This document shows positions 1-64,000 of a stretch of 64,000 nt of DNA, in pieces. How positions within the stretch are numbered: position 1 is the stretch's first letter; every line of letters begins with the position of its first letter. The notes under the pieces are model-generated. The model searched no databases. It was not told the DNA's origin and worked only from the letters and a program-made list of their open reading frames with translations. Position numbers and translations under genes: made by a program. The stretch is from Bradyrhizobium sp. DOA9. GTDB lineage: Bacteria > Pseudomonadota > Alphaproteobacteria > Rhizobiales > Xanthobacteraceae. The stretch is from positions 6,144,741-6,208,740 of the forward strand of contig NZ_DF820425.1 in assembly GCF_000617845.2 (NCBI RefSeq), read 5' to 3'.

Positions 1-434
1 CCGCGCTTCTCGGCGATGCCGCGCGAGATCGCCTCGCGATCGTCCTTGTCGCGGTCGTACAGCACGACTTCGGCGCCGTAGGATTTGGTGCGCTCGCGCT
101 TCGACAGCGGCGCGTCCGCCGGCATCACGATGGTCGCCTGCATCTCCAGGATCTTTGCGGCCGCCGCGACGCCCTGCGCGTGGTTGCCGGAGGAGAACGC
201 GACGACGCCGCCGGCGCGCTTGTCCTGCGGGATCGAGAACACCTTGTTGAAGGCACCGCGGAACTTGAAGGAGCCGGTGCGCTGGAGCATCTCCGGCTTC
301 AGGAACACTTTCGCGCCGACGCGTTCGTTGAGCACGGGGAAGGACAACAGCGGGGTGCGGATGGCGTAAGGCGCGATCACGCGCGCTGCGGCATCGATGT
401 CGGCAGGGCCGACTGGAAGGAGCTGCTCGGTCAT
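1..434 (-). CDS. Threonine dehydratase-family PLP enzyme, C-terminus cut off by window edge
   Basis: The N-terminal 144 codons of a fold-type II PLP enzyme are read leftwards from the ATG at 432-434, beginning MTEQLLPVGPADIDAA. The segment TGSFKFRGA holds the lysine that forms the PLP Schiff base, and SSGNHAQG is the loop that binds the substrate carboxylate or cofactor phosphate. Both are hallmarks of threonine/serine dehydratases, which convert threonine to 2-oxobutanoate and ammonia. The rest of the protein lies beyond position 1, so it is not visible whether a C-terminal ACT domain makes it the biosynthetic IlvA or its absence makes it the catabolic type. The gene lies 66 bp downstream of the agt stop on the same strand and may be read with it. 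Confidence 0.85.
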   Translation of the reverse strand, partial: MTEQLLPVGPADIDAAARVIAPYAIRTPLLSFPVLNERVGAKVFLKPEMLQRTGSFKFRGAFNKVFSIPQDKRAGGVVAFSSGNHAQGVAAAAKILEMQATIVMPADAPLSKRERTKSYGAEVVLYDRDKDDREAISRGIAEKR

Positions 435-500
435 GGCGGAATGTTATCGCGGCCGATCAGGCCCGGGCAAGACACCTCCGCGAGAGTATTCTTCCCCCGC

Positions 501-1544
501 TCAGGCGACCTGGCGCGGCTGTTCCGTGCCGGCCCTTCCGGGCAGCACCGCCCCAACAGCCAAAATGCTGTCGACAAAGACCCGCGCCGAGGCTTCCCAG
601 GTGTAATTGGCGGCAAACGCGACGCAATCCTGCCGGGAAATGTCGAGCGCGGCGAAGCAGGCGCTGCGCAGGTCGTGATCGAGCGCGCCGACCGGCGCAT
701 CGCCGATCACGTCGCGCGGCCCCTTCACGGGGAGTGCCGCGACCGGCAGGCCGCTGGCGAGCGCCTCCAGCAGGACCAGGCCGAAAGTGTCGGTCTTGCT
801 CGGGAACACGAACACGTCGGCGGCCGCGTAGATATCCGCCAGTTCCTCGCCGTGCTTCTCGCCGAGGAAGATCGCATCGGGATAGGCCTCTTCCAGCGAG
901 GCGCGCGCCGGCCCGTCGCCGACGACCACCTTGGTGCCGGGCAGGTCGAGGTCCAGGAACGCCTCGAGATTCTTCTCCACCGCCACCCGGCCGACCGACA
1001 GGAACACGGGCGCGGGCAGGCAGAGATCGACGACGCGGGGGTGGAACAAATTGGTGTCGACGCCGCGCGGCCACAGCACGACATTGTCGAAACCGCGCTC
1101 GGTCAGTTCGCGCGCGAGCGCAGGCGTCGCCGCCATCACGGCGCTGCTGGGCGCATGGAAGCGCCGCAGCGCCCGCCAGATCAGCGAGCCCGGCACCGGC
1201 ACGCGGGCTCGGACATATTCGGGGAAGCGGGTATGGAAGCTGGTCGTGAACGGCAGCTTGCGCTGGCGGCAATAGCGGCGGACCATCAGGCCGATCGGCC
1301 CTTCGGTCGCGATGTGGATGCTGTCCGGGCGCGCCTCCTCGATCAGCTTCGCGATCCGGGCCGGGCGCGGCATGGCGAGACGCACGTCGCGATAGCTCGG
1401 CATCGCAAAGGTGCGGAACGATTGCGGCGTCAGGAACGTGAATTCCACGCCGAGCCCCTTGGCGGCATCCGCGAGCTTGGTCAGCGTCCGAACCACACCG
1501 TTGACTTGCGGGTGCCAGGCGTCGGTCGCGACCAGGATGCGCAT
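501..1544 (-). CDS. agt: GT4-family glycosyltransferase, probable diacylglycerol glycosyltransferase Agt
   Basis: This 347-residue GT-B glycosyltransferase begins MRILVATDAWHPQVNGVVRT, the usual N-terminus of the alpha-mannosyl/glucosyl-transferase group. The donor-binding C-terminal half includes FLSVGRVAVEKNL and PSKTDTFGLVLLEALASGLPV, which contains the EX7E-type region. The start codon overlaps the stop of the upstream phosphoesterase by one base (TGATG), so translation is probably coupled. In Agrobacterium and marine Alphaproteobacteria, an agt gene of this kind next to plcP glycosylates the diacylglycerol released from phospholipids during phosphate starvation. That role is inferred from the pairing and the Pho-box-like site ahead of the pair. 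A sugar transferase for another lipid or glycan is the alternative. Confidence 0.8.
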   Translation of the reverse strand: MRILVATDAWHPQVNGVVRTLTKLADAAKGLGVEFTFLTPQSFRTFAMPSYRDVRLAMPRPARIAKLIEEARPDSIHIATEGPIGLMVRRYCRQRKLPFTTSFHTRFPEYVRARVPVPGSLIWRALRRFHAPSSAVMAATPALARELTERGFDNVVLWPRGVDTNLFHPRVVDLCLPAPVFLSVGRVAVEKNLEAFLDLDLPGTKVVVGDGPARASLEEAYPDAIFLGEKHGEELADIYAAADVFVFPSKTDTFGLVLLEALASGLPVAALPVKGPRDVIGDAPVGALDHDLRSACFAALDISRQDCVAFAANYTWEASARVFVDSILAVGAVLPGRAGTEQPRQVA

Positions 1545-2356
1545 CAGGCCGCCTTTGCCGCGACCTGTGGCACCTGCGCCGGCTTCTGCAACTGATCCGC
1601 CCAGGTGATGATCTCGAAATGGCCGTCATCGTGCTCGACGAGAGCCGTGCAGCTCTCCACCCAGTCGCCGCAATTCATGTAGCGGATGCCGGCCTCGTCG
1701 CGGATCACGGCGTAATGGATGTGGCCGCAGATCACGCCATCGGCGTCGTGGCGCCGCGCCTCGGCGGCGAGAGCCTGCTCGAACGCGCCGATATAGTTGA
1801 CGGCGTTCTTGACCTTCTGCTTGGCCCATTGCGACAGCGACCAATATGGCACGCCGAACAGGCGGCGGAAGAAGTTGACCAGGCGATTCATCTGGATCGC
1901 GAAGTCGTAGGCCTTGTCGCCGAGATGGGCGAGCCAGCGCGCGTTCTGCACCACGAGATCGAAGATGTCGCCGTGGATGACGAGATAGCGCTTGCCGTCG
2001 GCGCCGGTGTGAACGGTGTTCTCGACCACGTCGATGCCGCCGAAATGCGTGCCGTAATAGTTGCGCAGGAACTCGTCGTGATTGCCGGGAATGTAGATGA
2101 CCTTGGCGCCCTTGCGCGCCTTGCGCAAAAGCTTCTGGACGAGGTCGTTGTGCGACTGCGGCCAGTGCCAGCTCGATTTCAGCGCCCAGCCGTCGACGAT
2201 GTCGCCGACGAGATAGATCGTGTCGGCATCATGGTAGCGCAGGAAGTCGAGCAGAAGATCGGCTTGTGAACCGCGGGCTCCGAGATGGACGTCGGAGATG
2301 AACAACGTGCGAAAGCGCCGCTCCGGGCTCTCGTCACTCACATCGTAACTTCCCAT
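1544..2356 (-). CDS. plcP: Calcineurin-like phosphoesterase, probable phospholipase C PlcP (often labelled LpxH-like)
   Basis: This 270-residue metallophosphoesterase carries the full dinuclear metal set: SDVHLG (D22, H24), GDIVDGW, GNHDE, an HGD motif and GHIH near the C-terminus. Such proteins are commonly annotated as UDP-2,3-diacylglucosamine diphosphatase. However, this form, coupled to a GT4 glycosyltransferase, matches the PlcP phospholipase C of Sinorhizobium and Agrobacterium, which cuts phosphatidylcholine to diacylglycerol when phosphate is scarce. A Pho-box-like repeat starts 24 bases before the ATG. Because that box would place transcription very near the ATG at 2356, the in-frame GTG at 2341, preceded by GGAAG, is a possible alternative start. 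No signal peptide is present, which suggests action at the cytoplasmic face of the membrane. Confidence 0.82.
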   Translation of the reverse strand: MGSYDVSDESPERRFRTLFISDVHLGARGSQADLLLDFLRYHDADTIYLVGDIVDGWALKSSWHWPQSHNDLVQKLLRKARKGAKVIYIPGNHDEFLRNYYGTHFGGIDVVENTVHTGADGKRYLVIHGDIFDLVVQNARWLAHLGDKAYDFAIQMNRLVNFFRRLFGVPYWSLSQWAKQKVKNAVNYIGAFEQALAAEARRHDADGVICGHIHYAVIRDEAGIRYMNCGDWVESCTALVEHDDGHFEIITWADQLQKPAQVPQVAAKAA

Positions 2357-2379
2357 GCGCCAGCCTGTAACAATGTCCC

Positions 2380-2397
2380 GTGACAGGGGGATGACCG
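2380..2397 (-). promoter_or_regulatory. Pho-box-like PhoB site upstream of plcP
   Basis: Read on the minus strand, the site is CGGTCAT, four C residues, then CTGTCAC. These are two 7-base direct repeats spaced by exactly 4 bases, as in the PhoB box (CTGTCAT, 4 bases, CTGTCAT). Each half has one mismatch. It ends 23 bases upstream of the annotated plcP ATG. The pattern is directly visible. PhoB binding is inferred. Confidence 0.65.
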
Positions 2398-2545
2398 ATT
2401 GAACCCTCGAGGCACCCAGAAATACGAATCACGCCTTGCCTCGCCCTCCCCGCGAATATCAGTCGCATGCGACAATCAGGCGACATGGCGCCGCAGGGGG
2501 CTGCGGAGATCAGATTGCGGCCGGAAGCCACGAGGCAGATGCGCT

Positions 2546-2705
2546 CCCTCCCCCGCTTGCGGGGGAGGGTTGGGGAGAGGGTGTTTCCGCGGTGGGATTG
2601 TCGAGAAATGCGGAGGCTATCCCTGGGTGGCAAAGAGCCCTCACCCGCCGCGCTCTGCGAGCGCGTCGGCGCTCCCGCAAGCGGGCGAGGCGAAGCAAGC
2701 CCCTC
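2546..2705. repeat. Palindromic intergenic repeat with purine/pyrimidine-rich hairpins
   Basis: At 2546-2569 two perfect 11-base arms (CCCTCCCCCGC and its complement) flank two bases. They are followed by a pyrimidine/purine-rich stretch ending in CCCCTCTC just before the thiD stop. The style (CTCTCCCC hairpins) is shared with the larger element at 14975-15141. It belongs to the short interspersed palindromes common in rhizobial genomes. The rest of the 2357-2705 gap holds the Pho box and no convincing gene. Confidence 0.7.
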
Positions 2706-3506
2706 TCAGTAGAACCGGTGGAAATGATGGATCGGCCCGTGGCCGTGGCCGACGCTGAAGCGGTCGGCGGCGGCGATCGCGGCGCTGATCCAGGCCTTGG
2801 CGTTGCGCACGGCAGCCTCGAGATCCTCGCCCCTGGCCAGCCCCGCCGCGATGGCGGAGGACAACGAGCAGCCGGTGCCATGGGTGTTGCGGGTGGCCAC
2901 GCGCGGGGCGGCGAGCGCGATCGTGGTCTCGGCAGTGACGAGATAATCGATGCTCTCGGCACCCTCCCCGTGCCCGCCCTTGATCAGGACGGCGCGGCAG
3001 CCCAGCGCCAGCAGGCGGCGCCCCTGGCTTTCGATCTCGGCCTCGCTCGCGGCCACCGGCGCATCGAGCAGGGCCGCAGCCTCCGGCAGGTTCGGCGTGA
3101 TCACGGCAGCGAGCCGCATCAATCTGGTGCGCAGGGCATCGACGGCCTCCGTGGCGAGCAGGCGGTCGCCGGACGTCGCCACCATGACGGGGTCGAGCAC
3201 GACGTGCCGCGGCGCCCAGCGCGACAGCGCGGCCGCGATGGCGTCGATGCTGGCGGCCTGGGCCACCATGCCGATCTTCACCGCACCGATGTCGAGGTCG
3301 GAGAACACCGCGTCGATCTGCTCGGTGACGAACCCGGCCGGAACCGCGTGAATGCCGGTCACCCCGCGCGTGTTCTGCGCCGTCAGCGCCGTGATCGCGG
3401 AGGCGCCGTAGACGCCGAGCGCGGCAAAGGTCTTCAGGTCGGCCTGGATGCCGGCGCCGCCGCTCGAATCGGAACCGGCGATGGTGAGCGCGACCGGGGT
3501 CGTCAT
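2706..3506 (-). CDS. thiD: Hydroxymethylpyrimidine/phosphomethylpyrimidine kinase
   Basis: A 266-residue ribokinase-fold enzyme of thiamine synthesis that phosphorylates HMP and HMP-phosphate to HMP-pyrophosphate. The N-terminus [20 protein letters not shown] is the classic ThiD substrate and P-loop signature. [17 protein letters not shown] near the C-terminus is the anion hole with the catalytic region. The start is taken at the ATG at 3504-3506 because the protein then begins directly at the family signature. An in-frame extension upstream to 3647 would add a sequence of no recognisable domain. It stands alone, with no other thi genes around it, and is divergent from the histidine kinase at 3824. 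Confidence 0.93.
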
Positions 3507-3823
3507 CGCGGGATACACGTGCTCGAGGAGGCCGCCATGGCCTGTCCTAGCGCGACCGTGGAACGCCGGCAAGCGCGCCGGGACGCCGTCAAGCGTGATT
3601 CGGAAATCGATTGCACCTCGCGAATCAGTCCGACACAGCGCGGCCAAGGGCCCCGCAATGATGCGGGCTTGAAAATGCAGCGGCGCCGGACCCTTGCTAT
3701 AGTCGCGTACCTTAGCGTGCTTCGCCGGCTACGCGAGACGTCAGGTGGTGGAACCGTCCGGTGACCCGATGTTGCGGGCCGATCCGGTCCGCAAGCCATC
3801 TGAAAGACTCCTGGGGTGGAACG
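3507..3823. promoter_or_regulatory. Divergent intergenic region between thiD and the histidine kinase
   Basis: No convincing gene is present in these 317 bases. A small GC hairpin (CCCGCA, ATGA, TGCGGG) lies near 3653-3668. TATAGT at 3698-3703 could serve as a -10 box for the rightward kinase gene, but no well-spaced -35 was found. The promoter call is therefore weak. Confidence 0.3.
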
Positions 3824-5800
3824 ATGTGGGCCTTCTTCGAACGTCTCCTCGACTCGTCCATGCTCTCGCCGCACGGCATCTGCCTGTTGTGGGAGCCTCA
3901 GCTGATCTGGCTTCACGTCGTTTCCGACGCCTGCATCGCCGCCGCCTATTTCTCGATCCCGTTCGTCCTCGCCATCCTCGTCACCAAGCGGCGCGACCTC
4001 AAGTTCGGCTGGGTCTACTGGGCATTCGCGATCTTCATCATGGCCTGCGGCCTGACCCACGTGCTGTCGATCTACACGCTCTGGGTTCCGATCTATGGCA
4101 TCGAGGGCATGGTCAAGGCCGCGACCGCGGTGGCATCGGTGTTCACGGCAGGCGCGCTCTGGCCGCTGCTGCCGAAGATCCTGACGATCCCCTCGCCGTT
4201 CGAGCTGCGACAGGTCCAGGCCGCGCTCGAGGAGGAGGAAATCAAGAGCCGCGACGCAGCGCTGCTGCTGCAGCAGGTCCGCGACGCCCAACGCGCGATG
4301 CGCGAAAGCGTGGCGCGCCTCACCGCGATCGTCGAGACCGCGGTCGACGGCGTCATCCTGTTCGACGCGCAGGACCGCATCCTGCTGTTCAATCCGGCCT
4401 GCGAGCGCCTGTTCGGCTATCAGGCCGATGAGGTCATGGGCTGGGACGTCAGCATGCTGATGCCGGAGGCTGACGCTTCGTCCGACAGCGCCACGCGGCA
4501 TTTCGCGACCGGCGGCGAATCCGTCGGCCTGCGCAAGGACGGCACGACGTTCGCGATGGACCTGTCGGTCGGCCAGGCCCGGCAGGACGGCGAATTGATC
4601 TTCGTCGGCATCGTCCACGACCTCACCGCGCGCAAGCTGACCGAGCAGCAGCTCCAGCAGGCGCAGAAGATGGAGACGGTCGGCCAGCTCTCCGGCGGCA
4701 TCGCGCACGATTTCAACAATCTGCTGACCGTCATCATCGGCAATGCCGAGCACCTCAGCGAGCAGCTCAAGGCGAGGCCGGACCTCAGGCGCTTTGCCGA
4801 GGACATCTGCCAATCGGGCGAACGGGGCGCCGAGCTGACGCAGCGCCTGCTCGCCTTCAGCCGCCGCCAATTGCTGCAGCCTCGGACGATCGATTGCCGG
4901 AGCCTGCTCGATTCCATGTTCAAGCTGCTCAAGCGCACCTTGCGCGAAGACATCGAGATCAGGACGACCTCGGGGCCCGGCACGATCCTGGCGTTTGCCG
5001 ACCGCGCCCAGCTCGAATCCGCGGTGCTGAACCTCGCGCTCAACGCGCAGGATGCCATGCCGTCGGGAGGCCACCTCACCCTGGCCACGGAGCTGGTCAC
5101 GATCGACGATGATCGCGCCTTTCACCCGGAAGTCGCACCCGGCAGCTACGTCTTGATCGCGGTCACCGATGACGGCGAAGGCATGACGCCCGAGATCACC
5201 GCACGCGCGTTCGAGCCGTTCTTCACCACCAAGGAGGTCGGCAAGGGTTCGGGCCTCGGCCTCAGCATGGTCTATGGCTTTGCCAAGCAATCAGGCGGCC
5301 ACGTCTCGATCTACAGCGAGGCCGGCCTTGGGACCACGGTCAGGATCTACCTGCCGCGCGCGAACACCGGCCGGTCGCAGGCCGATCCTTCCGACGGCGA
5401 GGACAGCGCGCCGCGTGGCTACGAGACGATCCTGATCGTCGAGGACGATCCGTTCGTCCGCTCCTCCGTCATTCGCAGGGTGGAAGCGCTCGGATATCGC
5501 GTCGTCGCCGCGGTCAACGGCAAGGATGCCCTGCAGCAACTGCAGGGCGATCCCGGCATCAACTTGCTGTTCACCGATATCGTGATGCCGGGCGGCTTGA
5601 GCGGCTGGGAGCTCGCCGATCAGGCGCGGCGGCTGCGTCCCGGCCTGCCGGTTCTGTTCACCTCGGGCTACGCGCTGGAGACCCTGGTCGAGCAGGGACG
5701 CGCGCAGGCGGAAGCGTTCGTGCTGACCAAGCCCTATCGCAAGATCGAGCTCGCCCAACGGCTCAGGGATGCTCTGGCCGCGGCGGCCGTCTCATCCTGA
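3824..5800 (+). CDS. Hybrid histidine kinase with ETR1-type ethylene-binding membrane domain
   Basis: A 658-residue protein. Residues about 28-120 form three membrane helices closely resembling the plant ethylene receptor ETR1. D35, Y42, I45, P46, I72, C75 and H79 match the seven ETR1 residues D25, Y32, I35, P36, I62, C65 and H69, all with the same +10 offset. C75 and H79 (CGLTH) correspond to the copper ligands. A PAS domain follows (about 165-280), then HisKA with H295 (GGIAHDFNN), HATPase_c (NLALNAQDAMP, DDGEGM, GSGLGLSMVYG) and a C-terminal receiver with D585 (FTDIVMP). The ATG at 3824 is chosen over the in-frame ATG at 3761 because GGGGTGG precedes it and the ETR1-like domain starts right after. 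No separate response regulator is adjacent. The ligand is inferred. Confidence 0.9.
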   Translation: MWAFFERLLDSSMLSPHGICLLWEPQLIWLHVVSDACIAAAYFSIPFVLAILVTKRRDLKFGWVYWAFAIFIMACGLTHVLSIYTLWVPIYGIEGMVKAATAVASVFTAGALWPLLPKILTIPSPFELRQVQAALEEEEIKSRDAALLLQQVRDAQRAMRESVARLTAIVETAVDGVILFDAQDRILLFNPACERLFGYQADEVMGWDVSMLMPEADASSDSATRHFATGGESVGLRKDGTTFAMDLSVGQARQDGELIFVGIVHDLTARKLTEQQLQQAQKMETVGQLSGGIAHDFNNLLTVIIGNAEHLSEQLKARPDLRRFAEDICQSGERGAELTQRLLAFSRRQLLQPRTIDCRSLLDSMFKLLKRTLREDIEIRTTSGPGTILAFADRAQLESAVLNLALNAQDAMPSGGHLTLATELVTIDDDRAFHPEVAPGSYVLIAVTDDGEGMTPEITARAFEPFFTTKEVGKGSGLGLSMVYGFAKQSGGHVSIYSEAGLGTTVRIYLPRANTGRSQADPSDGEDSAPRGYETILIVEDDPFVRSSVIRRVEALGYRVVAAVNGKDALQQLQGDPGINLLFTDIVMPGGLSGWELADQARRLRPGLPVLFTSGYALETLVEQGRAQAEAFVLTKPYRKIELAQRLRDALAAAAVSS

Positions 5801-5899
5801 CACTTGCGAATGCGCCTCGGACGATCCAGCAAGTTCGCTTGCTAAATCCGGCCGGTTTTGGCCTATTAGCCGGAAGAATCCGCTTTCGGAGTGCCCGCG

Positions 5900-6145
5900 A
5901 TGGTTCCTTTCTTCGTCCAGATCAAATGCAAGCTCGGCCAGTCCTACACGGTGGCCAATGCGCTTGCCGAAGCCGAGATCGCCTCCGAGATCTATTCCAC
6001 GGCCGGCCAATACGACCTCCTGGTGAAGTTCTACGTCGACAAGGACACCGACATCGGCCACTTCGTGAACGAGAAGGTGCAGGTGCTGCCGGGCATCCAG
6101 GACACCCTCACCATCATCACCTTCAAGGCGTTCGGTACGGGCTAA
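5900..6145 (+). CDS. Stand-alone Lrp/AsnC ligand-binding (RAM) domain protein
   Basis: An 81-residue protein beginning MVPFFVQIKCKLGQSYTVA. It consists only of the beta-alpha-beta-beta-alpha-beta RAM fold that binds amino acids at the oligomer interface in Lrp/AsnC regulators, and it lacks the helix-turn-helix. Such single-domain forms assemble into rings and are thought to sense amino acids or modulate full-length Lrp proteins. The ATG at 5900 is preferred to the GTG at 5891 because GGAG at 5888-5891 is well placed for it. It reads alone, downstream of the histidine kinase with a 99-base gap. Its partner is not visible here. Confidence 0.85.
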   Translation: MVPFFVQIKCKLGQSYTVANALAEAEIASEIYSTAGQYDLLVKFYVDKDTDIGHFVNEKVQVLPGIQDTLTIITFKAFGTG

Positions 6146-6248
6146 AGCGCGATGCGATCAGGATGAAGCGTCCTCGCGCTTTGGGTTATTGTTCGAGCAT
6201 GATCTTTTCGGAAAACCGCTACGCACTTTTCCGGATCATGCTCTAGCG
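6146..6248. repeat. Rhizobial palindromic repeat between convergent genes
   Basis: Perfect 10-base arms GAGCATGATC (6195-6204) and GATCATGCTC (6234-6243) enclose a shorter stem of TTTTCGGAAAA and CTTTTCCG. Upstream lies a sequence of the AAAGCGCGATGCGATCAGGATGAA type. This combination is a widespread interspersed element in Bradyrhizobium and relatives. It lies between two convergent genes and may also end transcription. Confidence 0.75.
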
Positions 6249-6255
6249 TTGCGGC

Positions 6256-7218
6256 TCAGCCGCCCTGCTTGCGCTGGGGCGGTGTCGGTCCCTGCACCGG
6301 CGGCAGCGACTTCAGATAGATGGCCATCGCAGCGCGGTCTTCCGCCGTCAGTTGCGCCAGGTTCTTGATCACCGGCCGCATCGCGCCCGAAGCGCTGTCG
6401 CCCTCGGGCATGTCGCCGGTCTCGAGAAAATCCGCGATATCCTTCTCGCTCCAGCTGCCGATGCCCTGCTGCGTGATGTTCGGCACCCAGCCCTCGCCGT
6501 CCGGATTGGGCCCGCCGGCAAAGCGCTGGCCGGCGATGATGCCGCCGAGCGCATTGCGCGGGCTGTGGCATTCGGCGCAATGGCCGAAACCGTTGACGAG
6601 ATAGGCCCCGCGATTCCATTGCGGCGAGCGCCCGGCGTCCGTGACGAACGGCGCGGTGTCCATGAACAGCAATTTCCAGATGCCGAGATTGCGGCGGATG
6701 TTGAACGGAAACGGCAGCGCGTGGTCGCCCACTCTGCCTGATACCGGCGGCAGCGTCTTCAGATAGGCAAAGAGATCGCGGACGTCGTCGATGCTGGCCA
6801 GATGATAGGACGTGTAGGGGAACGAGGGGAAATAGTGCGTGCCCGCGGGCGAGATGCCGCGCAGCACGGCATTGACGAAATCGGCCTCGCTCCAGCGGCC
6901 GATCCCGTCGGCCGGATCGGGGGAAATATTGGGAACGTAGAACGTGCCGAACGGCGAGCCCAGTGCCAGGCCGCCGCCGAGCCGCAGGCGATCGGGTTGG
7001 TTCGGCACCGCATGACATGACGAGCAGCCGCCGGCATTGAACAGCTCCTGCCCGTTGGCGAGATCGGGGCTGCGTGTCGCAGCCGGCAGGGCCAGCGCCG
7101 CCGGGGCGGTCAACCACCAATAGAGGCCGAACGCCGCAACGGCGGCGATCAGGGCGGCTAGAAGCGTTGGTCGCAGCATTCGATCATTCCATCGTGAGCG
7201 CGCGAACTTAAGGGTCAT
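6256..7218 (-). CDS. Membrane-anchored diheme cytochrome c
   Basis: A 320-residue protein with an N-terminal hydrophobic anchor (about residues 14-42, LLAALIAAVAAFGLYWW), so it should sit on the periplasmic side of the inner membrane. Two haem c sites are seen, CSSCH and CAECH, the second followed by SPRNALGG. The C-terminal AAMAIYLKSLPPV resembles the cytochrome subunits of PQQ- or flavin-dependent alcohol/aldehyde dehydrogenases. Those usually have three haem sites, but only two are present here and no dehydrogenase gene is adjacent. The ATG at 7179 (MLRPTLL) is an alternative start immediately ahead of the hydrophobic stretch. The electron donor is unknown. Confidence 0.85.
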   Translation of the reverse strand: MTLKFARSRWNDRMLRPTLLAALIAAVAAFGLYWWLTAPAALALPAATRSPDLANGQELFNAGGCSSCHAVPNQPDRLRLGGGLALGSPFGTFYVPNISPDPADGIGRWSEADFVNAVLRGISPAGTHYFPSFPYTSYHLASIDDVRDLFAYLKTLPPVSGRVGDHALPFPFNIRRNLGIWKLLFMDTAPFVTDAGRSPQWNRGAYLVNGFGHCAECHSPRNALGGIIAGQRFAGGPNPDGEGWVPNITQQGIGSWSEKDIADFLETGDMPEGDSASGAMRPVIKNLAQLTAEDRAAMAIYLKSLPPVQGPTPPQRKQGG

Positions 7219-7332
7219 GCCTTGCCCGATCCAACCACGAATATTTTAGATGGGTCGGCTGTAATGCGGGAATAAACCGCATGACCTACTGTTTGAAGGT
7301 TGCCAGCAATCAGGCGTCAACAGGAGAGACCC

Positions 7333-7752
7333 ATGACCAAAGCCGTTCTTGCCACACTGGTACTCGGAGCTGCCGTTGCATTCGCCGCCCCGGCCGGCGC
7401 GGAGAAGCTGAAGGCGATCCTGGACGGCAAATCCGAAGTTCCTCCCAGCACCAGCAGCGCCACCGGCACGGCCGATCTGGACTACGACGCTGCCAGCAAG
7501 AAGCTGTCCTGGACCGTCACCTATTCCGGCCTCTCGGGCCCCGCCACCGCCGCGCATTTCCATGGTCCTGCCGAAGCCGGCAAGAACGCCGGCGTCGCGG
7601 TCCCGATCCCGAATGCCGCCTCGAGCCCCGTCAAGGGCGAAGCCACCCTCACGGACGCTCAGGCCACCGATCTGCTCGGCGGCAAGTACTACATCAACAT
7701 CCACACCGCGGCGAACCCGGGCGGCGAGATCCGTGGTCAGGTGACGAAGTAA
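7333..7752 (+). CDS. Secreted CHRD-domain protein
   Basis: A 139-residue protein with a clear signal peptide (MTKAVLATLVLGAAVAFAAPAGA, cleavage after the AGA). Nearly the whole mature part is a CHRD domain, including HFHGPAEAGKNAGV and the terminal YYINIHTAANPGGEIRGQV. CHRD domains occur in chordin and in many bacterial exported proteins, and their bacterial role is not established. The ATG at 7333 follows AGGAGA with good spacing, while the upstream in-frame start at 7300 lacks such a site. A strong hairpin terminator follows at 7771, so it is probably a single-gene unit. Confidence 0.9.
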   Translation: MTKAVLATLVLGAAVAFAAPAGAEKLKAILDGKSEVPPSTSSATGTADLDYDAASKKLSWTVTYSGLSGPATAAHFHGPAEAGKNAGVAVPIPNAASSPVKGEATLTDAQATDLLGGKYYINIHTAANPGGEIRGQVTK

Positions 7753-7770
7753 CTTTTGTGCTGCACAGGA

Positions 7771-7798
7771 AGGGCGGTTGCTTCGCAATCGCCCTTTT
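7771..7798 (+). terminator. Rho-independent terminator of the CHRD gene
   Basis: The stem GGGCGGTTGC and GCAATCGCCC (one G-T wobble) encloses TTC and is followed by TTTT. It lies 19 bases after the CHRD stop codon. Confidence 0.8.
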
Positions 7799-7815
7799 CG
7801 ATTCCGGTAGTCCGC

Positions 7816-9099
7816 TCACGCCGCGTTCAGCGCCTGCGCGAGGTCGGCGATCAGGTCCGACGGGTTCTCGATGCCGATCGACAGCCGGATCGTGGAATCG
7901 AGCACCCCGATTTTCTGGCGGATGTCGGCGGGTACGCCGGAATGGGTCATCGTCGCCGGCAGGCTTGCGAGCGATTCCGTGCCGCCAAGGCTCACCGCCA
8001 GCTTGAGAATCTGCAGCGAATTGAGGAATTTCACCGCCGCCTCCTTGCCGCCGGCGATGTCGAACGAGAAGGTCGACCCCGCACCCAGGCATTGCCGCGC
8101 GAACACGCGGCCCGAGGGCGAGCCCGGCTCGTGGTGACCGAGGTAATGCACCTTGGCGACCTTCGGATGGTCGCGCAGGAAGTCCGCCACGAGCCGCGCA
8201 TTCGCATCGGCCTTCTCCATCCGCAGGCTGAGCGTCTCGAGCGAGCGGTTGATCATCCAGCAGGAATGCGGATCGAGCTGGGTGCCGATGGCGCCGCGCA
8301 GCGCCTTGATGCCTTTCATGATCGCTTTCGAGCCGAGTGCGGCACCCGCGATCAGGTCGGAATGGCCGCCGACATATTTCGTCAGCGAATACAGCGAAAC
8401 ATCCGCGCCATGCTCGATCGGTCGCTGAAACACCGGCCCGAGCAGCGTGTTGTCGCAGGCGATGACCGGCGTGTGTCCCTGGGCCTTGCCGATGGTCTCG
8501 GCGATGCGGCGGATCATTGCGATGTCGACGAGGCCGTTGGTCGGATTGGCGGGCGTCTCGATCAGGATCATCGAAACCCGCCCCTTGCCCATGGCCTCCT
8601 CCGAAGCCTGCTTGACCGCCGTCTCGTCGATGCCGTCGGCAAAGCCGACGGCGCCGATCGACAGGCGCGCGAGCGTATTCGTCAGCAGCGTTTCCGTCCC
8701 GCCATAGAGCGGCTGCGAGTGCAGGATGACATCGCCGGGGCGAACGAAGGCCAGGATTGTGGTTGCGATGGCCGCCATGCCGGAGGAGAACAGCGCGCAA
8801 CTCTCCGTGCGCTCGTAGATCGCGAGCCTGTCCTCGACGATCTCGCTGTTGGGATGATTGAAGCGCGAATAGACCAGACCCGCGCCCATGCCTTCCGGCG
8901 GCTCGCGCCGGCCGGCGACATAGTCGAAGAAGTCCTGCCCGTCCTCGGCGGTCTTGAACACGAAGGTGGAGGTCAGGAATACCGGCGGCTTGATGGCGCC
9001 TTCCGACAATTGCGGATCATAGCCATAGGTCAGCATCAAGGTTTCCGGATGCAGCATATGATTGCCGATATGGGTCTTCGACGGGAACGGTTTTGCCAT
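7816..9099 (-). CDS. Cystathionine gamma-synthase-family PLP enzyme
   Basis: A 427-residue Cys/Met-metabolism PLP enzyme of fold type [12 protein letters not shown] contains the PLP lysine, [15 protein letters not shown] is the cofactor phosphate/Tyr region, and SSGMAAI precedes the substrate-binding part. Members make cystathionine or homocysteine from activated homoserine, or cleave methionine or cystathionine, and the sequence alone does not settle which. The ATG at 9099 is used because the family homology begins there ([13 protein letters not shown]). A longer in-frame start up to 9282 would add unrelated residues. It is a single gene with no other methionine gene adjacent, although ahcY and metK are elsewhere in the window. 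Confidence 0.88.
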
Positions 9100-9284
9100 G
9101 GCCTGTCTCGCTGTTGATTGAGCTGCTCGCCGCGCGGTGGAACTCCCGACGTCCTGACGTGTCGGCCGGAGGATGCGTCGACTCGGGTGAGCGCACGGCC
9201 ATTGCCATGAAGATAGCTGCTCTCGGAGCGATCCGTCAGACCTAGCGGACAGAATTACTGGCTCGCTGCGGCGCGCGGCCACGC

Positions 9285-9315
9285 AAAAGGGGCGGCTGCC
9301 GTGGCAACCGCCCCC
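9285..9315 (-). terminator. Rho-independent terminator of the class II cytochrome gene
   Basis: On the minus strand GGGGCGGTTGCC pairs with GGCAGCCGCCCC (one wobble) and is followed by TTTT. It lies 25 bases past the stop of the cytochrome at 9340. The rest of 9100-9339 shows no gene I can support. Confidence 0.8.
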
Positions 9316-9339
9316 TTCACTGATTCCTCGCCGGTCCTG

Positions 9340-9789
9340 CTATTTCAACTTCACGCGATAGGTGTCGTGACAATCATTGCAGCGATCGTTGATCGCGGTG
9401 TAGGCCGCCTTCAGGCTCGCGACATTGGTGATCTTGCCTTTGATGTCGGCGATCGCCTTCTGCACCGGCGGGATCTTGGAATCGAAATCGGCCTTGTTCT
9501 GCCAGACCTTCGGCGAGGAGCCGTAGGTCGCGTTAACGACATCCTGCTTGGGATTGATCTCGAAGGTTTTGGCGATCTTGGCGACGTCGGCCTCGATGCT
9601 GGCGATGGCCTCATCGGCAGCCTTCCTGTCGAAGGGAATATCGCCCTTGCTCATCTTCTGAAGGACACCGTACTGGTTCTTGGCGATCGCGCGCATCAGA
9701 TTGTCCTGCTGGACGGCAATCTCCTGTTGCGCCATGACGGCGCCCGCGCCCAGCACGAGGGCGCCCGCGACAATCATCGTCCGTTTCAT
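9340..9789 (-). CDS. Class II cytochrome c (cytochrome c-prime-like)
   Basis: A 149-residue periplasmic protein with signal peptide MKRTMIVAGALVLGAGAVMA. A four-helix cytochrome c-prime-type body follows, ending in the single haem site CNDCH near the C-terminus (NDRCNDCHDTYRVKLK), the expected position for class II cytochromes. The run QQDNLMRAIAKNQYGVLQKM is the typical first helix with an axial-ligand region. It lies 124 bases downstream of the large molybdoenzyme gene on the same strand and ends in its own terminator. It could therefore be the electron acceptor of that enzyme, or an independent stress cytochrome. Confidence 0.88.
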   Translation of the reverse strand: MKRTMIVAGALVLGAGAVMAQQEIAVQQDNLMRAIAKNQYGVLQKMSKGDIPFDRKAADEAIASIEADVAKIAKTFEINPKQDVVNATYGSSPKVWQNKADFDSKIPPVQKAIADIKGKITNVASLKAAYTAINDRCNDCHDTYRVKLK

Positions 9790-9913
9790 TGGCTCGTTTC
9801 TCCGGCTCGATACGTTCAGGGAATGAGACGTCGCCGGCCTCTCGTGAAGCCGGGACCCATCATGGGTAGAACCCCGCGCGGCGGATTTATTCCCGTGCGC
9901 GCGGAGAGCGGCT

Positions 9914-12223
9914 TCACAGGCTGTGGCGCCGGTGGTGCTCGTTGATCGCGATCCACACCCGCTCGGGCGTTGCCGGCATGTCGATGTGGTCGATCTTGTA
10001 TTCGCGCCAGAGCGCATCGACGATGGCGTTGACGACGGCCGGGCAGGAGCCGATCGCGCCGGCCTCGCCGGCCCCCTTCACGCCCATCGGATTGGTCTTG
10101 CAGGGGACATTGTGGGTCTCGAACACGAAGGCCGGACCATCAGCCGCGCGCGGCAGCGCATAATCCATGAAGGTCGCGGTGATGAGCTGGCCGTCGGTCG
10201 GTCCATACACCACCTGCTCCATCAGGGCCTGGCCGATGCCCTGCATGGCGCCGCCATGCACCTGGCCGGCCAGGAGCAGCGGATTGAGCGTCTTGCCGAA
10301 ATCGTCGACGATCACGTAATTGACGATTCTGATGATGCCGGTCGCCGGATCGATCTCGACCTCCGCCACATGGGTACCGTTGGGATAGGTGCCGTCCGCG
10401 CTGGAAAAAGTCGCGCTGCCGTTCAGCTTCGACGGATCGACCCCGGGCCGCTTGGCGAGATCGGCAAAGGAGATCGAGCGGTCGGTGCCGGCGATGCGTA
10501 TAACACCTTCGGAGATTTCGAGATCGCCGGCGCTGGCTTCCAGCGCCTGCGCCGCGATTTCCTTCAGCTTCTGCCCGAGCTCGCGCGTCGCACGCTCGAC
10601 ACTGACGCCACCGGAGGGGATCGAGGCCGAACCGCCGGTGCCGAGACCAGTCTTGATCTCGTCGGTATCGCCCTGACGGACGTGGACGCGCTCCGGGGCA
10701 ACGCCGAACTGCTCGGCGACGATCTGCGCATAGGCGGTCTGGTGGCCCTGTCCGCTCGACTGCGTCCCGATCAGCACGGTGATATCGCCGTTGGGGTCCA
10801 TCCGCACATTGGCGGTCTCCTCGCCCATGGTGCCGCAGACCTCGACATAGCTCGCAAGCCCGATGCCGCGGATCAGGCCGCCCTTCTTGGCGAGCTTGGC
10901 GCGCTTGGGAAATTCCTTCCATTCCGCGATCTCCATCGCGCGCTTCAGATGCGCGGCGAAGTCGCCGGAATCGTAGACCTTGCCGGTCGCGGTCTTGTAG
11001 GGCAGCGCCTTCGGCGGGATGAAATTCTTGCGGCGGACGGCATCCGGCGTCATGTCGAGCTTTCGCGCGCAGGCATCGACCAGGCGCTCGACGACATAGG
11101 CGGCCTCGGGCCGGCCCGCGCCGCGATAGGCATCGACGGGCACGCTGTGGGTGAAGATGGTGCGCACCCGGCAATGGAAGGCCTGGATGTCGTAGAGGCC
11201 CGGCAGCATGCCGGCGCCGCCATGCGGGATGTAGGGCCCGAAGGTCGACAGATACGCGCCCATGTCGCCCATGAGGTCGCAGTCCATCGCGAGGAACTTG
11301 CCGTCTTGAGTCAACGCCATCTTGGCGGTGGTGACGTTGTCGCGGCCCTGGGCATCACCCAGGAAATGCTCGGAGCGGTCGGCCGCCCACTTCACCGCCT
11401 TCTTCAGTTTTCGCGCGGCAACCGCCATCAGGGCATATTCCCGATAGGGAAACAGCTTCGTGCCGAACCCGCCGCCGACATCGGGGCAGATCACCCGCAT
11501 CTTGTCGGTGGGGATGTTGAGCACGTTCTGGCACAGGATGTCGCGCAGGCGGTGGCTGCCCTGGCTGCCGACCGTCAGCGTCAGATGGTCACGCTTGGCA
11601 TCGTATTCGCACACCGCCGCCCGCGTCTCCAAGAAGCTTGCGACCACGCGCGGGTTGACGATGGAGATTTCGGCCACCGCGTGCGCCTTGGCAAACGCTG
11701 CTTCGGTTGCGGCCTTGTCGCCGATCGAGACGTCGAACAGCACGTTGCCGGGCTTGTCCGACCAGACCTGCGGCGCGCCCTTCTTCACGGCGTTGACGAC
11801 GCCGGTCACGGCAGGCAGCGGCGACCATTTGACCTCGATCGCCTCGATGGCGTCGCGGGCCTGGTCGATGGTCTCGGCGACCACGAAGGCGACGGCGTCG
11901 CCGACATGGCGCACCTCGTCCTTGGCGAGGATCGGATAAGGCGGGGCAGTGAACGGATCGGTCTCGAGGTTGAACAGGCAGGGCAGATTGCCGAGATCCC
12001 CAACGTCGTCCGCGGTCAGGATCAGCGCAACGCCCGGCAGGCCGCGGGCGCGGCTCGTATCGATGCTGTATTTGGCATGCGCATGCGGCGAGCGCAGCAC
12101 CATGCAGCGCAGCGCGGCCTGCGGCGCATAATCGTCGGTATAGCGGCCCTTGCCGCGGATGAGCGCGTCATCCTCCTTGCGCAGCACGCTTTGGCCAACG
12201 CCGAACTTGATGGGAGCCGCCAT
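9914..12223 (-). CDS. Form-II CoxL / xanthine dehydrogenase-family molybdopterin-binding subunit, orphan
   Basis: This 769-residue large subunit of the xanthine oxidase family binds the molybdenum cofactor. It carries AYRGAGRPE, the form-II signature. Form-I aerobic CO dehydrogenases have AYXCSFR instead, so true CO oxidation is unlikely. GVKGAGEAGAIG near the C-terminus holds the catalytic glutamate. N-terminal FGVGQSVLRKEDDALIRGKGRYTDD is typical. The usual medium (FAD) and small (2Fe-2S) subunit genes are not beside it. The neighbours are an ABM monooxygenase upstream (60 bases) and a class II cytochrome c downstream. The substrate is probably an aldehyde, purine or N-heterocycle and is unknown. 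Confidence 0.9.
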   Translation of the reverse strand: MAAPIKFGVGQSVLRKEDDALIRGKGRYTDDYAPQAALRCMVLRSPHAHAKYSIDTSRARGLPGVALILTADDVGDLGNLPCLFNLETDPFTAPPYPILAKDEVRHVGDAVAFVVAETIDQARDAIEAIEVKWSPLPAVTGVVNAVKKGAPQVWSDKPGNVLFDVSIGDKAATEAAFAKAHAVAEISIVNPRVVASFLETRAAVCEYDAKRDHLTLTVGSQGSHRLRDILCQNVLNIPTDKMRVICPDVGGGFGTKLFPYREYALMAVAARKLKKAVKWAADRSEHFLGDAQGRDNVTTAKMALTQDGKFLAMDCDLMGDMGAYLSTFGPYIPHGGAGMLPGLYDIQAFHCRVRTIFTHSVPVDAYRGAGRPEAAYVVERLVDACARKLDMTPDAVRRKNFIPPKALPYKTATGKVYDSGDFAAHLKRAMEIAEWKEFPKRAKLAKKGGLIRGIGLASYVEVCGTMGEETANVRMDPNGDITVLIGTQSSGQGHQTAYAQIVAEQFGVAPERVHVRQGDTDEIKTGLGTGGSASIPSGGVSVERATRELGQKLKEIAAQALEASAGDLEISEGVIRIAGTDRSISFADLAKRPGVDPSKLNGSATFSSADGTYPNGTHVAEVEIDPATGIIRIVNYVIVDDFGKTLNPLLLAGQVHGGAMQGIGQALMEQVVYGPTDGQLITATFMDYALPRAADGPAFVFETHNVPCKTNPMGVKGAGEAGAIGSCPAVVNAIVDALWREYKIDHIDMPATPERVWIAINEHHRRHSL

Positions 12224-12283
12224 TTTGTTTTCCCGTTCTCAATGGTTGTTTTGTGGGCATATTGCCGTGGAAAAACTGGCGCG

Positions 12284-12583
12284 TCAAAGCCCGGTCATCC
12301 TGGCGGCGTCGTAGACCTCGAGGGTCGTCGGCTCCGAGACGAGCGCTTGCAGCGCACGGGCAAAGCCGCGCGAGGCCGGAACCGCAAAGTGCGCAAGCAG
12401 CGCAGCACGATCGGCCCACTGCTCGATGAATACGAACTTGAGGGGGTTCTCACAATCGACATGCACCGCATGCGAGATGCAGCCGGGCTCGGCGCGCGAT
12501 CGTTGCACGTGCTCCAGGCTCAATCTGCGGACCTCATCGATCGAGTCCTGCCTCGCGATGGCGCTGCCGGTCACCAGGATCAT
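12284..12583 (-). CDS. ABM-family putative quinol monooxygenase
   Basis: A 99-residue protein starting MILVTGSAIARQDSIDEVRR, with EPGCISHAVHVDCENPLKFVFIEQWAD in the middle, the pattern of the antibiotic-biosynthesis monooxygenase (ABM, YgiN-like) dimeric ferredoxin-like fold. Such cofactor-free enzymes oxidise quinols or phenolic compounds. It is followed on the same strand after 60 bases by the CoxL-like gene, so both may act on a common redox substrate. That link is inference only. Confidence 0.85.
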   Translation of the reverse strand: MILVTGSAIARQDSIDEVRRLSLEHVQRSRAEPGCISHAVHVDCENPLKFVFIEQWADRAALLAHFAVPASRGFARALQALVSEPTTLEVYDAARMTGL

Positions 12584-12707
12584 GTCACCTTCCCCCTCCG
12601 CTCAGCGGAGTGTCCCATGGACCCGGTCGGGGAGTCCAGCCGAGCGACGGGGATCGCGGCAGACGCTTTCAAAGCGTGGCGCCTCGACGCCAGGGATTGT
12701 CGATCAC

Positions 12708-13112
12708 TCACATCCCGCCGCGGCTCAACAGATAGCTCGTCCTGTCTCTGAGCGTATCGATCGCCCGCCCAGGTGCGAGATAGTTGATTTCGGCGCGCGT
12801 CAGGCCGATGTCCATCAGCTCCCTGTCACTCAGATCCAGCAAACTGACCCGCCGGTGCACGCGCCACTTCCCAAGGGCAGACCAATATCGCCTGAGCAGG
12901 CCCAGGAGGCTTTGCGCCGGCTCGGCTGCAGCTCCGGCAGCTCCCCTCACCGACAAAGCGTGGCCCGGGGTTGCAACGGACACATTGAGGCGAGCCGCTG
13001 CCGCCAGGACCTCGTCCATGGCGTCCTTCGCCAGCGCAATGGATCGGTCGAGGCGAAGCACCGCGGCATCATGCTCGGCCTCGGATGAGATCTTCGTCAA
13101 TTGTGGTGGCAT
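12708..13112 (-). CDS. DUF1127-containing protein
   Basis: A 134-residue protein whose C-terminal third (RRVSLLDLSDRELMDIGLTRAEI) is the DUF1127 motif, an arginine-rich short domain widespread in Alphaproteobacteria. Short DUF1127 proteins have been linked to RNA maturation and to phosphate and carbon metabolism in Agrobacterium and Rhodobacter. This one has an additional 80-residue N-terminal part of no recognisable domain. AGGAG stands 6 bases before the ATG at 13112. It follows the small gene at 13210 on the same strand but after that gene's terminator, so it is likely to be its own unit. Confidence 0.85.
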   Translation of the reverse strand: MPPQLTKISSEAEHDAAVLRLDRSIALAKDAMDEVLAAAARLNVSVATPGHALSVRGAAGAAAEPAQSLLGLLRRYWSALGKWRVHRRVSLLDLSDRELMDIGLTRAEINYLAPGRAIDTLRDRTSYLLSRGGM

Positions 13113-13150
13113 CGGACGCTCCTGCTGTTGTGCCGGCAGGGCGCGTGGCC

Positions 13151-13184
13151 AAAGAAAAGGCCCCGTCCGAATGCCGGCGGGGCC
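13151..13184 (-). terminator. Rho-independent terminator after the 25-codon gene
   Basis: On the minus strand GGCCCCG and CGGGGCC (13178-13184 and 13159-13165) form a stem followed by CTTTTCTTT. It sits 26 bases after the stop of the small gene at 13210. Confidence 0.82.
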
Positions 13185-13209
13185 TGGTGGAAAAGATGTC
13201 GTCGAAATC

Positions 13210-13287
13210 CTAGCGCACGACTCCTCCCACCGCCCAGCCGAAGCGGGTGATGTGGTTGCGGGAGACTTTGCGCGAGCACTTGATCAT
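13210..13287 (-). CDS. Small basic protein of 25 residues, function unknown
   Basis: The minus strand reads ATG at 13285-13287 to TAG at 13210-13212 and encodes MIKCSRKVSRNHITRFGWAV and five more residues (GGVVR). TAGGAGTCGCTC precedes the ATG, giving a strong Shine-Dalgarno with ideal spacing, and a clear terminator follows. Together these support a real gene despite its length. The peptide is strongly basic with one cysteine and a short hydrophobic C-terminal half. No function is recognised. It lies downstream of murJ (82-base gap), and could be either the last gene of the murJ unit or independent. Confidence 0.6.
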   Translation of the reverse strand: MIKCSRKVSRNHITRFGWAVGGVVR

Positions 13288-13369
13288 GAGCGACTCCTAT
13301 CACCGCAATCGCGCAAAATCAAGAGATGCGCCGATATTGGCTACAGCCTGGAGGCGAACGCCGTGCTCG

Positions 13370-14896
13370 CTAGCCGCGCACCAGCGAGACCAGCCACTTG
13401 CGTCCGAACAACAGGAGGATCGCAAGCGCGTAGACGATCGTGCCGCCGACGGCGAGCAGGACCAGCATCAACTCGTCCCGGAAGTGCATCGCGCCCAGCC
13501 AAGGGCCGCTGAAGCCAGCGATCAGCCAGAACGCGGCGGCGAGGATGAGGCCGCTCAGCAAGAACTTGGCGAGCGACAGCAGCCAGGCGCGGTCCAGCAC
13601 GAGAAAGCCGCGCCGCACGGCGAAAAACAGCACCAGCACGAGATTGGTCCAGACGCCGACGGCGGTGGCCAGCGCGAGACCGATCTGGGCGAGCGATCCC
13701 ATCAGGGCGACCTTGAGCGCGACGTTGACGGCGATGCCCGTGAGCGATGCCCGCACCGGCGTTGCGGTGTCCTTGCGCGCGTAGAAGGCCGCGACCGCGC
13801 TGCGGATCAGCACGAACGGGATCAGGCCGATGGCGTAGGCCGCAAGCGTCGCACCGGCGGCGGCTGCATCCGCCTTGGAGAACGCACCGCGCGCGAACAG
13901 CGCGCGCATGATCGCGTCGGGCACGGTGAGGAAGGCCGCGACGAACGGGATCGAGAACAGCAGCGTGAAATCGAAGGCGCGGCGCTGCGCCTGCATGGCG
14001 CCGTCGTGGTCGTTCGCCGTGATGCGCCGCGACATCTCCGGCAGCAGCACCGTGCCGATGGCGATGCCGATGACGCCGATCGGCAGCTGGTTGAGCCGGT
14101 CGGCATAATAGAGCGCCGACAGCGCACCGGCCGGCAGGAAGGTCGCGATGATGGTATCGGCGAACAGCGCGACCTGCGTGCCCATCGAGCCCAGCGTCGC
14201 CGGTCCCAGCGCCTTGAAAAAGCCGCGCACGTCTTCGTCGAGCTTGAGCGGCGCAAAGCGCGGCAGGCCGCCATGACGGGCGAGATCGCCTGCCAGCAGG
14301 AAATATTGCAGGAAGCCGGAGATCAGCACGCCCCAGGCCGCAGCGTGACCGGCGGTCGGAAACCAGGCGGCGAGCGCCAGCGTCATCATCATGGCGACGT
14401 TGAGGAAGATCGAGGCGGCGGCGGCGCTGGCAAAGCGCTGCATCACGTTGAGCATGCCGCCATAGAGCGTCACCAGCGTGATCAGAAGCAGATAGGGAAA
14501 GGTGATCCGGGTCAGCTCGACCGCGAGCTTGCGCTGCTCGGCATCCTCTGAAAAGCCCGGCGCCAAGATGCTCATGGCCTGCGGCATGAACAGCCAGGCG
14601 ACGACCAGCAGCACCACCTGCGAGGCCAGCAGCAGCGTGAAGATGCGGTCGGCGAACAGGCCGGCTGCGCCTGCGCCCTTCTCGCCATGGACATGGGCAT
14701 AGGCCGGCACCCAGGCCGCGTTGAACGCCCCCTCCGCGAAGATCGCACGGAAATGATTGGGCAGCCGCAGCGCCACGAAGAACGCGTCGGCCACCGGGCC
14801 GGCACCGAGGATCGCCGCGAGCATGATGTCGCGGGCGAACCCCGTCAGCCGCGACAGCAGCGTGTAACCACCAACCGTGAAGATGCGTCCGAGCAT
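13370..14896 (-). CDS. murJ: Lipid II flippase MurJ (MviN)
   Basis: A 508-residue multi-span inner-membrane protein of the MVF/MOP superfamily. The N-terminus MLGRIFTVGGYTLLSRLTGFARDIMLA with FRAIFAEGAFNAAWVP is the defining MurJ region, including the conserved arginines lining the central cavity. It moves lipid II to the periplasmic face for peptidoglycan synthesis and normally has 14 helices, and the length fits. It reads towards the small gene at 13210 and is preceded by a repeat-bearing gap, so it may be transcribed alone. An LPS or polysaccharide flippase of the same superfamily is less likely given the full MurJ signature. Confidence 0.93.
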   Translation of the reverse strand: MLGRIFTVGGYTLLSRLTGFARDIMLAAILGAGPVADAFFVALRLPNHFRAIFAEGAFNAAWVPAYAHVHGEKGAGAAGLFADRIFTLLLASQVVLLVVAWLFMPQAMSILAPGFSEDAEQRKLAVELTRITFPYLLLITLVTLYGGMLNVMQRFASAAAASIFLNVAMMMTLALAAWFPTAGHAAAWGVLISGFLQYFLLAGDLARHGGLPRFAPLKLDEDVRGFFKALGPATLGSMGTQVALFADTIIATFLPAGALSALYYADRLNQLPIGVIGIAIGTVLLPEMSRRITANDHDGAMQAQRRAFDFTLLFSIPFVAAFLTVPDAIMRALFARGAFSKADAAAAGATLAAYAIGLIPFVLIRSAVAAFYARKDTATPVRASLTGIAVNVALKVALMGSLAQIGLALATAVGVWTNLVLVLFFAVRRGFLVLDRAWLLSLAKFLLSGLILAAAFWLIAGFSGPWLGAMHFRDELMLVLLAVGGTIVYALAILLLFGRKWLVSLVRG

Positions 14897-14974
14897 GCGG
14901 ACTCTTCTAGAGGCTTATCGGGCAGCCGATAAGGCTTTGAAGTCTGATGTGATCAAAAAAGACGGTTGCTCGGC

Positions 14975-15141
14975 TCTTCACCTCTCCCGAAGGGAGAGGT
15001 CGGATCGCATCGAAAGATGCGATCCGGGTGAGGGGTTACAGTCCCGCCGAGTGCCGCGGCCCCTCACCCGGATTGCTCAGGCGCGCAGTTGCGCGCCATA
15101 GCAATCCGACCTCTCCCCGCTGGGGAGAGGTGAACAGGCCG
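14975..15141. repeat. Large inverted intergenic repeat
   Basis: CACCTCTCCCGAAGGGAGAGG with GTCGGAT (from about 14980) is mirrored by ATCCGACCTCTCCCC with GGGGAGAGGTG at about 15104-15132. Inside are further hairpins (GGATCGCATC with GATGCGATCC, and GGGTGAGGGG with CCCCTCACCC). The nested structure could fold into a long cruciform. It is the fuller form of the element seen at 2546. The gap 14897-15159 holds no gene I can support. Confidence 0.8.
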
Positions 15142-15159
15142 CAAGGCAAAACGATAAAA

Positions 15160-16347
15160 TCACCCCGCCAGCGCGCCGCGCACGGCGGCGATCACCCGCT
15201 CCTGGTCGGCTTCGGTCAAATAGGCATGCATCGGCAGGCTGATGACGTCCTGCGACAGGCTCTCGCAACCGGGCAATCCGCCTTCGGCGACCGGATATTG
15301 CTTGTAGGCGGTCTGCTGGTGCATCGACTTGCCGTAATAGATCGCGGTCGTCACGCCCTGGGCTTTGAGCGCCGCAGCGAAGCCGTCGCGGTCGGTCCCC
15401 TTCGGGAGACGGATCGTGTACTGCGCCCAGACCGAGGTGTTGCCGGGCGCGAGGCGCGGCACCGTCACGACATTGCCAAGCCCACGCGCGTAGCGTTCGG
15501 CGACCCTGTTGCGGGCAGCGATCTCGTCGTCGAAGATCTTGAGCTTCTCGATCAGGACCGCGGCCTGCATGGTGTCGAGCCGGCCGGTGAGGCCGAGGCG
15601 GACGTTGTCGTATTTGTCGACGCCCTGCCCGTGCACGCGGATGCTGCGCAAGGTGGCCGCTAGTTCGTCGTCATCGGTGAAGATCGCCCCGCCGTCGCCG
15701 AAACAGCCGAGCGGCTTTGCCGGGAAGAAGCTGGTCGCGGTGGCGTGGCCGAGCGTGCCGAGCTTGCGGCCCTTGTAGCTCGCGCCAAAGCCTTGCGCGG
15801 CGTCGTCGAGCACGAACAGACCCTCGGCCCTGGCGATCTCCGCGATGGCGTCGTGATCGGCGGGCTGGCCGAACAGATCGACCGGAATCACCGCGACCGG
15901 CTTGAGACCGGCCTTGCGCGCCGTTGCGATGCCGCGCTTGAGCGACTCCGGGCTCATGTTGAAGTTGGTCTCGTCGACGTCGACGTAAACCGGCGTCGCG
16001 CCGGTCCGCGCCACCGGCGAGGCCGTCGCAATAAAGGTGAAGGACGGACACAGCACGGCATCGCCAGGCCCGACATTCTTCGCCATCATCACCATCAGGA
16101 TCGCGTCGGTGCCGCTGGCGCAGCCGATCGCGTGCTTGGCGCCGCAATAGGCCGCGAGCTGCTTCTCGAGCTCGAACACTTCGGGGCCGTTGACGAACTG
16201 GCAATGGTCCATCACGCGCTTGACCGCCTCATCGAGCGAAGCGCCGAGCCGGCGGCGCTGCGAGGCGACGTCGATGAAGGGAATGGGTTCGGAACGCAGA
16301 TGCTGGTTCATGACCTGATTCTTGGCGGCTTCTTGAGTGGTCGACAT
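15160..16347 (-). CDS. DegT/DnrJ/EryC1 sugar aminotransferase (GnnB-like or WbpE-like)
   Basis: A 395-residue PLP-dependent nucleotide-sugar aminotransferase. CASGTDAILMVMMAKNVGPGD is the cofactor-binding segment, DDAAQGFGASYKGR the aspartate region, and SFFPAKPLGCFGDGGA contains the PLP lysine. It lies 10 bases downstream of a Gfo/Idh/MocA oxidoreductase. That pair makes a 3-amino sugar by oxidising C3 of a UDP-GlcNAc-type sugar and aminating it. It is either GnnA/GnnB for GlcN3N, the lipid A backbone sugar reported in Bradyrhizobium, or WbpB/WbpE for diacetamido-uronic acids. The lack of wbpA, wbpD and wbpI genes nearby favours the first, as inference. The ATG at 16311 (MNQHLRSEPIPF) is an alternative start. 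Confidence 0.88.
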   Translation of the reverse strand: MSTTQEAAKNQVMNQHLRSEPIPFIDVASQRRRLGASLDEAVKRVMDHCQFVNGPEVFELEKQLAAYCGAKHAIGCASGTDAILMVMMAKNVGPGDAVLCPSFTFIATASPVARTGATPVYVDVDETNFNMSPESLKRGIATARKAGLKPVAVIPVDLFGQPADHDAIAEIARAEGLFVLDDAAQGFGASYKGRKLGTLGHATATSFFPAKPLGCFGDGGAIFTDDDELAATLRSIRVHGQGVDKYDNVRLGLTGRLDTMQAAVLIEKLKIFDDEIAARNRVAERYARGLGNVVTVPRLAPGNTSVWAQYTIRLPKGTDRDGFAAALKAQGVTTAIYYGKSMHQQTAYKQYPVAEGGLPGCESLSQDVISLPMHAYLTEADQERVIAAVRGALAG

Positions 16348-16357
16348 GGAGAGGAGA

Positions 16358-17362
16358 TCAGCCGGCGACGCGGCGCGGCGCCTTGCGCGCCGATGAGGTC
16401 GCCGCGGGCCGTGACGGCGTCTCCAGGCACTGCGTCGCGATCTCGAGGCTGGCGACGCCTTCGTCGCCCGTGACCGCCGGCGTCTCGCCGTGGCGCACCG
16501 CCTTGAGGAACGCGATCAGCTCGGCGCGCAGCGGCTCGTCATGGCCGACCGGAAGATGCCGCATCGAATAGCTGCCGTCCGGCTTGAAGCCGAAGCACTC
16601 GGTGACCTGGCGCGTGAGCAGATCGCCCATCACGTATTTGCCGCGCGTGGCGACCGTGACGCTGCGCGCCTTGAACGGCGTCAACCAATTCGTGTTGATG
16701 TGGGCGAGCACGCCATTGGCGGTTCGGAACTGCAGGAGCGCGATATCCTCGCGCTCGGCCACCGCGCTCGACAATTGCGGCTGCACCTCGACGATGTCGG
16801 ATTCGGTGAACCAGCGGATCAAATCGATGTCGTGCACGGCAAGGTCGATGACGACGCCGACATTGGACATGCGCGGCGGGAACGGGCCGACGCGGGTGAT
16901 CGCGATGGAAAGAATGTCCTCGCCCGCGATCGCCTGCTTGACCGCGGCAACCGCCGGGTTGAAGCGCTCGACATGGCCGACCATCAGCGTCACGCCGGCT
17001 TTCTGCGCGGCAGCGACGATCTCGCGGCCCTCCTCCACCGTGGATGCGATCGGCTTTTCGACCAGCACGTGGATATTCTCAGCGATGCAGGCGAGCGCGA
17101 CCTCGTGATGCAGATGGGTCGGCGCCGCGATGGTGACGGCATCGACGCCTTCGGCGAAGAGCTGCTCCAGCGTCTCGAAGCTTTCGCAATTGGCAAGCTC
17201 CGTCGCCCGCGTGCGGTGCGCCGGCGAGGGATCGACGACGCCGACGAGGCTGACGCCGGGCAGGCCGCTGAGCACGCGCGCATGGTTGCTGCCCATCACG
17301 CCGGCGCCAATGACACCGACGCGCAAGCCGGCCTTTGCCGGTGCTGACCCTTTGGAACTCAT
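16358..17362 (-). CDS. Gfo/Idh/MocA-family sugar 3-dehydrogenase (GnnA-like or WbpB-like)
   Basis: A 334-residue NAD(P)-dependent oxidoreductase. The Rossmann motif GVIGAGVMGSNHARVL is near the N-terminus (about residues 16-31). VEKPIASTVEEG carries the conserved EKP lysine, and VGHVERFNPA and IDLAVHDIDLIRW supply the substrate-binding histidines. Paired with the aminotransferase 10 bases downstream, it probably oxidises the 3-hydroxyl of a UDP-N-acetylhexosamine. It starts at the ATG at 17362. A hairpin-containing gap separates it from manC upstream, so the two-gene unit may have its own promoter within 17363-17544. Confidence 0.88.
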   Translation of the reverse strand: MSSKGSAPAKAGLRVGVIGAGVMGSNHARVLSGLPGVSLVGVVDPSPAHRTRATELANCESFETLEQLFAEGVDAVTIAAPTHLHHEVALACIAENIHVLVEKPIASTVEEGREIVAAAQKAGVTLMVGHVERFNPAVAAVKQAIAGEDILSIAITRVGPFPPRMSNVGVVIDLAVHDIDLIRWFTESDIVEVQPQLSSAVAEREDIALLQFRTANGVLAHINTNWLTPFKARSVTVATRGKYVMGDLLTRQVTECFGFKPDGSYSMRHLPVGHDEPLRAELIAFLKAVRHGETPAVTGDEGVASLEIATQCLETPSRPAATSSARKAPRRVAG

Positions 17363-17478
17363 CTGAGCAAACCCCGATTCAACGCAAATCCCCGGCGCGC
17401 TTCTAGCACGGACGCCACATCTGTGGCGAATGGCACGGTAGCGGTCCGGACACGATTTGATTCAAAAAGTTACACGTT

Positions 17479-17522
17479 CCCCGGGCCTTAGGCCGAAAAG
17501 GATACCGCTTCTCGGCCCGGGG
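17479..17522. terminator. Possible hairpin terminator downstream of manC
   Basis: Nine-base arms CCCCGGGCC (17479-17487) and GGCCCGGGG (17514-17522) lie 23 bases past the manC stop. The loop is long (26 bases) with inner partial pairing and no clear T-run. A terminator or attenuator is therefore only possible. Confidence 0.35.
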
Positions 17523-17544
17523 CGCGTGATTCGGAGCTTGCTGG

Positions 17545-18957
17545 TTACGACCTTTGGTAGTCGTCTTCAATCCGGATGATGTCGTCTTCCCCGAGATAGC
17601 TTCCAGTCTGGACCTCGATCAGCTCGAGCTGGATCTTGCCCGGATTCTCCATCCGGTGGACGGCGCCCATCGGGATGTAGATGGACTCGTTCTCGTGCAC
17701 CGTCTTCACGGTCTCGTTGACCGTGACCTGGGCCGTGCCCCGGACCACGATCCAGTGCTCGGCACGATGGTGGTGCTTCTGCAGCGACAGCCGCCCGCCC
17801 GGCTTCACCACGATGCGCTTGACCTGGTGGCGCTCGCCGTTGTCGACCGACTGGTAGCTGCCCCAGGGCCGGTGCACCTTGAGATGCTCCTCGGTGACCT
17901 TCGGCGCGACCGCCTTCAGCTTCGTCACCAGGCGCTTCAGCCCGTTGGCGTCCTTCTGGCGCGAGACCAGCACCGCGTCCGCGGTGGCAACCACGACGAG
18001 ATCGTCGACGCCTTCGAGCGCGACCAGCGCGGAATCCGTGCTGACGTTGCAGTTGCGGGAATCCTCGAACACGGCGGTGCCGTGCGCGGCATTGCCCAGC
18101 GCGTCCTTCTCCGACAATTCCCACACCGCATGCCAGGAGCCGACGTCGGACCAGCCGCACGACACCGGCACGACGGCGGCGCGCGCGGTCTTCTCCATCA
18201 CCGCATAGTCGATCGAGATCGCCTTGGCCGCGCCGAACGCCTCGGGCTCCAGCGTGACGAAGCCGAGATCGCGGCCGGCATTGTTGACCGCATTGGTGAC
18301 GGCCTCGACGCTTGCCGCATCGACCCTGCGATATTCGTCGAGCAGCACGCTCGCCGGGAACATGAAGTTGCCGCTGTTCCAGAAATAGCCGGAATTGACG
18401 TAGTCGGAGGCCTTCACCGCATCCGGCTTCTCGACGAAGCGTGTCACCGCATGCACCTCGCCCGAGATCATCTCGCCCGGATTGATATAGCCGTATTCCG
18501 TCGCCGGCCGCTCCGGCTTGACGCCGAAAGTGACGATGCGCCCGGCATTCGCGGCGGTGAGGCCTTCGCGGCAGGCGGCGACGAAGGCGGCATTATTCTG
18601 CACGACGTGATCGGCGGCGAGCGCGAGCACGATCGCCTCGCTGGCGCGGTTCTGCGCGAACACCGCGCCGGCGGCGATCGCAGGCCCGGAATCGCGCCGC
18701 ATCGGCTCGAGGAGCACGTCCGCCTCGATGCCGATCTCGGCGAGCTGCTCCAGCACCATGAAGCGATAGGCCGCGTTGGTGATGACGATCGGCCGGTCGA
18801 ACAGGGAGGGGTCGGATACGCGCAGCAGCGTGTCCTGGAACGTCGAGCGCGGGCCGAACAGCGGCAGGAACTGCTTGGGGCGCACCTCGCGCGAAGCCGG
18901 CCACAGCCGCGTGCCGGCACCACCGCACATGATCAGGGGGATTATGCGTTTGTCCAT
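17545..18957 (-). CDS. manC: Mannose-1-phosphate guanylyltransferase / mannose-6-phosphate isomerase
   Basis: A 470-residue bifunctional type II PMI/GMP (AlgA/XanB/ManC class). The N-terminal nucleotidyltransferase has GGAGTRLWPASREVRPKQFLP and FVEKPD. The C-terminal cupin isomerase has HHHRAEHWIVVRGTAQVTVNE. It makes GDP-mannose, the donor for mannose, rhamnose and fucose residues in LPS and exopolysaccharide. The core mannosyltransferase at 33862 is one likely consumer. The ATG at 18957 is chosen because the nucleotidyltransferase motif follows immediately. It lies 7 bases downstream of the epimerase gene, so both are co-transcribed. Confidence 0.93.
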   Translation of the reverse strand: MDKRIIPLIMCGGAGTRLWPASREVRPKQFLPLFGPRSTFQDTLLRVSDPSLFDRPIVITNAAYRFMVLEQLAEIGIEADVLLEPMRRDSGPAIAAGAVFAQNRASEAIVLALAADHVVQNNAAFVAACREGLTAANAGRIVTFGVKPERPATEYGYINPGEMISGEVHAVTRFVEKPDAVKASDYVNSGYFWNSGNFMFPASVLLDEYRRVDAASVEAVTNAVNNAGRDLGFVTLEPEAFGAAKAISIDYAVMEKTARAAVVPVSCGWSDVGSWHAVWELSEKDALGNAAHGTAVFEDSRNCNVSTDSALVALEGVDDLVVVATADAVLVSRQKDANGLKRLVTKLKAVAPKVTEEHLKVHRPWGSYQSVDNGERHQVKRIVVKPGGRLSLQKHHHRAEHWIVVRGTAQVTVNETVKTVHENESIYIPMGAVHRMENPGKIQLELIEVQTGSYLGEDDIIRIEDDYQRS

Positions 18958-18964
18958 CGTGATT

Positions 18965-19954
18965 TCAAACCTTGAAATGGTCCCGGTACCAGGTGACGAA
19001 ATGATGGACCCCATGCTCGATCGGCGTTGACGGTGCAAAGCCGGTGTCGCGCATCAGGTCCTCGACATCCGCGAACGTTTCCAGCACATCTCCCGGCTGC
19101 ATCGGCAGCAATTCTTTGATCGCCGTCCGGCCCAGCTCCCGCTCCAGAAGACCGACGACGTGCATCAGTTCCTCCGGATGATGATTGCCGACATTGTAGA
19201 GCTTTGACGGCGCATTTGCGGCAGCAGGATCGTCCACGGGCACCAGGTCGATCAGCTTGGATACGACGCGCGTCACATCGTCGATATAGGTGAAATCGCG
19301 GCGCATTTTGCCATGGTTGAAGAGCCGGATCGGCTTGCCGGCCAGGATGGCGCCCGCGAACAGAAACATGGCCATGTCGGGGCGGCCCCATGGCCCGTAA
19401 ATGGTGAAGAACCGCAGCCCCGTGACCGGCAGGCGATAAAGATGGCTGTAGGACTGCGCCATCACCTCGTTCGCCTTCTTGGTGGCGGCATAGAAGCTGA
19501 TCGGATGGTCGGTGCGGTCCGCAACCGCAAATGGCAGTTTTGTGTTGGCGCCGTAAACGGAGGATGACGAGGCGTAGACCAGATGGCGGCAGCCATTGTT
19601 GCGGCAGCCCTCCAGCACGTTGAGAAAGCCGACGAGATTGGAATCGGCGTAAGTCTGCGGCTGCTCGATCGAGAAGCGCACGCCGGCCTGCGCGGCCAAA
19701 TGCACGACTTTGGCAAAACGATGTTGCGCGAACAGTGCCGCCATGGTCTCGCGGTCGGCGAGATCGGCCTCGACGAACGAGAATCGGGGCTGGTCCCGGA
19801 GCAGAGCAAGGCGCGCTTTCTTCAGCGCCGGATCGTAATAGCTGTTGAGATTGTCGAGCCCGACGACGGCGCGGCCTTCGCCGAGGAGCTGCCGGGCGAC
19901 GTGGTAGCCGATGAAGCCGGCCGCACCCGTGACCAAAATCGCCTGATCCGTCAT
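18965..19954 (-). CDS. NAD-dependent epimerase, UDP-glucuronate 4-epimerase-like
   Basis: A 329-residue extended SDR. GAAGFIGYHVAR binds NAD, SSSSVYG and YAATK give the catalytic S, Y and K. LDNLNSYYDPALKKARL and the late FTYIDD segment are typical of UDP-glucuronate (galacturonate-forming) epimerases such as rhizobial LpsL and Cap1J. Galacturonate is common in rhizobial core and lipid A, which fits. It is co-directional with manC, 7 bases apart. An L-rhamnose or other uronate epimerase cannot be excluded. The divergent gene starts 210 bases away. Confidence 0.88.
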   Translation of the reverse strand: MTDQAILVTGAAGFIGYHVARQLLGEGRAVVGLDNLNSYYDPALKKARLALLRDQPRFSFVEADLADRETMAALFAQHRFAKVVHLAAQAGVRFSIEQPQTYADSNLVGFLNVLEGCRNNGCRHLVYASSSSVYGANTKLPFAVADRTDHPISFYAATKKANEVMAQSYSHLYRLPVTGLRFFTIYGPWGRPDMAMFLFAGAILAGKPIRLFNHGKMRRDFTYIDDVTRVVSKLIDLVPVDDPAAANAPSKLYNVGNHHPEELMHVVGLLERELGRTAIKELLPMQPGDVLETFADVEDLMRDTGFAPSTPIEHGVHHFVTWYRDHFKV

Positions 19955-20164
19955 CCTGTTCCCTGGGGAGCCTTCGCCAGATCCTGTTTAGCCCCCACCT
20001 CGACGGGGTCGCAATAGGCTCCCCGCACCGTCACAAGACCTCGTCACGGCGTCTTTGACGACGGCTATTGCAAGATCGGCGCCAAAACCATACCAAAGCG
20101 GCCGAATTCGGCGCCTCGCGTCGGGTTGCCTCAAATCTTCGCAAACCCTGTTCATGCGGACGAG

Positions 20165-21124
20165 ATGCGCCGAATCCTGTTGTCGACGGCCAAGATCCTG
20201 ATCTCCGTGGCGCTGCTCTACCTGGCGCTGCGCAAGGTCGACCTGTCCGAACTGTTTTCCCGCTTCACCGTGACCAGCCTGTTCTGGATCGGCGTGGCGA
20301 TTGCGCTCACGTTCCTGCAGATCTTCGTCGGCGTGCTGCGCTGGCGCGAGATCAGCGCCGTCTGCGGCGCGCCGCTCGAGCTCGGCCGCGCCATGCGCTA
20401 CAACGTGATCGGCTCGTTCTTCAACCAGACCCTGCCGTCGGCGATCGGCGGCGATGCGGTGCGGCTGTGGCTGGTCGCACGCGCCGGCGCCGGCTGGCGC
20501 GCGGCGACCTACTCGATCTTCGTCGACCGCGCCATCGGCCTCATCGCGCTCGCGATTCTGATCGTCGCGAGCTTGCCTTGGAGCTACACCCTCATCACCG
20601 ATCCGCACGGGCGCTCGGCGCTGCTGCTCATCGACCTCCTGGCGCTCGCCGGCGGCGTCGGCTTCCTGATCTTCGGCGCGCTGAAATGGCGATGGCTGAA
20701 GACCTGGTGGGCAACGCACCACCTTCACGCCTGCGCCGTCATCGCCAACCGCGTGATCTTCAGCCGCACCCGCGGTCCCGTCATCGCGATCCTGTCGGTG
20801 CTCGTTCACGTGCTCGCCGTCGTCATCGCCTGGTGCGTCGTGCAGTCGATTGCGGCGCCGGTGCGTTTCAGCGACGTCTTTCTGCTCGTGCCGCCGGTGA
20901 TGCTGATCACGATGATGCCGATCTCGATCGCCGGCTGGGGCGTGCGTGAAGCCACAATGGGCCTCGCCTTCGGCTTCGCGGGACTTGCCGCCAGCGAGGG
21001 CGTCAACGTCTCGCTGCTGTACGGCGCCGTGTTCTTCATCGTCGGCGCGGTCGGCGGCCTGGTCTGGATCCTCAGCGCGGAGAAGGCCGCGCAAGGGTCG
21101 GCCCCGATCGGAGTGCCGGAGTGA
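20165..21124 (+). CDS. Flippase-like/UPF0104 (lysylphosphatidylglycerol synthase TM-type) membrane protein
   Basis: A 319-residue protein with about eight membrane helices, starting MRRILLSTAKILISVALLYLALRKVDLSEL. NVIGSFFNQTLPSAIGGDAVRLW and the later PISIAGWGVREATM are the two conserved cores of the AglD/UPF0104 family. These proteins are fused to or neighbour glycosyl- and aminoacyl-transferases and are thought to move or present lipid substrates. The stop overlaps the GTG of the initiating sugar-phosphate transferase (GTGA), so the two are coupled. An upstream in-frame start at 20126 lacks a better ribosome site. Confidence 0.85.
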   Translation: MRRILLSTAKILISVALLYLALRKVDLSELFSRFTVTSLFWIGVAIALTFLQIFVGVLRWREISAVCGAPLELGRAMRYNVIGSFFNQTLPSAIGGDAVRLWLVARAGAGWRAATYSIFVDRAIGLIALAILIVASLPWSYTLITDPHGRSALLLIDLLALAGGVGFLIFGALKWRWLKTWWATHHLHACAVIANRVIFSRTRGPVIAILSVLVHVLAVVIAWCVVQSIAAPVRFSDVFLLVPPVMLITMMPISIAGWGVREATMGLAFGFAGLAASEGVNVSLLYGAVFFIVGAVGGLVWILSAEKAAQGSAPIGVPE

Positions 21125-22128
21125 CCGCGCCGACGATCGTGGCCGCGCTGCTCGCCGTCACCATCGCCGCGCTGATCACGACGCTGATCACCATGCTCAG
21201 CCGCCCCCTGCTCCAGCGCTACGCGCTGGCGCGGCCGAATGCGCGTTCCTCGCATCGCATCCCGACGCCTCAGGGCGCCGGCATCGCGGTGATCTCGGCG
21301 ACGCTGATCGTCGCATTGGCGTTGGCGACCTGGGGCGATTTTTCGATTCCGCCGGCGCTGGTCATTGCCACCATTGTCATCGCGCTGGTCGGATTCGCCG
21401 ACGACATCGTCTCGCTGCCGGTGCTGGTGCGGCTGCTGCTGCAAGCCGCCTGCGTCGGCGCTGTGGTCTTCACCGCGCCTGACGATGCGCGCCTGGTACC
21501 GGAGCTGCCGCTGGCACTGGAGCGTGGCCTGATCCTACTCGCCGGCGTCTGGTTCGTGAACCTCGTCAACTTCATGGACGGGCTCGACCTGATGACGGTT
21601 GCCGAGGTGGTGCCGGTCACGGCCGCGCTGCTGCTGCTCGCGCTGTTCGGCGAGCTCTCGCGGCCTGCGGCATCCATCGCCATCGCGCTATGCGGCGCGA
21701 TGCTCGGCTTTGCGCCGTTCAACCGTCCGGTCGCAAAAGTCTTCCTGGGCGATGTCGGCAGCCTGCCGATCGGCCTTCTGCTCGGCTGGTGCCTGCTGGA
21801 GCTCGCGTGGCACGGACAGCCCGCCGCGGCCCTGCTGCTGCCGGCCTACTACCTTGCCGATTCCACCATCACCCTGTTTCGGCGCATCGCGCGGCGCGAA
21901 CGGTTCTGGTCGGCGCACCGCACGCACTTCTATCAGCGCGCCACCGACAACGGCTTCACGGTCAAGCAGGTGATCGCCGAGGTGTTCGCACTCAATCTCG
22001 TGCTGGCCTTGCTTGCGGTCGTGAGCGTTCGCGCCGGCTCCATGCCGGTCACGATCGTCGCCCTGTTCGCTGGCGCCATCGCAGTCGCCTTCGTGCTGCG
22101 GCGGTTCTCGCGCCCTCAGGCGTCGTGA
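21121..22128 (+). CDS. Undecaprenyl-phosphate sugar-1-phosphate transferase (WbpL/WreU/WecA family)
   Basis: A 335-residue polytopic membrane protein of glycosyltransferase family 4 (MraY/WecA type). RPNARSSHRIPTPQGAGIAV is the start signature, GFADDIVSLP holds the DD metal/catalytic pair, FVNLVNFMDGLDLMT is the NxxNxxDGIDG-type motif, KVFLGDVGSLPIG the later aspartate loop, and HRTHFYQRA the C-terminal histidine motif. It begins O-antigen synthesis by attaching an HexNAc-1-phosphate to the lipid carrier. It starts at a GTG overlapping the preceding gene and its last 13 bases overlap the convergent 4-reductase gene. QuiNAc is the expected sugar if the module is WreU/Q/V-like. Confidence 0.9.
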   Translation: MTAPTIVAALLAVTIAALITTLITMLSRPLLQRYALARPNARSSHRIPTPQGAGIAVISATLIVALALATWGDFSIPPALVIATIVIALVGFADDIVSLPVLVRLLLQAACVGAVVFTAPDDARLVPELPLALERGLILLAGVWFVNLVNFMDGLDLMTVAEVVPVTAALLLLALFGELSRPAASIAIALCGAMLGFAPFNRPVAKVFLGDVGSLPIGLLLGWCLLELAWHGQPAAALLLPAYYLADSTITLFRRIARRERFWSAHRTHFYQRATDNGFTVKQVIAEVFALNLVLALLAVVSVRAGSMPVTIVALFAGAIAVAFVLRRFSRPQAS

Positions 22129-23063
22129 GCCGCCAGCGCCAGCCGCAACCCCTCGTCGAGCGAGACCTGCGGCTGCCACCCCGTTGCGAGCGCCTTGGAG
22201 ACGTCGAGCTCGAGCGAGCCGATCAGGCTGTCATGCGTGTCCTGCCGGCCCATCACGCTGAGCAGCGTCGAGAGCAGTCCCGGCGGCATGCCGAACAGAA
22301 CCGGGCTCCTGCCGGACGCAATGGCCAGGCGCCTGATGAATTCGGGCGTCGAGACCTGTTCCCGGTCGGCCACCAGGAAGATCTCGAAATTGCTCGCGGG
22401 GTCGGGATGGCTGAGCCGGCGCAGGATGAAGGACGACAGGTTCTGCACGGCAAGGAACGCGCGCTGGTTGCGGATTGCCGCAAAGGGCAGCGGCAGCCCC
22501 AGGCTCACCGCACGCGTCAGCAGCGCGAAATTGCCCTTGGCACCGGCGCCATAGACCAGCGGCGGCCGGATCACCGTGATCTTCATGTCGCTGTCGCGCG
22601 CCAGCGTCCTCAGGCCCGCCTCGGCCGCGGCCTTGGACATGCCGTAGAGGCCGCGCGGCGTCAGCACGTCGCCTTCGCTGAACGGACCGCGGCCTTCATT
22701 GCTGCGGCCGTGCACGAGAACGGTGCTGACGAAGATGAATTGGCGCACGCCGGCCGTCGCCGCGCAGCGCGCCAGATGCAGCGTGCCGGCGATGTTGACG
22801 TTGCGGTAGAGCTGGACTGCGTGCTCCTCGTGCTTGTGGTGCACGCGCGCGGCCAGATGGATGACGGCGTCGACGCCTTCGAGCGCCGCCTGCCAGTCGG
22901 TCTCGGAACCGATCGTCTCGATCACGACCTCGCCGTCGACGCCTGCCGGGCTGCGGACCGCACGGCGGACCGACCATCCCGCGCCCTCGAGCGCCGGCAC
23001 GAGATGACCGCCGACGAAGCCGCTCGCTCCCGTCACCAGCACGACCGGTCTACGCTCGCTCAT
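22116..23063 (-). CDS. SDR nucleotide-sugar 4-reductase/epimerase (WbpV/WreQ-like)
   Basis: A 315-residue extended SDR with GASGFVGGHLVPAL for NAD(P), HLAARVHHKHE, the serine region STVLVHG, and YGMSK for the catalytic Y and K. This form (AARVHH, STVLVHG) is characteristic of WbpV/WreQ proteins, which act on the 4-keto-6-deoxy sugar made by the WbpM-type dehydratase. In Rhizobium etli WreQ reduces it to UDP-QuiNAc. Its 5-prime end overlaps the preceding glycosyltransferase stop by 4 bases (ATGA), and its 3-prime end overlaps the convergent transferase. All three partners of the proposed primer module are thus adjacent. Confidence 0.85.
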   Translation of the reverse strand: MSERRPVVLVTGASGFVGGHLVPALEGAGWSVRRAVRSPAGVDGEVVIETIGSETDWQAALEGVDAVIHLAARVHHKHEEHAVQLYRNVNIAGTLHLARCAATAGVRQFIFVSTVLVHGRSNEGRGPFSEGDVLTPRGLYGMSKAAAEAGLRTLARDSDMKITVIRPPLVYGAGAKGNFALLTRAVSLGLPLPFAAIRNQRAFLAVQNLSSFILRRLSHPDPASNFEIFLVADREQVSTPEFIRRLAIASGRSPVLFGMPPGLLSTLLSVMGRQDTHDSLIGSLELDVSKALATGWQPQVSLDEGLRLALAAHDA

Positions 23064-24292
23064 CGTTGCTCCGACAGGTCCGGGTTTAGCAGCAATTCGT
23101 CGATCAGCGCGGCATAGGCATTCATCGCGTTGGCCCTGTCGAAGCGCGATGCCGCCTTCACCGCCCGCGCCGAGATGGCACCATCGTCGGAACGGGACGC
23201 GGCGCGGATCGCTTCGGCGAGCAGATCGGCACGGCCCGGCGGCACGACCCAGCCGAGCCTGCCCTCCACCACCGTCAACGCGGCCTCGGCCTCCGGCTCG
23301 GACACCAGCACCACCGGGCGGCCGACCGCCAGCAGATTGTAGAACCGGCTCGGCACCGACACGCCCGCAACATTCTTCCGGTACGGAATGATCCAGAGAT
23401 CGGCGGAGGCCAGAAACGCCTCGAGCTCGGAATCCTCAACGCGCCCGACAAAGGAGACATTGGCGAGGTTCGCCGCCGCCTGCAACTGCTTCAGCCGCTC
23501 GAACCCGATGCCCCAGCCGGACAGCAGGAAGTGAATGTCCGCCTCGTCCTTCAGAAGCCGGGCCGCTTCGAACACCACCTCCGGATCGTGGGTGAAACCG
23601 AGATTGCCCGACAGGCCGACGATGAAGCGCGCCGGAATCGCCTTGCGGAACGGATTGTCCGGCGTGACCGGCCGCGGCCCGGGCGCCAGCGTCGCCCAGT
23701 TCGGGATGAAGCGGATCTTGTTCCGCCTCATCCCGGAATAGCTGAGCAGCGGCCGCTCGGCGTCGCGGCCGATGGTGATGACGGCGTTGAGGGCGCGGAA
23801 CATCAGGCCGTTGGCGGCGCGCATCGTCCGCGTCACGAACGAGCGGGGCTGCAAAAGGCCGGCCATCACCAACACGTCGGGAAACAGGTCGTGCATGATC
23901 AGCGCCGAGCGCGCGCCCTTCACCCGCGCCGCCGCCGCCACCGCATAGGGCAGCATGAACGGCGCGGTGACCGTGAGCACGACGTCCCCTCGCCTCAGCT
24001 CCCGCACCAATGCGAGGAACGTGCGCGCCGCGAACAACAGCTCGGAGGCGCCGCGCCGCACCAGCGCCGCCTTGCCCGCCATCCGGTTCCTGACCATGAC
24101 GATTCGCGGCTTGCCCGGGCCGGTCTGCGCCGCCGGCAATGCGCCCGGCGAGCCCGAGAGCACGACGACCTCGCGCTCGGCGGCGAGACGGCAGGCGATC
24201 TCGGCCATGATCGCCGCCGTCGTGCTCGGGTCAGGCGGGTAGTGCTGGCTCGCGACGACGATCTTGCCAGGGATCTTGTCTTGCGGCTGCAT
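23060..24292 (-). CDS. GT4 glycosyltransferase, WbuB-like O-antigen transferase
   Basis: A 410-residue GT-B enzyme beginning MQPQDKIPGKIVVASQHYPPDPST. Motifs include SGNLGFTHDPEVVFEAA, FVGRVEDSELEAFLASADLWIIP and VSVPSRFYNLLAVGRPVVLV, the WbuB/Fnl-type donor site. It should add the second sugar to the lipid-linked primer on the cytoplasmic side. The ATG at 24292 is used because it lies 2 bases after the dehydratase stop, and the upstream extension is low-complexity Arg-rich sequence. It is in the middle of a same-strand run dehydratase, glycosyltransferase, 4-reductase. Confidence 0.88.
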   Translation of the reverse strand: MQPQDKIPGKIVVASQHYPPDPSTTAAIMAEIACRLAAEREVVVLSGSPGALPAAQTGPGKPRIVMVRNRMAGKAALVRRGASELLFAARTFLALVRELRRGDVVLTVTAPFMLPYAVAAAARVKGARSALIMHDLFPDVLVMAGLLQPRSFVTRTMRAANGLMFRALNAVITIGRDAERPLLSYSGMRRNKIRFIPNWATLAPGPRPVTPDNPFRKAIPARFIVGLSGNLGFTHDPEVVFEAARLLKDEADIHFLLSGWGIGFERLKQLQAAANLANVSFVGRVEDSELEAFLASADLWIIPYRKNVAGVSVPSRFYNLLAVGRPVVLVSEPEAEAALTVVEGRLGWVVPPGRADLLAEAIRAASRSDDGAISARAVKAASRFDRANAMNAYAALIDELLLNPDLSEQR

Positions 24293-24294
24293 GG

Positions 24295-26208
24295 TCAAGC
24301 CGCAGTCGACCCGAATTCGGGGACGGCGTCCTTGAGGATGGTCCTGATGGTGGCGCGATCGTCGCGCGCAATCGCCTGCTCCAGCGCCGCGATCCATTTG
24401 CGCAGCGTCTGCATCGGCGGTTCGTTCGGCTGAGCGGCCATGATTCCGGCGACGCCGATCTCGCGGGTCGGCTCCTCCGAAGCGAACAGGATCTCGTGCA
24501 GGCGTTCGCCCGGGCGCATGCCGGTGAACACGATTTCGATGTCGTAGCCGGGCTGCAGTCCCGACAGGCGGATCATGCGCTCTGCGAGATCGACGATCTT
24601 GACCGGCTGGCCCATGTTGAGCACGTAGACGGAGACGTCGCTACGCTGCGTTCCGAGTGCATGCGTGGCCGCGGTGATCACGAGATCGCAGGCCTCGCGG
24701 ATGGTCATGAAGTAGCGCACCATGTCGGGATGGGTGACGGTCACGGGGCCGCCGGCCTCGATCTGGGCCTTGAACTTCGGCACCACCGAGCCGTTCGAGG
24801 CCAGCACGTTGCCGAACCGCACCGAGATCAGCCGCATCGGCGGCCTCGCCCCGCGCGCGCCGGCGGCGAGGTCGTGATCGAGCGCCTGGCAGTACATCTC
24901 CGCGAAGCGCTTGGTCAGGCCGAGCATCGACACCGGCTCGATCGCCTTGTCGGTCGAGATCATCACCATCGCCTCGGCGCCGGCCGCCACGGCGGCATCG
25001 GCGACGTTGATCGAGCCGAAGATGTTGGTCTTGACGCCTTCGCTCCAGTCGCGTTCGAGGATCGGAACGTGCTTGAGCGCCGCGGCGTGGAACACGATGT
25101 CCGGCTTGAACTCCGCCATCAGGCGCATGATGCGCTCGCGGTCGCGAATGTCGGCGATCCGGGCTTCGATCGCGGCCGCCGCACCGCGGGCGGCGAGCGC
25201 TTCGGTGATCGCGTAGAGCGCCGGCTCCGAGTTCTCCACGATCAGGAGCCGCGCGGCGCCGAAGGCCACGACACGCTCGCAGATCTCCGAGCCGATCGAG
25301 CCGCCGCCACCGGTGACGAGCACGGCCTTGCCCCTGATCAGGGCCTCGAGCCGCGCATAGTCGATCTTCTCGCTGGGCCGCAGCAGCAGGTCCTCGACCG
25401 CAACCGCGGTGAGCCGCGGCGTGTCGCCGCTCTCCAGCGAGGGCATCCGGTTGACGATCACGCCCAGCTTGCGCGCCCGCATCAGGATCGATTCCGGACG
25501 GGCCTCCGGCTCGAACGCCGAGGGCGTCATGACGAGGCGCGCGATCGGCTTGTTGCGCTTGGCGAAATCGGCGATGACGTCCTCGACGTCGTCGATGCCG
25601 CCCAGCACCGGTACGGTGCGGATGAACTGGCCGCGATCGGAGCTCGACGGCGACAGCACGCCGATCGGCCAGATCCGCTTGATCGCCCCGCTCTCGATTC
25701 CGCGCAGCAGCACCTCGGCGTCCGCGGCGCGGCCGATCAGCAGGGTCGGCGCCGCATCATCGGTCCTCGCATGGCGGCGCACCCGCGTATAGCGGAAGTA
25801 GCGGTAGGCCATGCGCAGCGCGCTGAGGAAGGAGATCTCGAGGAACCAGTAGAGGACGATCGTCACCTTGCCGAGGAAGAAGGCGCCGCGGACGTTGGGG
25901 GCGACGAAGATGTAGTCGAGCACGAGCAGGGCGACGGTCAGCACCGTCGCGACGCGGATGATGTTCAGCGCATCAGGCAGCGAGATGAAGCGCCATTTCG
26001 TCGTGGTCAGGTTGAAGATGAAAAACACGACCACGCTGAAGGCGAGGAAGTAGGGCAGGATCTGGAACAGCAGCGGCAGGCGGTCGAAAAAGCCGTCGCC
26101 GCCCTCGAATCGCAGATAGAAGGCGGCAAAAAGTGCCGCCGCGGTCGCGAGCAGGTCGTGGAGCGCGATCAGGAAATTGCGCAAGGTGAGATGCGAAAAA
26201 CGCGTCAT
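24295..26208 (-). CDS. Membrane-bound UDP-HexNAc 4,6-dehydratase (WbpM/WreV family)
   Basis: A 637-residue protein of the CapD/WbpM/FlaA1 long form. Four N-terminal membrane helices occupy about residues 10-125. A CoA-binding-like Rossmann domain (LLIGRAADAEVL) follows, then the SDR catalytic domain with VTGGGGSIGSEICERV, STDKAIEPVSMLG (serine-Asp-Lys triad form) and LGLTKRFAE. It removes water from UDP-GlcNAc to give the 4-keto-6-deoxy intermediate for QuiNAc or FucNAc. The ATG at 26208 (MTRFSHLTLRNF) starts directly before the first helix, though 26262 is possible. It is followed by the glycosyltransferase after 2 bases. Confidence 0.92.
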   Translation of the reverse strand: MTRFSHLTLRNFLIALHDLLATAAALFAAFYLRFEGGDGFFDRLPLLFQILPYFLAFSVVVFFIFNLTTTKWRFISLPDALNIIRVATVLTVALLVLDYIFVAPNVRGAFFLGKVTIVLYWFLEISFLSALRMAYRYFRYTRVRRHARTDDAAPTLLIGRAADAEVLLRGIESGAIKRIWPIGVLSPSSSDRGQFIRTVPVLGGIDDVEDVIADFAKRNKPIARLVMTPSAFEPEARPESILMRARKLGVIVNRMPSLESGDTPRLTAVAVEDLLLRPSEKIDYARLEALIRGKAVLVTGGGGSIGSEICERVVAFGAARLLIVENSEPALYAITEALAARGAAAAIEARIADIRDRERIMRLMAEFKPDIVFHAAALKHVPILERDWSEGVKTNIFGSINVADAAVAAGAEAMVMISTDKAIEPVSMLGLTKRFAEMYCQALDHDLAAGARGARPPMRLISVRFGNVLASNGSVVPKFKAQIEAGGPVTVTHPDMVRYFMTIREACDLVITAATHALGTQRSDVSVYVLNMGQPVKIVDLAERMIRLSGLQPGYDIEIVFTGMRPGERLHEILFASEEPTREIGVAGIMAAQPNEPPMQTLRKWIAALEQAIARDDRATIRTILKDAVPEFGSTAA

Positions 26209-26292
26209 CCGCCGACCGATGAAAACCCAGTTAGATGCAACCTGACCGCGCTGATAGCCCATCTGGACACGACTTGCCAGCCGCGCGGCCGC

Positions 26293-27579
26293 TCACGGAC
26301 CGCCTTCCACCATCTTCGCCCCGGCCTGTTGTGCCCGGATCACCATGCCGCCGGCTACGCCGACGCCGATGACGTACATCCAGCCCTCGTGGAAGTCGAA
26401 CAGATGCGAGTTGAACAGCGAGGTGAAGATGTTCTGCACCACGACCAGGAGCCCGATCCAGTTGGCCAGCCCGTCGCCCCGGAACAACAGCAGGTGCAGG
26501 ATCCAGATCGCATAGAGGATCGCGACGCCGATCACGCCCCATTGCACGGCGACGTTCAGCGTCTGGTTGTGGGGGTTGCCGATCACTTCGGCCGACGCCT
26601 GGTAGCGACCGGCGGGCGTCGCGACGCGCTCGAACAAACCGCGCGTGGAGCCGGTGCCGTGCCCCGCGATCGGCGCCTCCGCGAAGAAGCCGAGCGATTT
26701 TCGCCAGAATTCGAGCCGAAGTCCGAGCGAGGTCGGCTCGCCTCTCTCTATGTAGCGCGTGTAGTCGTCGGAAAACCTCTGGGCGGTATGACGCAGATAC
26801 GGCGAGGCCTGCCAGGCGAGAATTGCGGCGACGAGCAAAGCCACGGAAATGAGCGCGATACTACGCCATTTGAGATGAAGCAGTGCAAACACCCCGAACA
26901 TGATCGGAACGGTGACGAGCGCAGTGCGTGACACCACCACGAACGTCATGTTGAGGAAGAAGCTCAGCGCCAGCGCCGTCAGCAGCCCGGCGAGCCAATA
27001 GCGCTTCTCGCGCAACAGCATCGCGACCGGATAGGCGAGCGCGACGGCGCAGAGCGCGAATTCCTGACTCTGGTCGATGTAGTTCTTGACGAAAATGCCA
27101 CGCTCCATGGGGTCGGTCTTGAGCGTGAGGTTCGGATAGAAGGCGACCAGCCAGGACATCACCGACAACAGCGCGCAGGAGACCAGGAAGGCGACGAACA
27201 CCCACTTGCCACGCGGCGAACGCTCGAAATGGTAGAGCAGGACCGGCAGCACGAGCAGTTTCACGGTCGGATTGACCGCGTGGAGGCGTACGCCCCAGGC
27301 TGCGTCCGACCACAGCGTCCCCAGCAGCGCGAGAACGACGAGTGCGATCGGCGCGATGCAGATCGGGCGCTTCAGCGATTGCAGGAACGCGGGAACATCG
27401 AGAAACGGCACCATGCAGAGCAGCATCAGCGCGTTGAAGATGCCGGCAAGCGACGTCGACCACGGCAGCGAGGCCGCGGTCAGGATCGCAAACAGATCGA
27501 CGGTCTCGCGCCAGGCAGCGGGGCTGCGCAGACGGCGATGCAACATTTCGCTGGTCGTTTCGCGTGCGAGCGCCGTCAA
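26293..27579 (-). CDS. waaL: O-antigen ligase
   Basis: A 428-residue inner-membrane protein with about twelve helices and a large periplasmic loop near residues 270-340. [14 protein letters not shown] and [15 protein letters not shown] include the conserved histidine and glycine pattern of the Wzy_C/WaaL family. It joins lipid-linked O-polysaccharide to core lipid A at the periplasmic face. The start overlaps the hldE stop by 4 bases (ATGA), so heptose supply, core building and ligation are genetically linked. A Wzy polymerase is the alternative, but the context with hldE/hldD/waaF favours the ligase. Confidence 0.88.
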
Positions 27580-29060
27580 TTGCTCCCTCCCCGGGCGCGA
27601 TGCACCAGCGCCGTCGTGCTGAAGCCCTGGAGGATGTCGACCAGCACGACCACCCCGCCCGCTGCCTCGACCACCTCGTGGCCGACGACCTGCTCGCGGG
27701 TGTAGTCACCGCCCTTCACCAGCACGCCGGGCTTGATCCTGGTGATCAGGTCGATCGGCGTGTCTTCCGCGAAGATGACGACGAGATCCACGGCCTCCAG
27801 CGCGGCGAGCACCTCGGCACGCGCCCGCTCGTCCTGGACCGGACGATCGGCACCCTTCAGCCGCCGCACCGAGGTGTCGCTGTTGAGTCCCACGATCAGG
27901 CGGTCGCAGGCGGCGCGCGCGGCGGTCAGCACCTTGACGTGACCGGGATGGAGGATGTCGAAACAGCCATTGGTGAAGCCGACGCGAAGGCCCTGCCTTT
28001 TCCATTCGGCGAGTTGCGCATCGAGCGCGGCGGGCTCGAGCACGATCTTCTCCTCGGCCGCGAGCGTGGCATGCGGCAGGATCTTGCGTCGCAGCTCGGC
28101 CGCGCTGACGCTGGCGGTGCCCTGCTTGCCGACGGCGACGGCAGCGGCGGCATTGGCCACGCGCAGCGCGGTGTCCCAGTCCGCGCCGGAGGCGAGCGAG
28201 ACCGCCAGCGCAGCGGCGACGGTGTCGCCGGCGCCGGAGACGTCGCGCACCTTCACCGGGACCGCCGGCACGTGAACCGCCTCGCCGTTCCGCGGCACCA
28301 GCGTCATGCCGCCCTCGCCCTGCGTCACCAGGATCGCCTCGCAATCGGCGAGCCGCATCACGTCCTCGCTGGCCTCGACGATGCTCTGCACCGTGTCGGC
28401 GCGGCTGCGGGTCGCTTCCGAAAATTCCTTGCGGTTGGGCGTGAGCAGCGTGGCGCCGCGGTAGATCGCCCAGTTCAGGCTCTTGGGATCGACGATCACG
28501 GGCTTGTCGAGTTTGCGCGCCGCATCGATGGTGTGGCGGATCACGCGCGCCGTCAGCACGCCCTTGGCGTAGTCGGACAGCAGCACGATGTCGGCGCGCG
28601 CGATCTGCGGCAGGATCGCGTCGATCAGTTTCGTCTCGACCTCGTCGGACGCAGGCAGCGCCTGCTCCCAATCCGCGCGCAGCATGTGCGTGGAAAAATG
28701 CTCGGAGACGAAACGGACCTTTCGCGTGGTCGGCCGCGACGGATCGCACACCAGCACGGTTTCGATTCCGGCCTGCTCACTCAGCGCCGATGCCAGCCGC
28801 TTGCCCGCATCGTCCTCGCCGACGAGGCCGACGAAGACGCAGCGTGCGCCGAGCGAAGCGATATTGCGCGCGACGTTGCCGGCACCGCCGATCTGGATCT
28901 CGCTGCGCTGGGCGGCAATGACCGGCGTCGGTGCTTCCGGCGAGATCCGCGACACCTCGCCATAGACGAACTCGTCCAGCATGATGTCGCCGATGCACAG
29001 CACCGTGCGGCCTGAGATGGCTTGCGCGAGGGCATCGAAATCGAGAATGGGCGTCGGCAT
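27576..29060 (-). CDS. hldE: Bifunctional heptose-7-phosphate kinase / heptose-1-phosphate adenylyltransferase
   Basis: A 494-residue two-domain enzyme. The ribokinase-like N-terminal domain has [15 protein letters not shown] and [14 protein letters not shown] (residues about 50-320). The C-terminal nucleotidyltransferase has [17 protein letters not shown] and [16 protein letters not shown]. It phosphorylates D-glycero-beta-D-manno-heptose-7-P at C1 and then makes ADP-heptose. It lies between hldD (12-base gap) and waaL (4-base overlap). The first pathway enzymes, GmhA and GmhB, are not in the window. Start ATG at 29060, with another ATG two codons upstream. Confidence 0.95.
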
Positions 29061-29072
29061 GATCAAAAAGCC

Positions 29073-30053
29073 TCAGCGAAAGCGGTCGGACCGGTCGAGA
29101 TAATTCTCGACATAGGCTTTCACCGCGTTCTCGAGCGTCGTGAAGCCACCGTTATAGCCGGCGCGGCAGAGGCGATCGACCTCGCTCTGGGTGAAGTACT
29201 GGTAGGCCCCGCGGATCTGCTCAGGCATGTCGATATATTCGATGTTGGGCCTGGTTCCGAGCGCCGCATAGGCGGCCAGCATGAGATCCTTGAAGCTGCG
29301 CGCCTTGCCGGTTCCGACGTTGAACAGTCCGGACACCGATGGTGTCGCCAACAGCCACATGATGACGCGCACGACGTCGTCGACATAGATGAAATCGCGG
29401 CGCTGATCGCCGTCGGCGATGCCCTCGCGATGCGACTTGAACAATTGCACCACGCGGCCTGTCTTGACGTCGTCGAAGCGGCGCGCCAGCACGCTCATCA
29501 TCGAGCCCTTGTGGTATTCGTTGGGGCCGAACACGTTGAAGAACTTCAGGCCGACGCATTGCGGCGGCAGCGGATCGCCGTTCGTGCGGCGCCCGGCGAC
29601 CGCGAGATCGAACATGTGCTTGCTCCAGCCGTAGAGATTCATCGGCCGGAGTTTCTTCAATGCGGGGATCGAGGCATCGTCGTCGAAGCCTGTCTCGCCG
29701 TCGCCATAAGTCGCCGCCGAGGAGGCGTAGATGAACGGCACCGCGCCCGCCGTGCACCAGTCGAGCAGCCGCATCGACATCCGGAAATTGGTCTCGAACA
29801 CGTGGTCGCCATCGGTCGCGGTGGTCGAGGAGATCGCCCCGAGGTGGATCACGGCATCTAGCTTGCGGCCCTGCAGCCAGTCGAGCAGCTCGGCCGGCGG
29901 AACGATATCGACGAGCTGGCGCTTGGCGAGGTTGCGCCATTTGCCGTCATTGCCGAGCAGATCGCACACCACGACGTCGCTGCGGCCGGAATCATTCAGC
30001 GCGGCCACGACATTCGATCCGATAAAACCGGCCCCGCCGGTCACCAGCAACAT
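29073..30053 (-). CDS. hldD: ADP-glyceromanno-heptose 6-epimerase
   Basis: A 326-residue extended SDR beginning at once with MLLVTGGAGFIGSNVVAAL. It contains HLGAISSTTATDGD, YASSAATYGDGETGFDD and NLYGWSKHMFD (catalytic Y and K), all specific to the HldD/RfaD family. It inverts C6 of ADP-D-glycero-D-manno-heptose to give the L-form used by heptosyltransferases. The ATG at 30053, preceded by AGGTAG, is chosen since the NAD-binding motif follows directly. It is the first gene of the hldD-hldE-waaL unit, and waaF starts divergently 158 bases away. Confidence 0.95.
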   Translation of the reverse strand: MLLVTGGAGFIGSNVVAALNDSGRSDVVVCDLLGNDGKWRNLAKRQLVDIVPPAELLDWLQGRKLDAVIHLGAISSTTATDGDHVFETNFRMSMRLLDWCTAGAVPFIYASSAATYGDGETGFDDDASIPALKKLRPMNLYGWSKHMFDLAVAGRRTNGDPLPPQCVGLKFFNVFGPNEYHKGSMMSVLARRFDDVKTGRVVQLFKSHREGIADGDQRRDFIYVDDVVRVIMWLLATPSVSGLFNVGTGKARSFKDLMLAAYAALGTRPNIEYIDMPEQIRGAYQYFTQSEVDRLCRAGYNGGFTTLENAVKAYVENYLDRSDRFR

Positions 30054-30211
30054 TCTACCTACCTGCCCGATTTCAAGTGCCCGGCCCTGCCGTAGCGCAT
30101 GATCTGCCAAAGTGTAAGCGGTTTTGGGATTGCACTTCTGCCGGCTTTACCTGCCGGCCCGGAGCGGCTAACCGAGCCGCCATATCGGCACGTCTTCGGT
30201 CCTAATAACGA

Positions 30212-31354
30212 ATGAACATTGATTCGCAACTTGGTGGTGATGCAGACCGGAGCGATACACGCCCGATCCTGATCGTTCCCTACATGTGGATAGGCGATTT
30301 CGTACGGAATCACACGGTCGTGCGGGTCCTGAAGGAGCGCTGGCCGAACCGGCCGGTCGATCTGCTCACGACGTCTCTGTGCGCCCCGCTGGTCGATTAC
30401 ATGCCCGGGGTGCGCGCCGGCATCGTCTGGGACATGCCGCGCAGCCGGCTGGCCGTCGCACGCCAGTTCGGCCTGGCCAAGCTGCTTCGGGAACGGGACT
30501 ACGGCACCGCCTTGGTGCTGCCCCGGACCTGGAAGGCGGCGATCGCGCCGGCGCTGGCCGGTATCCCTGAAAGGGTCGGCTTCGTCGGCGAGTTCCGGTT
30601 CGGCCTGCTCAACCGCTGGCGTTGGGGCGAGAAGAAGCTGCCCCGCTTCATCGACAAGAACGCTGCCCTCGCCCAGCCCGACGGCGCGCCTTTGCCGGCG
30701 GAATGGCCGGTGCCGGAACTGCGCGTCCCGGCCGAGGAGATCGCCCGCTGGCGGCAGGCCAATGGCCTCAGCGCCGGCGCCGCGGTGGCGCTCGCCCCAG
30801 GCTCGGTCGGCGTCTCAAAGCGCTGGACCTCTTATCCGGAGGCTGCCCGCTTGCTGGTCGAGCACGGCCTCGAGGTCTGGGTGGTCGGCGGCCCCGCCGA
30901 GAAGGGCCTCGCCCAGGAGATCGTCGCCGCCGCCGGCCCGGGGACCGCTGGCGGCCCGGGGACCGCTGGCGGCCCGGGGACCGCTAGCGGCCCGGGGACC
31001 GCTAGCGGCCCGGGGGTGCGCGATCTCACCGGCACGGACTTGCGCAACGGCGTCCTCGCCATGGCCGCGGCCGGTGTCGCCATCTCCAACGATTCCGGCC
31101 TGATGCACATCGCAGCCGCCCTGGGCACGCCGACCATGGGCATCTTCGGTCCCACAGATCCGTACCTCTGGGCGCCCCTCAATGGCCTTGCGGCAACATT
31201 GGTGCAGGACAAGGAAAAGCTGTCCTGCCAGCCCTGCCAGAGCACGATCTGCAAGATCAACGACCACCGCTGCATGCGGAATATTGCGGCGAGCGAGGTG
31301 GTGGGGATTGCGGAGCGGGTGCTGAGCGAGACAGGAGCGCGGGTTAGGACATGA
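30212..31354 (+). CDS. waaF: ADP-heptose:LPS heptosyltransferase II, with an in-frame repeat insertion
   Basis: A 380-residue GT-B, family 9 enzyme. ILIVPYMWIGDFVRNHTVV is the N-terminal acceptor region, VALAPGSVGVSKRW the donor-binding loop, and ISNDSGLMHIAAALGTPTMGIFGPTDP the conserved C-terminal motif. It adds the second heptose to the inner core. Between LAQEIVAAA and VRDLTGTDLRNG, where homologues normally have a very short loop, sit four copies of GPGTA(G/S). They come from an 18-base tandem repeat that keeps the frame. The gene is divergent from hldD. Confidence 0.93.
   Translation: MNIDSQLGGDADRSDTRPILIVPYMWIGDFVRNHTVVRVLKERWPNRPVDLLTTSLCAPLVDYMPGVRAGIVWDMPRSRLAVARQFGLAKLLRERDYGTALVLPRTWKAAIAPALAGIPERVGFVGEFRFGLLNRWRWGEKKLPRFIDKNAALAQPDGAPLPAEWPVPELRVPAEEIARWRQANGLSAGAAVALAPGSVGVSKRWTSYPEAARLLVEHGLEVWVVGGPAEKGLAQEIVAAAGPGTAGGPGTAGGPGTASGPGTASGPGVRDLTGTDLRNGVLAMAAAGVAISNDSGLMHIAAALGTPTMGIFGPTDPYLWAPLNGLAATLVQDKEKLSCQPCQSTICKINDHRCMRNIAASEVVGIAERVLSETGARVRT
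30935..31015 (+). repeat. 18-bp in-frame tandem repeat inside waaF (4.5 copies)
   Basis: GGCCCGGGGACCGCTGGC is repeated head to tail. Copies 1-2 end in GGC and copies 3-4 in AGC, and a half copy (GGCCCGGGG) follows. Each unit encodes GPGTAG or GPGTAS. The unit length is a multiple of three, so changes in copy number lengthen or shorten the loop without a frameshift. Confidence 0.95.
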
Positions 31355-31497
31355 GCACGCCATAAGGCCGCTGATTTGCTCGTAAGAGGCAGCTTCTTCG
31401 CTCGCCCTGAGTAGAATTCCGTTGAAGAAGCCCCAAGGTGGATTCGTCAAACATAGTGCGATCGCTACAATACTCGCGATACGGGAGGAGGATTGGC

Positions 31498-31977
31498 ATG
31501 GTTATTGCGGAAGCGATAAGTGGTCTCGGCGCGGTCAAGACCGCGTTTGATATGGCCAAGGCTTTGGAGAACATCCACGAAACCGTCGCTCGTGATCGGG
31601 CGATTATAGATCTCCAGAAGGAAATTCTCGCGGCACAGGCGGCACAATTTGCGCTGCTGGAACGTGTAGGCAAGCTTGAAAAAGAAGTGGCTCAACTTGA
31701 AGCATGGGACGCAGAAAAGAAGCGCTACCAACTTGCCGAACTCGCTCCTGGCATTTTCGCCTATTCGCTGAAAGAAAGAATGGCAGACGGAGAACCACAG
31801 CATCATCTGTGTACTGCCTGCTATGATGCCGGCTTCAAGTCTTTCCTGAAGCGCGAAACGTGGAATCCTGGTCGATGTGCGATGATCGTTTGTCATGGTT
31901 GCGGTTGGTTCGCCTATGAGCATGGATCAGCCGACCCGGCCCATAAAGGCTTGCGGCCTACGCCCTACAGAGAGTGA
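31498..31977 (+). CDS. Phage/accessory-type protein with coiled coil and C-terminal zinc ribbon
   Basis: A 159-residue protein. Residues about 3-80 are helical with a predicted coiled coil (KALENIHETVARDRAIIDLQ, then LLERVGKLEKEVAQLEAW). The C-terminal half carries CTACYDAGF and CHGCGW, four cysteines arranged as a zinc ribbon. Similar proteins occur scattered in proteobacterial accessory regions with no proven function. GGGAGGAGG before the ATG at 31498 decides the start, and TACAAT at 31466-31471 may be its -10. The base composition is visibly more AT-rich than the flanking LPS genes, suggesting transfer. A strong terminator follows at 32024. Confidence 0.75.
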   Translation: MVIAEAISGLGAVKTAFDMAKALENIHETVARDRAIIDLQKEILAAQAAQFALLERVGKLEKEVAQLEAWDAEKKRYQLAELAPGIFAYSLKERMADGEPQHHLCTACYDAGFKSFLKRETWNPGRCAMIVCHGCGWFAYEHGSADPAHKGLRPTPYRE

Positions 31978-32023
31978 TTGAATAAATGGTCGTCCCCTCG
32001 TCCGTGCAAAACACAAGGGGGTA

Positions 32024-32053
32024 AAGCCCGCGCCCGATGACGGGCGCGGGCTT
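32024..32053 (+). terminator. Strong hairpin terminator after the zinc-ribbon gene
   Basis: Perfect 13-base arms AAGCCCGCGCCCG and CGGGCGCGGGCTT flank ATGA, 47 bases after the stop codon. There is no long T-run, but the stem is perfect and could act in both directions. Confidence 0.7.
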
Positions 32054-32242
32054 CGACCTTTCTCGCGATGTCAACTGCTGCAGCTGGTTTACCCTACCGA
32101 TCAAACAATCCCGCAATCGCAGTGCTCTGCGCAGACGGCCCGAGCAGGCGGGGCGGCGCAGGCGTCCACGACCTGTCCTGCTGCGACGCGGCCCGGTCGT
32201 GCTTGCGACCGCGGACGGTTTGTTTGTTCGCTTTCGCTATGC

Positions 32243-32279
32243 TGCATCTTCTCGCGTTGTCATGATGCGAGAAGATGCA
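32243..32279. repeat. Perfect 13-bp inverted repeat in a gene-poor gap
   Basis: TGCATCTTCTCGC at 32243-32255 is mirrored exactly by GCGAGAAGATGCA at 32267-32279, with an 11-base spacer. No T-run follows. It lies in the 32054-32473 gap, where I see no supported gene. Possible readings are an inverted-repeat remnant of a mobile element, a recombinase site or an RNA hairpin. Confidence 0.6.
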
Positions 32280-32473
32280 ATTTCGTTCGCAACTCCACGG
32301 TCGTCGGAAAAGCGCTCATGCGAAAATACGGCGCGGCGGATGCTGAACGGCTGGTTCAAGCGCGGCTCTCTTTGAGGGGGACCTGCAATTGATTGCACAA
32401 GGCACGGCCTAGCCAATCATGACGGCAAGAGCATGGAGCAGATCAGGGAAGCGCGACCGTGTAGATTGTAGGC

Positions 32474-32668
32474 TCAAAATTGCTTCGGAAGCCCAGCCTG
32501 CTTCAGAACCGCGTTGGCGGTGTGCCTCGACTTGATGTTGTTGTCTACAGTGAAGCGTATACCTGAGATCGGGCTTTCCCAAATCTCATGGTCCCCGCGT
32601 CCGCGCCGAACGAAAAAGCATCCTGCTTTCTCCAGAATTCTTTTCAATTCTGGAGTAAAGCTGTTCAT
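32474..32668 (-). CDS. hicA: HicA-family toxin (mRNA interferase)
   Basis: A 64-residue double-stranded-RNA-binding-fold protein. The N-terminal segment KRILEKAGCFFVRRGRGDHEIWESP holds the conserved GxH with the catalytic histidine, and a basic C-terminus follows. HicA toxins cleave mRNA and are held in check by HicB. The gene starts within the last 4 bases of hicB, on the same strand. The antitoxin is therefore translated first, opposite to the classical hicA-hicB order but common in many pairs. Confidence 0.9.
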   Translation of the reverse strand: MNSFTPELKRILEKAGCFFVRRGRGDHEIWESPISGIRFTVDNNIKSRHTANAVLKQAGLPKQF

Positions 32669-32913
32669 GCAGCTTCTTTGGAGGAGCCCATCTTTATCCG
32701 TTTAGAGAAGCTGGCAATCACTTCAACAGGTACTTCGTACCCGTCTGTATGGTCATCATCTTCCAGTAGATCGCGGATGAGATTAGGCAACTTAGCGTCT
32801 AGTTCATCGAGGCTCGCGGCTTCCGTCACGAGACCCGGAAGGTCGGGGCTCTCAGCAGTCCATACAGACGCTTCGTTATCCCAAGTCGCACGAACGACGA
32901 TGAGATGGCCCAT
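32665..32913 (-). CDS. hicB: HicB-family antitoxin
   Basis: An 82-residue protein with the partial RNase H-like HicB fold: LIVVRATWDNEASVWTAESP, then DLPGLVTEAASLDEL, the hallmark beta-hairpin and helix. The C-terminus (SFSKRIKMGSSKEAA) is short, with no clear ribbon-helix-helix or HTH. DNA binding may therefore be weak, or supplied by the N-terminal assembly. The ATG at 32913 is preferred because AGAGGGGG precedes it. Upstream in-frame ATGs at 32946 and 33000 would extend it. It forms an operon with hicA through a 4-base overlap. Confidence 0.87.
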   Translation of the reverse strand: MGHLIVVRATWDNEASVWTAESPDLPGLVTEAASLDELDAKLPNLIRDLLEDDDHTDGYEVPVEVIASFSKRIKMGSSKEAA

Positions 32914-32998
32914 TTTTGACGTACCCCCTCTGGCGATTTCCTTCATCAAAGCAGTCCTCGCTAGCCATGGCAATCGCGTAGCAAGCAGAATGCCAGAC

Positions 32999-33013
32999 AA
33001 CGCTTTAAGCGTT
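32999..33013. promoter_or_regulatory. Palindrome upstream of hicBA, possible operator
   Basis: AACGCTT, one base (T), AAGCGTT: a perfect 7+1+7 palindrome, 86 bases before the hicB start. Toxin-antitoxin operons are usually autoregulated through such sites. Whether this one is bound is inference. Confidence 0.35.
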
Positions 33014-33172
33014 AGTTAGTCTCTACAGACAGCAGAAAATAGTCTCACCGATCGCATAACACATTGATTTGATATGCATTTTGTCGCGGAAAATTCATCC
33101 TTGGTTCATCGACCGAGGGAAAAACTCCGTCCCCGTCGGGAAAGTTTTTTGCCCCTCCGTGCCCTAATTGTC

Positions 33173-33490
33173 TCATTCCGGCCGGTGTCGATACCTATAT
33201 CCGGCAAGATCGACGCCCTTGCCGCCCTTCAGGGCAAGGTTTGCAGTCCGACTCACGTAATCCCAATTGAGAGAGTGGTGGTCTCCTTAGCGCAGCGTAG
33301 CGGAGGCAGTTATGGTCCGGCGATATGGTTCGAGACGCTGATCTTGCCAGGGCGGAGGGGCCGAAGTTCTCCTCAGCTTGGTTCGTGCAGGCACCTGCAA
33401 CACTGTAAGCCTCGTCATGGTTGATGCGCCTCACCTCGAAACTCTTATGGAGGCTCCCAAGCACGCGCCTCCTCGGGCATGAGCGTCGTA
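33173..33490 (-). pseudogene. Decayed IS1595-family transposase, C-terminal part
   Basis: Read leftwards, the frames give SLHKSFEVRRINHDEAYSV, then GACTNQAEENF, then in another frame HIAGP and finally LNWDYVSRTANLALKGGKGV with a terminal RYRHRPE and stop at 33173-33175. This order matches the C-terminus of IS1595-type transposases (LHxRFEVKRINHxEAYS, GACTNxAEEYFSR, HHIAG, LRYA, VDFxGYWQRH). At least two frameshifts and internal stops show that it is not functional. It stands in a 948-base gene-free stretch, 32914-33861, next to the toxin-antitoxin pair. Confidence 0.65.
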
Positions 33491-33606
33491 CCCTTTGGCG
33501 GGTGCGAATGAATGCGACGCTTGGCCCTATCGAATCTGGCGGAACTTGCCCCGCGCTCGCGAATGCGGACAGCCCGGAACATTTTGGGATGATACTAGTC
33601 TACAGG

Positions 33607-33800
33607 TGTTTTGCCCGACAGGTCAAATCGGTTTCGTAAAATCAGCAAAAGATCAAATCACCCGCGAAGCCGATTGACCTCCGCTGTCCCGGGCCGCTGC
33701 AACGATGACATCCTGCCACTGTTTTGCCCGACGAGTCAAAATTCAGTTCGAAAAATCCGCAATTGCCTGACTCCCCTGCGAAGTCCTTGATTTTGCTGCC
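33607..33800. repeat. Two diverged direct repeats beginning TGTTTTGCCCGAC
   Basis: TGTTTTGCCCGACAGGTCAA at 33607 and TGTTTTGCCCGACGAGTCAA at 33720 each run on into AT-rich sequence (TTTCGTAAAATC against GTTCGAAAAATC) and end near a CGCGAAGCC or TGCGAAGTCC block. The copies are about 113 bases apart. The second is followed by TGCATGGGGTTGTTTTCG, a phrase often seen in Bradyrhizobium intergenic DNA. It is probably a small interspersed element in tandem. Confidence 0.65.
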
Positions 33801-33861
33801 TCCGGCTACTGTGCATGGGGTTGTTTTCGCAGTTTTGTTTTACGGGGCCAGGGAGCCGTGC

Positions 33862-34899
33862 TCACAGCAGCGGCCGATAGACATCGCCGATCCGTGCCGC
33901 CTCCGCTTCGAGGCTAAACTTCTCGAGCACCCGCGCCCGCCCGCGTTCACCCATCGCGGTCGCCGCAGCCACATCGCGCATCAGCGGCTCAACCGCCGCA
34001 GCAAGCGCGTCAGCATCGCCCGTCGGGATCAGCACGCCGGTGATACCATCTTCGACCACGAGCTCCGCCGCGCCGGCGCGTGCGGCAACCAGCGCGCTAC
34101 CGGCCGCCATCGCCTCGATCAGCGTCAGTCCAAAGCCTTCGTTGCGTGAGGTGAAGGCGTAGATCGTCAGGCGCTGATACCAGCGCTGCACCGCCTCGAT
34201 CGGCAGCTCGCCGGTGATGACGATGCGCGATTGCAGGCTGGCTGCCTCGATGCGTTTCTTCAGGTCGTTGGCGAAGGGCGTCTGCTCGGGCGTGACCTGG
34301 CCGACGATGATCGCGGTGAAATCCGGATAGCGCGGCAGCAGGCGGCACATCGCATCGACGAACAGATCGGTGCCCTTCTGCGCGCGCACGCGGCCGAAGC
34401 AACCGATGGCGTAGCGGCCCGGCAGCGCGGCTTCGGCGAACGCAGCAGTGCGATCGGCCGGCGGCGCATAGACGTCGGTGTCGACGCCGTGCGGGATCAC
34501 CGTCGCCTTCACCTTCAGGAACGAGGCCGAGAGATCTGACGTTGCGATGATCGCGTCCATGCGCCGGATCAGCCAGCGCGTGATCCAGCTGTGATGCCGC
34601 TGCGCCGCCGAGGTGAACACGAGCTTGAGCGGCCAGCCGAGCGCGCGCAAGCCGACGCCGGCGATCATCTCGTTGTTGCGGCGCGCATGCCAGATCAGCG
34701 GTGCCTTGCGGCGCCAGAGCTTGAGAAGATCGGCAATGCCGAGCCGCGCGATCCCTTCCGGCGCGTCCGAGCCGAACCAGGCGGCGCGATACAGCTTTGC
34801 CAGCCGCGGCGCCACCATCCGGTTGGTCGCGGTGACCCCGGAATAGCGCCTGTGCAGATTTGGCACGATCACTTCGAGATCGCCGGGGGTATTCGCCAC
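33862..34899 (-). CDS. lpcC: LPS core mannosyltransferase, LpcC-like GT4
   Basis: A 345-residue GT-B glycosyltransferase. VIVPNLHRRYSGVTATN, LIWHARRNNEMIAGV, KLVFTSAAQRHHSWIT and RRMDAIIATS follow the LpcC mannosyltransferase of Rhizobium leguminosarum closely as I recall it. GRVRAQKGTDLFVDAM and TSRNEGFGLTLIEAMAAGSA are the donor-site motifs (EX7E). LpcC transfers mannose from GDP-mannose to the inner-core Kdo, and manC at 17545 supplies the donor. It lies alone on the minus strand, divergent from galE after 126 bases. Confidence 0.85.
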   Translation of the reverse strand: MANTPGDLEVIVPNLHRRYSGVTATNRMVAPRLAKLYRAAWFGSDAPEGIARLGIADLLKLWRRKAPLIWHARRNNEMIAGVGLRALGWPLKLVFTSAAQRHHSWITRWLIRRMDAIIATSDLSASFLKVKATVIPHGVDTDVYAPPADRTAAFAEAALPGRYAIGCFGRVRAQKGTDLFVDAMCRLLPRYPDFTAIIVGQVTPEQTPFANDLKKRIEAASLQSRIVITGELPIEAVQRWYQRLTIYAFTSRNEGFGLTLIEAMAAGSALVAARAGAAELVVEDGITGVLIPTGDADALAAAVEPLMRDVAAATAMGERGRARVLEKFSLEAEAARIGDVYRPLL

Positions 34900-35025
34900 G
34901 TCACGCTCCGTTTCGCAAAGTCCCTATACGCAACATTAAGCATAGTGACCAGTTCAGCTGCGCCGATACCCCCTCTTCACCACGCAAGCGCTAGCCTTGC
35001 GCGTTGATCGAAGACGGGTGAGATC

Positions 35026-36039
35026 ATGACTGTGCTAGTCACCGGCGGCGCCGGCTATATCGGAAGTCACACGGTCCTGGCGCTGGCGGAAGCCGGCGAG
35101 GACGTCGTCGTGATCGACGATCTCTCCACCGGTTTCTCGGCCTATCTGCCCGAAGGCGTGCCGCTGTTCATTGGGGACGCCGGCGACGAGAACCTGCTCG
35201 AAGGCGTGATCGCCCAGCACGACATCGAGAGCATCATCCATTTCGCAGGCTCGGTCGTCGTGCCGGATTCGATGCGCGATCCGCTCGGCTACTACCGCAA
35301 CAACTTTACGACCGCACGCAACCTGCTCAACGTCGCGGTCAAGCGCGGCATCGGCCGCTTCATCTTCTCCTCGACCGCCGCCGTCTACGGCAATCCGGAC
35401 CAGGTGCCGGTGCCCGAGCACGCGCCGACGCGGCCGCTGTCGCCCTACGGCTCCTCGAAGCTGATGACCGAGATCATGCTGCACGACGTCGCCGCCGCCT
35501 ACGGCATGCAATACGTGACCCTGCGCTATTTCAACGTCGCCGGCGCCGATCCACAGGCGCGCATCGGGCTCGCCACCGTCGGCGCCACGCATCTGCTCAA
35601 GATCGCGGTGGAAGCCGCGACCGGCCAGCGCGCCAAGATCGACGTGTTCGGCACCGACTATCCGACCCCGGACGGCAGCTGCATCCGCGACTTCATCCAT
35701 GTCACCGACCTGTCGCAGGCGCATCGCTCGGCCCTCGCTTATCTGCGCAACGGTGGCGCCTCGACCACGCTGAATTGCGGCTATGGCCGCGGCTATTCGG
35801 TGCTGGAGACCATCGACGCGGTGCGCCGGGTTTCGGGCCGCAGCTTCGCCGTGCAATACGCCCCGCGCCGGCCCGGCGACATCATGACCATGGTCGCCGA
35901 CACCAGCCGCATCCGCAGCCTGCTCGACTGGCGGCCGCAATACGACGACCTCGAGACCATCGCAGCCCATGCGCTGGCCTGGGAGGACAAGCTGTTCCGC
36001 GAGCGCCACGGCGAGCTTCGCCACGCCGCCTCGGCCTAG
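35026..36039 (+). CDS. galE: UDP-glucose 4-epimerase
   Basis: A 337-residue SDR starting MTVLVTGGAGYIGSHTVLAL. It has HFAGSVVVPDSMRDPLGYY, SSTAAVYGNP with the catalytic serine, SPYGSSK with the catalytic Y and K, and RYFNVAGADP, the full GalE set. It interconverts UDP-glucose and UDP-galactose and feeds galactose or galacturonate into LPS and exopolysaccharide. A small hairpin (CAAGCCC, GGGCTTG) follows the stop, so it may be its own unit ahead of the MsbA-like exporter. Confidence 0.94.
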   Translation: MTVLVTGGAGYIGSHTVLALAEAGEDVVVIDDLSTGFSAYLPEGVPLFIGDAGDENLLEGVIAQHDIESIIHFAGSVVVPDSMRDPLGYYRNNFTTARNLLNVAVKRGIGRFIFSSTAAVYGNPDQVPVPEHAPTRPLSPYGSSKLMTEIMLHDVAAAYGMQYVTLRYFNVAGADPQARIGLATVGATHLLKIAVEAATGQRAKIDVFGTDYPTPDGSCIRDFIHVTDLSQAHRSALAYLRNGGASTTLNCGYGRGYSVLETIDAVRRVSGRSFAVQYAPRRPGDIMTMVADTSRIRSLLDWRPQYDDLETIAAHALAWEDKLFRERHGELRHAASA

Positions 36040-36053
36040 AATCATCCCAAGCG

Positions 36054-36073
36054 CAAGCCCTTAATTGGGCTTG
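36054..36073 (+). terminator. Short hairpin after galE
   Basis: CAAGCCC, TTAATT, GGGCTTG, then AAAA rather than T on this strand. It lies 14 bases after the galE stop. It is a weak terminator or mRNA-end hairpin. Confidence 0.4.
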
Positions 36074-36157
36074 AAAAACCGTAGCTGAGCGGGCACAGAG
36101 GCCCATCGATCCCTGACGCGCGGGCAGGCCTTGTCCTGCGCCGTCAATGGACACCGG

Positions 36158-37960
36158 ATGGCGCAGTTTCCAAAGAAAATCACTGACGATCCCTACGCGG
36201 CAGCGGTCCTGATCCGCCGCCTGATCACGGAACAGGGAATCGTCTACTGGCGGCGCTACCTCGTCGCCTTCGCGCTGATGGCGCTCGCAGCCGGTGCGAC
36301 CGCTGCTGCGACCTACGTCCTCGGCCAGGTCATCAACCAGGCTTATGTCGACAAGAACATCCCGGGCATCGCGATGTTCTCGGCGATCACGGTCGCGCTG
36401 CTGTTCGTCAAGGGCGTGGCGACCTACGGCCACATGGTGATCCTGACCAAGATCAGCAACGCCATCCTCGCCACGAACCAGCGCCAGCTGTTCGCAAAGC
36501 TGATGCGCGAAAGCGTCGGCTTCTTCTCCGAGCGGCACTCCTCTGAATTTCTCGCGCGCCTGACCGCCGGCGCCAAGTCGATCACGGACGTGCTCAACAT
36601 GCTGGTCAACGCCATCGGGCGCGATCTCTTGATGCTGCTCGCCATGATCGGCGTGATGGTGTGGCAGGACCCGCTGATGTCGTTCATCGGGCTCGTCGCG
36701 GTGCCGCCGGCGATGCTGGTGCTGCGCAAGCTGGTCAAGCGCATCAAGGGCCTCGCCTTCAACCAGTTCACCGGCACCGCCGACATCATGGAGACCATGC
36801 AGGAATCGCTGCAGGGCATCCGCACCGTCAAGGCGTTCACGCTCGAAGCGACCATGCAGAAGCGCATCGACGAGAACATCGCGATCGTCGAGCGCAACGC
36901 CAACAAGATGGCGCGCGTGGCCAACCGCTCCAACCCTCTGATGGAGATGTTAGGGGGCTTCGCGGTCGCGGGCTGCCTGATGTACGGCGGCTATGCCGTG
37001 GTCGCGCTCAACGCCACGCCCGGCGCGTTCTTCTCCTTCATGACCGCGTTCCTGATGGCGACCGAGCCGGCCAAGCGGCTGGCCCGGCTCAACATCGATC
37101 TCAACAGCCAGCTGGTCGGCGCGCGCATGCTGCTCGAAGTCATCGACAGCCCGGCGAGCGAACAGTCGGACGACGACAAGCCGTCGCTGCAGCTGTCTGA
37201 TGCCCGCATCGAGCTGCGCGACGTCAGCTTCTCCTATCGCCCGGGCGAGACCGTGCTCAACCGCATGAGCTTCGTCGCGGAGCCCGGCAAGGTCACCGCG
37301 CTGGTCGGCCCCTCCGGCGGCGGCAAGTCGACGGTGCTGGCGCTGCTCCTGCGCTTCTACGAGGTGACGCAGGGCGGCATCGTGATCGACGGCCAATCGA
37401 TCTCGTCGGTCTCGCGCAAATCGCTGCGCGCTCAGACCGCCTATGTCGGCCAGGACGTCTATCTGTTCCGCGATACGATCCGCAACAACATCGCCTTCGG
37501 CAAGCCGGGCGCCAGCGAGGACGAGATCGTCGAGGCGGCGAAGGCGGCCTGCGCGCATGATTTCATCATGGGCTTCCCGCTCGGTTACGACACGCCGGTC
37601 GGCGAGCACGGCACCCAGCTCTCCGGCGGACAACGCCAGCGCATTGCGGTCGCGCGCGCGCTGCTCAAGAACGCGCCGATCATCCTCTTGGACGAAGCCA
37701 CCGCCGCGCTCGATTCCGAATCCGAGCGGCAGGTGCAGGAGGCGATCGAGCATCTCTGTCAGAACCGCACCACCATCGTGATCGCGCACCGCCTGCACAC
37801 CATCATGCACGCAGACAGCATCCTGGTGGTCGAAGGCGGCGAGATCGTCGAGCAGGGCCGCCATGACGAGTTGCTCCGCCGCGGCGGCCGCTACGCCTCG
37901 TTCTTCCGCCTGCAACATCACGACGCCGGCGCTCTGGCGCCGATCAGCGCAACCGCATAG
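36158..37960 (+). CDS. MsbA-like ABC exporter (fused permease and ATPase)
   Basis: A 600-residue half-transporter. Six membrane helices span about residues 30-310, followed by an ABC ATPase with GPSGGGKST (Walker A), VGQDVYLFRDTIRNNI (Q loop), LSGGQRQRIAVARALLK (signature) and IILLDEATAALD (Walker B). Its position among LPS genes and its fold fit export of lipid A-core by MsbA, although related exporters move glucans or other lipids. The ATG at 36158 (MAQFPKKITDDPYAAA) is preferred over the upstream TTG at 36131. The next gene follows after 35 bases on the same strand. Confidence 0.88.
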   Translation: MAQFPKKITDDPYAAAVLIRRLITEQGIVYWRRYLVAFALMALAAGATAAATYVLGQVINQAYVDKNIPGIAMFSAITVALLFVKGVATYGHMVILTKISNAILATNQRQLFAKLMRESVGFFSERHSSEFLARLTAGAKSITDVLNMLVNAIGRDLLMLLAMIGVMVWQDPLMSFIGLVAVPPAMLVLRKLVKRIKGLAFNQFTGTADIMETMQESLQGIRTVKAFTLEATMQKRIDENIAIVERNANKMARVANRSNPLMEMLGGFAVAGCLMYGGYAVVALNATPGAFFSFMTAFLMATEPAKRLARLNIDLNSQLVGARMLLEVIDSPASEQSDDDKPSLQLSDARIELRDVSFSYRPGETVLNRMSFVAEPGKVTALVGPSGGGKSTVLALLLRFYEVTQGGIVIDGQSISSVSRKSLRAQTAYVGQDVYLFRDTIRNNIAFGKPGASEDEIVEAAKAACAHDFIMGFPLGYDTPVGEHGTQLSGGQRQRIAVARALLKNAPIILLDEATAALDSESERQVQEAIEHLCQNRTTIVIAHRLHTIMHADSILVVEGGEIVEQGRHDELLRRGGRYASFFRLQHHDAGALAPISATA

Positions 37961-37995
37961 AGTTCGTTCCACCTCAAGACCAGCGAGACCGCTCC

Positions 37996-38697
37996 ATGAA
38001 CGCCGCCTCCTACGTCATCCCGCTTCCGCCCCAGGCCTCGCTTCCCGTCGTCGGTGAGAGCGGCCGCTATCCGGTGCGCCGCATCTGGTGCGTCGGCCGC
38101 AACTATCTCGAGCACATCCGGGAGATGGGCAATGACGAGCGCGCCCCGCCGTTCTTCTTCGCCAAGCATGCCGACATGCTGGTGCCCGACGGCGCCACCA
38201 TTCCCTATCCGCCTCTGACCAAGGATCTGCATCACGAGGTCGAGCTGATCGTCGCGATGAAGAGCGGCGGGCTGAATATTCCCGCCGACAAGGCGCTGGA
38301 TCACGTTTACGGCTACGCCGTCGGCATCGACCTCACCCGGCGCGATCTCCAGATCGCCTCGCGCAAGAAGGAGCGCCCGTGGGAGATCGGCAAGTCGTTC
38401 GACTATTCGGCGCCCTGCTCCGCGCTGCAGCCGGCCTCGAAGATCGGCCATCCCGCCAAGGGCAAGATCTGGCTGACGGTCAACGGCAAGGAAGCGCAGA
38501 AGGGCGACCTCACCGAATTGATCTGGAACGTGCCCGAGATCATCTGGCAGCTCTCCCAGCAGGTGAAGCTCGCCGCCGGCGACATCATCATGACCGGCAC
38601 GCCCGCCGGCGTGTCGCAGCTTCAGCCCGGCGACAAGCTCGAATGCGGCGTCGACGGCGTCGGCACGCTGAAGGTCAGCATCGGCCAGCCGGAATAA
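37996..38697 (+). CDS. Fumarylacetoacetate hydrolase-family protein
   Basis: A 233-residue FAH-fold enzyme. RRIWCVGRNYLEHIREMGND, FFAKHADMLVPDG, HHEVELIV (metal-binding E..E region) and DIIMTGTPAGVSQLQPGD are the conserved elements. Family members hydrolyse or decarboxylate 2-oxo-dicarboxylates such as fumarylpyruvate or oxaloacetate, and the exact substrate is not shown here. It follows the ABC exporter by 35 bases but has no evident link to LPS. A bidirectional terminator at 38717 closes the unit. Confidence 0.9.
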   Translation: MNAASYVIPLPPQASLPVVGESGRYPVRRIWCVGRNYLEHIREMGNDERAPPFFFAKHADMLVPDGATIPYPPLTKDLHHEVELIVAMKSGGLNIPADKALDHVYGYAVGIDLTRRDLQIASRKKERPWEIGKSFDYSAPCSALQPASKIGHPAKGKIWLTVNGKEAQKGDLTELIWNVPEIIWQLSQQVKLAAGDIIMTGTPAGVSQLQPGDKLECGVDGVGTLKVSIGQPE

Positions 38698-38716
38698 GGC
38701 TTGCTGCGACTCGGAC

Positions 38717-38744
38717 GCAAAAGGCCCTGAATGGGGCCTTTTGC
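38717..38744. terminator. Bidirectional terminator between convergent genes
   Basis: GCAAAAGGCCC, six bases, GGGCCTTTTGC: perfect 11-base arms with T-runs on both strands. It lies 20 bases after the FAH gene and 25 bases from the end of the convergent NTF2-like gene. Confidence 0.85.
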
Positions 38745-38768
38745 ATGTCGATCGTGCACGCCGTCGAG

Positions 38769-39275
38769 CTACCAGGCCTTCACCGGCCGATTGGCGTGGC
38801 TCGCCTGCGGCACACCGCGATTGAGCGACATGTGCGAATGCACGCACAGCCAGCCATCGCCATTTCTCGAAAACACCATCGTGGCCCGGCCGGGGCGCGC
38901 GAATGTGCTGCCATCGGGATGATAGCCCGTGCTCGTCCACGGCGCGATCACGGTCGCCATCATGCCGTCGGGCGATGCCAGAACGGACGTCTGGTCGAGG
39001 ACGAACCGGAAGTCGGCGGTCTTCGGCCAGACGTTGTCCCATTGCGTCTTGACCCATTGATCGAGGCCGGGGATGACGTCGTTGTGGGTGCCGAAGGCGA
39101 GCACGTCGGGATGGAAGAGCGGCCGTGCCGAGGCGTAGTCGACCTCGCGGACATGGCCCGCGAAGGTGTCCAGCCATTGGCAGAAGAACTGCATGATCTC
39201 AGCATTCGCGGTCGGCAAAGAGGCCATCACCTGCTCCACATTCGGCAACCCAATCGCGGCGATCCTTGTTGCCAT
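38769..39275 (-). CDS. NTF2/SnoaL-like protein
   Basis: A 168-residue protein of the nuclear-transport-factor-2-like cone fold: VDYASARPLFHPDVLAFGTH, VKTQWDNVWPKTADFRF, then RPGRATMVFSRNGDGWLCVHSHMSL with the usual final W, H pattern. Members of this fold act as small enzymes, association domains or scaffolds, and no specific activity can be assigned. Start at the ATG at 39275 (MATRIAAIGL). Upstream in-frame starts up to 39464 add low-complexity sequence. It is an isolated gene between terminators. Confidence 0.8.
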   Translation of the reverse strand: MATRIAAIGLPNVEQVMASLPTANAEIMQFFCQWLDTFAGHVREVDYASARPLFHPDVLAFGTHNDVIPGLDQWVKTQWDNVWPKTADFRFVLDQTSVLASPDGMMATVIAPWTSTGYHPDGSTFARPGRATMVFSRNGDGWLCVHSHMSLNRGVPQASHANRPVKAW

Positions 39276-39392
39276 GGGCCGGACTATCCAGCAAGATTTG
39301 GACTCCGAGATCACTCGATCGCGACAGGGGTCACGTGACAGCCGGGTCCGATGCTCCGACATCGGCCGGTTCGCTTCGATGGAGCCAGATTC

Positions 39393-39941
39393 ATGAACCG
39401 CGTCCTTCTGCTTGCAGCCTCGCTCCTCCTCACCGGCAGCACAGCCGGCGCCCAGTCCAGCCAACCCTATGCCGGCCTCGAGAAGCGCCCCATCAAGGCG
39501 CTGTCACAGCAACAGGTCGACGATCTCCGCGCCGGACGCGGTATGGGCCTGGCTCTTGCTGCGGAGCTCAACGGGTATCCCGGTCCCAGCCACGTGCTCG
39601 AGCTCAGTGATCGACTCGACCTGACCGCCGATCAGCGCGGCGAGGTCCGGCGGCTGTTCGATGCCATGAAACAGGAAACGGTTCCGCTGGGTAACAAGCT
39701 CATCGAACAAGAGAGAGCGCTGGAAGACCTCTTCTCTTCCCGTGCGGTCACATCGGAAGCGCTCAAGACGAGCATCGGGGCCATTGCCGAAACTCAGGGG
39801 CAGCTCCGCGAGAGCCACCTCAAGTATCATCTTTCGACCGCTGCCTTGCTCGATCAGAGCCAGATGCAGCGATATGCAGAGTTGCGGGGCTATCAGCGCC
39901 CCGACGGCTCCGCAGGGCACAAGCACAAGCATCATCACTAG
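39393..39941 (+). CDS. Periplasmic Spy/CpxP-like metal-sensor protein with His-rich tail
   Basis: A 182-residue protein with signal peptide MNRVLLLAASLLLTGSTAGA, a helical body of the LTxxQ type (DRLDLTADQRGEVRRLF; LLDQSQMQRYAELRGY), and a C-terminal tail GHKHKHHH able to bind nickel, zinc or copper. This is the heavy-metal-resistance/Spy family pattern of periplasmic chaperone-like sensors. GGAG precedes the ATG at 39393. No partner RND pump or sigma factor gene is adjacent, so its circuit is not visible here. Confidence 0.83.
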   Translation: MNRVLLLAASLLLTGSTAGAQSSQPYAGLEKRPIKALSQQQVDDLRAGRGMGLALAAELNGYPGPSHVLELSDRLDLTADQRGEVRRLFDAMKQETVPLGNKLIEQERALEDLFSSRAVTSEALKTSIGAIAETQGQLRESHLKYHLSTAALLDQSQMQRYAELRGYQRPDGSAGHKHKHHH

Positions 39942-40034
39942 ACAATGCCAACCGAGATCAGGCGATCGCGCCAGGGCGGACCGACATGACGCGATGGCGG
40001 ACCAAGCTTCGCTGATCCGCCCCGCGCATCTGTC

Positions 40035-40964
40035 TCAATTCAGGGCCGAATACACGATGAGGCCGAGGATCAGCGCCGTCAGCGAGTATTTCAGCGTGTA
40101 GTAGACGTTGCGATTCCACTCCTTCACCTTGCGGCTGGCGAGGTGGATCTCGTAGAGCTTGCCGAACACCTTGTTGAGCACGCCGACGTGCTCACCGTCG
40201 ACGTTCTGGGTCGCCGACGCCTTGACGATGTGATGGCTGACCCAGCGGTTGATCGCGGTCATGAAGCCGTACTTCATCGGGCGCTCGACGTCGCAGAACA
40301 GGATGATGCGGTTGACCTCGGTCGCATTCTCGGCGCTGTGGATGAAGGTCTCGTCGAACATGAAGGCTTCGCCATCGCGCCAGACGCATTCGACGCCGTC
40401 GACGAGGATGCGGCACTTGTTCGAATTCGGCGTGACGAGGCCGAGGTGATAGCGCAGCGAGCCCGCGAAGGGATCACGGTGAGCGCCGAGCTTGCCGCCC
40501 GGCGGCAGCATCGCGAACATCGCGCCATGCACGCTCGGGATCGACTTGAGCAGCTCCACCGTCTTCGGGCACAGCGTGTTCGCCGACGGCAGGAAGTCGT
40601 CGTACCATTTCAGGTAAAACCGCTTCCAGCCGCTCTTGAAGAACGAGTAGAATCCCCAGTCGTTGTTCTTCGCTGCCGCTCGGATGAAGCCTTCATCGAA
40701 CAGGCGGACAGCCTCGTCGCGGATGGTCTCCCAGTTCTCGCTCAGGGGCTTCAGCTCCGGAAACTGATCGACCGAGATTACCGGCTTGTTCGGCACCGCC
40801 GAGCCCGCATACATCAGCACGTTGTAAGGTGCGAGATAGGTCGAGTGATCGCCGAGCTGGCGGGCGAAGCGCAGCCGCTGCTTGCCGCGGAAGTGAACGT
40901 AAATGGTCGAGGCCGCAAGCACATACAAAATGACAAGCTGCGGCGCAAAAAGCTGTTTCAGCAT
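40035..40964 (-). CDS. lpxO: LpxO-like aspartyl/asparaginyl beta-hydroxylase-family lipid A hydroxylase
   Basis: A 309-residue protein with an N-terminal membrane helix (about residues 4-22) and a C-terminal one (about 288-308). The central Fe(II)/2-oxoglutarate dioxygenase jellyroll has GKLGAHRDPFAGSLRYHLGL (first Fe histidine and aspartate) and FDETFIHSAEN with the distal histidine. The length and membrane anchors match LpxO, which 2-hydroxylates an acyl chain of lipid A at the inner membrane. Its place at the edge of an LPS region supports this. A different beta-hydroxylase substrate remains possible. Confidence 0.85.
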   Translation of the reverse strand: MLKQLFAPQLVILYVLAASTIYVHFRGKQRLRFARQLGDHSTYLAPYNVLMYAGSAVPNKPVISVDQFPELKPLSENWETIRDEAVRLFDEGFIRAAAKNNDWGFYSFFKSGWKRFYLKWYDDFLPSANTLCPKTVELLKSIPSVHGAMFAMLPPGGKLGAHRDPFAGSLRYHLGLVTPNSNKCRILVDGVECVWRDGEAFMFDETFIHSAENATEVNRIILFCDVERPMKYGFMTAINRWVSHHIVKASATQNVDGEHVGVLNKVFGKLYEIHLASRKVKEWNRNVYYTLKYSLTALILGLIVYSALN

Positions 40965-41106
40965 TTCCCCAATCCCAAGTGATCCAGCCGGGGTGTCCTG
41001 TAGCCCGAGGAGGCCCGAGCGGCAAGATATTCACCGGTGGGTTGCAATCACGCCGGAGAGAGCAAGGGGATGGAACTGGGGTCCAAACCGGCCGAAACGA
41101 GCCGAA

Positions 41107-41262
41107 TCAGGCCCGCGACAGCGCCTGCAGGCCCTTGAAGGTCAGGCGCTTGGGGTCCGTGACGCCGGCGAGGTAAAGCCGGCGGATGAAGGCGATGACG
41201 GCGTCGCGGTCGCAATCGGTCAGCGCGACGACGGCGTCGACCGCTATTCTCTGGGCTTCCAT
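41107..41262 (-). CDS. Small hypothetical protein, 51 residues
   Basis: From the ATG at 41262 it reads MEAQRIAVDAVVALTDCDRDAVIAF and on to GLQALSRA. It is a compact, apparently helical domain with no recognised family. GAGGTGAG stands 5 bases before this ATG. A longer reading from 41289 adds nine residues without a better ribosome site. Codon use matches the genome. Its neighbours (lpxO and the phasin) give no clue to its role. Confidence 0.5.
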   Translation of the reverse strand: MEAQRIAVDAVVALTDCDRDAVIAFIRRLYLAGVTDPKRLTFKGLQALSRA

Positions 41263-41414
41263 TGGGCTCACCTCGGCCTTGCGAGTCACCCCGGCCGAGA
41301 CAGGCTAGGACTCATCCGTTAAATCGGCGTTAACCGTTCAGGTCCCATGGCCATTCGTTCGCCGTCCTTCAACCGCCGGAGCGGGAGGCAGGCTCGGTAC
41401 CGCTATCGCGCGAA

Positions 41415-42074
41415 CTATTCGGGTCGAGGCTTGGCCCCGCTCTGAGCAAGTAATTTCAGCACTTCGGTTTGCTTGAGGACCAGTTCGCACTGCTTTCGCG
41501 CATGCGAGCTCGACAGCTCGACGAATTCCGACAGCGTTTTCGCCTGACCCACCTCCCGTACATACGTAAGGGTCGCGCCTGCGTTGACCTTCATCAGTTC
41601 GAGGACAACCGCACGGCACTCGGCTGCAGATCCGCGCGGGTCCAGCTTCTCGCCTCCGTCGGCAGCTGTTTCGGCCGGATTCGCGTCCTCGCCGGTCGGG
41701 CGCTGCGTGCGGGTAAAGTTCTTCGTGTAATCCATCGCGGCGTGCATGCTGAGCTTCAGACCTTCCAATACACGGGTCTGCATGTCCTTGGCGATCTCCA
41801 CCGACATATCGATGGCGTCGATGACATTGTCGGAATGGTCGGCACGTTCTACTTGCGCTCTTATCGCATCAGTTGCGATCGCCGCACCAGTCGAGGCCGG
41901 CGCCGCTGCTTGTTCGACGCGCGGTCTATCTTGCCCAGAGCTTACCTCCACGCTCGTGGACATTCCCAGCAGGCTTTCCTCAGCGCTCCGGCTCGCCGCC
42001 GCCGTCAGCTCCACGAGTGAACGCCGCTTGGCGCGCGCGTCGTTAGCAGGCGATCTTGACCGCGTCTTGCTCAT
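41415..42074 (-). CDS. Phasin-family protein, translationally coupled to ParA
   Basis: A 219-residue protein. The first 85 residues are low-complexity Ser/Ala/Arg-rich. The C-terminal 80 are helical and phasin-like (AECRAVVLELMKVNAGATLT, then TLSEFVELSSSHARKQCELV, the Phasin_2 pattern). Phasins coat polyhydroxyalkanoate granules. The start at 42074 (MSKTRSRSPANDARAKRRS, basic) lies inside the end of the parA gene, an overlap of 32 bases. The two are therefore expressed together. The basic N-terminus could contact DNA, as in the granule-segregating phasin PhaF. This link is inference. Confidence 0.75.
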   Translation of the reverse strand: MSKTRSRSPANDARAKRRSLVELTAAASRSAEESLLGMSTSVEVSSGQDRPRVEQAAAPASTGAAIATDAIRAQVERADHSDNVIDAIDMSVEIAKDMQTRVLEGLKLSMHAAMDYTKNFTRTQRPTGEDANPAETAADGGEKLDPRGSAAECRAVVLELMKVNAGATLTYVREVGQAKTLSEFVELSSSHARKQCELVLKQTEVLKLLAQSGAKPRPE

Positions 42075-42705
42075 GATCCATCCGCTCCACGCCCAGATGC
42101 TGAGCGACCCAACTCCACAGGGCGGAAATTTCGGCCGAAGCCTTTCCCATCGGCGCAAACTCGGTCACGCCCAACCCTGCCCCGAGTGCATCCTGGTGAT
42201 CATTGCGCTGCGCGATGAAGGGAAGCGCCAGCAGGCCGAGCGAATTCAGCGAGGTTGCAGCCTCGCTGAGCCGGCCGCCGCGCGGCGGCGTCTGATTGAG
42301 AACGAAGGCAAAACGGCGATTGAGTTTGCGAATGGCAATCAGCGTCGGGATGGCAGCCTCGATGTCAGCCGGACTAGGGCGCGCCGGGATCAGACACAGA
42401 TCGGCCCTGGCGATCGCCTGCATTGACAGGCTGTTGTTCGTAGCGGGGGTGTCGATGATCGCAAGCCATGTCCCGTCCGCCTCGAGGCGCGCGAGCACCG
42501 GCTCGACTTCGGCGGGATCGGCAACGCAATTGACGACAGGATAGCGGCTTTCTCGCCGCTCCTTCCATTTCGAGATCGTTCCTTGCGCGTCCGCTTCGAT
42601 GAGCGCGACGCGCTCTGCCTGCCTCAGCGCAGCGACCGAAAGTCCGGCGGCTAGCGTGCTCTTGCCGCTACCGCCTTTTTGCGTAACCAGAGCGAGGACG
42701 TACAT
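42043..42705 (-). CDS. Orphan ParA/MinD-family ATPase
   Basis: A 220-residue P-loop ATPase starting MYVLALVTQKGGSGKSTLAAG, with the deviant Walker A including the signature lysine (KGGSGKST), EADAQGTISKW as A-prime, and WLAIIDTPATN as Walker B. There is no parB or parS next to it and no N-terminal HTH, so it is not a plasmid partition pair. It belongs to the orphan ParAs that position protein cargo on the nucleoid. The overlapping phasin gene suggests storage granules as cargo. Alternative starts at 42723 or 42768 are less likely. Confidence 0.87.
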   Translation of the reverse strand: MYVLALVTQKGGSGKSTLAAGLSVAALRQAERVALIEADAQGTISKWKERRESRYPVVNCVADPAEVEPVLARLEADGTWLAIIDTPATNNSLSMQAIARADLCLIPARPSPADIEAAIPTLIAIRKLNRRFAFVLNQTPPRGGRLSEAATSLNSLGLLALPFIAQRNDHQDALGAGLGVTEFAPMGKASAEISALWSWVAQHLGVERMDHEQDAVKIAC

Positions 42706-42838
42706 GTCCTGCCGTCCCTCCATGGCAGCGAAGCGAAATCCGGACGCGATCGGAATAAAGTTGCACACCGCGAAAATACACTACTGCAAGTCGCGATTCG
42801 TCTCAAGCAAGCGGGGGGTTCCCCGTAAAACACGGAGA

Positions 42839-44299
42839 TCAGGAATACTGCATCACGCCGTCGTCGATCCGGCCAAAGCGCAAGGAAACGATGTCGAGCG
42901 CGTAGTTCTGGTGGAGGCGCCACGGCCGCTTCGAGCCCTGCTTCGGCATCTTGGCGATCGAGCGCTGCACGTAGCCCGAGCTGAAATCGAGCGAAGGCTG
43001 CGCGGTAATGGTAGGATCATCATTGTGCGGCATGCACTGACGGAAATTGTGCCGGTCCATGTAGTTGATGAGGCGGCAGACATATTCGCAGGTGAGGTCG
43101 CATTTCAGGGTCCAGGACGCATTCGTGTAGCCGAAGGCCGAGGCCATGTTCGGCACGTCGGCATACATCATGCCCTTGTAGGTCAGCGTCTTGGCGAAAT
43201 CGACGGAGCGGCCGTCGACGCTGACCTCGAGGCCGCCGACGACCTGGAGCACCAGCCCGGTCGCCGTCACGATGATGTCGGCGGCGAGCTCGCGGCCGTC
43301 TTTCAGACGGATGCCGTCATGCGTGAAGGTGTCGATCTCGCTGGTGACGACGCTGGCGCGCTGCTCGCGGAGCGCCTTGAAGAGGTCGCCGTCGGGCACC
43401 AGGCATAGCCGCTGGTCCCAGGGATTGTAGCGCGGCGTGAAGTGGGTCGCGACGTCGTAGTCCGGGCCGAGCGCCATCTGGACGCCCTTCAGGATGAGGT
43501 CCTTGACCTTCGCAGGTCGGCGCCGGCTGAGCTGGAAGAAGAACATTCCCCACATCACGTTGCGCCAGCGGATCAGATGATAAGCGAGCTGCGCCGGCAG
43601 ATTGCGGCGCAGCTTGTTGGCGAGCGGATCCTGCGCGGGCCGCGAGACCACATAGGTCGGCGAACGCTGCAGCATGGTGACCTGCACCGCCTTCTTGGCG
43701 AGCTCCGGCACCAGCGTCACCGCGGTCGCGCCTGAGCCAATCACGACGACACGCTTGCCCGCGTAGTCGATGTCCTCGGTCCATCTCTGCGGATGCACGA
43801 TGCGGCCGGCGAAATCCGCCACACCCTTGAACTCCGGCGTGTAGCCCGCTTCGTATTTGTAATAGCCCGAGCACATGAACAGGAAGTTGCAGGTGAAGCG
43901 CACGAGCTCGCGCGCGCCCTCGCCGGAGCTGCGCTCGGCTTCCACCGTCCAGCGCGCGTCCGGCGTCGACCACGCCGCGCGCTTGACGCGATGATGATAG
44001 CGGATGTGCTTGTCGATGCCGTTCTCGGCCGCGGTCTCCAGCACGTAGTTCAGGATTTGCGGCCCGTCGGCGATCGCCTTGGGGTCGGTCCACGGCTTGA
44101 ACGAATAGCCGAGCGTGAACATATCGCTGTCGGAGCGGATGCCCGGATAGCGAAACAGGTCCCAGGTGCCGCCGATGCAGTCGCGCCCCTCCAGGATGAC
44201 GTAGCTCTTGGTGGGACACTTGGTCTGCAGATGATAGCCGGCACCGATGCCGGACAGGCCTGCACCGACGATCAGCACGTCGAAATGTTCTTGTTGCAT
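42839..44299 (-). CDS. Flavin monooxygenase, Baeyer-Villiger type
   Basis: A 486-residue FAD/NADPH enzyme. FDVLIVGAGLSGIGAGYHLQ binds FAD, GGTWDLFRYPGIRSDSDMFT is the family core, FAGRIVHPQRW fits the type I Baeyer-Villiger fingerprint FxGxxxHxxxW, and VVVIGSGATAVTL binds NADPH. It resembles the EthA-type ketone monooxygenases. The natural ketone substrate is unknown. It is a single gene upstream of ahcY with a clear terminator region between, and its stop lies 133 bases from the parA start. Confidence 0.9.
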   Translation of the reverse strand: MQQEHFDVLIVGAGLSGIGAGYHLQTKCPTKSYVILEGRDCIGGTWDLFRYPGIRSDSDMFTLGYSFKPWTDPKAIADGPQILNYVLETAAENGIDKHIRYHHRVKRAAWSTPDARWTVEAERSSGEGARELVRFTCNFLFMCSGYYKYEAGYTPEFKGVADFAGRIVHPQRWTEDIDYAGKRVVVIGSGATAVTLVPELAKKAVQVTMLQRSPTYVVSRPAQDPLANKLRRNLPAQLAYHLIRWRNVMWGMFFFQLSRRRPAKVKDLILKGVQMALGPDYDVATHFTPRYNPWDQRLCLVPDGDLFKALREQRASVVTSEIDTFTHDGIRLKDGRELAADIIVTATGLVLQVVGGLEVSVDGRSVDFAKTLTYKGMMYADVPNMASAFGYTNASWTLKCDLTCEYVCRLINYMDRHNFRQCMPHNDDPTITAQPSLDFSSGYVQRSIAKMPKQGSKRPWRLHQNYALDIVSLRFGRIDDGVMQYS

Positions 44300-44403
44300 G
44301 GTTTCCTCCGCCGAGGAGGATTGTCCGCGTGTCGCCGCTGGCCGTCAATCGGCAATCAGCGTGCCGCAACTGCAAAGCGAGTTGAATTCCATGTCCCGAA
44401 AGG

Positions 44404-44433
44404 ACAAAGCCCCGGATCGCTCCGGGGCTTTGT
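44404..44433 (-). terminator. Strong hairpin terminator after ahcY
   Basis: Perfect 13-base arms ACAAAGCCCCGGA and TCCGGGGCTTTGT flank TCGC, 24 bases past the ahcY stop. TTTGT follows on the minus strand. Confidence 0.82.
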
Positions 44434-44457
44434 GTCGATGGTATGCGAAGCGGTGGC

Positions 44458-45879
44458 TCAGTAGCGGTAGTGGTCCGACTTGTACGGGCCTTCCGGCTTC
44501 ACGCCGATGTAGTCGGCCTGGTCCTTGCGCAGCTCGGTGAGCTTGACGCCGATCTTGGAGAGGTGCAGGCGGGCGACCTTCTCGTCGAGCGTCTTCGGCA
44601 GCACGTAGACCTTCTTCTCGTACTTGCCGTCCTTGTTGTTGGCGAACAGCTCGATCTGCGCCAGCGTCTGGTTGGTGAAGGACGCCGACATCACGAAGGA
44701 CGGATGGCCCATCGCATTGCCGAGGTTCACGAGGCGCCCCTCCGACAGCAGGATGATGCGGTGCTTGTCCGGGAATTCGATCTCGTCGACCTGCGGCTTG
44801 ATGTTGGTCCACTTCAGATTGCGCAGCGACGCGATCTGGATCTCGTTGTCGAAGTGGCCGATGTTGCAGACGATGGCGCGATCCTTCATCGCACGCATGT
44901 GCTCGATGGTGATGATGTCCTTGTTGCCGGTGGCGGTGACGAAGATGTCGGCCCGCGGCGCGGCGTCTTCCATGGTCACGACCTCGTAGCCTTCCATCGC
45001 GGCCTGCAGCGCGCAGATCGGATCGACTTCCGACACCATGACGCGGCAGCCGGCCTGGCGCAGCGAGGCGGCCGAGCCCTTGCCGACGTCGCCGAAGCCG
45101 GCGACCATCGCGACCTTGCCCGACAGCATCACGTCGGTGCCACGGCGGATGCCGTCGACCAGCGATTCACGGCAACCATAGAGGTTGTCGAACTTTGACT
45201 TGGTGACGCTGTCGTTGACGTTGATGGCCGGCCACAGCAGCGTGCCCGCCTTCTGCATGTCATAGAGGCGATGCACGCCCGTCGTGGTCTCCTCGGAGAC
45301 GCCCTTGATGCTATTGGCGATCCCGGCGAAGTAGCCCTTCGGCTTCTCCTTGAGCTGCTTCTTCAGAAGCGCGAAGAAGACTTCCTCTTCCTCGGAGCCG
45401 GGCTTGTCGAGGAAGGCGGCGTCGCCGTTCTCGGCGCGCAGGCCGAGATGGACATACATGGTGGCGTCGCCGCCGTCGTCGAGGATCATGTTCGGGTGAC
45501 CGCCGCCGTGCCAGTCGAACAGCTTTGCGGTGTAGTCCCAATACTCGGTCAGCGTCTCGCCCTTGACGGCGAAGACGGGAATGCCGGCGGCCGCGATCGC
45601 AGCGGCAGCGTGATCCTGCGTCGAATAGATGTTGCAGGAGACCCAGCGGATGTCGGCGCCGAGCGCCGCGAGCGTCTCGATCAGCACGCCGGTCTGGATC
45701 GTCATGTGCAGAGAGCCGGCGATGCGGGCACCCTTCAGCGGCTGCTTCGGGCCGTACTCCTCGCGGGTGGCCATCAGGCCGGGCATCTCGGTCTCGGCCA
45801 GCGAGAGCTCCTTGCGGCCGAAATCGGCGAGCGAAATGTCCTTGACGATGTAATCGGTGAAGCCGGGCTTCGCGTTCAT
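44458..45879 (-). CDS. ahcY: Adenosylhomocysteinase
   Basis: A 473-residue NAD-dependent enzyme that splits S-adenosylhomocysteine into homocysteine and adenosine, clearing the product of methylation. It contains [40 protein letters not shown] and the NAD motif [17 protein letters not shown], and ends SDHYRY, the universal C-terminus with the NAD-contacting lysine/tyrosine tail. The start ATG at 45879 ([10 protein letters not shown]) is chosen by family alignment. It lies just downstream of metK and the methyltransferase, forming a methyl-cycle cluster, but a repeat element separates it from metK. Confidence 0.97.
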
Positions 45880-45902
45880 GAGTGGTTCCTGTTTGTTTGG
45901 CT

Positions 45903-45994
45903 CGTCATTCCGGGGCGCTCGTGAAACGTGCGAACCCGGAATCCGCAAGGTGCGAAACTCCGGTCCGCCGTTGTTGCGACGCCCCGGAACGACG
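45903..45994. repeat. Intergenic palindromic repeat, CGTCATTCCGGGG family
   Basis: CGTCATTCCGGGGCG at one end is mirrored by CGCCCCGGAACGACG at the other, with inner hairpins (GTGCGAACCCGGAATCCG). The same ends recur at 50514, 55264 and 57265. It fills the metK-ahcY gap. Confidence 0.75.
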
Positions 45995-46002
45995 CAAGTG
46001 AA

Positions 46003-47199
<1,197 letters not shown>

Positions 47200-47259
47200 C
47201 AGTAACCCCTTGTTCCGCCGCTAGCCGGCGGGCGTTTGCGATGTTTACTTTTGGTGATG

Positions 47260-48615
47260 TCAATCACGCCGACGCGAGATGACGTAGGATTCGTCGAGAA
47301 ACCAGAGCCCATTGTACTTTCGCAGCACGTCCCTGGCGGCATCCAGAGTGCGGCCGTTTTGAGTCGTTTCTGTCAATCGGTCGTCCTCAATCTGAGCGAC
47401 ATACACCGCCGCATTCCAGGCTGCAAAGGCCGTCGAGGTCCCGATGGTGCCAGTGACCTCGTTGGGCAGCGCTTCCATATCATACCTGAAGATCGAACGG
47501 TTATCCGCGTACGCATTAAAATTTAAGTCGCGGCCCACCGATCCAAGTTCATATTTTACTGCACGCAGTAGCTCATGACGGCTGACCGAGAAAGGATTTT
47601 CTCCAGGCCAGATGGCCTGGATCATTTCCATGCCCGGATCCTGCCCGTGGGAGTGGATCCCGATCAGCCTGCCGCCCGGCCGAAGCGCCCGCGCCAGGGG
47701 GGCGATGATCCGCTTGGCGCGGAAATTGACTGATGAAAGGGCCCGGTAGGGCTGGGATGCGATGACGAGGTCGAAATTGGCCTCAGTCTGGCCCGGCCGC
47801 GGAATGGTCGAATCGAGCAGGAACCTGTGGTCCTCGCGATAGAGCACGAGGACGACCGGCCGCTCATAGAGCGGCATGGCCGTGCGCGGGCTGATCGCAG
47901 CGCGCCAGTTCTGCTCCAAAAATGGCCTCAGCTCCGCGATCTGCTGCTCGAACTCGCCCGATGAAGCGCCGCGGAGCGGCACCTCGTGCCAGACCGTGGC
48001 GGCCGCCGCCGCAGGCGATGCCGGCGTGAGCCAGGGCGCCTCGGCGTAGAACATGTTGGTGAACACGAACACCGATGCCGGATGCTCGAAAATGCGGTCC
48101 GGCACCTTCTCCAGCGTCAGGCGCAGATCCTCGAGGCTGAGCTCCTTGCCGGCGACGTAGAATGGCATGTGCGGAAAGCGCTGGTGCGTTGCGCGCAGCA
48201 CCCGCGCCAGCACCGTGCCGTCGCCGACGCCGGCGTCGAACAGGCGTAGCGCCGGCGGGCGCGGATGGATAGAGGCAAGCTCCAGCGCGACGCGGTCCGC
48301 GATCACCCGCTTTTCGCTGCAGGTGTGGACGAACAGCAGGTATTTCTGGCGGTTCTCGAAGAAACGGAAATTACCGCGCGGATCGCGCTTCTCAGGAGGC
48401 ACCTGAAGACCCCGCGGCGGCGGCACGCCGCCGGCCATCGACGCCGCCATATAGGCCTGGATCCGCTCCAGCGTGTCGATGGTGATGCGCTTTCCCTCGC
48501 GCAGGCGATGCACCAGCTTCCCATCGTTGACTGCGCGCCGGCCGAACGTCGATTCCGCCATGTCCGCCTTGCGGCAGAAGTCAGTGATCTGGCTCAGGAT
48601 TTCGTCGTTCTTCAT
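47260..48615 (-). CDS. HTH-methyltransferase fusion protein next to metK
   Basis: A 451-residue protein. The first about 60 residues (KNDEILSQITDFCRKADMAE, then STFGRRAVNDGKLVHRLREG) resemble a lambda-repressor-type HTH. From about residue 85 a class I methyltransferase fold is seen: LRLFDAGVGDGTVLARVL is motif I, followed by FDLVIASQPYRALSSV and LRPGGRLIGIHSHGQD. The start at 48615 is chosen because the HTH begins there. The in-frame extension to 49176 is antisense to the next gene. The substrate is unknown. Adjacency to metK and ahcY suggests either a SAM-linked regulator or an essential methyltransferase. Confidence 0.8.
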   Translation of the reverse strand: MKNDEILSQITDFCRKADMAESTFGRRAVNDGKLVHRLREGKRITIDTLERIQAYMAASMAGGVPPPRGLQVPPEKRDPRGNFRFFENRQKYLLFVHTCSEKRVIADRVALELASIHPRPPALRLFDAGVGDGTVLARVLRATHQRFPHMPFYVAGKELSLEDLRLTLEKVPDRIFEHPASVFVFTNMFYAEAPWLTPASPAAAAATVWHEVPLRGASSGEFEQQIAELRPFLEQNWRAAISPRTAMPLYERPVVLVLYREDHRFLLDSTIPRPGQTEANFDLVIASQPYRALSSVNFRAKRIIAPLARALRPGGRLIGIHSHGQDPGMEMIQAIWPGENPFSVSRHELLRAVKYELGSVGRDLNFNAYADNRSIFRYDMEALPNEVTGTIGTSTAFAAWNAAVYVAQIEDDRLTETTQNGRTLDAARDVLRKYNGLWFLDESYVISRRRD

Positions 48616-48780
48616 GAGTGGGAAATCGGTGGGCAGGTGGATTGGGACATGCGTCTTAGCAAATTCTGCCCACTCAGGGAATAGCCGACGTGGGGCCCTA
48701 TGTGCGCCCTGAGGAGAGCTGAACCCCTGCGGCTGGCCGGGCAACAAACAAGCGTCCCTCCTCCCGCATGAGACCCAACC

Positions 48781-50496
48781 ATGCGCCGCCGCCTCGTCAC
48801 GCTCTGCCTGCTCATGCTCGCGCACTGGTCTGCGCCGGCCTACGCCCAGCCGCGCAACCAGCTCGGCCCGCTCTGCACCACCGAGACCACGCCGGCGGAC
48901 AAGATGGTCGACGCCTGCACCAAGATCATCGCGCTGAAGGTCTTCAAGGGCGAGCAACTCGCCACCGTCCATTTCTGGCGGGCGGTTGGCTGGAACAAGA
49001 AGGGCGACTACGCCAAGGTCATCGCTGATGCGACGGATGCGATCCGGCTGCAGCCGAGCCAGGCGGCCTACAATCTCCGGGGATCGGCCTATTACGACAG
49101 GGGTGAGTACGAGATCGCGATCGCCGATTTCGACGATGCGCTGAAGCTCGGCCCGCCCAGCGGCACCATCTTTCACAATCGGGGCAACGCCTGGCGCGGC
49201 AGGCGCGATTATGCCAAGGCCATTGCCGATTACGACATGGCCATCAAGGCCGACCCGAAATCGGCGTTCTCATTCCAGAACCGCGGCATCTCCAAGGAAG
49301 CGCTCGGAGATCTCGATGGCGCGCTCGCCGACATCAACCAGGCGATCCGGCTTGATCCCTCGTTGCCGCAGCCGCTGATCAACCGCACCGCGATCTGGCG
49401 CGCCAAAGGCGACCTCGATCGCGCCATCGCCGACGGCAGCGAGGCGATCCGGCTCGCCAAGGAGAAGCCGCCGGTCAACATCATGACGCCGCCCAACAGT
49501 GTGCTGATCTCCGGCTACACGCATCGCGCACTGGCCTATGAAGCCAAGGGCGACTACGCCCGCGCCGGCGAGGACTACAAGGCAACGCTCGCGATCACGG
49601 CATCCGACGCCGGCAGCAAGGCCAACCAGGCCACCGCAAAGGTGCGCCTGTCGCTGCTGACGGAGCCGGCCGCGCCGATCCCGCGCGATGCGCCCTCACC
49701 GGCGACCCAGCCGACCTCCGCCCCTGCTCCGCAGCAGACCGGCGCGCCGACACCATCGCCGGCACCGGCCGGCCGCGGCACGCGTATGGCGCTGGTGATC
49801 GGCAACGGCGCCTATACCCATGTCAAGGCGCTGCCCAATCCTCCCAACGATGCGCGCGCGGTCGCCAGGAGCCTGCGCGACATCGGCTTCAGCGTGTCGG
49901 AGGGCGTCGATCTCGATCGCGCCGCGATGCAGACGATGACGCGCGACTTTCTGCGCGCGGCCGCGCGGGCGCAGGTGGCGTTGGTCTATTATGCCGGCCA
50001 TGGCGTGCAGGTCGATGGCCGCAACTATCTCATTCCGGTCGACGTCGCGCTCAAGCCGGGCGCGAGCCTGACCGAGGCGATGATCGACATGGACACGATC
50101 ATGGCGGGCCTCGACGACCAGGTCCGCACCAACATCCTGATCTTCGATGCCTGCCGCAACAATCCGATGGCGCAGCAGGTCGCATCTGCCGGAAACAATC
50201 GCGGCATCGAGGGCGCCTCGGGCCTCGCCGCGCCGACGAGTCTCGGCACCGGTGCGACATTGGGAGCCGGCACGCTGATCGCATTCGCCACCGCGCCGGG
50301 CCAGGTGGCGCTCGACGGTGAAGGCGCCAACTCGCCGTTCTCCGCCGCCCTCTCGCGCCATATCGGCACGCCCGGCCTGGAGGTGCAGCAGATGCTCACG
50401 CGGGTACGGGCCGAGGTGGTCTCGACCACCAAGAACAAGCAGGTGCCGTGGTCGAACTCGTCACTGCTGGGTGAGGTCTATCTGGCGGAGAAGTGA
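48781..50496 (+). CDS. Secreted TPR protein with caspase-like (C14) protease domain
   Basis: A 571-residue protein with signal peptide (MRRRLVTLCLLMLAHWSAPAYA). Five to six TPR repeats follow (about residues 60-290, such as AYNLRGSAYYDRGEYEIAIADFD), then a Pro/Ala/Thr-rich linker (about 300-335) and a caspase p20-type domain. The domain has ALVIGNGAYTHVKALPNPPNDA, H407 in YYAGHG and C458 in DACRNNP, the catalytic pair. These orthocaspase-like proteins are exported, and their substrates and role are unknown. It is divergent from the methyltransferase and reads alone. Confidence 0.9.
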   Translation: MRRRLVTLCLLMLAHWSAPAYAQPRNQLGPLCTTETTPADKMVDACTKIIALKVFKGEQLATVHFWRAVGWNKKGDYAKVIADATDAIRLQPSQAAYNLRGSAYYDRGEYEIAIADFDDALKLGPPSGTIFHNRGNAWRGRRDYAKAIADYDMAIKADPKSAFSFQNRGISKEALGDLDGALADINQAIRLDPSLPQPLINRTAIWRAKGDLDRAIADGSEAIRLAKEKPPVNIMTPPNSVLISGYTHRALAYEAKGDYARAGEDYKATLAITASDAGSKANQATAKVRLSLLTEPAAPIPRDAPSPATQPTSAPAPQQTGAPTPSPAPAGRGTRMALVIGNGAYTHVKALPNPPNDARAVARSLRDIGFSVSEGVDLDRAAMQTMTRDFLRAAARAQVALVYYAGHGVQVDGRNYLIPVDVALKPGASLTEAMIDMDTIMAGLDDQVRTNILIFDACRNNPMAQQVASAGNNRGIEGASGLAAPTSLGTGATLGAGTLIAFATAPGQVALDGEGANSPFSAALSRHIGTPGLEVQQMLTRVRAEVVSTTKNKQVPWSNSSLLGEVYLAEK

Positions 50497-50513
50497 CAAC
50501 GCGCCTTCGCGTC

Positions 50514-50592
50514 GTCATCCCGGGATGGTGCGCCAGCACCATACCCGGGATCTCGAGATTCCGGGTTCGCGCTAAGCGCGCCCCGGAATGAC
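50514..50592. repeat. Intergenic palindromic repeat, second copy
   Basis: The element opens GTCATCCCGGGATGG and closes CCCCGGAATGAC, with inner hairpins GGTGCGCCAGCACC and GCGCTAAGCGC. It sits between convergent genes and shares ends with the copies at 45903, 55264 and 57265. Confidence 0.8.
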
Positions 50593-50600
50593 ACTACCCG

Positions 50601-51719
50601 TCAATTACCCCACACTTCCTTCGCGATTTCGACGGCGAGGCTGAGCTTGGCCCATTGCTCTTCCTCGGAGAGGATGTTGCCTTCCTCGGTCGAGGCAAAG
50701 CCGCATTGCGGCGACAGCGCGAGCTGCTCCAAGGGCGCGAACTTGGCGGCTTCCTCCAGGCGGCGCTTGATGTCGTCCTTGTTCTCGAGCTCGCCGAACT
50801 TCGAGGTGATGACGCCGACCACGACGACCTTGTTGCCCTTGGGCAGGAAGCGCAGCGGCTCGAAGCCGCCCGCGCGGTCGCTGTCGTATTCCAGGAAATA
50901 GCCGTCGTAATTGGTGCCGGCGAGCATGGTCTCGGCAACGGGCTCGTAGCCGCCCGAAGAAATCCAGGTCGAGCGGAAATTGCCGCGGCAGACGTGCGTC
51001 GTCACCACCATGTCGGCCGGCTTCTCCGCCAGCGCGTAGTTGATGATGCGTGCATAGATCTGCTGCAGGCCATCCGGGTTATCGCCGCGCTCGCGTGCCT
51101 TCTGCAATTCGTCCTGCGAGCAAAGATAGGCCCAGACGGTATCGTCGAACTGGAGATAGCGGCAGCCGGCGTCGTAGAACGCCTTGACCGCCTTGCGGTA
51201 GGTCTTGCCGAGATCTTCGTAGAAGGCGTCGAGATCCGGATAGACGTCCTTGGAGATCGACTTGCGGCCGCCGCGGAAGTGCAGCACCGCTGGCGAAGGG
51301 ATCGTCATCTTGGCGGTGACGTGGGCCTGGTCCGCGACCTTCTTCAGGAAGCGGAAGTGGTCCAGCATCGGGTGGCTGTCGGGAAAGTCGAGCTTGCCGA
51401 TGACGCGGACCGCATCGTGACGGGTCTGGACGCCCGTGAACTGGATGCCGGTGTCGGGGTGAAACAGCTCGCAGCCGGTGAGCTTGGCCAGGAAGTCGAA
51501 ATGCCACCAGGAGCGGCGGAATTCGCCGTCAGTCGCGAGCTTCAGCCCGATCGAGGCCTGCTTGTGCACGACCTTCTCGATCTCCATGTCCTCGATCTTG
51601 CGCAGATCGTCGGCCGAGATCTCGCCCTTCTCCAGCCGGCTACGGGCTTCCTTGATCTTGGCGGGACGCAGGAGGCTGCCGACCTCGTCGGCGCGGAAGG
51701 GGGCTTTGGTTCGCTGCAT
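50601..51719 (-). CDS. Cobalamin-independent methionine synthase C-terminal-type methyltransferase
   Basis: A 372-residue TIM-barrel protein of the MetE C-terminal/UROD family. RADEVGSLLRP is the N-terminal pterin/homocysteine loop. The zinc ligands are visible as THVCRG (His and Cys), the Glu of FLEYDSD and Cys in SPQCGF. Full MetE has a second N-terminal barrel (about 750 residues), so this is the single-barrel form like YxjG/YxjH and may use another methyl donor. It lies 19 bases downstream of livF and is probably the last gene of that ABC operon, which might import its substrate. Confidence 0.88.
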   Translation of the reverse strand: MQRTKAPFRADEVGSLLRPAKIKEARSRLEKGEISADDLRKIEDMEIEKVVHKQASIGLKLATDGEFRRSWWHFDFLAKLTGCELFHPDTGIQFTGVQTRHDAVRVIGKLDFPDSHPMLDHFRFLKKVADQAHVTAKMTIPSPAVLHFRGGRKSISKDVYPDLDAFYEDLGKTYRKAVKAFYDAGCRYLQFDDTVWAYLCSQDELQKARERGDNPDGLQQIYARIINYALAEKPADMVVTTHVCRGNFRSTWISSGGYEPVAETMLAGTNYDGYFLEYDSDRAGGFEPLRFLPKGNKVVVVGVITSKFGELENKDDIKRRLEEAAKFAPLEQLALSPQCGFASTEEGNILSEEEQWAKLSLAVEIAKEVWGN

Positions 51720-51738
51720 GTGTCACTCCCTGGACATC

Positions 51739-52455
51739 TTAGTGGGCCCTCGCCCCGGCGACGCCGAGATGGCGCTCCAGGACAGTGGGGTCGGTCTTCA
51801 GCGCGGCGCTCGGAGCGTCGTGGACGATCGTTCCGCGCTCCAATATCACAACGCGATCGGCGAGCCCCAGAATCTTTTGGGCATTCTGCTCGACGATGAT
51901 CGAACAAATGCCTCCCGACCGGGTGATGGCCCCGATCGCCTTCAGAAGTTCCTCGACGATGATGGGCGCAAGGCCCTCGGTCGGCTCGTCCAGCAACAGC
52001 ACTTTCGGATTGAGGGTCAGCGCGCGGCCGATCGCCAGCATCTGCTGCTCACCGCCGGAGAGCTGGTTGCCGAAATTGCTTCGCCGCTCCTTCAGCCGCG
52101 GGAACATCTCGTAGACCTTCTCGATCGTCCAAGGACCGGGCTGCGCCACCGCCGTCATGTTCTCTTCCACCGTCAGCGAGCGGAAGATGTTGCGCTCCTG
52201 CGGCACCCAGCCGATGCCGGCGCGCGCGCGCTGGTCGGGCCGCATCGCCGTGACGTCAGTGCCGGCCAGCGCAATGGAGCCGGCGAAGCGGCGCGTGACG
52301 CCGACGATGGAGTTGATCAGCGTGGTCTTGCCGGTGCCGTTGCGCCCGAGCAGCGCCACCACCTGTCCTTCGGCGAGGCGGAGCGTCATCTTCGGCAGCA
52401 CAACCGCCTCGCCATAGCCGGCGCGGAGTGAATCGATCGCGAGCAGGTCAGACAT
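51739..52455 (-). CDS. livF: Branched-chain amino acid-type ABC transporter ATPase, LivF
   Basis: A 238-residue ATPase: LLGRNGTGKTTLINSIVG (Walker A), NQLSGGEQQMLAIGRALTLNP (signature) and VLLLDEPTEGLAP, the diagnostic LivF Walker B form. It overlaps the livG end by 8 bases, in the run livH-livM-livG-livF. It energises uptake of amino acids or other small organic acids, and the ligand is set by the binding protein at 55316. Confidence 0.92.
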   Translation of the reverse strand: MSDLLAIDSLRAGYGEAVVLPKMTLRLAEGQVVALLGRNGTGKTTLINSIVGVTRRFAGSIALAGTDVTAMRPDQRARAGIGWVPQERNIFRSLTVEENMTAVAQPGPWTIEKVYEMFPRLKERRSNFGNQLSGGEQQMLAIGRALTLNPKVLLLDEPTEGLAPIIVEELLKAIGAITRSGGICSIIVEQNAQKILGLADRVVILERGTIVHDAPSAALKTDPTVLERHLGVAGARAH

Positions 52456-53203
52456 TGACCGCCTCCTCGCCGAGATAGACCGCCTTCACCTGCGGATCGC
52501 GCGCGACCTGTTCGGGCGGGCCCTCCGTCAGCAGCGCGCCGGAGACCAGCACCGAGATGCGGTCGGCAAAGGAGAACACGAGGTCCATGTCGTGCTCGAT
52601 CAGGAGCACGGTGACGTCCCGCGGCAGCGCGCCGACCACGGCGAGAATGTCATGGCGCTCGCTCTCGGGCACGCCGGCGGCGGGCTCGTCCAGCAGCAGC
52701 ACGCGCGGTTTCGCGGCGATTGCGACTGCGATCTCGAGCAGGCGCTGCTTGCCGTAAGGAAGCGTCACCGTCTCTTCGTTCATGACGTCGAGCAGGTGGA
52801 AGCGTGTCAGCAGCTCGGCGATCTCGCCGTTGACGTCGCCGCGCGTCCCCATGCGCCGCCACCAGTCGCCGCCATGGCCGAGGCGTTCGGACACGGCAAG
52901 GCCGATGGTTTCGAGCGGGGTCAGGTCGGGATAAAGCTGGTTGATCTGGAAGGTGCGCGACAATCCGCGCAGCACGCGCTTGTGCACGGGCAGATCGGTG
53001 ATGTCCTGGCCTTCGAGCAGGATGCGGCCGGAGTTCGGCTTCAACACGCCGGTGAGCTGGTTGATGACCGTGGTCTTGCCGGCACCGTTCGGGCCGATCA
53101 GCGCGTGACGGGCGCCCTGCTCGACCTTCAGGGACAGATCGCGGGTGACGCGCAGGCCCCCGAACTGCTTTTCGAGATTTTGGGTTTCGAGTGCGATGGT
53201 CAT
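52448..53203 (-). CDS. livG: Branched-chain amino acid-type ABC transporter ATPase, LivG
   Basis: A 251-residue ATPase: LIGPNGAGKTTVINQLTG, then DITDLPVHKRVLRGLSRTFQ with the LivG-type insert, LPYGKQRLLEIAVAIAAKP (signature) and VLLLDEPAAGVPESE. The ATG at 53203 overlaps the livM stop by 4 bases. The upstream in-frame extension is not used because it is Arg/Pro-rich shadow sequence. Confidence 0.92.
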   Translation of the reverse strand: MTIALETQNLEKQFGGLRVTRDLSLKVEQGARHALIGPNGAGKTTVINQLTGVLKPNSGRILLEGQDITDLPVHKRVLRGLSRTFQINQLYPDLTPLETIGLAVSERLGHGGDWWRRMGTRGDVNGEIAELLTRFHLLDVMNEETVTLPYGKQRLLEIAVAIAAKPRVLLLDEPAAGVPESERHDILAVVGALPRDVTVLLIEHDMDLVFSFADRISVLVSGALLTEGPPEQVARDPQVKAVYLGEEAVNV

Positions 53204-54228
53204 GAATCGCTCTCCGGCACGGCGACGATCGCCTTGCGGCCCGCAATCTGCCTGATGATCAGGTTCGGCACATACAGCACCCAGCGATGCAGGCGCTGGC
53301 GGCCGACCAGCACGATCACGACCAGCACGAGGCCGATCCAGAACTGCCAATATTGCGGCGTGATGGTCGAGAACAATTCCTGGAGCATGCGGAAGATCAC
53401 CGCGCCGATCAGCCCGCCGTAGAGATAGCCGGTGCCGCCGATCACGAGCACCAGCATCAGGTCCGCGGAGCGTTCCATGGAAAACACGTCGAGCGAGGCG
53501 ATTGCGGTGGTCTGGGTGAACAGCGCTCCCGCAATGCCGGCGTAGAACGCGGCGAGCGTATAGATCGCGATCAGGCGGCGGTTGACCGGAATGCCAATTG
53601 CCGCGGCGCGGAGGGGATTGTTCTTGATGGCGCGCAGCGACAGGCCGAACGGGGAATGAACGACTCTGCGGGCGAACAGGAACAGCAGGAACAGCACGGC
53701 GAGCGAATAGAAGAACCCGGCCTTGCCGAACATGTCGAACGGGATCGCGCCGAGGATCGGCTGCATCTCGATGCCTTGGAGGCCGTCGGTACCGCCGGTG
53801 ATATTGGAGAAGCGCTCGGCGAGGGCTTCCAGCAGCAGCGCAATGCCGAGCGTTACCATCAGGCGCGTCAGGTCGACGCCGCGGATCACCAGAAAGCTGG
53901 TGGCAAAGCCGAGCACCATAGCGGCAAGGCCGGCGACGATCAGCGCCAGCACGGGCTCCTTGACGATGCCGTGCAGCGCCAGCAGCCCCGCGGCATAGGC
54001 GCCGACGCCGAAGAAGGCGGCGTGACCCAGCGAAACGATGCCGGCATAGCCGAGGATGAGATCGAGCGACATCGCGAACAGCGCGAGGCGCAGGATGTCG
54101 GTCATGATCAGATAGCGCGACGGAAATGCAAGGCCGCAGGCCAGCACGATCAGCCAGAAGGCGATTTCGCCGTAGTGCCAGCGCGCCTGGCGCTGGGCGT
54201 GATGACCGACGTCGGATGCAGCGCTCAT
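53200..54228 (-). CDS. livM: Branched-chain amino acid-type ABC permease, LivM
   Basis: A 342-residue permease with about ten helices. LILGYAGIVSLGHAAFFGVGAYAAG is the LivM signature, LRAIKNNPLRAAAIGI the cytoplasmic coupling loop, and AGIAGALFTQTTAIASLDVFSMERSADLMLVLVIGG follows. The start at 54228 (MSAASDVGHHAQ) lies 8 bases after the livH stop. A long in-frame extension upstream overlaps livH and is rejected. Confidence 0.92.
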   Translation of the reverse strand: MSAASDVGHHAQRQARWHYGEIAFWLIVLACGLAFPSRYLIMTDILRLALFAMSLDLILGYAGIVSLGHAAFFGVGAYAAGLLALHGIVKEPVLALIVAGLAAMVLGFATSFLVIRGVDLTRLMVTLGIALLLEALAERFSNITGGTDGLQGIEMQPILGAIPFDMFGKAGFFYSLAVLFLLFLFARRVVHSPFGLSLRAIKNNPLRAAAIGIPVNRRLIAIYTLAAFYAGIAGALFTQTTAIASLDVFSMERSADLMLVLVIGGTGYLYGGLIGAVIFRMLQELFSTITPQYWQFWIGLVLVVIVLVGRQRLHRWVLYVPNLIIRQIAGRKAIVAVPESDS

Positions 54229-54236
54229 CGGCGAAC

Positions 54237-55106
54237 TCAACGCGCGGCCGTGCGGCCGAACAGGCCGTTCGGGCGCCAGATCAGGATCACGATCATCATG
54301 GTGTAGATCACGAAGGGGCCCATCTTCGGCACGTAATATTTGCCGGCGACGTCGCCAATGCCGAGCAACAGCGAGGCCAGGAACGGACCAGTGATCGAGG
54401 ACGAACCGCCGACGGTGACCACGATCAGGAAGTAGATCATGAACTTCAACGGGAAGTACGGATCGAGGCCGAGGATCTCGGCGCTCAGCGCACCACCGAG
54501 GCCCGCGAGCCCGCAACCGAAGGCAAAGGTGAAGGCGAACACCTGCGGCACGTTGATGCCGAGGCCGCTCGCGGCGCGGGGATCGTCGACGGCGGCGCGC
54601 AAGCGGCTGCCGAAGCGGGTCTTGGCCAACACCATCTGGAGCGCGATGGTGAGCAGGCCGCAGATCACGATGATCATCAGCCGGTAGCGGCCGATGCCGA
54701 CGCCGAACAGATCGAACTGCCCCTGGAGCGCGGCCGGCAGATTGATGAAGACGCGCGAGGATCCCTGGATGTAATCGACGGCCGCGACCGACATGAAGGT
54801 CAGGCCGATCGTGAACAGCACCTGGTCGAGATGGCTGCGGGTGTAGAGATGACGGTACAGCGTCCGCTCGAGCGCGATGCCGATTGCAGCCGAGGAGACG
54901 AAAGCGAGCGGCAGGGCGGCGAAGAACGGCCAACCCATCCGGTTGACCAGCACCATGCAGACATAGCCCCCGGCCATCGCGAAGGCGCCGTGGGCGAGAT
55001 TGACGAAGTTCATCAGGCCGAGCGTGACCGCGAGCCCGCAGGCGAGCACGAACAGCAGCATGCCGTAGGCGACGCCATCGAACAGGTTGGTGAGGATTGC
55101 GGTCAT
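54237..55106 (-). CDS. livH: Branched-chain amino acid-type ABC permease, LivH
   Basis: A 289-residue permease with about eight helices. The N-terminal TNLFDGVAYGMLLFVLACGLAVTLGLMNFVNLAHGAF is the LivH fingerprint, and LRAAVDDPRAASGLGIN is the coupling loop. It is the first membrane gene of the operon, separated from the binding-protein gene by 209 bases containing a repeat. Confidence 0.92.
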   Translation of the reverse strand: MTAILTNLFDGVAYGMLLFVLACGLAVTLGLMNFVNLAHGAFAMAGGYVCMVLVNRMGWPFFAALPLAFVSSAAIGIALERTLYRHLYTRSHLDQVLFTIGLTFMSVAAVDYIQGSSRVFINLPAALQGQFDLFGVGIGRYRLMIIVICGLLTIALQMVLAKTRFGSRLRAAVDDPRAASGLGINVPQVFAFTFAFGCGLAGLGGALSAEILGLDPYFPLKFMIYFLIVVTVGGSSSITGPFLASLLLGIGDVAGKYYVPKMGPFVIYTMMIVILIWRPNGLFGRTAAR

Positions 55107-55263
55107 CGTCTCAGCTTGGAGTTATCGTCATGGCCTGGGCAAAAGCACGAGGTGCGTCTTCAAGCAAATGTCTCGGCCATCCACGTTCTTGTCTGGGCTT
55201 TCTTTTCCCGGCTCTGCGTGGGAGCCCGGGACAAGTCCGGGCATGACGCGGAGCAAGGGGCAT

Positions 55264-55304
55264 GAGATCCCGGGTTCGCGCTAAGCGCGCCCCCGGGATG
55301 AGAC
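55264..55304. repeat. Short copy of the palindromic repeat between binding protein and livH
   Basis: GAGATCCCGGGTTCGCGCTA, then AGCGCGCCCCCGGGATGAGA: an imperfect hairpin sharing its core GGGTTCGCGCTAAGCGCGCC with the copy at 50514. Upstream at 55195-55240 is a partial second hairpin (GCCCGGGACAAGTCCGGGC). Such an mRNA hairpin could lower permease expression relative to the binding protein. Confidence 0.7.
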
Positions 55305-55315
55305 GCTTTCGCGCG

Positions 55316-56494
55316 TCACTTTTTGGTCTTGCCGAGGTCCTTGACGGCTTCGAACGTCGCGAACTCGACATTGTAGAGTTCGCCGTCGACCTTCTCGACC
55401 TTGCGGATGTAGATGTTCTGCACGATGTCGCGGGTCTCGGGGTCGATCGAGATCGGACCGCGCGGGCTCTCCCACTTCTGGCCCTTCATGGCCTCGATCA
55501 GCTTGTCGCCGTTGGTATCGCCGCCGGTCTTCTTCAGCGCCTCGTAGATCAGGTGGATGCCGTCATAGCCGCCTACGGCCATGAAGCCCGGACGGTTGCC
55601 AAAGGCCTTCTTGTAAGCCGCGACGAAATCCTTGTTCATCTGCGAGGGGTGCGCCGCGGAGTAGAGGTGCGCGGTGACCGTGCCGAGCACGGCGTCGCCC
55701 ATGTTGTTGAGAAGGTCGTCGTCGGTGACGTCGCCGGGTCCGATCACCTTGATACCGGCCTTGTCCAGGCCGCGCTCGGCGTATTGCTTCATGAAGTTGC
55801 CGCCCTGGCCGGCCGGCACGAACACGAAGATCGCGTCAGGCTTGGCATCCTTCATGCGCTGCAGGAACGGCGCGAAGTCGGGATTCTGCAGCGGCACCTT
55901 GACCTCTTCGACCACCTCGCCGCCACCGGCGGTAAAATGCTGCTTGAAGAAGTTGAGCGCGTCATTGCCCGGCGCGTAGTCGGAGGTCAGCGTCGCCACC
56001 TTCTTGATGCCGTTCTTGACGGCCCAGTCGCCGATGATGGTCGAAGACTGCGCCAGCGTGAAGCTGGTGCGCACGATGTAGGGCGAACGCTCGGTGATGA
56101 TGGAGGTGCCCGCCGCCATCACGACTTCCGGGATCTTGGCCTGCGTTGCGAGCGGCGCGGCGGCGAGTGCGGCCGGAGTCACGCCGAAGCCGGCGATGAA
56201 ATTGACCTTGTCGTTGACGATCAGCTCCTGCGCGGCGGTCTTGGTCTTGTCCGGGATCGCGGCATCGTCCTTGAGGATGATCTCGACCTTCTTGCCGGCG
56301 ACGGTGTCGCCCTTCTGCTGCATGTAGAGCTTGATCGCGTTCTCGATCTGCTTGCCGGTCGAGGCCTGGCCGCCGGTCATCGGCAGGATCAGCCCGATCT
56401 TGACGGCGTCCTGCGCTTTCGCCGGCGCGACAGCAGCGAGGCCCGAGATTGCGGCCACCGCAGCCGCCCAAGAAAATTGCTTGCGTACGAACAT
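55316..56494 (-). CDS. Periplasmic substrate-binding protein, LivK-like
   Basis: A 392-residue type I binding protein with signal peptide (MFVRKQFSWAAAVAAISGLA, then AVAPAKA). The mature N-terminus VKIGLILPMTGGQASTGKQIENA, the centre GVTPAALAAAPLATQAKIP, and AGTSIITERSPYIVRTSF line the cleft. The family binds Leu/Ile/Val, amides, urea or aromatic acids, and the exact ligand is not shown. The ATG at 56494 gives a proper signal peptide, while the longer frame from 56563 does not. It heads the operon livK-livH-livM-livG-livF-metE-like. Confidence 0.9.
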   Translation of the reverse strand: MFVRKQFSWAAAVAAISGLAAVAPAKAQDAVKIGLILPMTGGQASTGKQIENAIKLYMQQKGDTVAGKKVEIILKDDAAIPDKTKTAAQELIVNDKVNFIAGFGVTPAALAAAPLATQAKIPEVVMAAGTSIITERSPYIVRTSFTLAQSSTIIGDWAVKNGIKKVATLTSDYAPGNDALNFFKQHFTAGGGEVVEEVKVPLQNPDFAPFLQRMKDAKPDAIFVFVPAGQGGNFMKQYAERGLDKAGIKVIGPGDVTDDDLLNNMGDAVLGTVTAHLYSAAHPSQMNKDFVAAYKKAFGNRPGFMAVGGYDGIHLIYEALKKTGGDTNGDKLIEAMKGQKWESPRGPISIDPETRDIVQNIYIRKVEKVDGELYNVEFATFEAVKDLGKTKK

Positions 56495-56681
56495 CAGAGC
56501 TCCCTCCCCTTCATTCCTGACTTTGTGCCTTGAACCGCGTGCCCGGTCCTTGCCGCCCTTCACTCACGGACAAGCCATGCCGTGCGGCCACATGGCGTCC
56601 TCTGCAACCCCGTTGTCAATCGAACGTTGGGCGACCATTCGGCGCAAGCCGCGCGATCCGCCTCGACGACGGCAGGGAGAG

Positions 56682-56701
56682 ATTTGTACGAATGTACAAA
56701 T
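56682..56701. promoter_or_regulatory. Perfect palindrome, likely operator of the liv operon
   Basis: ATTTGTAC, GAAT, GTACAAAT: 8-base perfect arms with a 4-base spacer, 188 bases upstream of the binding-protein gene. The size and symmetry suit a TetR- or GntR-type dimer. In the rest of the 470-base gap (56495-56964) are a second palindrome TGTATACA at 56841-56848, a related TGTATACC at 56777, and an AT-rich patch at 56760-56880. No gene is supported there. Confidence 0.55.
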
Positions 56702-56964
56702 AAAATGGTCTTGTCAACGAAAAAGGCCCGGTTCGCGGCGTGGCCCCACCCGATGACCGTCACGACAACTGCGCAGTGTATACCGTATCAACTACAGTTC
56801 CCCCATCAAGTGCAAATTATGCTTATTATAATACCTTTATTGTATACAGCTAAGCCCACCCTCGAATAGGCCAATTTTACATATTGAGAAGCTATGGTTT
56901 GCCGCCGACGCCTATCCGGCGCTCCTCATCTGCGCCCCGATCGGGGGCACGACCAGAGATATTC

Positions 56965-57255
56965 ATGCGTTCCCGCTCGCTTTCGATCGCCGCCGCACTC
57001 GCCCTGCTCACTTCCAATCTCGCAGGCTGCGGGACGGTCAACGAAAAGCTCTCCGCCGGCGTGGGCGACTACGTTCCGCAATGGGCCGGCGGCCTGCCCG
57101 CCGATGCGCCGCCGCGACCGGGCACGCCGCAATACGACGCCTACATGAAGGAACGCGAGCGCAAGCGGCTGATGCCGGCGGCCGATCGCGAGAAGGAAGA
57201 ACAGGCCCAGAGGGGCGGCGCGACGGGGACAAATTCGGCTGGCGCGGTACGCTGA
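56965..57255 (+). CDS. Small outer-membrane-type lipoprotein
   Basis: A 96-residue protein with an N-terminal lipoprotein signal ending in LAGC (cysteine at about residue 23). The mature part is Pro/Arg-rich and polar (WAGGLPADAPPRPGTPQYDAY) with a charged, Glu/Arg-rich C-terminal third, probably extended or helical. No family is recognised. The ATG at 56965 gives the signal peptide, while an upstream in-frame ATG at 56884 does not. It stands alone, followed by a repeat. Confidence 0.75.
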   Translation: MRSRSLSIAAALALLTSNLAGCGTVNEKLSAGVGDYVPQWAGGLPADAPPRPGTPQYDAYMKERERKRLMPAADREKEEQAQRGGATGTNSAGAVR

Positions 57256-57264
57256 GAGACAATC

Positions 57265-57366
57265 GTCATTCCGGGATGGTCCGAAGGACCAGACCCGGAA
57301 TCTCGAGATTTCTCAGGTGCGCAATTGCGCACCGTAGTTCGCCTCTTCGAGGCGCCCCGAAATGAC
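57265..57366. repeat. Intergenic palindromic repeat, long copy
   Basis: GTCATTCCGGGATGGTCC at the left is mirrored by CCCGAAATGAC at the right. Inside are hairpins GGTCCGAAGGACC, GGTGCGCAATTGCGCACC and GCCTCTTCGAGGC. It lies between convergent genes and is the most complete copy of the family seen in the window. Confidence 0.82.
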
Positions 57367-57372
57367 AAAGCC

Positions 57373-58236
57373 TCAATCCACGAACACCACGGTCTTGCAG
57401 CCGTTGAGGATGACGCGGTCGTCGAGATGGTAGCGGATGGCCCGCGCCAGTACGCGGCGCTCGATATCGCGACCCTTGCGGACCAGATCTTCCGGCGTGT
57501 CGCGATGGCTGATGCGCTCGACGTCCTGGTCGATGATCGGACCCTCGTCGAGGTCGCGCGTGACGTAATGCGCGGTGGCGCCGATCAGCTTGACGCCGCG
57601 CTCATGGGCTTGGTGATAGGGTTTGGCGCCCTTGAAGCCGGGCAGGAACGAGTGGTGAATGTTGATGCAGCGCCCCGACAGCTTTGCCGAGAGATCGTCG
57701 GACAGGATCTGCATGTAGCGGGCGAGCACCACGAGATCGGTCTTCGTCTTGCCGACGAGGTCCACGATCTGCGCCTCCTGCTCGCGCTTGGTCTCCTTGG
57801 TGACGGGCAGGTGGTGGAAGGGGATGCCGCCGAAATCCAGCCCGGCATAGACCTCGCGCGGATGGTTGGAGACGATCGCGGTCGGAACCATCGGCAGCTC
57901 GCCGGTGCGCCAGCGATAGAGGATGTCGACCAGGCAGTGATCGGATTTCGACACCAGCAGCATCACCTTGCGATGCGCGGCGCGGTCGCGCATCTGCCAC
58001 TCCATGCCGAAACGCTCGGCAATCGCGGCAAAGCCGGTCTGCAGCGCCGACAGCTCCACGGCAAGATCGGCTGCGGTGAACACCACCCGCATGAAGAAAT
58101 TCTTGGTCTCAACGTCGTCGAACTGCTGGGCGTCGAGGATGTTCTGTCCGTTGTGAGCAAGAAACGTCGACACCGCCGAGACGATGCCGGGGCGATCCGG
58201 ACAGGACAGGGTCAGAACATATTGATGGTCGGGCAA
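57373..58236 (-). CDS. purU: Formyltetrahydrofolate deformylase
   Basis: A 287-residue enzyme with an N-terminal ACT domain ([20 protein letters not shown]) and a formyltransferase-type hydrolase domain containing [26 protein letters not shown] and [17 protein letters not shown], including the catalytic N, H, D set. It hydrolyses 10-formyl-THF to formate and THF, balancing the one-carbon pool. It is consistent with, but not linked in operon to, the methyl-cycle genes upstream. Confidence 0.95.
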
Positions 58237-58378
58237 GGCTCGGCTCTTGATGAAGGTTTGTGCAGCGGAACGATCCGGCGATTTGCACCCTGCTCTAGCA
58301 CCGACCCCGCCCTTGCGCCAATCCCAACCGCGGAGTCAGGATGAACGGACCATTGCGAATTCTCACCGGAGCATCCCC

Positions 58379-59221
58379 ATGGCCGACCGCTTGAACGGCA
58401 CCCGCATCCTGATCCTGGAAACGCGTGAGGAGGCGCAGTTCTCCAAGCTTCTGGCCGAGCAAGGCGCCGAGGTCGTACAGTGCCCGATGTTCACCATTCA
58501 CGATGCGCCGGACCCGGCTCCAGTCGAGGCCTGGATTCGCCGTGCCATCGACAAGCCCTTCGACGATCTCGTGCTGATGACAGGCGAAGGCCTCCGCCGC
58601 ATCATGAAGCTTGCTCGCGCCCGCGGCCTCGACGCCGCCCTTATCGCGGTGCTCGCCCAAGCGCGAAAATTCACCCGCGGCCCGAAGCCAGGCAAGGCAC
58701 TGCGCGAGATCGGCCTCGAGGCGCAGCAGACCACGGAGAAGCCCACCACCGAAGGCGTGATCGAGATGCTGGCCAGGCTCGACCTGAAGGGGCGGCGCCT
58801 CGGTCTCCAGCTCTATCCAGACAAGGACCACAGCGCGCTGACCGGCGCGCTGGCCGCGCAAGGTGCCGCCGTGGATGCCGTGCTGCCCTACGTCTACGAT
58901 TCCAAGGTTGCCGATGCCAACATCGTCGCCGCCATTGACGACATGGCAGAGGGACGCATCGACTCGATCGCCCTGACCAATCTCGGCCAGGTCCGCCGGC
59001 TGATCGAGGTTGCCAAGGCGCATGGTAGCGAGGCGAAGCTGCGCGCCGGCCTCGAGCGCACGCTGATCGCCTCGGTCGGCCCGGCGGTCTCAGGCGAACT
59101 CGCCGCACACGGTTTGCGCACCGACGTCTCGCCGGCCGACGAAGCCTATTTCATGCGCCCGCTGATCTCGGCCATGGCGAATGCATTGGCCGACAGGAAA
59201 GCGGACAACGCAACGAGGTAA
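58379..59221 (+). CDS. Uroporphyrinogen-III synthase (HemD)-family protein
   Basis: A 280-residue two-domain HemD fold: RILILETREEAQFSKLLAEQ at the start, LVLMTGEGLRRIM, VIEMLARLDLKGRRLGLQLYP, and late ASVGPAVSGELAAHGLRTDV. It cyclises hydroxymethylbilane in haem and cobalamin synthesis. No hemC or other haem gene adjoins. The sequence is more divergent than a housekeeping HemD normally is, so it may be a second HemD-like protein with another role. CGGAG before the ATG at 58379 sets the start. Confidence 0.78.
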   Translation: MADRLNGTRILILETREEAQFSKLLAEQGAEVVQCPMFTIHDAPDPAPVEAWIRRAIDKPFDDLVLMTGEGLRRIMKLARARGLDAALIAVLAQARKFTRGPKPGKALREIGLEAQQTTEKPTTEGVIEMLARLDLKGRRLGLQLYPDKDHSALTGALAAQGAAVDAVLPYVYDSKVADANIVAAIDDMAEGRIDSIALTNLGQVRRLIEVAKAHGSEAKLRAGLERTLIASVGPAVSGELAAHGLRTDVSPADEAYFMRPLISAMANALADRKADNATR

Positions 59222-59325
59222 GAGCCGAGCGCGGGGGCGGCCTGCGACTGCTGCGATTGACACCGTCATCGCCGGCGTTAGGTTGCGCGACGCAAGAAGA
59301 AACAACAAGGGTTAAGGGAATCGCC

Positions 59326-59349
59326 GTGACACGCGTCATCGCGTCGTGA
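59326..59349 (+). CDS. Seven-codon leader overlapping the MFS start
   Basis: GTG ACA CGC GTC ATC GCG TCG TGA, with AAGGGAA placed 5 bases before the GTG. Its stop overlaps the GTG start of the MFS gene (GTGA). The MFS start itself has no good ribosome site, so translation may begin on this leader and re-initiate. This is speculative, and the peptide itself is not expected to have a function. Confidence 0.35.
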   Translation: MTRVIAS

Positions 59350-60608
59350 GCGCCACCGCACGACCTTCGGCGCTCGCGCCATTCCGCATCCGCAACTACC
59401 GTTTCCAGTGGCCGTCCGACCTGCTCACCTCCTGGGCCTTCGAGGTCGAGACGCTGGTGCTCGGCTGGTACATCATCGTCGAGACCGGCTCGGTGCTGCT
59501 GCTCACGCTGCTGGCTTCACTCCAGTTCGTCGGAACATTGGTCGCGCCCGTGTTCGGAATGATCGGCGACCGCATCGGCCATCGCGATCTCCTGGTCGTG
59601 ATGCGGCTTGCCTATACGGCACTCTCGTCGACCATCATGGTCCTGGCGCTGAGCGGTCATCTGTCGCCGCTGAGCGTCATGATCATCGTCACGATCATGG
59701 GCCTGATTCGACCCTCCGATCTCGGCGTTCGCGGCGCGCTGCTCGCCGACATCATGCCGGCCGAGCAGCTGGTAGGCGCCATCAGCGTCGCGCGCACGAC
59801 CCAGGACAGCGCGCGCATTGCCGGAGCCTTGACGGGCGCCGGGCTGTTCGCCGTGCTCGGTATCGGCCTTGTCTATGTGGCGATCGCCTGTCTTTACTTC
59901 ATCGCAGCGCTTCTCATGCTCTGCCTGACCCGGCCGAAAAGGACCGTCACCACGAGCGATTATCCGGCGAACAGCCACGCCGTTTCGCGGCTGTTTGGCG
60001 ACCTCAAGGAGGGGATCGTCTATGCCTGGAACGGCCCGGGAATGCGCGCGGCGCTATGCGTCGCTTTCCTGGCCAATCTCACCGCATTTCCCTTCACGGG
60101 CGGATTGTTGCCCTACATCGCGCGGGAGATCTTTCACACCGACCAGACCGGCCTCGGTTATCTCTCGGCGAGCTTCGCCGTCGGCTCGCTGATCGGCTCC
60201 GTCACGCTCAGCCTGGTCGGCGGCATACGCATCGCCCGGCTTCTGATCGGGGCGACGCTGGCCTGGTACGCCATGCTGCTGGTGTTCGTCGAGGTCAGGA
60301 CCTTGCCGGTGGCGATGGCCTGCCTCGTCCTCGCCGGCATCGCCCAGAGCATGTCGATGATCTCGGCGGCCGTCATCCTGATGCGCACCGCGAGCGCACA
60401 TCTGCGCGGCCGGGTCATGGGCGTGCGCATGATGGTGATCTATGGCTTGCCGATCGGACTGCTCGCGGCCGGCAGCCTGATCGACGTCATCGGCTATTCC
60501 GCGACGGGTGCGCTCTATGCCGTGGCAGGATTCGTCGCGATGCTGGCCATTGCGATCCGCTGGCGTGCCGACCTCTGGCCGGTGCACGCCCCCGCAAATG
60601 CGCGATGA
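59346..60608 (+). CDS. MFS transporter (MFS_3/EntS-like)
   Basis: A 420-residue protein with about twelve helices. FRIRNYRFQWPSDLLTSWAFEVETL is the typical N-terminal entry to helix 1, GDRIGHRDLLVVMR is the loop 2-3 motif A of the major facilitator superfamily, and SAHLRGRVMGVRMM marks the second half. The group includes enterobactin and drug exporters. It starts at a GTG overlapping a tiny leader frame. The convergent Crp-type regulator ends 9 bases after its stop. The substrate is unknown. Confidence 0.88.
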   Translation: MSATARPSALAPFRIRNYRFQWPSDLLTSWAFEVETLVLGWYIIVETGSVLLLTLLASLQFVGTLVAPVFGMIGDRIGHRDLLVVMRLAYTALSSTIMVLALSGHLSPLSVMIIVTIMGLIRPSDLGVRGALLADIMPAEQLVGAISVARTTQDSARIAGALTGAGLFAVLGIGLVYVAIACLYFIAALLMLCLTRPKRTVTTSDYPANSHAVSRLFGDLKEGIVYAWNGPGMRAALCVAFLANLTAFPFTGGLLPYIAREIFHTDQTGLGYLSASFAVGSLIGSVTLSLVGGIRIARLLIGATLAWYAMLLVFVEVRTLPVAMACLVLAGIAQSMSMISAAVILMRTASAHLRGRVMGVRMMVIYGLPIGLLAAGSLIDVIGYSATGALYAVAGFVAMLAIAIRWRADLWPVHAPANAR

Positions 60609-60616
60609 CGAGACTT

Positions 60617-61290
60617 CTAATCCCCATACCCGCGCAGCTTCTCGACATCGAGGATGGTGACGCCACCATATTCCAGCCGCAGCAGCCCTTCTTTCTCCAG
60701 CCGGTTCAGCGCGCGGTTGGCGTTCTGGCGGGACATGCCGGACAGCGCGCCGATCTCCTCCTGGGTGATCTCCAGGTGCGCGGTCGATTCCGGATAGAGG
60801 ATCGGGTTGAACAGCGAGGCGATGCTGCGGGCGAGGCGTGCGGTGGCATCGAGCGTGCGATTGACTTCGAGCATGCCGATGAACTGGCCGAGCCGCTCGT
60901 TGAGCTGGCGCACCAGGAAGCGGTTGAAGCCGACGCTGTTCTCGAACAGCCACATGAAGGCGCTGCGTTCCATCAGCGCGACGCGGCTGTCGCGCAGCGC
61001 GACCACGTCGTAGCGGCGCGGCTCGTTCTTGAGCACGCTGCCCTCGCCGAACCAGGCCCCTGCCGTCAGCCCGGCGAGGCTGGTCTCCTTGCCGTCGCGC
61101 GAGACCCCGCCCATGCGGGCAAGGCCGCCCACCATGCCGGCCCAATACGCAAAAATATCACCGCGCATGAACACGCTTTCGCCGGTGCCGTAGGACCGCT
61201 CCGTGATTCCGGCACGCGCGACCTCGATCTCGGCTGATGTGAGCTCGCGCGACCAGGCGGCGATGCGCTTCAGATGATCCTCTGAAATCA
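60617..61290 (-). CDS. Crp/Fnr-family transcription regulator
   Basis: A 224-residue regulator. The N-terminal cyclic-nucleotide-binding-like barrel (SYGTGESVFMRGDIFAYWAGMV, LTAGAWFGEGSVLKNEPRRYDVVAL) lacks the classic Arg/Ser cAMP pocket motif. A dimer helix follows, then the winged HTH LEITQEEIGALSGMSRQNANRALNRLEKEGLL. No Fnr cysteines are present. The start is set at the ATG at 61290. The ATG at 61327 is possible and would place the palindrome at 61331 directly before it. It is probably autoregulated through that palindrome and may control the divergent ABC/ligase operon. Confidence 0.88.
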
Positions 61291-61330
61291 TGATCTCGAA
61301 GCCAGCCGCACTGTTCTGCCACCCCATGCC

Positions 61331-61347
61331 CTGTTGCACTGCAACAG
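61331..61347. promoter_or_regulatory. Perfect palindrome upstream of the Crp/Fnr gene
   Basis: CTGTTGCA, C, TGCAACAG: an 8+1+8 perfect palindrome between the divergent regulator and the ABC operon, 41 bases before the regulator ATG. It is the right size and place for an operator. The remainder of 61291-61625 shows no gene. Confidence 0.55.
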
Positions 61348-61625
61348 AATCGCTTCGGCCATCCACCCGACGAAAGATGAAAGACCCGCTCGGCCCGAGA
61401 AACTTTGTCGCAGAATTGTCAGGCCGGAGACATTTCAAAATAGCGCTTTCCCCTATTGAGGACCACCTTGGGCGATGCGGCTTTTGATCCCTTACGGGAA
61501 CGAAGGTGGCGCCGGTCCGGTCGAGACCAATAGCTGCATGGTCTGGCCGGCACGACCGTACTAGGATCGCCTGACAGGAACGGACGAAGAGCGCCAACAA
61601 AGCGCCATCACCGGGAGGGATTCGT

Positions 61626-62450
61626 TTGGTGGCTACCAGTCTCGAAGTGCGCGGCGTGTCTTTGCGATTCGGCGGCGTCCGTGCGCTGACCGACGTCAGC
61701 TTCGCCATCCGGGAAGGCGAGCTGTTCTCGATCATCGGCCCCAACGGCGCCGGCAAGACCTCGATCGTGAACTGTATTTCCGGCCGCTACAAGCCGACCG
61801 AAGGCCAGCTGCTCTATCAGGACCGCGACATCACCGGCCTGACGCCGAATGCCCGCGCCTCGCTCGGCATCGGCCGCACGTTTCAGAATCTCGCGCTGTT
61901 CCACCACATGAGCGTGCTCGACAACATCATGGTCGGCCGCCATCACCTCCTCAAGAACAATTTCCTCACGGGGTCGCTGTACTGGCTCACCGGCGCGCGC
62001 AAGGAGGAGCTCGAGCACCGCCGCAAGGTCGAGGAGATCATCGACTTCCTCGATCTGCAGTCGGTGCGGAAAGCCACCGCCGGCACCCTCCCCTACGGCC
62101 TGCGCAAGCGCGTGGAGCTCGCCCGCGCCATGGCGCTGGAGCCACGCCTGATCCTCCTCGACGAGCCGATGGCCGGCATGAACTTCGAGGAGAAGGAGGA
62201 CATGGCCCGCTACATCGTCGATCTCAACGAGGAGTTCGGGATGACGGTGGTGATGATCGAGCACGACATGGGCGTGGTGATGGACATCTCCCACCGCGTC
62301 ATGGTGCTGGATTTCGGCAAGAAGATCGCCGAGGGCGATCCGGCCACCGTGCTCGCCGATCCTCACGTCAGGCGCGCCTATCTCGGCGAAGAGGACGAGG
62401 TGCTGGTCGATCCCGACGATGCCTCTCCGGCGCAGGAGAGCGCGGCATGA
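61626..62450 (+). CDS. LivG-type ABC ATPase of a second Liv-like operon
   Basis: A 274-residue ATPase: SIIGPNGAGKTSIVNCISG (Walker A), DITGLTPNARASLGIGRTFQN, LPYGLRKRVELARAMALEP (signature) and ILLDEPMAGMNFEEKED (Walker B). The C-terminal VRRAYLGEE is the LivG tail, followed by an extra acidic end. GGGAGGG precedes a TTG (61626) and a GTG (61629), either of which may start it. Its stop overlaps the ATG of an acyl-CoA ligase (ATGA). This arrangement suggests a transporter for an aromatic or fatty acid that is activated by CoA after entry. Confidence 0.9.
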   Translation: MVATSLEVRGVSLRFGGVRALTDVSFAIREGELFSIIGPNGAGKTSIVNCISGRYKPTEGQLLYQDRDITGLTPNARASLGIGRTFQNLALFHHMSVLDNIMVGRHHLLKNNFLTGSLYWLTGARKEELEHRRKVEEIIDFLDLQSVRKATAGTLPYGLRKRVELARAMALEPRLILLDEPMAGMNFEEKEDMARYIVDLNEEFGMTVVMIEHDMGVVMDISHRVMVLDFGKKIAEGDPATVLADPHVRRAYLGEEDEVLVDPDDASPAQESAA

Positions 62451-64000
62451 TGGATTATACGGGACGCGCCGCGAAGGCCGACACCTATCCAAAGATGCTC
62501 CGGCTCAATGCGAGGGAGCACGGCAACGAGATCGCAATGCGCGAGAAGGATCTCGGGCTCTGGCGCATCTTCACCTGGAACGACTATCAGGCCCGTGTGC
62601 GCGATTTCGCGCTCGGCCTCGTCGAGCTCGGCCTGGGTCGCGGTGATGTCATCGGCATCATCGGCGACAACCGGCCGGACTGGGTCGCGGCAGAAGTGGC
62701 GACGCATGCCATTGGCGGCCTCAGCCTCGGGCTCTATCGCGACGTGCTGGACGAGGAGGCTTCCTACCTCCTCAATTACGGCGAGGCGCAGCTGGTCTTC
62801 GCCGAGGACGAGGAGCAGGTCGACAAGCTGCTCACCCTTGCCGAGCGCGTGCCGAATCTGAAGCACATCATCTATTCCGATCCGCGCGGGATGCGGAAAT
62901 ACGATGACCCGCGCCTGATGTCCGCGGAGAAATTTGCCGAGCTCGGCCGCGCACGCGCCGCGCGCGAGCCGGAACTCTACGACAGGCTGGTCGATGCGAC
63001 CAGGGGCGAGGACGTCGCGATCCTCTGCACCACCTCCGGCACCACGTCGCATCCGAAGCTCGCGATGCTCGCCGCCGGCCGCGTGCTCGGCCATTGCGCG
63101 ACCTATCTCGCCTTCGATCCCAAGGGTCCCGACGACGAATACGTCTCGGTGCTGCCGCTGCCCTGGATCATGGAGCAGGTCTACGTGCTCGGCAAAGGTC
63201 TGCTCTGCCGGATGAAGATCAACTTCGTCGAAGAGCCCGACACGATGATGAACGATCTGCGCGAGATCGCACCGACTTTCGTGCTGTTCGCGCCACGTGT
63301 CTGGGAATCCATCGCCGCCGACGTCCGCGCCAAGGTAATGGACGCAACACCTTTCAAGCAGCGCCTGTTCGACATCGGCATGAAGAGCGGTCTTGCCGCG
63401 CTCGAACAGGGCAAACGCTCGGGCTTTGCCGACGCGATCCTGTTTCGCGCGCTGCGCGACCGCCTCGGCTTCACCCGGTTGCGCTCGGCCGCGACCGGCG
63501 GCGCGGCGCTCGGGCCCGACACCTTCAAGTTCTTCCAGGCCATGGGCGTGCCGCTGCGCACGCTCTACGGCCAGACCGAGCTGCTCGGTGCCTACACGCT
63601 GCATCCCGAGGGCAAGGTCGACCCTGACACTACGGGCGTGCCGATGGCCGACAGCGTCGAGATCCGCATCGACAATGCCGACGTCCACGGCGTCGGCGAG
63701 ATCGTCGTGCGGCACCCCAACATGTTCCTCGGCTACTACAAGAACCCCGAGGCCAGCGTCGCCGACATCAAGGACGGCTGGATGTGCTCCGGCGATGCCG
63801 GCTATTTCAATGCCAACCAGCAGCTCGTCGTCATCGACCGCATCAAGGATCTCGCCGAGACCTCCCGCGGCGAGCGCTTCTCGCCGCAATTCATCGAGAA
63901 CAAGCTGAAATTCTCGCCCTATATCGCCGAAGCCGTGGTGCTTGGGGCCGGCCGTGACGCGCTCGCGGCCATGATCTGCATCCGCTATTCCATCATTTCG
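62447..64000 (+). CDS. AMP-forming acyl-CoA ligase, runs off the window
   Basis: The first 518 codons of an ANL-superfamily enzyme, open to the last base. ILCTTSGTTSHPKLAML is the P-loop/AMP-binding motif, LYGQTELLGAYTLHPEG the acyl-adenylate motif, and DGWMCSGDAGYFN with IDRIKDL the hinge region. Members of this length activate long-chain or aromatic acids with CoA. Its coupling to a LivG-type ATPase points to a substrate brought in by the same operon, whose permease and binding-protein genes should follow beyond 64000. The C-terminal 100 or so residues are missing only because of the window edge. Confidence 0.92.
   Translation, partial: MMDYTGRAAKADTYPKMLRLNAREHGNEIAMREKDLGLWRIFTWNDYQARVRDFALGLVELGLGRGDVIGIIGDNRPDWVAAEVATHAIGGLSLGLYRDVLDEEASYLLNYGEAQLVFAEDEEQVDKLLTLAERVPNLKHIIYSDPRGMRKYDDPRLMSAEKFAELGRARAAREPELYDRLVDATRGEDVAILCTTSGTTSHPKLAMLAAGRVLGHCATYLAFDPKGPDDEYVSVLPLPWIMEQVYVLGKGLLCRMKINFVEEPDTMMNDLREIAPTFVLFAPRVWESIAADVRAKVMDATPFKQRLFDIGMKSGLAALEQGKRSGFADAILFRALRDRLGFTRLRSAATGGAALGPDTFKFFQAMGVPLRTLYGQTELLGAYTLHPEGKVDPDTTGVPMADSVEIRIDNADVHGVGEIVVRHPNMFLGYYKNPEASVADIKDGWMCSGDAGYFNANQQLVVIDRIKDLAETSRGERFSPQFIENKLKFSPYIAEAVVLGAGRDALAAMICIRYSIIS

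Follow-up and report, generated by a model that had tools for sequence, protein, structure and literature searches.

We have identified a hybrid sensor histidine kinase of Bradyrhizobium sp. DOA9 that, judging by its sequence, is probably a bacterial, Cu(I)-dependent ethylene receptor akin to ETR1, SynEtr1 and AzoEtr1, signalling by a hybrid-kinase phosphorelay. The gene lies in a 64,000-nucleotide stretch of contig NZ_DF820425.1, hereafter the window. Ethylene controls legume nodulation and root microbiomes. The presence in a nodule-forming Bradyrhizobium of a sensor kinase built like the plant receptor and AzoEtr1 allows for direct tests of ethylene sensing. With the receptor well conserved in an important inoculant genus, ethylene perception by rhizobia is open to simple knockouts, and natural controls exist in sister strains with an empty site and in relatives that lack the copper His. 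The protein belongs to a known bacterial receptor family and is not new in kind. Ethylene-binding domains in proteobacteria have already been published (PMC11819568, PMC7700396). By the account given in PMC11819568, one protein with such a domain has been functionally proven among plant-associated proteobacteria, and direct proof of an ethylene-binding receptor affecting physiology was counted among bacteria only for Synechocystis, to which Azospirillum brasilense was then added. Searches of open-access papers, judged mostly by title and abstract opening, gave no report of a Bradyrhizobium ethylene receptor and no binding data for any Bradyrhizobium homologue.

The features of the locus are listed in Table 1. 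The start codon of the 658-residue open reading frame is consistent with a gapless alignment, from residue 1, to a protein of A. brasilense Sp7. Pfam places ETR1_N (PF25487) at residues 27-121 (E = 5.3e-37), PAS at 165-266, HisKA at 287-349, HATPase_c at 393-513 and Response_reg at 536-647; all of the PAS, kinase and receiver domains that a sequence-only reading had placed downstream of the sensor were found. The ETR1_N profile scored 126.4 bits for the full protein (126-131 bits across scans) against a curated cut-off of 27, and this is the single ETR1_N match in the window's own genome. Neither H295 nor D585 varies in any of the 51 orthologues aligned, a set that includes the window's own protein. 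HisKA and HATPase_c with a receiver and these conserved phospho-acceptors indicate an output of the histidine kinase type.

Table 1. Features of the receptor locus, in window coordinates
Feature	Position	Strand	Basis
Hybrid sensor histidine kinase, ETR1_N-PAS-HisKA-HATPase_c-REC; ATG start, 658 aa	3824..5800	+	ORF and Pfam
ETR1-type transmembrane ethylene-binding domain (putative), residues 17-124	3872..4195	+	Pfam, AlphaFold2, orthologue identity
Codons D35, Y42, I45, P46 (= AtETR1 D25, Y32, I35, P36)	3926..3961	+	Translation, alignments
Codons I72, C75, H79 (= AtETR1 I62, C65, H69)	4037..4060	+	Translation, alignments
Predicted long signalling helix, residues 125-154	4196..4285	+	AlphaFold2 model
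PAS domain, FixL-like, without the FixL haem-bearing segment	4316..4621	+	Pfam and PDB sequence alignment
HisKA, phospho-acceptor H295 at 4706-4708	4682..4870	+	Pfam and orthologue alignment
HATPase_c	5000..5362	+	Pfam
Receiver domain, phospho-acceptor D585 at 5576-5578	5429..5764	+	Pfam and orthologue alignment
thiD-like gene, divergent, upstream; left flank of conserved site	2706..3647	-	Translation read by eye; start uncertain
Small Lrp/AsnC ligand-binding-domain-like gene, downstream; right flank of site	5900..6145	+	Translation read by eye

A full-length query of the plasmid collection returned 3,336 records; of the 15 listed, 14 match from residue 140 on only, in the kinase half. A sensor-only query returned 19 records. 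Among NCBIfam models, the best match was the PRK13557 histidine kinase subfamily, which covers residues 169-654 only and, at 426.1 bits, falls below its cut-off of 631. The CckA equivalog (338.8 bits against 1000) and FixL (134.9 bits against 850) also fall below theirs.

Seven ethylene-pocket residues had been claimed from the sequence, and D35, Y42, I45, P46, I72, C75 and H79 all stand at the claimed positions of the translation. The partner of Y42 in Arabidopsis ETR1 (AtETR1) is presumably Y32. The proposed constant offset of ten also fits D25, I35, P36, I62, C65 and H69 of AtETR1 (PMC6586836). In the plant protein, C65 and H69 have been linked to Cu(I) binding, and H69 and P36 are among the residues listed as essential for ethylene binding (PMC6586836). 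All seven residues are invariant in the 51 aligned orthologues, the window counted. Across 24 diverse homologues, whose alignment rows were picked from the fetched loci, no row departs from Y42, P46, C75 or H79, and D35, I45 and I72 are almost invariant. Since only 87 of 126 profile-aligned family rows keep the exact seven along with F71, while 39 differ somewhere, an ETR1_N match by itself proves little and should not be equated with an ethylene receptor.

A chance or compositional artefact was rejected on the ETR1_N score and a pattern scan. The pattern D-x6-Y-x2-IP-x(20-30)-I-x2-C-x3-H was run in six frames over the window and 80 named loci, which are the best 80 of 248 relatives. It matched exactly once in each of these 81 sequences (1,371,303 six-frame residues); 80 of the matches carry the receptor's SIP letters, and the remaining one (L179) is plainly the receptor. 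Because all 81 sequences were chosen for holding the receptor, this control speaks for receptor surroundings only, and the Pfam E-value is the stronger argument against chance. The sequence-only reading had also named MHYT or another sensor family as a possible source of the same residues. None turned up when the isolated sensor domain was searched against Pfam at a maximum E of 10, where HMMER filters discard most matches above about 0.1; beyond ETR1_N the search gave just COX7C and VIT1 (E = 2.8 each), both weak and unrelated.

No part of the protein is more constrained than the membrane sensor, and the PAS domain is the least conserved. Mean pairwise identity among 50 syntenic orthologues and the window is highest in the sensor domain (0.921), followed by the kinase (0.887), the receiver (0.875) and PAS (0.798), and residues 17-124 show 92.6% mean identity to the window over the 50 orthologues. 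An AlphaFold2 model, computed as a monomer without metal from a 68-row alignment (mean pLDDT 89), has helices at residues 25-55, 62-87 and 91-112 in addition to the long helix in Table 1. The model predicts an N-terminal bundle of three transmembrane helices, as ETR1-type receptors need. A hydropathy scan (19-residue window, cut 1.6) supported the first two transmembrane helices, with the third below the cut. Foldseek found no match in the PDB to the predicted model at E <= 0.001 among the 206 listed at E <= 10. For the sensor, a PDB sequence search gave no related structure; two unrelated chains appeared at E 1.6.

Residues 1-124 of the window's protein share 51% identity, without gaps, with the A. 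brasilense Sp7 protein. The corresponding open reading frame in the plasmid collection, unannotated in its record, encodes 525 residues with an overlapping receiver gene downstream and matches the published AzoEtr1 by strain, length and gene order. Residues 1-130 of AzoEtr1 bound 14C-ethylene in Pichia yeast (PMC11819568). A quick tree puts the window's receptor and AzoEtr1 within one 63-row fork (support 97). This tree, with SH-aLRT support only, holds 118 of 183 rows, as rows shorter than 350 residues and all but 22 of the 80 named loci were left out. Some genes are repeated among the tree and 126-row sets (L001/L058/window, L047/L057, L042/L076). The proposal of an ethylene-receptor-type sensor is upheld by the ETR1_N profile, the seven residues, the identity to the Sp7 protein and the constraint on the sensor domain.

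The two proteins also share their layout, in that AzoEtr1 has the seven residues in an N-terminal sensor that is followed by PAS and a histidine kinase (PMC11819568). AzoEtr1 differs in having no receiver of its own but a separate, overlapping receiver gene, whereas the window protein is a hybrid. The window locus has no receiver gene directly adjacent, and its next downstream gene is Lrp-like, unlike that of AzoEtr1. SynEtr1 of Synechocystis and GeiEtr1/2 of Geitlerinema, compared by description, are likewise bacterial receptors with all seven residues (PMC6682694, PMC11819568), although SynEtr1 also senses light and is bifunctional (PMC11819568). A Pseudanabaena homologue shares 51% of the sensor domain with the window protein. 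Arabidopsis ETR1, compared by residue numbers and the Pfam profile, resembles the window protein in the seven residues at an offset of ten, three transmembrane helices, and a kinase and receiver (PMC6586836). It differs in carrying GAF where the window protein has PAS, and plant signalling goes through CTR1 (PMC7700396).

The PAS domain has its closest PDB sequence match in FixL (E = 1.4e-20), a similarity that could be taken to mean a FixL-kind oxygen/haem sensor in which the ETR1 domain is a mere membrane anchor. We consider this highly improbable. The alignment has gaps across the FixL haem-bearing segment, leaving the haem His (which we take to be His200) without a partner and making an oxygen-haem role unlikely; the sensor input differs from that of FixL, and the ETR1 domain is better conserved than PAS. 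A haem-PAS oxygen sensor was rejected as the main function, given that the haem segment is absent.

Among the best 80 of 248 relatives, the best named match to the sensor domain is 97% identical. Seventy-seven of the 80 named loci are titled Bradyrhizobium, and the rest Bradyrhizobiaceae, Tardiphaga and 'Frankia'. The last, L159 (Frankia sp. RB7), carries the Bradyrhizobium receptor, 90% identical in the sensor domain, together with its gene order, so that its record name or assembly looks wrong. B. yuanmingense is the nearest named row to the window in the quick tree. Genes are arranged thiD(-), receptor(+), Lrp-like(+) in 50 of the 80 named loci; in one of these, L155, the Lrp-like gene sits about 2 kb farther along. 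In the remaining 30, the receptor is found without these neighbours in two (L174, L175) and beyond the Lrp-like gene in L178, and the other 27 are different intact receptors without thiD or Lrp-like neighbours. These 27 form at least two clades where sampled, and neither of the two among them that were scanned (L050, L031) has PAS. The empty site was sought in 26 of the 82 genus members that lack a high-scoring match (20 of 58 without any match and 6 of 24 low-scoring). In all 26 (L208-L233), the thiD-like and Lrp-like genes adjoin, with less than 0.5 kb between the matched parts. The conserved order and the empty sites identify the receptor as a presence/absence gene at a fixed chromosomal site.

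Of 195 genomes sampled in the genus, 137 have ETR1_N, and 115 of these have a single match. In the order sample the count is 42 of 297 (37 over cut-off), in the class sample 28 of 385, and in the phylum sample 29 of 398 (28 over cut-off); the samples overlap in some genomes. When matches with a best E < 1e-30 are called high-scoring and the rest low-scoring, the genus divides into 113 genomes with a high-scoring match, 24 with low-scoring matches only and 58 with none. Residues were read for fetched loci, a set that leaves out, for example, G070, G083 and G094.

The earlier suggestion of a link to nodulation was not supported. In the window's genome the receptor is on contig 1 and NodA (E = 1.5e-95) on contig 2, where a weak, split second NodA-like match was also seen (364575-364984); an ACC deaminase lies on contig 1. 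This nodA and ACC deaminase imply that the genome meets plant ethylene and can modulate it, as a symbiosis-specific sensor of host ethylene during nodulation would presuppose. Such a sensor is nevertheless improbable, as the gene is chromosomal, on the main contig, in a neighbourhood whose order is constant in 50 of the 80 named loci. Across 195 genomes of the genus, 64 have both a high-scoring ETR1_N and nodA, 49 ETR1_N only, 44 nodA only and 38 neither (odds ratio 1.13, Fisher p = 0.77, a statistic that ignores relatedness). Of the 113 genomes with a high-scoring ETR1_N, then, 49 have no nodA, and of the 108 with nodA, 44 have no high-scoring ETR1_N. NodA was counted at E < 1e-30, which gave 108 of 195 genomes after 16 weak matches (E > 1e-7) were dropped from 124. 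ACC deaminase exceeds the cut-off in 171 of 195 genomes, and being near universal in the genus its co-occurrence is uninformative. A symbiosis-island gene was likewise rejected, with nodA on another contig, a chromosomal site and no nodA association. The receptor would better fit an accessory chromosomal Bradyrhizobium gene for general soil or root ethylene sensing than one for nodulation in particular.

Some Bradyrhizobium relatives have an altered pocket. Residues were read in 15 low-scoring rows of the genus (14 genes), and all but one of these rows (14 rows, 13 genes) carry DF[IT]A[AV]CR, here named the R type (L032-L036, L038-L044, L076, L077). The sole exception, L037, reads DYIPICH, as does the window receptor. 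Its genome, G130, has five ETR1_N matches, L037 among them; one of the five lies on a 229-residue frame with intact residues. In the R type the copper His is replaced by Arg, Pro by Ala and Tyr by Phe, while Cys and Asp are kept. R-type kinases have the Pfam domain, the genus and the region of the tree in common with the window receptor, and the four scanned (L032, L036, L040, L043) also share HisKA-HATPase-REC but have no PAS. In the tree all 13 R-type rows (12 genes) group together with support 100. An intact clade of eight rows is their neighbour (joint support 99), and the two adjoin the window's clade (support 98), so that descent from intact receptors is the simplest origin for the R type. 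Of the 14 R-type rows, 13 retain the kinase His and receiver Asp, the other being a 185-residue frame (L044). Identity in the R-type sensor domain is relaxed, at 0.707 versus 0.875 in the kinase (12 genes), and this relaxation in relatives without His and Pro supports the ethylene-receptor reading of the window protein. Given that H69 and P36 are essential for binding in AtETR1 (PMC6586836), R types should not bind ethylene.

We tentatively suggest a split repertoire in the genus, in which constrained copper/ethylene hybrid receptors coexist with a derived clade, changed from His to Arg and from Pro to Ala with kinase and receiver sites kept, that may have turned to another ligand or become a ligand-independent partner. 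If this is true, ethylene sensing in the genus would be a general trait of soil life, subject to gain, loss and rewiring, and not a tool for nodulation. Outside the genus, Cys or other binding residues are missing in L109, L075, L072, L103, L124 and L106. The sequences of such scattered homologues suggest repeated loss of the ethylene site.

Just before the first transmembrane helix lies a PHGxC motif (window 3872-3883). Its H17 and C20 are invariant in 68 chosen alignment rows, five R-type rows included. Three of the 14 R-type rows deviate, at one position each, and distant rows such as L078 and L109 miss part of the motif. The H17/C20 pair is a possible metal-loading or disulfide site.

In the proposed mechanism, Cu(I) would be held in the dimer by each second transmembrane helix through C75 and H79, and the copper would bind ethylene. 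Helix movement would then pass by way of the long helix to PAS and alter autophosphorylation of H295, from which phosphate would move to D585 and then, by way of a histidine phosphotransferase, reach a response regulator whose gene lies elsewhere. An ETR1-fold sensor occupied by copper could instead respond to copper, to redox state or to some other small olefin or gas as its real input, with ethylene binding weak or incidental. The metal ligands are conserved as well as the rest of the pocket, the H17/C20 pair could load metal, and SynEtr1 responds to both ethylene and light (PMC11819568). We regard such an input as unlikely, however, since conservation extends beyond Cys and His to all seven residues, and direct ethylene binding has been shown for the closest homologue tested (PMC11819568).
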